Shown piece after piece: positions 1-24,361 of a stretch of 24,361 bases of DNA. Below the pieces are notes generated by a model. It saw only the letters and a program-made list of their open reading frames with translations, was not told the DNA's origin and searched no databases. This DNA comes from a virus: the IMG/VR virus record IMGVR_UViG_3300050821_024001, positions 1-24,361 of that record. One strand, 5' to 3'. A program made the translations under genes and the position numbers. How positions within the stretch are numbered: the stretch's first letter is position 1; the number at the start of each line of letters is the position of its first letter.

Positions 1-69
1 AGTGCCGTTGTGGTCCACGCTCGAATACGGGTTGATGAAAACCCGCAGAGATTTCGGTTTGCTGGGCAT
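1..69 (-). CDS. Partial phage protein, N-terminus only
   Basis: An ATG at 69 opens a frame that stays open for 23 codons to the window edge. The residues begin MPSKPKSLRVFINPYSSVDH. A GGAG lies about 13 bases upstream, a long spacing. The gene follows the 320-residue tail-completion-like gene in the same direction after a 59-base gap, so it is probably the next tail-module gene. The basic N-terminus followed by a VFINPY..DH..G segment resembles small proteins encoded just before the tail sheath or tube genes in Mu-like phages, but too little is visible to name it. Confidence 0.5.
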   Translation of the reverse strand, partial: MPSKPKSLRVFINPYSSVDHNGT

Positions 70-128
70 GGCTATGCGTTCGTCTCCGGGTCGGAGGAAG
101 CGGGGGCCGCTGGCGACGCGCGCCGCGG

Positions 129-1091
129 CTACTGGTCAGTGGGCAGTGCGCCCACGCAAATCCAAATCGCGGAGCCGTCCGTGACGGTCGATCCGACGAA
201 CGAGGTCCACACCGGCTCGCTCGTGCCGCTCGTGCCGTTCACGATGCAGCCGAAGAACAGCCCGTTGACGGTGAGCGGGGAGACGTTCGCGCCAATCGCG
301 TAGGCCGTGCTCGGCGCCCAGGGCGTCAAGATGAACCCCTGCGCCTGCCCCGTCGTCTCACCGGACGCACCGTCGACCGTGGTGATCTGAACGCCGGTGT
401 CTTGGGCGAGCGGGAAGTACGGCGGGTTGCGCGTGATGTCGCGCACCTGGTCCTCGACCAGCGTCATCGTCATCTCGATCGCCGGCCACTCCGTGCGGCC
501 GCCGTCCGCGCCCTGCGCCCAGAGTCGTGTCGACTTCCATCGCTCGAAGGTGAGCGACCACGAGCCGATGTATTTGCCGAGATACGAGCCCGCGTAGCTC
601 GCCTGTGGATCGTCGTCCCCGGGCTGCACCCACGCGGGCGTGCGACCTCGCTCGATCGCCGTCATGACGGCGGACACGAGGCCATTGACGAATGGCTGTC
701 TGGATTTTCCGGAATCGCTCTTGGTTTGGAGCGGGAACACCCAGAGCACGATCAGTGTCGACTCGTGCAGGACGGTCTCGTCGCTGATTCGTTCGAGCTT
801 GCCCTCCTCGCGCCAAGCGAAGAGCGCGGGCAGCGCCGCCGAAGAGAACGTGAACGCGCGCGGGTCGTACGGATACGTCGCTGCGACAGGAGGGGTCGAC
901 GGCGAAACGCCGGGTACCGTCCACGCCGCGGTCGCGTTGTTGTCGTTGACGAGGAAGGCCTGCAGGAACGGGAGCAGGAATCCGATGGCCGGATCGGTGG
1001 TCGGCGGATCGCCCTGATCGAGGAGCGACGAGGCGGGCAGCGCGTCGGGGGACGGGAGAGGGAGCGGTAAGCCGCCCCAGCGGTCCGTCAT
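129..1091 (-). CDS. Tail-completion-like protein with C-terminal glycan-binding-like repeat
   Basis: 320 residues, ATG start, overlapping the previous gene's stop by ATGA. The first about 235 residues include a segment around 93-120 (EEGKLERISDETVLHESTLIVLW compressed: WREEGK, RISDETVLHES, LIVLWVFP) that looks like the strand-rich core of phage tail-terminator or completion proteins. Residues about 258-314 form a separate module with the pattern WxPxTxYxxGxxV...GLxFxCxxxGTSGxSEPxW...TVTDGxxxWxCVG. This module is common at the ends of phage tail and fibre proteins and is usually taken as carbohydrate-binding. Position after the HK97-gp10-like gene agrees with a head-tail or tail-end role. Specific function is inferred. 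Confidence 0.6.
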   Translation of the reverse strand: MTDRWGGLPLPLPSPDALPASSLLDQGDPPTTDPAIGFLLPFLQAFLVNDNNATAAWTVPGVSPSTPPVAATYPYDPRAFTFSSAALPALFAWREEGKLERISDETVLHESTLIVLWVFPLQTKSDSGKSRQPFVNGLVSAVMTAIERGRTPAWVQPGDDDPQASYAGSYLGKYIGSWSLTFERWKSTRLWAQGADGGRTEWPAIEMTMTLVEDQVRDITRNPPYFPLAQDTGVQITTVDGASGETTGQAQGFILTPWAPSTAYAIGANVSPLTVNGLFFGCIVNGTSGTSEPVWTSFVGSTVTDGSAIWICVGALPTDQ

Positions 1092-1570
1092 TCGCTGTCG
1101 CCCTCCAAGACGACGCGCGCGCGCTCCGCGAGCATGAGCAAATTCCTCTCCAAAATCTGCTCTGTGTGGATGTACGCGGGCCCCATGAAGGGCCGCGGAG
1201 TCGTGCCGGGATGATTCACGCGTTTTGCGAAGTGAACGCCACCGCCCGAGTCTTCCCAGCGAAGCGCCTGTGCCCTCTTCGCTTCGATCACGTGCGGCCG
1301 CGTGCCGTTTTCGACGTACGCGGCGTACGGCTTGTCCGCGATGATCTCCGCTTCGGCGCTGTCACCTGTGCGCGCAGTCATCTTCGCGAAGATGCGCGAC
1401 GTGAGGCCTGTGCCCGGGTGGCGATCCTGGTAGTGGTGGACCCGAATCGCTTCGCCCGCGCCCTCCGCCGCCGCGTCCATCGCCGCCGGGCCGAGCCCGT
1501 GACGGATCAGGCTCTCGGTCGCGGCCGCGCGCGCGTAGAAGTCGTCGAGATCGAGCGAGGCGTCGAACAT
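1088..1570 (-). CDS. HK97 gp10-like / virion morphogenesis protein
   Basis: 160 residues; the ATG at 1570 shares one base with the previous stop (TGATG). The central region carries the HK97-gp10 pattern: an AxYAAYVENGTRPH segment near residues 80-95, then a conserved aromatic/glycine stretch and NHPGTTPRPFMGPA (about 119-132), followed by a terminal helix. In this family the protein sits at the head-tail interface and helps join or complete tails. The neighbours, a DUF1320 connector and a tail-terminator-like gene, agree with that. Family assignment is good; the exact step is inferred. Confidence 0.75.
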   Translation of the reverse strand: MFDASLDLDDFYARAAATESLIRHGLGPAAMDAAAEGAGEAIRVHHYQDRHPGTGLTSRIFAKMTARTGDSAEAEIIADKPYAAYVENGTRPHVIEAKRAQALRWEDSGGGVHFAKRVNHPGTTPRPFMGPAYIHTEQILERNLLMLAERARVVLEGDSE

Positions 1571-2046
1571 CAGTAGTCCCCGTGATTGCGTCGGGCGCCT
1601 GGGCCCGAGATGTACACGCGGTCGATCACAGGCGTGGAGACTCCGCCCACATTGGCCGGCGGCGTTGCGACAGTCGGCGCGCGCTGGCGGGCATCCATCA
1701 CCCGCTGCATCTTTTCGTTCGCCGACTTCTTGCGAGCCTGGATGTCATTGCCGCGGTCCGTTGGCACCGCTTCGGGATGCCGGTCGTACATGAAGGCAAC
1801 GGCGTAATCGAGCGCGCAGTACTTCAGGAAGTTGTCGGCCTCGAGCTGGGCCATGACCGTTGCCGAGATGGGGCCAGGCCCGTATTCGCCGACGAGGTAC
1901 GAAAGGATCTCTTGCTCCGCTCGATCGATGATCGACGCGATGATGGCTGGGTCGGCCACTCCGACGTTGGTGTCGTCGCAGCAAGCGATCACGGATTGAA
2001 CCGATGTCGCGTTCTCCAGGTCGGCTTGGTCCAGCCAGATCGCCAC
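1570..2046 (-). CDS. DUF1320 / Mu gp36-like head-tail connector
   Basis: 158 residues from a GTG start with TAAGG four bases upstream. The N-terminal half has the DUF1320 pattern: a short aspartate-rich start, then IIASIIDRAEQEILSYL (about 36-52), GEYGPGP, and a helix with FLKYCALDYAVAFMY (about 73-87) ending in a basic linker. Mu gp36 belongs to this family and acts at the neck between portal and tail. The C-terminal 45 residues are proline/alanine rich and not conserved. It begins seven bases after the preceding stop, so it is probably translated from the same message. Confidence 0.75.
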   Translation of the reverse strand: MAIWLDQADLENATSVQSVIACCDDTNVGVADPAIIASIIDRAEQEILSYLVGEYGPGPISATVMAQLEADNFLKYCALDYAVAFMYDRHPEAVPTDRGNDIQARKKSANEKMQRVMDARQRAPTVATPPANVGGVSTPVIDRVYISGPGARRNHGDY

Positions 2047-2052
2047 GGCGCC

Positions 2053-2550
2053 TTACGGACGGACCGTTGCCGCTGCGGTAGCTGCGGCTTCGCGCCAGGC
2101 CAGCGCCTTTTTGAAGTCCCACGGCTCGTTCTGCCGAGTCTTCTCGTCCCACACTTTGCCTTCGCGCGAGGGCCGTGCGGTGAGCGGCTCGATAAGCCCG
2201 TGGTCGAGCATCGATGCGGCGTCGATGTCGTCGAGCTCGATGATGTCGCCGGGATGCACGAGGATCTGGGCGGGTATGTGCTCGTTCAGGGCCCCGTTGG
2301 GGAACAGCCGATCCGACAGGGGCACCGCGATGGACACGTTGCCGTGGATGACTCGGTAACGACCGCCCTGTGCACGCTCCTTGGCGGACTTCTCCTCGGC
2401 CGAGACGACCGCTTTGCGCTCAATGATGCGCGCCGGAGTGCGTTCGTATGCGGCTCTCGCAACGCGCGTCGCAACATCGAGAACCGGACCCGGTGCCGTA
2501 CGCACCTCCGCGGCAGAAGCTGCGGCAGTCTTGGAAGGTTGCTTCTTCAC
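2053..2550 (-). CDS. Small virion-module protein of unknown function
   Basis: 165 residues; the GTG start overlaps the upstream stop by GTGA. The first about 60 residues are lysine/alanine rich and probably disordered. Residues about 66-125 look folded, with RVIHGNVSIAVPLSD followed by HPGDIIELDDIDAASMLDHG, a pattern (G-D-hydrophobic-E-L-D-D-x-D-A-x-x-L) seen in small phage structural proteins encoded after the capsid gene. A shorter version of the same idea, with LLGHEDAERML, occurs in the next gene upstream. No enzyme motif is visible. I do not recognise a named family. Confidence 0.6.
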   Translation of the reverse strand: MKKQPSKTAAASAAEVRTAPGPVLDVATRVARAAYERTPARIIERKAVVSAEEKSAKERAQGGRYRVIHGNVSIAVPLSDRLFPNGALNEHIPAQILVHPGDIIELDDIDAASMLDHGLIEPLTARPSREGKVWDEKTRQNEPWDFKKALAWREAAATAAATVRP

Positions 2551-2810
2551 TTCTGCTTCCCTTTCTCGTTCGACTTCTGCGCGGGTTCGGCTTGGACTGG
2601 GACCGCCGGCAGCGCTGGCGGTGACTCCGGCGCTGCCGGCTCGATTTCGACTAGTGCGGCGACGGGCTTCGCCGTCTGCTGCGCGAGCATTCGTTCCGCG
2701 TCTTCGTGTCCGAGCAGCACCTCGGTCCCGGATGCGTGCATGACGCCATCGCGAAACAGGCTGCCGACCAGCACGTAGCGACCAGCGAGCGACGGAGTGT
2801 CCGCGCTCAT
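2547..2810 (-). CDS. Small post-capsid protein of unknown function
   Basis: 87 residues, ATG start overlapping the major capsid stop by ATGA and followed by a GTGA overlap into the next gene. The N-terminal half (GRYVLVGSLFRDGVMHASGT, then LLGHEDAERMLAQ) is compact and strand-like, similar to small phage proteins that sit between the capsid and connector genes. The C-terminal half is a proline/alanine/glutamate tail ending in lysines, probably flexible. The same frame stays open far upstream, but that part runs antisense-like through the capsid gene, so the ATG at 2810 is the supported start. Confidence 0.6.
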   Translation of the reverse strand: MSADTPSLAGRYVLVGSLFRDGVMHASGTEVLLGHEDAERMLAQQTAKPVAALVEIEPAAPESPPALPAVPVQAEPAQKSNEKGKQK

Positions 2811-4093
2811 TGGAGGCAATTGAGCAGGAGGCCGCCGACGAGGCCCGACGTCTGTAGCTCCGTGTCGTTGACGGTTGCGACCACCGTCGTGCCGCCGCGC
2901 GGGCCGCGCTTCGGATCGAAGAACGAGCGCACGAGGAGGCCGCCGGCCTGCTGCGATCCGTCCGGCGCGGTGCCGCCGATCCACCGGAAGGTGTAGCTCG
3001 ACGCCACGTCCATCTGGCTCGTGGGAGGCGTCTCCGCGGGCTGGCGAAGCAGCACGACGTGATTGCCCCACACGTACGTCAGCGCGCCGCCGACGATGTA
3101 CTTCATCTGCGCCACGTAGATCGTGGGCAGCGTGAAGTCGGTGGAGATGTCGCCTTCGGCGGGAATCGGTTTGATGCCGGCCTTCGCGTAGATGTACTTC
3201 TGAACCGCAGGGTTCTTCTGGAACGCGTGCAGCATCTTCTTTGAGAAGACGATGCCGGTGAGCGGCATGTAACTCGCGTCGTCCGCCGCCTGGAGGTTGG
3301 CAATCGGGTCGCTCGACGCTCCGCCGTTCCACTGCGATCCGGCGGCAATCGTGGTCACGAGTCCCGAGTTCCACGAGGCGCTCGTCTGGAGAAGCGTGGC
3401 GACGCGGTACTCGCGCTCGAGCCGGAGCGCATCCACCACGACCTGCATGAGCTTTTCCATCGGCCGCAAGGGCGCGTCCGCGTTGCTCATGATCTCGGTC
3501 GGGAGAAACCCGCCGAGCCCGTACTGCACGGTGCTGTACGTCGTGGGAGACAGGCCCGGGTTGACCTCGGAGACGGGTGCACCGGGAGCCGTGACATTCG
3601 GGATCTTCCGGTTGAAGTCGTTGGACGAGTTCCACGTGTAGTAGACGTCCGACTGCTTGCTGACCTGCACGACGGGACTCGCCACGTCGGCGACGCCATC
3701 GGCGATCCGGTAACCTGCCGCGTAGTTGGGCATCGTGGACGGCGTATGAACGTCGGCCACGCCGAGGTCCATCTTCACGAGCCGCCCATCACGCTCGCGC
3801 ATCGTGTACCGGCAATCGCGACCTGTGAGCGCCACGACCTTTCGGTGGTAATGGTCTGCGGCAACGTTCGCGAGGTGCGACGTGTGCACCATATTGCCGT
3901 TTTCGTCGCGAATGGGAATCGCGCCAGGGCCGAGCAAGTACTCGGTGGGCTCCATCTCCCGCAGGAGATGCATGCCGCCTTCGTCCTTGTATTCGCGACC
4001 AGTCGTCGGATCGAGATAGCTGACCTCGTGCGTGCCGAGGTATTTGGCGCGCGGGTCCTCGGGCGCATACTTCATCTGAATCAGATTCTTCAT
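2807..4093 (-). CDS. Major capsid protein, Mu-type HK97 fold (paralogue 1)
   Basis: 428 residues, ATG start with GGGAG seven bases upstream. The N-terminal about 106 residues are charged and resemble a scaffolding-like delta region. A motif MDLGVADVHTP lies at about 108-118. The folded part includes DALRLEREYRVATLLQTSASW, an internal YVWGNHVVLLRQP strand, FRWIGG and a C-terminal NDTELxxxGLVGGLL. This arrangement and the position after portal and protease genes fit the major head subunit. It is clearly homologous to the protein at 4726-5826, with matching blocks along the whole length. Cleavage near the MDLG motif is inferred only. Confidence 0.85.
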   Translation of the reverse strand: MKNLIQMKYAPEDPRAKYLGTHEVSYLDPTTGREYKDEGGMHLLREMEPTEYLLGPGAIPIRDENGNMVHTSHLANVAADHYHRKVVALTGRDCRYTMRERDGRLVKMDLGVADVHTPSTMPNYAAGYRIADGVADVASPVVQVSKQSDVYYTWNSSNDFNRKIPNVTAPGAPVSEVNPGLSPTTYSTVQYGLGGFLPTEIMSNADAPLRPMEKLMQVVVDALRLEREYRVATLLQTSASWNSGLVTTIAAGSQWNGGASSDPIANLQAADDASYMPLTGIVFSKKMLHAFQKNPAVQKYIYAKAGIKPIPAEGDISTDFTLPTIYVAQMKYIVGGALTYVWGNHVVLLRQPAETPPTSQMDVASSYTFRWIGGTAPDGSQQAGGLLVRSFFDPKRGPRGGTTVVATVNDTELQTSGLVGGLLLNCLQ

Positions 4094-4146
4094 GTCGAAC
4101 TCCCTGCCCGTAGGCGGGTGAAAAGTTGTTGTGCGACCTGGCTCGA

Positions 4147-4602
4147 TTAGGTGGAGGGTCCGCGCAGCTGGAGCTTCACGAGGACGGGATCCGCTGCAGC
4201 GGTCGTGGCGGTGAGCGCCTGTCCAACGACGGAGTTGCCTGCGCTAGCCACGTAGGTACGGACCGCGCCGGAAACGCTGCTGGACGGCATCACCTGCGCG
4301 CCGGCGGCAATGTTCCCCGAGGCGTCGACAACGCACCAAGCGGCCGTCCCATCGATCACCCGGCACGTGCCGTATGCGCCGGCCGCAATGCTTGTCTCCA
4401 CGACGATGCCGAAGGGCACGTCGGTGAGGGCTGCAGTCGGAATGACGCCGACCGCGGGCTGGGACGCGCTCAACACATTGCTCGCGTCGACCTTGACGAC
4501 CATGCCGACGGTGAGCGCGGCGCTCGCGCCAGTGTTCTTGATGGGAAAATACGGAAGTCCGAGCGAATAATTCGCGTCGAACAGATCGGTGGCTGCACTC
4601 AT
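4147..4602 (-). CDS. Capsid cement / decoration-like protein (DUF2190-like)
   Basis: 151 residues, ATG start with a strong AGGAGAG. Mostly short beta strands with many alanine, valine and glycine residues. A segment LTVGMVVKVDASNVLSAS resembles the opening strands of DUF2190 proteins. The end, VVGQALTATTAAADPVLVKL, follows the typical finish of phage cement proteins (GxALtaa...dxVxVxL). It lies between the two capsid-like genes, as expected for a head-surface protein. Family assignment is by pattern, not by search. Confidence 0.7.
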   Translation of the reverse strand: MSAATDLFDANYSLGLPYFPIKNTGASAALTVGMVVKVDASNVLSASQPAVGVIPTAALTDVPFGIVVETSIAAGAYGTCRVIDGTAAWCVVDASGNIAAGAQVMPSSSVSGAVRTYVASAGNSVVGQALTATTAAADPVLVKLQLRGPST

Positions 4603-4725
4603 AGAACTCTCCTGAAACGGGTGGTGGGACCGCGGACACGAGCAGCCATGCCGGCCGCCATGAATTCGGATATTCCGGGCGCACCGACTGGCGCGCCTTT
4701 ACGATTCGTTACTTGGGGCTTGTGG

Positions 4726-5826
4726 CTACGAGATTGCGCCGACGAGCAGAGCGCCAACCTTGTTATTCACGAACAACTCGACGTCGTTGTGCGCCACAAC
4801 GACGTAATCGGACTTGTCTACCGGGTCCGTGTATCGGCGAACCAAGACACCATCGACGGCTTCCCCGTCTTTGGCATTTCCGAGCCATCGCAAGGTCACC
4901 GTTGTCGGCACGGAGTCGGGCGCGCGCACCAGCGCCACGTTGGTGGGAGACGCGTTGCCTGGCATCGAAGGAGCCCATACGTACGCGGGCGCGCCACCCG
5001 TGAACTGCTTCGCTCGAGCGAAGAGTACCTTCGGCATCTCGCCGCCGGACTGCACGTAGTCACGCATCAAGGTGATGTTGGTGGAGAACGGGTTGCCGTA
5101 AAAGTATGGGGCGACGCTTTCGGGTAGGACGATGATGTTGGCCGGCAAGTAGCTCGCGGCGAGACCCGAAAATACGTTTGCGAGCGGCGCGGGGGCTGTG
5201 CCGCCATTCCATTTGTTGACGCCAATCGAGATCTGATTGGCGGTCGCCCAATTCGCCGCAGTCGTCAGAAGTGTGTAGAGACGCACTTCGCGGGCGAGGC
5301 GTAGCGCGTTGACCAAGAGGTGGACGGTGTCGAGCGTGACGTCCCAGTCCCCGTTGGCCGCGACATCGCGCGGAATCTTGGACGCAAGCGCGTATGGAGT
5401 CGTCACGAAGGCGGTCTTCGCGTAGCCAGGGGCGATCAGCGGCGGGGGTCCGTCGGATGGCGCGTTCGGCGCCACGATCTTGATCGCGTCCGTGACGTTC
5501 TCGACGTACAGGTAGCCGCGATCGTGCGAGATCATCCGCACTTCGGACACGGCATCGGCGACGAAGTCGCCGCTCGGAATCGCGAACTGCGCGCGCGTCG
5601 CTTGCTGTGCGACGTCGGCGACCCCTAGATCCATGAGGATCTTGCCGTCCGCCTCACGCATCGCGGGGGCCCGCTTGCCCTGGAGCCAAGCTCCCGCGTA
5701 GGCGCAGAGCTGCTTGCACTGGTCGTCGCTTCCGGTGCGCGCTAGGAACGGTTTTCCCGATTCGTCGCGACCCACGTCCCCGTCCATGACGAACAGAGAA
5801 TTGCCGTTGGTGTCTCGAACGTGCAT
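4726..5826 (-). CDS. Second major-capsid-like protein (paralogue 2)
   Basis: 366 residues. The ATG at 5826 with GAGAAG upstream is preferred; the frame is open much further upstream, but there it only shadows the protease gene. It shares with the 2807-4093 protein the block MDLGVADV (about 65-72), NALRLAREVRLYTLL followed by W, KWNGGTAPAPLAN, SYLPANIIVLPE, YVWAPSM, TLRWLGNAKDGxxxDGVLVRRYTDP and NDVELxxxxKVGALLVG. It is 62 residues shorter, mainly at the N-terminus. It could be the hexamer subunit, a pentamer/vertex subunit (as gp24 to gp23 in T4) or a minor head protein. It is encoded directly after the protease/scaffold gene, the usual place of the main subunit. Confidence 0.8.
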   Translation of the reverse strand: MHVRDTNGNSLFVMDGDVGRDESGKPFLARTGSDDQCKQLCAYAGAWLQGKRAPAMREADGKILMDLGVADVAQQATRAQFAIPSGDFVADAVSEVRMISHDRGYLYVENVTDAIKIVAPNAPSDGPPPLIAPGYAKTAFVTTPYALASKIPRDVAANGDWDVTLDTVHLLVNALRLAREVRLYTLLTTAANWATANQISIGVNKWNGGTAPAPLANVFSGLAASYLPANIIVLPESVAPYFYGNPFSTNITLMRDYVQSGGEMPKVLFARAKQFTGGAPAYVWAPSMPGNASPTNVALVRAPDSVPTTVTLRWLGNAKDGEAVDGVLVRRYTDPVDKSDYVVVAHNDVELFVNNKVGALLVGAIS

Positions 5827-5873
5827 AGGGGCTTCTCGCGGTTTCGGGAAACGTCGGAGGGCGATCGGAGCGG

Positions 5874-6470
5874 CTAGTCCTTGAACGGACTCTCGATCTT
5901 GCCGGCGATGATCTTCCCGGCCTCTTCGTAGGCCGCGGCGTACGGCATTCTTTTTTCGCTCATGAGCCGACGCGTCAGTGCGGTCTGCGACATTTGCACG
6001 CTGACCTTGTCCCGCGGCTCGCCCGGCACGATGTTTCGCAGCAGGTGACGCTCGGACAGCGCAACTGGCGGGTACATGATGTTGAAGGCCGCTCGGTCGG
6101 TCTTCGCGAAAGCGAGCATGGCGCCCTTCTTGTCGGGCGTGAGGCCCATCTTGTCCTTGTACGTGTCGAACGCGATTTCGACGTCGGCGTTCAGATCCGC
6201 CTCGTCCCGTTTTGCCTTTTCGGCCAGAAGCGTCGCGTTCTCGCCGACGATGCGAGCGATGGCCGCGGGGAGCGCTTCCCCGTCTCGGCACGTCACGGCG
6301 CCTTTGATCGCCGCAATCACGCCTTCGCTCGTCTTGAGCGCCGTCGTGGCTTCTGTGAGTCTGTCGGTCAACGATGTCACGTCGCCCGAGGCCGTCTTCA
6401 GTTTCCCGGTGAGGGTCAGCACTTCGGTCTCGGCCGTCGTGAGTTTTTCCTGAATCTCTTTGTCGCTCAT
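5874..6470 (-). CDS. Nested scaffold protein from an internal start
   Basis: Within the long protease gene, an in-frame ATG at 6470 is preceded by GGGAG at eight bases, an ideal spacing. It would give a 198-residue product beginning MSDKEIQEKLTTAE, with a heptad-like coiled coil over its first about 55 residues and a basic, helical C-terminus. Phage Mu makes its scaffold from an in-frame internal start in the protease gene, and the layout here is the same. That this product is actually made is inferred from the ribosome binding site and the known Mu arrangement. Confidence 0.6.
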   Translation of the reverse strand: MSDKEIQEKLTTAETEVLTLTGKLKTASGDVTSLTDRLTEATTALKTSEGVIAAIKGAVTCRDGEALPAAIARIVGENATLLAEKAKRDEADLNADVEIAFDTYKDKMGLTPDKKGAMLAFAKTDRAAFNIMYPPVALSERHLLRNIVPGEPRDKVSVQMSQTALTRRLMSEKRMPYAAAYEEAGKIIAGKIESPFKD

Positions 6471-8135
6471 GTCCATGTCTCCCGTGGGATCGCCATCGTC
6501 GTCCATCGTCGCGGTCATAGGAGACACTCCCCCATGCATCTCTTCGACGTGCTGGTCGATCGCGTGCGCGATAAGGTCTTCGACGCAATCGAAGAAGTCC
6601 TCGATGGTCATGCCCGGCTGTGCGCCGACCAGATCGCGCAGCGGACGCGTGTAATCGGAAAGGTTCTCGCCTTGGTACGAGCCGTCCATCGCTCCGGACG
6701 ACATGCACGCGTCCCGCAGACGATCGAGCTTGTCCGCGCACTCCTTCGCGGAAGCAAGGCCGTCGAGCTTCAGCGCGGAGCGCATCGCGGGCATGTACTC
6801 GTGCGGCGAGTGCACGAGGCCCTTGAGCCCTTTGCCAGCGAGGTTCAGTGACCGTGCACCACTCGCCAGATCCTTCGCGGCGAGCGGCGCCATTCCGTCG
6901 AGGAACGGCTCGTTGGTCAGCGCGGCACTCGAAAGCTTCGCGCCGACCGGTTTGCCGGTGACGCGGTCCTTCGAGCCGAATCGAATGGCGGGAGAGAGAT
7001 AGCGGTACGCTCCGGCGCGGATCTGCTCGCGCGCTTGCGGGAGCCACTCGACGAGACCCCACAGGTTGCCGTCGTCGCGGACCTTGAGGTCCGTGATCCA
7101 GCCCTGCGCCGGCGCCCCGCTCGTCGGGATCGATCCGCTCGTCGGGTCCTGCTCGCTCGCGTGCTCGTAGTCGATCGCGACGCGGCGGTTCTCAGTCGCT
7201 TTGAAGTTGGCGATGATCTCGCCGAAGATCTTCGCGTCGAGCCGAAACGGGCCCGCTGGATGGCCAGCGAAAGCCCCCTGCTTGGCGATCTGAATCCAGA
7301 CCGGGCCATCGCTCTTGTCCGCGTCCGTCAGAAGCACGCCTTCGACGTCGCTGAACGCTCGCTCGCTCATGTGGTGCCTCACGTGAAGCGCGCCGCCCGG
7401 GGCCAAGTCGGCACGGACGTGGACGCGGCCGCCTTTGGCGGCACCGTCGGACGCGGAGACTTCGACGCCGAACTTCTTGCCGGCCTCCGCGATGCGCGCG
7501 TGAATTTTCTTGGCAGTCGCCGCGTCGATGCGGCCCTGCTTCACGGCCTGCGCGAGGCGCGCCGCTGCATTCCGCACGTGGGCCGCGTTCTCGATCGGGT
7601 ACTTCCGTTTTTCCGGCCAAGCGAACGATCCGGACGGGATCGCATTGCGCTTGGCCGCGTCGAGTACGGACATGTCGATTTCCTTCGGTGGCCGCGTTGG
7701 CGATCCTGGCGTGTGGACGTCGCCTGGCCCGAGGTCCATCGCGAACGCGCCTTTGGCCATCAGCTCTTCCAACTGGGGACGAAACAAGGAGGACTGCGCG
7801 TGCAGAGCATCCAATGGCAGCCACTCCACGCGCTGGCCTTCGTAGTCTGGACTCTGGATGCGACCCCGGTTGACGCCCCAGTCCTCGACGCGGAACACGT
7901 GCACATGACGGCCATCCGGCGATGTCGTCTCGTGCACCTTCCGCAGTCGATTGGCGATATGGCCGGTCTCTTCGAGAAGCTCGCGACGCGCTGCGGCTTC
8001 CGGGCTTTCGGCAATCTCGACGCCGCCCCCGGGGAGTGCCATTTCGTTCGGCGGCTCGGCGCGCGAGACCGCCAGCACGTGACCGTCCGCGTTGCGAACG
8101 ATCGCAATCGCGGCGTCGCGCTGGGTCTCGCTCAG
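5874..8135 (-). CDS. Nudix domain fused to Mu I-like prohead protease and scaffold
   Basis: 753 residues from a CTG at 8135 that overlaps the upstream stop (CTGA) with GGGAAG five bases before it. A conventional GTG at 8078 exists but removes the first Nudix strand (AAIAIVRNADGHV). Residues about 7-128 are a Nudix fold with the box G-x5-E-x7-RELLEETG at 37-59; the usual last hydrophobic is H. Residues 133-143 are MDLGPGDVHTP, a motif shared with the capsid proteins. Residues about 155-226 match the DUF6582-type helical region (AKRNAIPSGSFAWPEKRKYPI). Residues about 275-425 match phage I-like protease (WIQIAKQGAFAGHPAGPF, IDYEHAS, APAQGWI, YRYLSPAI). After 556 follows a coiled-coil scaffold-like tail. 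The protease would mature the head shell; the Nudix role is unknown. Confidence 0.8.
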   Translation of the reverse strand: MSETQRDAAIAIVRNADGHVLAVSRAEPPNEMALPGGGVEIAESPEAAARRELLEETGHIANRLRKVHETTSPDGRHVHVFRVEDWGVNRGRIQSPDYEGQRVEWLPLDALHAQSSLFRPQLEELMAKGAFAMDLGPGDVHTPGSPTRPPKEIDMSVLDAAKRNAIPSGSFAWPEKRKYPIENAAHVRNAAARLAQAVKQGRIDAATAKKIHARIAEAGKKFGVEVSASDGAAKGGRVHVRADLAPGGALHVRHHMSERAFSDVEGVLLTDADKSDGPVWIQIAKQGAFAGHPAGPFRLDAKIFGEIIANFKATENRRVAIDYEHASEQDPTSGSIPTSGAPAQGWITDLKVRDDGNLWGLVEWLPQAREQIRAGAYRYLSPAIRFGSKDRVTGKPVGAKLSSAALTNEPFLDGMAPLAAKDLASGARSLNLAGKGLKGLVHSPHEYMPAMRSALKLDGLASAKECADKLDRLRDACMSSGAMDGSYQGENLSDYTRPLRDLVGAQPGMTIEDFFDCVEDLIAHAIDQHVEEMHGGVSPMTATMDDDGDPTGDMDMSDKEIQEKLTTAETEVLTLTGKLKTASGDVTSLTDRLTEATTALKTSEGVIAAIKGAVTCRDGEALPAAIARIVGENATLLAEKAKRDEADLNADVEIAFDTYKDKMGLTPDKKGAMLAFAKTDRAAFNIMYPPVALSERHLLRNIVPGEPRDKVSVQMSQTALTRRLMSEKRMPYAAAYEEAGKIIAGKIESPFKD
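7674..7689 (-). promoter_or_regulatory. Internal ribosome binding site between Nudix and protease parts
   Basis: GAAGGAAATCGAC lies directly before an in-frame ATG at 7673 (product MSVLDAAKRNAIPSG). AAGGA is at about seven bases from the ATG, better placed than the signals of most full genes here. It sits exactly at the boundary between the Nudix part and the DUF6582/protease part, so it would allow a 599-residue protease-scaffold product without the Nudix domain. Confidence 0.5.
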
Positions 8136-8569
8136 TTGAGCTTCCCGAACAGTTCGACCGTGCTCGCGGGAATGGCAACACCGCTGGCCGTGTGAACGGC
8201 GGCGATGGTGATGACATCGCCGGGCGACACGAATGCGCCCGAGACAACGGGCAGCGCCACGGCAGTGAACGCCGCCCAGCTGCCGGTGCCCGTGATTTGC
8301 GTTGTTCCCGTAGCAATCGGCACGGCCGTGCCAGGGGCAGCAGCGGTGCGCTTGTTGATCGTGATCGTGTAATAATTCGAGTTGTTCGCCGTCAGCGTCC
8401 CGCCCGTGCAGATCTGCACGGACCCCAGCGCGATCGATGCTCCGGGTCCGACCGTTCCCACCTGCACCTCGGCCAGGTCGGCTGTCGCCGCTGTCGCGGG
8501 GAAAGCGAAGCTTTTGATCTCCTGGGAAACCACGGCGTTTGCGACATCGGGAAGATAGTTGCCATTCAT
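8132..8569 (-). CDS. Beta-rich virion-module protein, unknown
   Basis: 145 residues, ATG start with AAGGAAG seven bases upstream, lying inside the portal gene's stop region. The composition (threonine, alanine, valine, glycine; almost no charged residues) and alternating strands (YYTITINKRT, AVPIATGTTQITGTG, FVSPGDVITIAAV) suggest a beta-sandwich head or decoration protein. It sits between portal and protease genes, where some phages carry small head-surface or head-completion genes. I cannot name a family. Its stop overlaps the unusual CTG start of the protease fusion, so the two are probably translationally coupled. Confidence 0.6.
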   Translation of the reverse strand: MNGNYLPDVANAVVSQEIKSFAFPATAATADLAEVQVGTVGPGASIALGSVQICTGGTLTANNSNYYTITINKRTAAAPGTAVPIATGTTQITGTGSWAAFTAVALPVVSGAFVSPGDVITIAAVHTASGVAIPASTVELFGKLN

Positions 8570-8581
8570 GGGAGAGCTTCC

Positions 8582-10342
8582 TTAGCCCTGGTCGGGCGTT
8601 GGGGTTGCGTCTTGGGGCGCAGCCGGTCCAGGCTCCGGCGGCGGCGACGCGTTCGGGTCGTTCGGATCGTCCGAAGTCGGCTCGATCGGATTTTCTTTCT
8701 CGGTCGCGACGAGGCGAGTTCGGCGCACGCCTTTCTTGTCCATGTCCTCGATCGCGATGACCGGGACGCCGAGCAGCGCGGCGGCCTTGTCGACATCGAT
8801 CGGGATGTCGATGCTGGTCGCGCCCTTGAGCGTGGCCAGAAGTTCTCCCGCGCGCGTCGTGCGACGCGGCTTCACGTTGCCCTCAGCGTCCGCCTCGTTC
8901 GCAATGAGCGGAATCCCCGTCTCTTCGGCGAGCGCGTCGCCGTCGACCGGGAGACCCATGTCGGTCATCTCACGCGCCGTTGCGGTGAGCGACTTCGGGT
9001 CCGGCTGGACGTCAACGTGGATGTAGACGTGCGGCAGCAGATGAAGCTGCTCGGGCCGATTGAGCTTTACGAGCCAATAGACGAGCTGGGAGCGAATCGC
9101 CTCGCCCAGCACGGTCGCATCGTATTGCTCGATGTCGACTTCGCCGCGCTCCTGGACCTCACCGAGAGAGCGGCTACCACTTCCCCCGCCGACGCCGCCG
9201 TCCGTTCCGAGTGTACTGCCGAGGGCAGCCTTGCTCATCTCCGCGTTGCAGATCTGAATCCACTCGGGCCACGTCAGCTTCGGGGTTCCGCCGCCATCCG
9301 GGGTCTTGAGCTCGATCTTGACCGCGTCGGAATGGTGGTAACCGGCTCCGCCCGTGATCTTGTCGGCCGCAATAACGCCGGCGAGCGCAATGTCTTCGTC
9401 GACCGCTTGCCGGGGGGTACCGCCGCCTTCGCCTGGCGGCCCACCCTGCGTCGAATAGGTGACGTCTTTGAACGGCTGCGCGAAGCCTTCCAGGTAGTCG
9501 AGGCAGCCGCGCGCACCGACGCGCTTGAACGACGCCCATGTCGCGGTCTGTCGACCGAGCCCGTCGCGCGTCGGGTAGTCACCGCGCAGCTGCGGCGCGT
9601 AGACGAGAAATTTCCCAGGGTAGTCCGCTACGCGAAGGCCGAAGACGCCGGAGTTGGTCGGAGAGCCCCACGCGGACTGCCATCCGTAGACCTGTCCCTG
9701 GTCCCAAACGTAGAGCGACCAGGATTGACCATCGGGGTAAGCGAGCCGACGTGAATGAATGAACCCGAGACGCTCGACGTGCCAGCCGTCGCTGTCGCGA
9801 GTCCAGAAGATCTCCTGCGCCGAGAGCCCGTGGTAGAGGCCCCATAACAGCTCCGCGAGCCGCTCGGTGAAATTGGGGATACGCCCGATCTCGCGCTGGA
9901 CGAACTGCGCAAGCTCGTCGGCTGCGTCTCGCTCCCGATCGTCATCGGGAAGCTGGGCGGGAATAATGTCGACGCGGCCGTTGGCCGTCGACATGATGCG
10001 CTTCGAGAGGACGGAGAAGAGGTGCGGATCCTGTTCGAGCAGTTCGTTGAGCAGGTCGACAAATTGTTGCCGATACCCAGTCGTCGCCAGGCGAAAGACG
10101 CTTGAGACGTACTCGAGGGTGAGCCGGTGCCCAATGACGACCGGGTACCGGTCATTGATCGGAATCGGCGCGAGCGGTCGACTTGCGCTGGTGACCGCGA
10201 TCGGAGGCACTGGGGGTGGAGCGCCCTTCGACGGCGGCATCGCCGTACCCGGTGCGCCATAGACCTTTGGCGTGGCCCAGCCCGACGACGGCCCTTTCCG
10301 TTTCGGCGGACCGCCGACTTTGGGTTTGAAGGATTTGGGCAC
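8582..10342 (-). CDS. Portal protein, DUF935 (Mu gp29-like)
   Basis: 586 residues from a GTG start, with GGAGAAG about 11 bases upstream. Residues 1-60 are proline-rich and basic, probably disordered. From about 65 the DUF935 pattern runs to about 480: helix-rich region with LLEQDPHLFSVLSKRIMSTA (102-120), the wing FTERLAELLWGLYHGLSAQEIFW (158-180), a GRQTATWASFKRVGARGCLDYLEGF block, and NAEMSKAALGSTLGTDGG...GSRSLGEVQ (366-397), the most typical part of this family. The C-terminal about 50 residues are acidic/proline-rich. The portal forms the dodecameric packaging vertex. The gene follows the large terminase directly, as in Mu-like head modules. Confidence 0.9.
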   Translation of the reverse strand: MPKSFKPKVGGPPKRKGPSSGWATPKVYGAPGTAMPPSKGAPPPVPPIAVTSASRPLAPIPINDRYPVVIGHRLTLEYVSSVFRLATTGYRQQFVDLLNELLEQDPHLFSVLSKRIMSTANGRVDIIPAQLPDDDRERDAADELAQFVQREIGRIPNFTERLAELLWGLYHGLSAQEIFWTRDSDGWHVERLGFIHSRRLAYPDGQSWSLYVWDQGQVYGWQSAWGSPTNSGVFGLRVADYPGKFLVYAPQLRGDYPTRDGLGRQTATWASFKRVGARGCLDYLEGFAQPFKDVTYSTQGGPPGEGGGTPRQAVDEDIALAGVIAADKITGGAGYHHSDAVKIELKTPDGGGTPKLTWPEWIQICNAEMSKAALGSTLGTDGGVGGGSGSRSLGEVQERGEVDIEQYDATVLGEAIRSQLVYWLVKLNRPEQLHLLPHVYIHVDVQPDPKSLTATAREMTDMGLPVDGDALAEETGIPLIANEADAEGNVKPRRTTRAGELLATLKGATSIDIPIDVDKAAALLGVPVIAIEDMDKKGVRRTRLVATEKENPIEPTSDDPNDPNASPPPEPGPAAPQDATPTPDQG

Positions 10343-10375
10343 GTTCGCTCGGCTTCTCCGCGCCGCCTGCGGACG

Positions 10376-11866
10376 TCAGATTCCGAAGGACCTCCGCTCG
10401 AGCGGCGCGCCTCGGTTGACTCCGCCGCCACGGATGATGGGCGCCTGCTTGGTCAGTCGATCGAACACGCCGCTCAGGGCGTCGACCTGATCGTCGTGCG
10501 ACCCCTCCGGAAACTGCTCGAGCTCCCGAATGAAAATCTCATTCCAAGGCGCCCGCACGATGTAGACGTTGCCCGGTCTCGCGCTTGTCGCTGTGACATT
10601 GGCGCTGCACTGCGCACTGACCGGTCCCGCGCTGACGACCTTATCCGTCCGCTTGCGAACCGCGCGCACCGTCCAGCCGGCAAGGAGCCGAATAAATGCC
10701 GCGGCGGCAGACTTGCCCGACGCGCCAGGCTCTTGCTCGAAGTAGACAGGGATTTCGTTCCCATCCATTTCGGCAGTGGCCCGAACGAACTTCTCGACGT
10801 CACCAGGATTGCCACGCATGCGCGCGACGTCCTCGACGTACAGTCGCTTCTCGGAGTCGAACGCCGCTTTGCACCCGACCGTCCAGTCTGGGTCTTTACC
10901 GGCCTCGGCTTCGGTTGCGGCGAGGTCCCAGTAGCGCGCTCGCACCGCATCGCCGGGGACCTGGCTCGCGTCGATAAAGTGGAACCAGTCGCGCCGGAAG
11001 TATAGGCCTTTGGCCGGCTTGATTAGCCAATCGCCATTGCGCTGTTGCGCACGGCTTACGGGGTCGAGCGCGTTGAGGCCCGCCTCGTACTCGCCGCCCG
11101 CGAATAGGGGCGCGTTGTCTTCCAGCTTCGAAGGAATGAAGGTGCGCCCGCGCGCGAGTGGGGTTCCCTTCGGTACGACGACGTCTTGGTCGTCCTTACT
11201 TCGAAGGAAGTAGAGAACCTCTCCCGGCTTCGCCTTGACCGGCGACTCCGGATCGAGCCAAGGGCCCCACCGTTTGAAGACCCACTCGTGGCCTTCGCTG
11301 CCCGGATTCGTCGCGCTCCGGAGCGAGCACGGAACACCGTGGCCGGACCGGATACGCGAAAACATGAAGCGGTATTGCCGCTCCGTGAACGTCGTGAGCT
11401 CGTCGAAGCCGACATACTGGACGCCTAGACCCAGCTTTCGCTGGACGTCCTTCTCGTGCTCCATGTGGCCGAACTGGATGATTTCGCCCCCTGGGAATTC
11501 CCAGGTCTTGTCATCCTGCGTGTAGTGGCCGCCGAGCTGCGGGTAGAGCGTCCACGCGTCCTTGATGAGCGTGTCTTGGAGCTCTGGGAACGTCCTTCGA
11601 AAGAGGAGCGCGTGGAAGTGGCGCCCGTACCCTCGGTTCAGGTGACGCGCGGCTCCCATGAGGAGTGCGATCGACTTGCCGCCGCCGGCGGCCCCCCCGA
11701 ACATCACCTCGAAGCAGTTGCGGCTGAGGAAGTCGGTCTGCGGGCCCGGGTTCGGCGCCCACCACGTGTGACCGCTCTCGCACTGGAAGAGCGGTTGCCC
11801 GGTCGCGCTCCGGATCGTGGGGCGCTTACACTTCGGGCACGTCTCCCGGAACGATGCTGTGTTCAC
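10376..11866 (-). CDS. terL: Terminase large subunit
   Basis: 496 residues, GTG start three bases after the small-terminase stop. Residues 10-33 form a small CPKC...C...H zinc-ribbon-like extension that is unusual for the family. The ATPase has Walker A GGAAGGGKS (57-65), Walker B QYVGFDE (149-155) and the coupling motif SATNPG (183-188). The C-terminal RNase-H-like nuclease shows WDLA (D313), D-x-DWT (about 324-328), YFEQEPG (375-380) and HDDQVDA (456-462). It cuts and pumps DNA into proheads through the portal encoded next. All catalytic motifs are present, so it should be active. The WDLAA/DWTVG nuclease form is common in terminases paired with DUF935 portals. Confidence 0.93.
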   Translation of the reverse strand: MNTASFRETCPKCKRPTIRSATGQPLFQCESGHTWWAPNPGPQTDFLSRNCFEVMFGGAAGGGKSIALLMGAARHLNRGYGRHFHALLFRRTFPELQDTLIKDAWTLYPQLGGHYTQDDKTWEFPGGEIIQFGHMEHEKDVQRKLGLGVQYVGFDELTTFTERQYRFMFSRIRSGHGVPCSLRSATNPGSEGHEWVFKRWGPWLDPESPVKAKPGEVLYFLRSKDDQDVVVPKGTPLARGRTFIPSKLEDNAPLFAGGEYEAGLNALDPVSRAQQRNGDWLIKPAKGLYFRRDWFHFIDASQVPGDAVRARYWDLAATEAEAGKDPDWTVGCKAAFDSEKRLYVEDVARMRGNPGDVEKFVRATAEMDGNEIPVYFEQEPGASGKSAAAAFIRLLAGWTVRAVRKRTDKVVSAGPVSAQCSANVTATSARPGNVYIVRAPWNEIFIRELEQFPEGSHDDQVDALSGVFDRLTKQAPIIRGGGVNRGAPLERRSFGI

Positions 11867-11869
11867 AGG

Positions 11870-12403
11870 TCACTCGTCGGTGCGCTCCGGGGGCAACATG
11901 ACCGTGTGCGAGGCGCTGGGGCCGCCATCACCGTCCGCGCCCGCGTAATGGAGCTTTCGGTCGGCGATCGTCGTCGCCCGGGCGCAGGCCTTTAGGGCTA
12001 GTTCGGCGAGTTCCAGCGCATTGTTCATCGCCGTGAGCACCGTGTCGGGGTCCGCCTTCTGGCCAGCGGCGAGCGCCGCGTCCACTTCGTCCCTGGCGTC
12101 GAATGCCACATGCACGCGGGCGTGGAGCCGGTCCGACAGCGCTACCGCCTTGCGGAGCTCCTTGCCGATGATGTCGATGTCGCTCGTGACGTGCTCGGCC
12201 ATCGCCTCGCGGACGACGGCTTGAGCGACGGCGCTTCGCTCCTCCCGGGTCTCCCGGAGGAACTTGTTGAGCGCCTGGGCTGAGATCTCGATCCCATGCT
12301 CACCGTGGAGCCACGGAATCAGGTCCTTCGTTCGGACGCCCCGCGCGTAGCGCTCCAGCACCTCACGTTCGAGGTTGGGACTCAGTTTTCTCGGTCGCGG
12401 CAC
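11870..12403 (-). CDS. terS: Terminase small subunit-like DNA-binding protein
   Basis: 177 residues from a GTG start with GGGAAA about nine bases upstream. The N-terminal 55 residues are a basic helix-turn-helix (LEREVLERYARGVRTKDLI, then ISAQALNKFLRE), and the middle (about 75-145) is helical and suited to oligomer formation. This is the usual plan of small terminases, and it stands immediately before the large terminase. The small subunit recognises the packaging site and regulates the motor. The assignment rests on position and helix-turn-helix form rather than on a strong family signature. Confidence 0.75.
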   Translation of the reverse strand: MPRPRKLSPNLEREVLERYARGVRTKDLIPWLHGEHGIEISAQALNKFLRETREERSAVAQAVVREAMAEHVTSDIDIIGKELRKAVALSDRLHARVHVAFDARDEVDAALAAGQKADPDTVLTAMNNALELAELALKACARATTIADRKLHYAGADGDGGPSASHTVMLPPERTDE

Positions 12404-12490
12404 AGAATGTTTCCCAGCCCGGTCGGAATCGCTCTCGACCCTCCGGACCCTCGTTGTCCGCTATCGCTTCGATGGCGAATTTGCGGCGCT

Positions 12491-12826
12491 TTATCGTTTC
12501 GCGCCCGGAAAGTTTCCGAGCCGCGGGAGGTGGTCAGCGCCTCGCGCGTCTTCGACCGAGGCCAACTCGCCCACCGTCGGCCCCATCTTCCCCATCGGCG
12601 CTCCACGCTTCACGGGGCTCTGCTTCCGCTCTCCAGGTAGCCGCGCTTGCGTGAGTCCGCGCGCCCGTCGGTGTCGGCAGCTGGCCCGGTAGTACGTCCA
12701 CGTTCGCCCGGTGAGCTCTTGCCGTGCGTACTCGCGGTCGGCTTCCGACCCGGACGGCCAGACGGTCTCCCACTCTTCGAGCGTCGTGACCTGGACGTGG
12801 CAGGCGGCCTGGTTCGGCGAAATCAT
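12491..12826 (-). CDS. Hypothetical protein, first gene of the late module
   Basis: 111 residues from an ATG at 12826 with AGGG four bases upstream. The first 60 residues look folded (TTLEEWETVWPSGSEADREYA, ELTGRTWTYYRASCRH); the rest is basic and glycine/proline rich and may be disordered. No family is recognised. Its leader contains the large inverted repeat at 12831-12902, whose near arm includes the putative ribosome binding site. An 87-base gap separates it from the small terminase. Another frame overlaps its end but has an arginine/tryptophan composition typical of a shadow. Confidence 0.5.
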   Translation of the reverse strand: MISPNQAACHVQVTTLEEWETVWPSGSEADREYARQELTGRTWTYYRASCRHRRARGLTQARLPGERKQSPVKRGAPMGKMGPTVGELASVEDARGADHLPRLGNFPGAKR

Positions 12827-12830
12827 CGGG

Positions 12831-12902
12831 CCCTATAGAGAGGGCCTCGGCTCGGGCTCTCGGGGCTCGTCTCCGCTGGCCCGCTTCTGCTCTCTCTATG
12901 GG
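12831..12902 (-). repeat. Imperfect inverted repeat in the late-operon leader
   Basis: CCCTATAGAGAGGGC (from 12831) pairs with GCTCTCTCTATGGG (to 12902): CCC with GGG, one unpaired T, eight consecutive pairs ATAGAGAG/CTCTCTAT, then a G-T and two more pairs. The enclosed 43-base loop is GC-rich and may fold further. In the minus-strand transcript the arm nearest the gene contains AGGG, the candidate ribosome binding site of the gene starting at 12826. It has no following T-run, so it is unlikely to be a simple terminator. Confidence 0.6.
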
Positions 12903-12925
12903 AAACGGGCTGGCCCTGGAGTCTC

Positions 12926-12939
12926 CGCGCGCGCGCGCG
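12926..12939. repeat. (CG)7 alternating tract
   Basis: Seven uninterrupted CG dinucleotides in the non-coding interval before the late genes. Alternating CG can adopt left-handed DNA under supercoiling. It lies about 18 bases downstream of the GAACAT-type box at 12957-12966 and about 24 bases before the far arm of the inverted repeat, in transcription direction. Function is not shown. Confidence 0.6.
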
Positions 12940-12968
12940 AGTTAGGTGTCGATGTTGCGAATGTTCCC

Positions 12969-12997
12969 AATAATTCGACCTTTCGGCCTGAATTCAA
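12969..12997 (-). promoter_or_regulatory. Candidate promoter for the packaging/head genes
   Basis: On the minus strand TTGAAT (12992-12997) is followed after 17 bases by ATTATT (12969-12974). These match the bacterial housekeeping -35 and -10 boxes at four and three of six positions. This AT-rich patch is conspicuous in a GC-rich genome and lies in the largest non-coding gap. GAACAT boxes flank it at 13007-13012 and 12961-12966, which suggests regulation. Evidence is by sequence only. Confidence 0.3.
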
Positions 12998-13018
12998 CCG
13001 GGGAGCATGTTCGCATGA

Positions 13019-13393
13019 CTACCGGTTGAGCTTATCTTCCAAGATCTGAACACGCCGGAACCACCCGTTCGCCGTGCTCCGGAATTCTGCCTCGCGCTTT
13101 TCCTGCGCGACCTTCTCGCGGACCACAGCGTCGAGCCGGTCCTCGAGTTCCTTCACGCGACCCCGGAGCAATCGGGCGTCGACAACGACGCGGGGCTCCG
13201 GAACGGGCTTCCCGATTTTCGCGACATCCTCGGGCTTCACGCGGAGCTGCGATCGTGGGCCGCGCCGCACGATGCCAGGATGCGCCTTATCTAGGGCGAG
13301 AAGCTTCCGTCTCGCGTGCTGGCGCGAGCAGCCCCACGACTCCGCAAGCTCCCGGACCCCGACTTCCTCGTCGGGATGCGTCCCGGCGTTCAC
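13019..13393 (-). CDS. Helix-turn-helix protein with C-terminal coiled coil
   Basis: 124 residues, GTG start overlapping the preceding stop by GTGA. Residues 11-36 (VGVRELAESWGCSRQHARRKLLAL) form a clear helix-turn-helix, continued by RGPRSQLRVKPEDV, a short wing. Residues about 72-122 are a long charged helix with leucine repeats (LLRGRVKELEDRLDAVV), probably for dimer formation. It is the last gene before the regulatory gap at 13018-12827, so it is a reasonable candidate for a regulator of the late promoter or a DNA-packaging accessory factor. Neither role is shown. Confidence 0.65.
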   Translation of the reverse strand: MNAGTHPDEEVGVRELAESWGCSRQHARRKLLALDKAHPGIVRRGPRSQLRVKPEDVAKIGKPVPEPRVVVDARLLRGRVKELEDRLDAVVREKVAQEKREAEFRSTANGWFRRVQILEDKLNR

Positions 13394-13752
13394 TGCGCCC
13401 GCTCGTCCGGCTCGACGCCCGCTTCAGCAGCAAGATCACGCACGGCCTGAAGCAGATCGCCCGCGCTCGGTCCGATCGGGGGGTCGTGGACGATCTGCGC
13501 CATCGGTCGCGGCGGCGGCGGAATGAACTTGAATGGGAAGTCGAACTCAGGGCCCGCCACCGGAACGGCCTGCGCCATAATCATTGGATCGAACAGTCGC
13601 ACCGGATTCGGCCCGCGCATGTCCCACATCTCCGGTTCGCTACCGATCACCCAAAATCGCTCCCCGTTCGGAAACTGCGGAAACTCCCGCGTGAGCGGCC
13701 GATCGAACCACGCCCGCGCTTTCGCCCGGAACTCCTCGACGGACACGCTCAC
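13390..13752 (-). CDS. Hypothetical protein
   Basis: 120 residues. I chose the GTG at 13752 because it overlaps the preceding stop by GTGA, as at most junctions here; a GTG at 13764 in the same frame is the alternative. The sequence is soluble, with an N-terminal helix (SVEEFRAKARAWFDR), a strand-rich middle (GERFWVIGSEPEMWDM), a run of prolines (FIPPPPRPMAQIV) and a terminal helix (GDLLQAVRDLAAEAG). No motif or family is recognised. It stands between a charged helical protein and a helix-turn-helix protein. Confidence 0.55.
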   Translation of the reverse strand: MSVSVEEFRAKARAWFDRPLTREFPQFPNGERFWVIGSEPEMWDMRGPNPVRLFDPMIMAQAVPVAGPEFDFPFKFIPPPPRPMAQIVHDPPIGPSAGDLLQAVRDLAAEAGVEPDERAQ

Positions 13753-14720
13753 AACGTCCACCACATCGTCTGAAAGCTCACGGATGCGCTGGCGAGCATT
13801 CGATCCGCCTGCCTCGCCGCGGTCGCAACGAAGGCGCGACGCGCGTCTCGAACCGCTTGCCTCGCCACTGCGTCCCCCGACTCCTTCGCGTTGAGCATCG
13901 CCTCGAGCGCCATGCCTCGCGTGACCTCCGCATCTGTGCCCCGACGAATCGCGTCATGCGCGGACTGGCGCGCGGCTGGCGTGAGCCGCGTGGCGTACAT
14001 GCGCCGCGATTCACCCATCGCGTCGAGACGGGCGCGCCGATGCCCGATGCACATCCTCTCCGTATTCAGGTCCCTCGTGTCGAGATCTGCGTAGCCCGGG
14101 TCGCCCTGACGCCGCCACGCTCTGATTTGCTGGATGTGCGCGGAGCGAATCTCGTCCCGCTCCCGCTGGGCGTGGCCCTCCCGCCATTCGGCCTCCGACC
14201 GCTCGTGCGCTTCGACCGCGGCGCGATCCGCTCGCTCGATCCGTTGCTCGACGAGAGCGTCCCGCATTTCTCGCCGTCGCGCCTCGACGATCTCCGTAAA
14301 CCGCACGAGCGGCGACAGCTCGGCCGTGAAGTCCGCCGTGGCAATCGCGTTCGGCTGCCGAGGTCCGTACTCCCACCAAAGGACCATCCAGTCCGATCGA
14401 TCGATAAGGCGCAGCGCGTCGTATGCCTTCGCGAGCAGTCGCTTCGAGCGACGGTCCAGGGCGCACCAGATCTCCGCCCCGGAAAGCTGCGCCTCCGAAT
14501 CCACTCCGGTCGCCGTCGAGAGCACCGTCGCGGCCGTGCAGTCGGCCTCGAGGTTGCAGCTCTTGGCCCCCATCATAGTTTCCAGATCGATGAATAGAAT
14601 CCGGAGCTCGGTGATACGAGCGAGCGGCAGCCGGAAGCTGACGCGATCGGATGTCGTTTGTTTCGCGACATAGGACTTTGACCTAGCCGCGCGATCTTGC
14701 GTCAACTCGACTACCGCCAT
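13749..14720 (-). CDS. Charged helical protein of unknown function
   Basis: 323 residues, ATG start with a strong GGAGG six bases upstream. The first about 135 residues are mixed; the part around 93-118 (RRSKRLLAKAYDALRLIDRSDWMVLWWEYGPR) recalls the short helical signature of some phage late regulators, without a firm match. Residues about 140-235 are an almost continuous Arg/Glu/Ala helix, probably a coiled coil. The C-terminus is again helical and alanine-rich. Its own strong ribosome binding site after a 103-base gap suggests high or separate expression. The gap before it shows no other feature. Confidence 0.55.
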   Translation of the reverse strand: MAVVELTQDRAARSKSYVAKQTTSDRVSFRLPLARITELRILFIDLETMMGAKSCNLEADCTAATVLSTATGVDSEAQLSGAEIWCALDRRSKRLLAKAYDALRLIDRSDWMVLWWEYGPRQPNAIATADFTAELSPLVRFTEIVEARRREMRDALVEQRIERADRAAVEAHERSEAEWREGHAQRERDEIRSAHIQQIRAWRRQGDPGYADLDTRDLNTERMCIGHRRARLDAMGESRRMYATRLTPAARQSAHDAIRRGTDAEVTRGMALEAMLNAKESGDAVARQAVRDARRAFVATAARQADRMLASASVSFQTMWWTL

Positions 14721-14823
14721 CGTCGCCCTCCATGCCCGCGACCAGCGCGGACGAACTTCACGGGTCCAAGATCTCCCTACGCCGAGCGGGCTCGACGTGC
14801 AAGCTACATCCGAGCGAACGCTC

Positions 14824-15135
14824 TCACGTCGATGGCTCCTTCCTTCTTTGGCTTCGCCAGCGAAGCCAGTCGTGAACGTCGCCGCACGTCGTCATATACG
14901 GAAGATTACGTCCGCCCTCCGACCACAGGTCCCCTTTCCTGGCGGCCCGTCGCAGACGCTCAGTCGGAACCCCGGTCTCGTCCGATGCTTCACCCAATTT
15001 GATCAGCAGATCATCGTGGCTTACGGGCCACAAGAGGGGATCAAGTCCGTGGTATTTCGGAGCTGGCTCCGCGCGCCTTGATCGGCTCCATGTCCGGTCG
15101 GTTGTCCTGGTGTTTCTGCCGCGTTTTCGCCACAT
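14824..15135 (-). CDS. Small helix-turn-helix (excisionase/MerR-like) protein
   Basis: 103 residues from the ATG at 15135, with GGAA eight bases upstream; this start overlaps the preceding gene by 95 bases. A TTG at 15033, eight bases after the preceding stop, would give 69 residues and may be the true start. The conserved-looking part is IKLGEASDETGVPTERLRRAARKGDL...DVHDWLRWR, the pattern of a short winged helix-turn-helix that reads a substrate-like DNA site, as in excisionases and small phage regulators. The 5' part before the helix-turn-helix is basic and low in hydrophobic residues. Confidence 0.5.
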   Translation of the reverse strand: MWRKRGRNTRTTDRTWSRSRRAEPAPKYHGLDPLLWPVSHDDLLIKLGEASDETGVPTERLRRAARKGDLWSEGGRNLPYMTTCGDVHDWLRWRSQRRKEPST

Positions 15136-15445
15136 TGGGCAGTTCCGCTGCTACTGCCGTGTCCACTTTTTCGACCACGATCGTGGCGGACTCTTGGAGC
15201 GGACCCGCGTGCGCAGCGATCGCCTCGGTCCCAGGCGGTTTCGGCACACGGTCCCGCCAGCTCCACGGCTTCGCCGGTCTTCGCTCCGGATGCTTGAGAG
15301 AGCCGCAGGCTTCACACTGCTCTTTCGTCCCCATACGTAGTCCGCAATTCCCGCAGACGTCGAGCATTCGCTCTGCGTAATAGGCGAACTGCTCCTCGTC
15401 GCGACGGGTCTCCTCGTCGGTCATTTCGAAGTTGGCGAAGCTCAC
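15041..15445 (-). CDS. Zinc-ribbon protein next to the helicase loader
   Basis: 134 residues. The GTG at 15445 is preferred over the ATG at 15424: GGAG stands six bases before it and it overlaps the preceding stop by GTGA. Residues 31-47 contain C-x2-C-x9-C-x2-C (CGNCGLRM...CEACGS), a zinc ribbon. The remainder is basic and poorly structured. Small zinc proteins beside helicase loaders are frequent in phage replication operons, but I know no specific function for this one. The C-terminus overlaps the start of the next gene if that gene uses its ATG. Confidence 0.6.
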   Translation of the reverse strand: MSFANFEMTDEETRRDEEQFAYYAERMLDVCGNCGLRMGTKEQCEACGSLKHPERRPAKPWSWRDRVPKPPGTEAIAAHAGPLQESATIVVEKVDTAVAAELPNVAKTRQKHQDNRPDMEPIKARGASSEIPRT

Positions 15446-15615
15446 GGCGAGCTCCGGCCAGAAACGACGCGGCGCCGAGCACGAGGCTCGATGTCCACGC
15501 GCGGCTCGATCTCGATCGGCTCGTCCTCGGCGCGATCGAACACCCCGCGCCCACGCCGCCGCGCGCTCGCGAATTCCTCTCGGACCATTTCGGTCAGCGA
15601 TATCGGCCAGGTCAT
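15442..15615 (-). CDS. Small hypothetical protein between loader and zinc-ribbon gene
   Basis: 57 residues. The ATG at 15615 overlaps the helicase-loader stop by ATGA and its stop overlaps the next start by GTGA. It starts MTWPISLTEMVREEF, has an acidic middle (EDEPIEIEPRVDIEP) and an arginine-rich end. The perfect coupling at both ends is the main evidence that it is a gene; no family is recognised. Confidence 0.5.
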   Translation of the reverse strand: MTWPISLTEMVREEFASARRRGRGVFDRAEDEPIEIEPRVDIEPRARRRVVSGRSSP

Positions 15616-16418
15616 GGCTTCGCTCCGCAATCGAGCCACACCGCGCCGGTATCTCGTCCAAAGACCCGGCGGCGAATCCCGTCGCCGTAGCGATCGGCCA
15701 TCTGCTGCGGCGTCATCCACGTCGTGATCCACGTCGGGCGTGCCGCCGAGAACCGGACGTTGATCACCTCGGCAACCGCGGGCTGAGGCGCGGACTTCTC
15801 GCTGCCCATGTCGTCGATCACCACGAGCCGGCGCGTGATCGCCTGTTCCACGAGCGACGCCCACCCCGGTTCCCCGAGGGGGTGCCCAGCGTTCGCGCGC
15901 TCGAGCGCCCAGCTCTCCGCGAACAGGACGCGCCACGGAGACCACCGCTCCGCCGCCATGCGGGCCCGAAGCATCGCCGCCACGAGGCTCGTCTTTCCGG
16001 AGCCACTCGGACCAGTCAGGATGACGATCGGCGCGCCTACGGCCCGCCTGGCGCCGGAGAGCGCTGCCTTCGACGCCACCCGCGCCGCGAGATCGGGAGC
16101 GTCGAACGTCGCCCAGGCATAACGCGCGGGGACCACCGCCGGCGCCGCGACTGGCGCCGCCTCGCGAGCGCGCCGGCTTTCCTCCGCGGCGATTCGCGGA
16201 TCGCGTGCAGCCCGCTCCGCGGCGGCGCGCGCCATGGCGACGATCTCCGCGGTCCGCCCCACGACCTTCGGGGGCGCAGCGCGCGGCGATACGGTGGCGG
16301 GCGCCGAGTCCTCGGCCGCGAGCTGTCGCTTGCGGTCTTCGGCCAAGCGACGAAGCTCGTCGAGCTGGTCGCCAAAGCTCCGATCCTCGACCGGCTTGGA
16401 GTCGCGCGGATCACTCAT
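15612..16418 (-). CDS. DnaC/IstB-like helicase loader ATPase
   Basis: 268 residues. The ATG at 16418 overlaps the initiator gene by eight bases (ATGAGTGA). The first about 95 residues are a charged, alanine-rich arm that may contact the helicase or initiator. The AAA+ core shows Walker A GPSGSGKT (136-143), Walker B LVVIDDMG (198-205), sensor-1-like ITTWM (231-235) and an arginine-finger segment DRYGDGIRRRVF (242-253). These are the features of DnaC and phage P-type loaders, which place the host replicative helicase at the origin. Position directly after the initiator agrees. No phage helicase is visible in this window, so the host helicase is the likely partner. Confidence 0.85.
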   Translation of the reverse strand: MSDPRDSKPVEDRSFGDQLDELRRLAEDRKRQLAAEDSAPATVSPRAAPPKVVGRTAEIVAMARAAAERAARDPRIAAEESRRAREAAPVAAPAVVPARYAWATFDAPDLAARVASKAALSGARRAVGAPIVILTGPSGSGKTSLVAAMLRARMAAERWSPWRVLFAESWALERANAGHPLGEPGWASLVEQAITRRLVVIDDMGSEKSAPQPAVAEVINVRFSAARPTWITTWMTPQQMADRYGDGIRRRVFGRDTGAVWLDCGAKP

Positions 16419-17298
16419 TGGGCACCGCTTGCTTCCAGGTTGGCTCGGATATCGCTGGCTGCACGGCCGCCTTCGCGACCGCCCTCGGACGCCCGGAGCC
16501 GAGCCACTCCGGAAACCGAAGCGTCGAGACCTCGCGTCCCGCGCATGCCGCCGAGTACTCGCCGCCGAGCGCCTTCGCCCACGCGAACGACTCCATCGCG
16601 CTGGTGTGCCCGAGCCGTCGCGTCTCGCGCTCAAGCGCCTCCGTGACCGCGAGCAGCGGCTTGCCCCACGGCATCGGGTAGGTCGTCCCGCGGTGCTCGC
16701 TCAGCCCGTCGCACCAGGCCTGCACAAGCTCTGGACCCCCAGCACGCGCCGGCGGCCAGACCCCCGACTCGCGCTCCGGCCCGTCACCCGTAGAGAGTAC
16801 CCCTGACTCTCTCTCCGGATCACCCTGAAGGGAAGAGACAGGAGAGAGAGAAGAGATAGAGATAGGAACATCACTGATTTGATCATGTGATGTTTTCGGA
16901 ACTTCGCCCGAACTTCGCCCGAAGTTCGCCCGAACATTCGCCGAACGAGACGCTCTCAGTTTGGACATTCTCTCCCTGGCATTTTTTCTCGCCTCTTCGA
17001 CCATCGCCTTCGTCTGGTTCCTCGGGGCGTACCGGAGAACCTCGTAGAATCCATCACGTTCTCCGAGGAGCTGGTGATGTACCATCTCTACCAGCCGAAC
17101 CTTGTTCTTGCGATCTCCCCAAAGCGTCTCGGCATACCGCTTCGGCACGAGCCCATCAGTCATGTGCTCGCGCGAGTAGCACGTCATCGCGGTCCAAAGT
17201 CCAAGACACCCGGCCGGGTCAGAGCATGCCTGCAGGCGGTGGTGGTTCGGCAAATCGATGTCCACACACACGTAAGGTTTTTCGTGTTCACCCTTCAT
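16411..17298 (-). CDS. Replication initiator protein (winged-helix type)
   Basis: 295 residues from the ATG at 17298 with AAGGGA just upstream. A GTG at 17385 would add 29 residues but would translate the operator-like repeat at 17332-17356, so I prefer the later start. Residues 5-95 (KPYVCVDIDLPNHHRLQ, CLGLWTAMTCYSREHMTDGLVP, LVEMVHHQLL, GFYEVLRY) match the N-terminal fold of phage replication proteins encoded beside helicase loaders. A basic linker (96-125) follows, then a low-complexity stretch with PERESGV repeated twice (161-167, 174-180), and a C-terminal helical domain (about 190-270). The linker and low-complexity part coincide with the iterons and purine tract of a probable origin. 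Confidence 0.75.
   Translation of the reverse strand: MKGEHEKPYVCVDIDLPNHHRLQACSDPAGCLGLWTAMTCYSREHMTDGLVPKRYAETLWGDRKNKVRLVEMVHHQLLGERDGFYEVLRYAPRNQTKAMVEEARKNARERMSKLRASRSANVRANFGRSSGEVPKTSHDQISDVPISISSLSPVSSLQGDPERESGVLSTGDGPERESGVWPPARAGGPELVQAWCDGLSEHRGTTYPMPWGKPLLAVTEALERETRRLGHTSAMESFAWAKALGGEYSAACAGREVSTLRFPEWLGSGRPRAVAKAAVQPAISEPTWKQAVPNE
16867..16894. repeat. 8-bp inverted repeat beside the iterons
   Basis: AACATCAC (16867-16874) and GTGATGTT (16887-16894) are perfect inverted arms around a 12-base AT-rich spacer that contains TGATCA. It is the most AT-rich place in the neighbourhood and lies four bases from the first iteron, so it is a likely melting or protein-binding site. Confidence 0.65.
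16899..16942. repeat. Four tandem 11-bp iterons
   Basis: Plus-strand copies are GAACTTCGCCC, GAACTTCGCCC, GAAGTTCGCCC and GAACATTCGCC, head to tail with no spacing, followed by a partial GAAC. The period of 11 is not a multiple of three, so the encoded residues do not repeat. Selection therefore acts on DNA. One period is about one helical turn, placing all copies on one face. Confidence 0.8.
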
Positions 17299-17331
17299 TT
17301 GTCCCTTCGAAGACTTTCGCAACAAGACCGC

Positions 17332-17356
17332 ATGTTCTAATATGTTCTTGCGAACA
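17332..17356. promoter_or_regulatory. Operator-like repeats upstream of the initiator gene
   Basis: Two ATGTTC boxes lie 10 bases apart (17332-17337 and 17342-17347), and the second is part of a perfect palindrome TGTTC-TTGC-GAACA (17343-17356). It sits 34-58 bases upstream of the initiator ATG in a 102-base gap, where an operator or promoter is expected. The half-site TGTTCGCA reappears at 13008-13015 in the late promoter region. Confidence 0.5.
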
Positions 17357-17400
17357 AACACCGAACTTCCAGGAACGCCATGCACCCCATTCTGTATCTG

Positions 17401-17736
17401 TCAGGCAACCGACTGCGAGCCGCAGCGGAATTTATTCTCGGCGCAGACCACGACGCCGGGCCCGCGCTCCCCGTTGATCTCCGCCTGCCTCCGCTTCACG
17501 GCGTAAATCACCGTGGTGTGGTCGGCCCCGAAGAGAGCGCCGATCTCCGGGTAGCTCATGACGAGCGTATCGCGGAGTAACGCCCAGAAGTGACCGCGCG
17601 CCGCGACTACGCCACGGAGTCGACATGGCCCCAGTAAGTCAGCGAGAGCCACGTGATGGTCTGCCGCTACACGCGTCGCGAGGTTGAGTAGCCCAGTCTG
17701 TTCCAGGTTTTGACGAACGATCTTCCCGGGCAGCAT
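17401..17736 (-). CDS. Stand-alone DnaA domain-IV-like DNA-binding protein
   Basis: 111 residues, ATG start immediately after the preceding stop, with AAGGTGG upstream. Residues about 46-86 (ARGHFWALLRDTLVMSYPEIGALFGADHTTVIYAVKRR) match the helix-turn-helix and DnaA signature of domain IV, whose usual form is (G)(R)DHSTV-x-YA. In DnaA this domain reads origin boxes; the ATPase domain is absent here. It precedes the initiator and helicase-loader genes, so it probably helps bind the phage origin, acts as a regulator of it, or competes for host DnaA boxes. The first 40 residues are helical and not recognised. The C-terminus has two cysteines. Confidence 0.8.
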   Translation of the reverse strand: MLPGKIVRQNLEQTGLLNLATRVAADHHVALADLLGPCRLRGVVAARGHFWALLRDTLVMSYPEIGALFGADHTTVIYAVKRRQAEINGERGPGVVVCAENKFRCGSQSVA

Positions 17737-17985
17737 CTACGCGACCACCTTTCTCGCCTGAACCTTCGCCACGCACGCAGGGCAGACGCGCAGATGCGGA
17801 TCGTTCTCCCTCGTCGCGATCGTGTAGTCCGCGTCATTGAAGACGTACTCCCGAACGTCCAGATCTCTGCCGCATCGAGAGCGACCAGGATCTCCGGCGA
17901 TGCAGGCGACGAAAGGGGACTGCGGCGTCGCCGGATTTGGCAGCTTGGCCTTCTTCGGTAGTTCCGGACCGTAGGTTCCGCGCAT
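17737..17985 (-). CDS. Small cysteine-rich (zinc-binding) protein
   Basis: 82 residues. The ATG at 17985 has AAAGGCGG upstream and follows the methyltransferase stop with one base between. Cysteines stand at 28, 38, 68 and 71 (CIAGDPGRSRC ... CPAC), fitting one zinc site. The protein is otherwise basic at the start and end. No family is recognised. The frame is open further upstream, but that part is antisense-like to the methyltransferase gene. Confidence 0.6.
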   Translation of the reverse strand: MRGTYGPELPKKAKLPNPATPQSPFVACIAGDPGRSRCGRDLDVREYVFNDADYTIATRENDPHLRVCPACVAKVQARKVVA

Positions 17986-17986
17986 C

Positions 17987-18634
17987 TCAGGCCGCCTTTC
18001 TGGAGCGCGCAGGGCGCTCGCAGCGAAGCCGTTTCCAGCGACCGCCACTTCCGGCGCGCCAGGTAAGCCAAGCGTATTCGCAAGAGTCGGTGCCCTTATT
18101 GCCATCCTTCCCGACACGGAATTGAGGTCGCCGATCGAGGATGTGGACGTCCGGCGGGAACGCGTCAAGAAATGCGCCGCGCCCGTCGCTGTTCGGGGCT
18201 AGCCAGTCGAGTCGCAAGAGCATGGCGACCGTTCCGCCTCGGTTGGCGACCAACTCGCGTCCACACTTTATGAAGTCGAGCGCGTGAACGAACGGGGGAT
18301 TGCCGATGACGATGTCAGCGCCACCGTCGAGCCAGTCGTATTCACCTGCGCGATGGACGAAGTTGTCGACCAGAACAACGATTCGCTCTTCACCCTCGAA
18401 GCGCTTCCAGGCAGTGTTTGCGAGCTCCGGCTGAAGCTCGATGCCGACGAGCGTCTGGTGGGAAGACGTCGCCCGCTTCAGTCGATCCAAAATCGCCCCC
18501 TCGCCGCACCCCGCGTCCACGATCTTTTCGGACTGCGCGATCGGAAGTTCCGGAAGAATAACGTCGATCGCCCAGTCGGGCGTCGGGAAGTGCAGAGACG
18601 CGGATGTGGACGTGCCGCCTTTTGTCGAACTCAC
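17987..18634 (-). CDS. Class I DNA methyltransferase (amino-group type)
   Basis: 215 residues. The GTG at 18634 has GGAGG five bases upstream and overlaps a small gene's stop by GTGA, better than an upstream TTG at 18646. Motif I is VDAGCGEGA (39-47), acidic GIELQPE follows at about 64-70, and the catalytic motif is IGNPPF (110-115), the NPPF form of N6-adenine and some N4-cytosine enzymes. The end (CEYAWLTW) is the usual C-terminal strand. No separate target-recognition domain is evident and no restriction gene is adjacent, so it is probably an orphan enzyme that protects phage DNA or marks it. The recognised site cannot be read. Confidence 0.82.
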   Translation of the reverse strand: MSSTKGGTSTSASLHFPTPDWAIDVILPELPIAQSEKIVDAGCGEGAILDRLKRATSSHQTLVGIELQPELANTAWKRFEGEERIVVLVDNFVHRAGEYDWLDGGADIVIGNPPFVHALDFIKCGRELVANRGGTVAMLLRLDWLAPNSDGRGAFLDAFPPDVHILDRRPQFRVGKDGNKGTDSCEYAWLTWRAGSGGRWKRLRCERPARSRKAA

Positions 18635-18795
18635 GACGTCCTCCAAAATCCACGCACCCGTTTCACTCGCGCCGTACGCTGCTTCTGCGGAACTCGGCAG
18701 ATATCGCTTACGGGCTTCCGGTACTCGATCGGCCGTCCGTGCGACTTCGGCAATTCGGGCAGCCAGGGCATTTCGCCCGCCAAGATAAGGCTCAC
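18631..18795 (-). CDS. Small basic protein between DUF5131-like and methyltransferase genes
   Basis: 54 residues from a GTG at 18795 that overlaps the previous stop by GTGA; its own stop overlaps the methyltransferase start by GTGA. The sequence starts MSLILAGEMPWLPELPKSHG and ends in a basic stretch with RVKRVRGFWRTS. Without it the interval 18635-18791 would be an unusual gap in an otherwise gapless operon. It is short, but the coupling at both ends makes it convincing. No family is recognised. Confidence 0.6.
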   Translation of the reverse strand: MSLILAGEMPWLPELPKSHGRPIEYRKPVSDICRVPQKQRTARVKRVRGFWRTS

Positions 18796-19823
18796 GGCGT
18801 CACCTCAGGAAATTCGCGGACCCTCAGGTCGCTCGGCCACTCGGCCATGTCGCCGCCTTTGCGGCTCTGAAGCCGCCAGCGTCCGTTCTTGTGGCGGGCG
18901 AGTTGGCTCACGTGGACAAGCTTTCCGCTTGTGATGTCGTCGACGGTCACTGTCGGCGCGTTGTCGTCGCCCCATTCGCCGTGAACGTTGCTTCCGAGTT
19001 GCTTCATAAAGAACGAGATTTCGACCTCGCGGCACTGGTCGCGAAGCGACCGCGCCCACGCGATTTCGGACGGCCGTGCGCGTTGGCCGCTCTCGCCGCC
19101 GCCGATTACCCAATCGACGGCGCACCCACTACCGAGGCAATTCGCGCAATCTCGGAGGTTGGCTTCGCCGTTCCAGTCCGTCCCGCCGGCGCGAACGGCC
19201 CCCCATTCGCGGCAATTCGGACACGAGAGAAGGCCATACCGATTCGTCGTAGCCTCAGCGTCGATCCGAAAGTCGAGCGGCCCGAGCAGCGGCTCGCACG
19301 AGAGGAAGCGCACGGCTGACGGAATCTTGGCGAGAAGCGGAACGCGCTGTTCGGCGTACTCCTGATTCTCTACGGACGCCCCGAGCCAGATGTTCGGGAT
19401 CGGCCACGCGGGCCAGTCCGCGAGAAGCGGTGGGAACAAATCCGTAGTCGGTCGGCCGAGCGCCTGCGACGCGTGCGCGGCGAACAGGGCTACCGGAAAC
19501 GACGAATTGTGCGCCGCCCGCTCTTTCGCCCATTCGAAGAAGTGCCACATGCGCGCCGTGCGCTTCGTTAGCACTTGGAACGTGTGCCCCGGGCACGCCG
19601 CCATCACCCCGGCACGGGAGATCCGGTTCTCCTGATTGCCAAGATGCGGCAGTACGTTCGCCGCGAGCCAGTCGTCTGGCATTGCTCGGACGGCGTCTTC
19701 GTCCCACCCGTCCGACGCGACCGCGTAGAACTCGCGCCCATCTTCTGAGACGAGCGCGAGCGAGATGAGGTCGATGCGGGCGTAACCGGTCTCGCAGAAT
19801 TCGGTGTCGAGATAGTACCTCAT
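18792..19823 (-). CDS. Chimeric protein: exoribonuclease-like start joined to DUF5131
   Basis: 343 residues, ATG start overlapping the preceding stop by ATGA. Residues 1-62 match the beginning of Rv2179c-like 3'-5' exoribonucleases (RYYLDTEFCE, IDLISLALVSEDGREFYAV, WLAANVLPHLG), carrying only the first catalytic acidic pair (D6, E8). From about 70 the sequence is phage Gp37/Gp68-type DUF5131: HTFQVLTKRTARM (80-92), IPNIWLGASVEN (142-153), FLSCEPLLGPLD (173-184), DWVIGGGESG (237-246), FFMKQLG (271-277). The N-terminal cysteine cluster of DUF5131 is missing, as is most of the exoribonuclease. A CxxC pair (201-204, 226-229) lies between the DUF5131 blocks. This looks like a deletion that fused two genes in frame; either activity may be lost. 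Confidence 0.7.
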   Translation of the reverse strand: MRYYLDTEFCETGYARIDLISLALVSEDGREFYAVASDGWDEDAVRAMPDDWLAANVLPHLGNQENRISRAGVMAACPGHTFQVLTKRTARMWHFFEWAKERAAHNSSFPVALFAAHASQALGRPTTDLFPPLLADWPAWPIPNIWLGASVENQEYAEQRVPLLAKIPSAVRFLSCEPLLGPLDFRIDAEATTNRYGLLSCPNCREWGAVRAGGTDWNGEANLRDCANCLGSGCAVDWVIGGGESGQRARPSEIAWARSLRDQCREVEISFFMKQLGSNVHGEWGDDNAPTVTVDDITSGKLVHVSQLARHKNGRWRLQSRKGGDMAEWPSDLRVREFPEVTP

Positions 19824-19990
19824 TGCGGGCCTCGGTTAGCCAGAACCACGATGTACATGCAAATGGCGCAGGCGATCGCTAAGGCGAAGGCGCCGATCCA
19901 ATGGCCGCGATGCAACGACTGAGCGGTAGTGTACGCGCTGAATACGGCGAAGCCGCCATACACAAGGCCGATGGTGATTCGAAACAGCAT
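19820..19990 (-). CDS. Two-helix small membrane protein
   Basis: 56 residues. ATG at 19990 directly follows the preceding TAA, with GGGAGG seven bases upstream, one of the best ribosome sites in the window; the stop overlaps the next start by ATGA. Two hydrophobic segments (about 5-23 and 31-51) are separated by a short polar loop (QSLHRGH). It could be a holin-like or membrane-exclusion protein, but it lies in the early region, away from any lysis gene that can be seen, so its role is open. Confidence 0.65.
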   Translation of the reverse strand: MLFRITIGLVYGGFAVFSAYTTAQSLHRGHWIGAFALAIACAICMYIVVLANRGPQ

Positions 19991-20359
19991 TTACGCGCCT
20001 CCCTGCATCACGACGGTCCCGAGCCCGCGGCGCGCCGGTGGCGCCATCGGAATCACGCCGGACGGATCCATGTGTTCGTCCCGAAATTCGTTGATGGCGC
20101 GCCAGAGCTCTCCGAGCAGCCAACCCGCGCACCCGCACGCGCGCCGCTGCGCGTCAACGAACGCTCGGGCCCAGCGATTGCAGTCGGCGCATACCACCGA
20201 CGTCATAATTTCGCCTTCCCACTTCGAGACGGTTCGGGCGTACTTGTCACCCGGCCGGATGCGCCCGGAGCACTCCTCGCACTCGCGTTCGACGCGCGAA
20301 CGCGGGTACGTCGTATGCTCGAATTCGCAGGAGCCGTCGATGTCTTCGCAGGAACACAT
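19991..20359 (-). CDS. Zinc-ribbon phage protein
   Basis: 122 residues from the ATG at 20359, which shares a base with the previous stop (TGATG). Residues 27-60 form a zinc ribbon with C-x2-C (ECEECSG) and C-x2-C (VCADCN) around the strands IRPGDKYARTVSKWEGE. This resembles small zinc-binding proteins frequent in phage early regions. A second cysteine-rich stretch lies at 75-77 (CGC), followed by a helix and a glycine/proline tail. Function unknown. Confidence 0.65.
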   Translation of the reverse strand: MCSCEDIDGSCEFEHTTYPRSRVERECEECSGRIRPGDKYARTVSKWEGEIMTSVVCADCNRWARAFVDAQRRACGCAGWLLGELWRAINEFRDEHMDPSGVIPMAPPARRGLGTVVMQGGA

Positions 20360-20598
20360 CAAACGTCTGCCTTCTCGCGCACGTCGCAGGCCGCGTTGCG
20401 GTGGCCACGAGCCTGGAACAAGTTAGCCACGGCGGCGTCGATTTCGCTAATGACGTCCTCGACATCTTCGCGCGACCGGAGCCTTGAGAGTGCCGCCGCG
20501 AGGTGGTCCTCTGCGTCCTTCTCACACTGGATCGCGTTATTTTCGAGCATCTCGACGATGCGCTCTCGCCTTGTCTTCTTCGTTTTCTTTGTCGCCAT
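20359..20598 (-). CDS. Small helical protein
   Basis: 79 residues. The ATG at 20598 is chosen because GGAGG stands seven bases upstream and it shares a base with the preceding stop (TGATG); a GTG three bases earlier is possible. A lysine-rich start (TKKTKKTRRERI) is followed by a nearly continuous amphipathic helix (IVEMLENNAIQCEKDAEDHLAAAL, then VEDVISEIDAAVANLF). It may dimerise or bind nucleic acid. No family is recognised. Confidence 0.55.
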   Translation of the reverse strand: MATKKTKKTRRERIVEMLENNAIQCEKDAEDHLAAALSRLRSREDVEDVISEIDAAVANLFQARGHRNAACDVREKADV

Positions 20599-20825
20599 CA
20601 CGCCGCCTCCTTCGGTCCGCCAGCCGCGGGCCGCATGTGTCTACGCAGCCACGCCGTCATCTTTCGTTCGTGAAACGCGCGCCGACTCTCGAATCGGAGC
20701 GTGGCCGCGTTTGGGTCGGTGTGATGGAGTCGGAGCCATTCGATCACGGCTCCAAGCAGCCAGCGGTGGCGAGATACGGGCTTGTCGAATCGGGTGATGT
20801 ACCAGGAGAAGATGGGATCTCTCAC
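20598..20825 (-). CDS. Small basic hypothetical protein
   Basis: 75 residues; GTG start overlapping the preceding stop by GTGA and TGATG coupling to the next gene. The sequence (PIFSWYITRFDKP, WLLGAVIEWLRLHHTD, RRAFHERKMTAWLRRHM) is rich in tryptophan, arginine and histidine and predicted helical. No family is recognised. Confidence 0.55.
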   Translation of the reverse strand: MRDPIFSWYITRFDKPVSRHRWLLGAVIEWLRLHHTDPNAATLRFESRRAFHERKMTAWLRRHMRPAAGGPKEAA

Positions 20826-21397
20826 GCGACCTCCGTAAGCCGACGCGATTGCGCGGCCAGTTCAATGAGCCATTCTGCGAACGCGACAGGGGTCCGTCGC
20901 TTCATAGGTTTCGACGCAACCTTGATGCGGGCGAATCCGGGTCCGGTGCAAACGCAATGCGTTGCCGTGCCGCCGGTGCGGATTCCTACGCGCACGATCT
21001 CCGGCCGGACGCCAACGACGTAAAGCCAAGTCGGTTTCACGCACGGATGGCCCCAGGCGACTTGTTCTACGCGGTAGGTGAGGCCGCCCCACTGGTCCGG
21101 CAATTCGCCAGGCAACGGCATCCGTGCCCAGCGGAACAGCAGCGAATGTTCGGGATGCTCAAGAACGCCTCCAAACTCGCGGACGGCGGCCACTGCGAAC
21201 GGACCGCAGGCAGGGTCCTGCTTCGTGCAAAGATGGCGAAGTTTTGACCATGGTCCGCAGGGCGGATGAGCGACGACAGGGAGCGGGCCGGTGTAGCGTG
21301 TTGCGTCTCGCTTTTCGTCCCACCACTCCGCAAGCAGCTTGGGATACGGCCCGAGCGGGTCAACGAAGAGCGCAGCGACGTCGGTGCGCAGAGTCAC
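20822..21397 (-). CDS. Conserved phage protein with HPPC motif
   Basis: 191 residues; the GTG at 21397 overlaps the preceding stop by GTGA. Sequence landmarks are VAALFVDPLGPYPKL (7-21), WDEKRDATRYTGPLPVVAHPPCGPWSKL (26-53), FGGVLEHPEHS (75-85), VEQVAWGHPCVKPTWLYVVG (110-129). I recognise this combination from phage early regions, where it is normally left unnamed. The HPPC and later EHP recall motifs IV and VI of cytosine-5 methyltransferases, but no motif I is visible in the usual order, so an active methyltransferase is not supported. Confidence 0.65.
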   Translation of the reverse strand: MTLRTDVAALFVDPLGPYPKLLAEWWDEKRDATRYTGPLPVVAHPPCGPWSKLRHLCTKQDPACGPFAVAAVREFGGVLEHPEHSLLFRWARMPLPGELPDQWGGLTYRVEQVAWGHPCVKPTWLYVVGVRPEIVRVGIRTGGTATHCVCTGPGFARIKVASKPMKRRTPVAFAEWLIELAAQSRRLTEVA

Positions 21398-21747
21398 GTC
21401 TTCCTCATCGGCCCAAAGATCCGAACCGGTTTTCCCGATTTCACGGCCTTTCGAATGATGTCTAATGTTCCGGGCGAGACCCCGTCCCAAAACGCGACCA
21501 GCGCCTCACAGTCTTCAATTACCAGCGCATTGCGAATCGGTCCTGCCGCCCTGCCGTTTCTGGTCCAATCCGCCTTGTGGATCGACTTGGACAGGAAAAG
21601 TTTGTCGGCCATATTCTCGGCCACGGTGTCCGGGCCCGGAGCTCCGCCGCTCACGATTACCGTGTCTTGCGGCAGTCGCGCCACGTACCGACGGACCATA
21701 TCCAGGTCCGGGAAGTCGCGAGAGCCTACGATGGCGATGCGGCTCAC
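21394..21747 (-). CDS. SLOG-family protein (DUF2493/YspA-like)
   Basis: 117 residues from a GTG at 21747 overlapping the preceding stop by GTGA. It begins SRIAIVGSRDFPDLDMV, then DTVIVSGGAPGPDTVAENMADK (28-49), RAAGPIRNALVIEDCEALVAFWDG (67-89), the pattern of DUF2493/YspA proteins in the SLOG superfamily. SLOG folds bind nucleotides or NAD-related ligands, and related domains act as sensors or nucleosidases in bacterial defence and in DprA. The ligand here cannot be read. The longer in-frame extension upstream is antisense-like. Confidence 0.75.
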   Translation of the reverse strand: MSRIAIVGSRDFPDLDMVRRYVARLPQDTVIVSGGAPGPDTVAENMADKLFLSKSIHKADWTRNGRAAGPIRNALVIEDCEALVAFWDGVSPGTLDIIRKAVKSGKPVRIFGPMRKT

Positions 21748-21923
21748 CGCGCACCTCGAATCTCTTCCAGCTGCCGCTCCAGCGTGCCGATCCGGATCTG
21801 GTGAACGCAAAGACGGCACAGAACAAATGCGATTCGCCACCGGTCGCCAGGTGTCCCCGGCTCCAAGGATAGGTACAAAAGCACAATGGATGCGATATCC
21901 AGTGCGCCTCGCCAATACTTCAT
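21744..21923 (-). CDS. Small hydrophobic protein in a repeat-bounded cassette
   Basis: 59 residues. ATG at 21923 overlaps the preceding stop by ATGA. Two hydrophobic stretches (about 7-20, IASIVLLYLSL region; 29-41, IAFVLCRLCV) are followed by a charged end (RIGTLERQLEEIRGAR), suggesting a membrane-associated hairpin. Both ends of the gene lie in a 19-bp direct repeat. Its C-terminal IRGAR equals the last residues of the preceding gene, because the repeat covers both ends. Function unknown. Confidence 0.55.
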   Translation of the reverse strand: MKYWRGALDIASIVLLYLSLEPGTPGDRWRIAFVLCRLCVHQIRIGTLERQLEEIRGAR

Positions 21924-21938
21924 CGCGCACCTCGAATC
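21744..21938. repeat. Direct repeats bounding a one-gene cassette
   Basis: TCACCGCGCACCTCGAATC (21744-21762) and TCATCGCGCACCTCGAATC (21920-21938) differ at one of 19 bases. Read on the minus strand each holds GAGGTG, the next start codon and the preceding stop. Recombination between them would remove the 59-residue gene precisely and leave a working junction. Confidence 0.7.
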
Positions 21939-22357
21939 GCCCAAAAGATGAGAAGTCGCGCCCCGAGTCGAATCCGGCGCCTCACATTGTCCACGTCGTA
22001 CTTGGCCGGTGTTCGGGCCCGGAGTTGAGATCGGGGCCATACGACTAGTTGGTAATGATTGGCAAAAGCCTCAACAGCGGTCTCGCACCGATCTGCAATC
22101 AACGCCGGGGAGTTGCCGCGCCCCGGCTCGCGGTCGCAGGGTACTACTTCTCGATGTTCGCTGCCGGCTGGACTCTCAGCCGGTGCAGAGACTTGGGCCT
22201 CCGCGCGCGCATTGCAGGTCTCTCCTTCTTTGAATTGGACGACGGGCCTATCCTGATAGACAAGGATTGAACCATCAAGACGAACCTTCAATATGGCTTC
22301 GCCGCTGTCGTCGAGCAACAGCTTTTCGCCTGGATAAAGGAATGGGTGGAACTTCAC
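21920..22357 (-). CDS. Hypothetical protein
   Basis: 145 residues from a GTG at 22357 overlapping the preceding stop by GTGA. The N-terminal about 45 residues look like a small beta domain (EKLLLDDSGEAILKVRLDGSILVYQDRP). The middle is proline/glutamate-rich and probably flexible. Residues about 90-145 (CETAVEAFANHYQLVVW, VDNVRRRIRLGARLLIFWAIRG) are helical and basic. No family is recognised. Confidence 0.5.
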   Translation of the reverse strand: MKFHPFLYPGEKLLLDDSGEAILKVRLDGSILVYQDRPVVQFKEGETCNARAEAQVSAPAESPAGSEHREVVPCDREPGRGNSPALIADRCETAVEAFANHYQLVVWPRSQLRARTPAKYDVDNVRRRIRLGARLLIFWAIRGAR

Positions 22358-22590
22358 GAGTCACCTCTCTGCGCTTCGACAGCCTCACGCTCACGACGAC
22401 GCCGAATCACGGTCTCGACTGCGCGACACGCCAGCTCGTACGTGCGCTCCCAACCGCTTGCGCCTTCGGTCCAGTAGGACCAGCGGTTGGCGGCCGGAAG
22501 GTGGAGCACGCGGCCCTCGGGAACCTGCCCGTCGTCGACGGGCACGCGCCAGCCCCCGCCGATGAATTCGGTGTGACGGCGGGTGCTCAT
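22354..22590 (-). CDS. Hypothetical protein
   Basis: 78 residues, ATG start inside the 18-bp junction repeat with GGAGG seven bases upstream; the stop overlaps the next start by GTGA. An N-terminal strand-like part (RHTEFIGGGWRVPVDDG) is followed by a helix (RTYELACRAVETVIRRRRE) and a polar end. No family is recognised. Confidence 0.55.
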   Translation of the reverse strand: MSTRRHTEFIGGGWRVPVDDGQVPEGRVLHLPAANRWSYWTEGASGWERTYELACRAVETVIRRRREREAVEAQRGDS

Positions 22591-22796
22591 TGGGCGGCCT
22601 CCGACTCCTCAACACGTCGCTTGATCACTTCGCGATGGCAGAAGCGGCACGCGCCCTTCGGCACAGCGCCTTCTTTGATTGGGTGGGCGGCCCCGGTCTC
22701 GAAGCGAGGGGCGTGGCTGCAGAGGGGCACATCCACATCGAACGCGTGTAGGCGCGAATCACGGCGGTGGCCCTGGCGCCAGGCGAAAGTGGTCAT
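22587..22796 (-). CDS. Small cysteine/histidine protein in a repeat-bounded cassette
   Basis: 69 residues, ATG start inside the second copy of the 18-bp junction repeat. C50-x2-C53-H54 (CRFCHREV) with C26 and H28 earlier (LCSHAPRF) can form one zinc site. The C-terminal SEAAQ is the same as in the preceding gene because the repeat covers both ends. No family is recognised. Confidence 0.55.
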   Translation of the reverse strand: MTTFAWRQGHRRDSRLHAFDVDVPLCSHAPRFETGAAHPIKEGAVPKGACRFCHREVIKRRVEESEAAQ

Positions 22797-22810
22797 TGGG
22801 CGGCCTCCGA
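22587..22810. repeat. 18-bp direct repeats bounding a one-gene cassette
   Basis: TCATTGGGCGGCCTCCGA occurs exactly at 22587-22604 and 22793-22810. On the minus strand it supplies GGAGG, a seven-base spacer, ATG and the overlapping TGA of the gene before. A degenerate third copy (TCATTGGCGAGCCTCC) begins at 23047. Exact copies can recombine and delete or insert the gene between them. Confidence 0.75.
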
Positions 22811-23050
22811 GAGAAGCCGCGTCAACTCGGCGTCACCATTCGGGGTCAGCGTGACGCGCAGCTGCTCCCCGATTGGCCTCGTGAGGGCGAACCCGCGATC
22901 GACCAAGAACGAGACGCCCTCAATCGAAAGGGGGCATGCGGGAGCCGGCGCGTAGAGCGTCTCGGCACGGCCACGGTGATCCTGCGGTCCGAACGCGCGA
23001 AGCCCGCGGTGCGCACGGGCCAGGCCCATGTCGAGGAGGTCCGCGGTCAT
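22793..23050 (-). CDS. Hypothetical protein
   Basis: 85 residues, ATG at 23050 overlapping the preceding stop by ATGA, with GGGGAGG just upstream. The fold looks like mixed alpha/beta: helix (TADLLDMGLARAHRG), then SIEGVSFLVDRGFAL and EQLRVTLTPNGDAELTRLL, a pattern that could be a small winged-helix domain (a LTPxG turn is common in such domains). The resemblance is too weak for a name. The open frame upstream of the ATG is antisense-like. Confidence 0.5.
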   Translation of the reverse strand: MTADLLDMGLARAHRGLRAFGPQDHRGRAETLYAPAPACPLSIEGVSFLVDRGFALTRPIGEQLRVTLTPNGDAELTRLLSEAAQ

Positions 23051-23472
23051 TGGCGAGCCTCCCCGGTGATCTCCCCGCAGAGAAACGTGAACGCGTCCTC
23101 GTGCGTCGCGAACGCGTAATCGGCGAGGTCTCCGAAAATGGACCGCCAGGGCCCGGATACAACGATGACCGGATTGAACTTCGACTCTTCCGCCCGGCGC
23201 AGCGCGTACCCGAGCTCGACCCACGCGCCGATGCTCGATCCTTCAGGCGTCACGAGCCAGAAGACGTTGCAGGCAGCCACGCCCTCGAGGTCGGCCCTGG
23301 CGAATGCCGCGCGCTCGGCTTTCGAGATGTCCGAGTCAGGACGGTGCTCGTTTGCACGGACGTCGGCCATCCAGTTTCGGGTGACGGTGTGACCGGCCGC
23401 GGTCAGGCGGTCCCGGAGGGTCTCGCAGAGCGGAAGCTCCTTCGATGCACCGGCTAAATACAGCGCCGTCAC
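23047..23472 (-). CDS. Nucleoside 2-deoxyribosyltransferase-like protein
   Basis: 141 residues from a GTG at 23472 overlapping the preceding stop by GTGA. It begins TALYLAGASKE, a first-strand glycine loop, followed by LRDRLTAAGHTVTRNW (19-34), ADLEGVAACNVFWLVTPE (60-77) and the active-site-like GAWVELGYAL (82-91, with E86 as the likely nucleophile). This is the order of motifs in the nucleoside 2-deoxyribosyltransferase family, which cleave or transfer the base of deoxynucleosides or, in relatives, NAD-like substrates. In a phage it may act in nucleotide salvage or against host signalling nucleotides. Confidence 0.72.
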   Translation of the reverse strand: MTALYLAGASKELPLCETLRDRLTAAGHTVTRNWMADVRANEHRPDSDISKAERAAFARADLEGVAACNVFWLVTPEGSSIGAWVELGYALRRAEESKFNPVIVVSGPWRSIFGDLADYAFATHEDAFTFLCGEITGEARQ

Positions 23473-23684
23473 AGCGTCACCCCGCACGCGCACCGCGGCC
23501 CCTCGGGCACGGTCACGCCTTTCGGCTGGTCAACGGTCGGCAGGCGGCATGTCCCGCACCGCATGGGCTGACCGGAGAAGCCGTGCGACACGCGGGTCTT
23601 GCCGTCGCCACCCGGGTCGCGGAGTCGACGAAGCGCCTCGATGAGCTCGGAGCGGTCGCGCTTCTCGGCGGAGCGGCGGGTCAT
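23469..23684 (-). CDS. Small zinc-binding protein
   Basis: 71 residues, ATG at 23684 overlapping the HNH gene stop by ATGA. An N-terminal charged helix (KRDRSELIEALRRLRD) is followed by C43-x2-C46 (MRCGTCRLPT) and C65-x-C67 (RCACG), a likely single zinc site. The open frame upstream of the ATG is arginine-rich and antisense-like. No family is recognised. Confidence 0.55.
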   Translation of the reverse strand: MTRRSAEKRDRSELIEALRRLRDPGGDGKTRVSHGFSGQPMRCGTCRLPTVDQPKGVTVPEGPRCACGVTL

Positions 23685-24361
23685 CGGGACACCTGGGCCG
23701 CGGGAGCGGCGGGAGCCTCGCTTTGGCGGCGCGCGCGAGCGTCGGTTGCGTGCTCTTGGCGGCCAGCGAACGGCATGGGAACGTGCGCCCAAGTTCGGCC
23801 TTTCAACATCGGATGCACGGTCCCGACGGAAAGCCCGGTGCGGTCGACGATGCTTTTGCAGGTCTCTCCGGCCGCATACGCGCGACGGAGTTGGGCAACG
23901 AGTGCGTCGTTCAGCTTCGCGTTGACGTTCCCTGACCCACGCGATGCCTCATGGTGCGCATACAGCTGATCGACGCGGGCCCGACCGCGCTCGCGCGCGT
24001 CTTCGTTATTTTGGGCGATTGTCCCGAGAACGAGATGGCTCGGACGGCAGCACGCGGGCGTGTCGCAATGGTGCCTAACGACGACGCCGGCCTGGATAGC
24101 GCCATGCTCCAACGAGTACGCGACGCGGTGGGCCTGAACGTCGACGCCGCACCACGTCAGCCGCCCATATCCCTCGTGATAGACGCTGCCCGTCCACAGC
24201 CAGCACGGACCCAGTTCGGGACGATGCGCGGGAGGCGACGCATTTTTGTTGAGGCGCGCCCAGAAGCGATCAGCCGTGGAACGGATTCTTTGGCGTGGGC
24301 CGGCCAGCAGCGCGCGCGCATCGAACTCGCGGGCAAACCCGTCGCTGTGGGGGCGGCTCAC
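23681..24361 (-). CDS. HNH endonuclease with C-terminal helix-turn-helix
   Basis: 226 residues to a GTG exactly at the window edge. The following A makes GTGA, which fits the operon's overlap pattern, but the gene could extend further. The HNH domain (about 50-125) has GPCWLWTG (51-58), YGRL, AHRVAY (77-82), VVRHHCDTPACCRPSHLVLG (94-113) and NNEDARERGR (118-127). This is the HNH_3-type pattern common in phage-borne homing or nicking enzymes. After a linker, residues 145-195 (NVNAKLNDALVAQLRRAYAAG, SIVDRTGLSVGTVHPMLKGRTWAHV) form a helix-turn-helix typical of these proteins. It is likely a free-standing homing-type endonuclease; it lies far from the terminase genes. Confidence 0.85.
   Translation of the reverse strand: MSRPHSDGFAREFDARALLAGPRQRIRSTADRFWARLNKNASPPAHRPELGPCWLWTGSVYHEGYGRLTWCGVDVQAHRVAYSLEHGAIQAGVVVRHHCDTPACCRPSHLVLGTIAQNNEDARERGRARVDQLYAHHEASRGSGNVNAKLNDALVAQLRRAYAAGETCKSIVDRTGLSVGTVHPMLKGRTWAHVPMPFAGRQEHATDARARRQSEAPAAPAAQVSR

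Follow-up and report, generated by a model that had tools for sequence, protein, structure and literature searches.

In the closest described system, the head of phage T4, the hexamers are formed by gp23 and the pentamers by gp24, two proteins of about 20% identity, of which gp24 is thought to have been duplicated from gp23 (PMC9958956). Both have the HK97 fold, the smaller one carries the shorter propeptide, and both are cut by the protease gp21, which removes 65 residues from gp23, 10 residues from gp24, and nine N-terminal residues from itself (PMC9958956). Some of the mutations that enable gp23 to take the place of gp24 map to the A domain; at the three-fold axes, the capsomers are joined by P-loops (PMC9958956). 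In SPN3US, one cleavage motif is common to several head proteins, and the protease cuts itself (PMC5694885). Two HK97-fold shell proteins that are encoded together and co-assemble are also known from the Family 2B encapsulin of Streptomyces lydicus (PMC12407261), which differs from the phage module described below in being a cellular nanocompartment without portal, genome packaging, or maturation protease. A second major capsid protein (MCP) in phages outside the T4-like group is not reported in the open literature that was searched (most subscription journals are not covered by it).

The locus considered here belongs to an uncultivated phage (IMG/VR record IMGVR_UViG_3300050821_024001, positions 1 to 24,361), and the whole stretch of 24,361 nucleotides is referred to as the window. 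As in T4, two diverged paralogous MCPs, termed MCP-A and MCP-B, are kept together. In contrast to T4, the two genes are separated by a cement-like gene, the protease is of the Mu-I type and fused to a NUDIX domain, and the paralogues are closer to each other (31% versus about 20% identity). No sequence match of the pair to T4 proteins was seen in PDB or phage searches, and the open literature searched contains no report on this gene pair. At the sequence level, MCP-A resembles the single MCPs of B3, KPP23, and Ottawa-type phages (phrog_1005), with 23-25% identity in alignments over 61-71%, and B3 also has the order protease, small head protein, and MCP. Those phages differ in having one MCP only, which lacks a long propeptide.

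The head module and its two capsid proteins

The original prediction of two capsid-like paralogues proved right in its coordinates (Table 1), to which it can be added that both genes are encoded on the minus strand. MCP-A and MCP-B are true paralogues. BLASTP aligns them over nearly their whole length (31% identity, 394 columns, E 2e-41), and a comparison of the profiles built from both ortholog sets yields 100% probability over 341 columns (E 1.5e-50), values by which chance similarity is ruled out. The blocks on which the prediction was based (MDLGVADV, ALRLxREx.R..TLL, WNGG, YVW, RWxG, and ND.EL) are all present in this order, but the first of them is not specific to the paralogues, as the protease carries it as MDLGPGDV. 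Neither protein matches Pfam, and both belong with phrog_1005 "major head protein" (1.3e-33 for MCP-A and 4e-6 for MCP-B) rather than with the gpT-type MCP of Mu.

Table 1. Features of the capsid region and their positions in the window
Feature	Positions	Strand	Remarks
165-aa gene downstream of MCP-A	2053-2550	-	Matched at E below 1e-8 in no phages other than two-copy ones
MCP-A	2807-4093	-	428 aa; ancestral-type major capsid protein
MCP-A residues 393-401	2891-2917	-	Peripheral-domain hairpin with RGxxGG; kept in MCP-A and most single-copy MCPs
MCP-A residues 293-323	3125-3217	-	A-domain segment; every MCP-B has a shorter, rewritten version (36-MCP alignment)
Motif MDLGVADVHTPS in MCP-A	3737-3772	-	In the low-confidence linker ahead of the HK97 core
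Cement/decoration-like protein	4147-4602	-	151 aa; between the MCP-A and MCP-B genes
MCP-B	4726-5826	-	366 aa; diverged paralogue of MCP-A
Motif MDLGVADVAQQA in MCP-B	5599-5634	-	In the linker between propeptide-like part and core
Head maturation protease	5874-8078	-	NUDIX/DUF6582/Mu-I type; C-terminal coiled-coil scaffold-like region
Motif MDLGPGDVHTPG in the protease	7704-7739	-	Between the NUDIX and DUF6582 domains

An HK97 fold in only one of the two would have counted against the prediction, but in structure prediction both models turned out to be HK97-like. The AF2 models, which were computed from 16-row alignments, are of moderate confidence (mean pLDDT 67 for MCP-A and 72 for MCP-B). 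For both, the best Foldseek match in the PDB is the Bordetella BB3626 phage-related protein (3bjq; 1.5e-18 for MCP-A and 1.0e-14 for MCP-B), a single protein that is also the only PDB match at the sequence-profile level (E 4.3e-12); further matches are known HK97-fold capsid proteins (including those of lambda, HK97, and HFTV1) and encapsulins. In both models, a small N-terminal region built around one main helix is connected to the HK97 core by a linker of low confidence (residues 95-130 in MCP-A and 52-84 in MCP-B). MCP-A has a propeptide-like part of residues 1-107, a motif at residue 108 that is treated in more detail below, and a core from about residue 135, whereas in MCP-B the propeptide is shorter, the motif is found at residue 65, and the core starts from about residue 90.

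The capsid genes are preceded by the protease/scaffold fusion, a Mu-type portal, and the terminase and are followed by Gp36-type and HK97-gp10-like neck genes. The cement-like protein between them, which had been recognized correctly as such, stays just under the curated cut-off of Phage_cement_2 (9.1e-5; 23.2 versus 24 bits) and matches phrog_122 head decoration (4.9e-4); its gene has the same position in all relatives where it is detected. The label "Mu-like" given to this head holds for the portal (PF06074, 4.9e-51), the protease (PF10123, 7.3e-32), and the Gp36-type neck gene (PF07030, 1.1e-6), but it does not extend to the rest of the window, where no transposase-type gene was found among the proteins scanned. 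Because a DnaC-like helicase loader and a replication initiation protein (15612-17385, minus strand) lie beside the head module, replication by Mu-like transposition is improbable for this phage. No promoters or terminators above chance were found between the genes of the capsid region.

Besides PF10123, the protease matches PF00293 (1.8e-14), PF20223 (2.7e-12), and phrog_328 head maturation protease. Its NUDIX, DUF6582, and Mu-I-type protease domains are fused in one frame (residues 2-97, 150-208, and 274-560, respectively), of which the listed GTG start seems to remove the first NUDIX strand. In relatives, the NUDIX domain stands before or after the motif shared with the MCPs or is missing. 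One lineage (L012, whose contig is shared with L017) has an in-frame stop at 4326-4328 in the NUDIX domain, between VSRPEPPH and MSIPGGM, with otherwise intact flanks, which may reflect a sequencing error, decay, or a split gene.

Distribution and origin of the second capsid gene

IMG/VR scans revealed the conserved cassette protease-B-cement-A in six lineages, namely the window, L003-L006 (near-identical contigs), L007, L008, L010, and L012. The orthologs in the five other lineages share 53-57% identity with the MCP-A and 39-50% with the MCP-B of the window, compared with the 31% between the paralogues. Two MCPs were found in each of the eight two-copy records tested (one of them, G025, has a third, very weak match of 33 residues). 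A single A-type MCP is present in the roughly 20 lineages delivered by the wider IMG/VR scan, in the order protease-cement-MCP wherever both neighbors are visible. In 23 single-copy records that were searched as a whole, including contigs of 70-198 kb, no second MCP was found and each holds one A-type gene (the two entries listed for G019 are pieces of one gene). These relatives, which share the head module, use a single MCP, in agreement with the earlier remark that such heads usually use one capsid protein. No match to MCP-B was obtained among 50,697 phage records at E 0.01, and no prophage relatives were detected in two scans of 84,980 cellular genomes with short exact patterns, which can miss relatives.

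A tree of the capsid cores (36 rows, T4 proteins not included) places all MCP-Bs in a single clade (100/100) with a stem of 1.28 and the MCP-As of the two-copy phages in another (98/99). Both clades sit together with six single-copy MCPs (L019, L026-L029, and L031) in a larger clade (95/91). Because MCP-B is one clade nested among single-copy members, it has a single origin inside this family, in one event of either MCP duplication or capture of a copy from a close relative; the branch is placed only approximately, and a long stem can be misplaced. By this tree, the duplication does not appear to share descent with that of T4. Ancestrally, the order would have been protease-cement-A, from which protease-B-cement-A could have arisen if cement and MCP genes were duplicated as a block and one of the two cement genes was lost. 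Trees of MCP-A and MCP-B disagree for L003 and L010. Horizontal exchange of MCP-B between lineages was considered for this conflict and set aside, as the data are compatible with a common B clade (p-AU 0.158).

After this single event, the two copies diverged asymmetrically: MCP-A stayed close to the ancestor and MCP-B changed fast. MCP-A is the more conserved protein in every pair of lineages (for example, 75% versus 47% between L003 and L010), and a scan for positions where MCP-A changed and MCP-B kept the ancestral residue found none. The long stem of MCP-B and the little-changed A lineage fit the earlier idea that one copy now serves another role.

A motif common to the capsid proteins and the protease

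In a six-frame scan of the window, the motif [ML]DLGxxDVH was found only in MCP-A, in the protease, and, with the histidine replaced, in MCP-B. The histidine after DV is kept in nearly all A-type MCPs and is A, S, or V in all six MCP-Bs (window, L003, L007, L008, L010, and L012). In shuffled sequences the motif occurs in about 0.2-0.3% of cases. It recurs family-wide in protease and MCP, and odd variants agree between the two proteins of the same phage (LDIG..DVHRD in L031, YDVH in L035, GDVHQ in L036, and FADxGP in L032). Across 16 lineages, the similarity of the motifs in protease and MCP-A is 44.7 within phages versus 35.0 +/- 1.5 after permutation (p<=1e-5), a test that is somewhat favorable since some motifs were picked by eye after the pattern search had failed and L044, seemingly without a protease motif, was not part of it. 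The result is the same when only the ten single-copy lineages are considered, and within the six two-copy lineages the covariation is not resolved.

Because the T4 and SPN3US proteases cut several head proteins as well as themselves, the first reading suggested by this motif is a shared site of the maturation protease. Both MCPs would then be synthesized as precursors carrying a propeptide at the N-terminus, and the NUDIX-protease-scaffold fusion would trim both of them and itself at [ML]DLGxxDV(H). The position of the motif in MCP-A and MCP-B, in a linker that separates the propeptide-like part from the core, speaks for such processing. A serious rival, and quite possibly the right one, is that the motif is an uncut docking or N-arm element by which the protease and the capsid proteins are tethered to a common partner, because the MCP of KPP23 begins with MKPTPGDVH and so carries the motif N-terminally, without propeptide. 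In several relatives the motif also lies close to the start of the protease, within roughly its first ten residues, although the self-cleavage site of T4 gp21 is likewise nine residues from its N-terminus (PMC9958956). In either case, the covariation of protease and MCP motifs directly suggests what the cleavage or docking code of head proteases of the Mu-I type might be, and this suggestion can be tested.

Possible roles of the two capsid proteins

Comparison with MCP-A and its near relatives shows where MCP-B was rewritten (domain names are taken from the order of elements in the model and not from measured contacts). The heaviest-hit stretch is the axial-domain segment corresponding to MCP-A residues 293-323, in which MCP-B has lost 8 of 11 conserved positions and all MCP-Bs share a slightly varying new block, RDYVQ.GG..P. 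The peripheral hairpin is shorter in MCP-B and its RGxxGG is lost. Judging from the models and the T4 precedent, these two changes would agree with a new lattice position for MCP-B. The conserved residues lost in MCP-B are spread over the whole fold, so the five-fold axis is not singled out by the changes. Placing the deletion of MCP-B on helix alpha5 of the JBD30 protein was also attempted and dropped, as the JBD25 MCP used as a stand-in mismatched the quoted JBD30 residues.

By analogy to T4, we consider a gp23/gp24-like split, with MCP-A in the hexamers and MCP-B at the vertices, to be the best explanation and give it a probability of roughly one half. An HK97-fold capsid gene in a head order of protease-cement-MCP would have been duplicated once, or copied from a close relative, and the extra copy would have settled between protease and cement and been retained. 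MCP-A would be the bulk subunit of the shell, most likely forming hexamers, and MCP-B, which we infer to be part of the virion, a minority subunit, most likely the vertex pentamer, as gp24 became from gp23. Codon bias is stronger in MCP-A than in MCP-B in all six lineages, which hints at MCP-A being the more abundant of the two; this is a weak proxy with a weak control, in which the single-copy MCP is below the protease in 9 of 12 cases (p 0.09).

Alternatively, MCP-A and MCP-B might occur in the same capsomers, in variable or patterned proportions that tune shell size or stability, like two-component Family 2B encapsulins. The matching propeptide-linker-core layout of the two HK97-fold proteins would suit such a mixed lattice. 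Moreover, irregular co-assembly of two paired HK97-fold proteins is documented for the S. lydicus encapsulin (PMC12407261), whose chains 9bje and 9bix are among the matches of the MCP-B model. We nevertheless regard this as unlikely, since the strong asymmetry between an ancestral, conserved MCP-A and a long-stemmed MCP-B suggests distinct rather than interchangeable sites and MCP-B is rewritten at contact-prone segments. Slightly less likely is that MCP-B became a specialized head protein off the regular lattice, be it a portal-adjacent ring, a nucleator, a size regulator, or a conditional second coat. Its long stem, the conserved residues that it has lost across all domains, and the 165-aa gene that tracks with it, which could point to an additional function of the head, are compatible with such a role; on the other hand, MCP-B retains the propeptide, the motif, the HK97 core, and its place in the head operon, and single-copy relatives do without it. 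That MCP-B is a redundant or decaying copy is very improbable, as its frames are intact in six lineages with the same gene order, 39-54% identity, and many invariant residues (even though the near-identical contigs differ by few substitutions, none of them synonymous in MCP-B, which are too few for dN/dS and leave recent selection on MCP-B unmeasurable there), and an assembly artefact is ruled out because these six lineages share the cassette.

A face/vertex-type pair as such is already known from T4; what would be new is a case that arose independently and has single-copy sister phages. The T4 split represents a finished state of deep origin, and the same step appears to have been taken separately here. 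As the single-copy sisters have the same gene order, comparing them with the two-copy phages makes it possible to test how symmetry positions come to be shared or abandoned by a capsid protein. There is a small but appreciable chance that two paralogous HK97 proteins instead share the lattice of this tailed phage, in mixed capsomers or a size-setting pattern, an arrangement unseen in phages and independent of T4, for which the sister phages would document the states before and after.

Three further genes deserve mention. The 165-aa gene downstream of MCP-A has counterparts of roughly 150 aa (L007 11632-12123, L008 9322-9789, L006 5631-6098, and L010 9912-10355) and is present in every two-copy phage whose contig reaches far enough, the single-copy L029 giving a short, weak match only; its product is a possible partner or companion of MCP-B. 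Between portal and protease lies a 145-aa gene (8132-8569, minus strand) without PHROG or Pfam match that is conserved in many one- and two-copy relatives and may encode a further decoration protein. Finally, a 343-aa protein (18792-19823, minus strand) combines an N-terminal RNase H-like PHROG match with a following DUF5131 domain.
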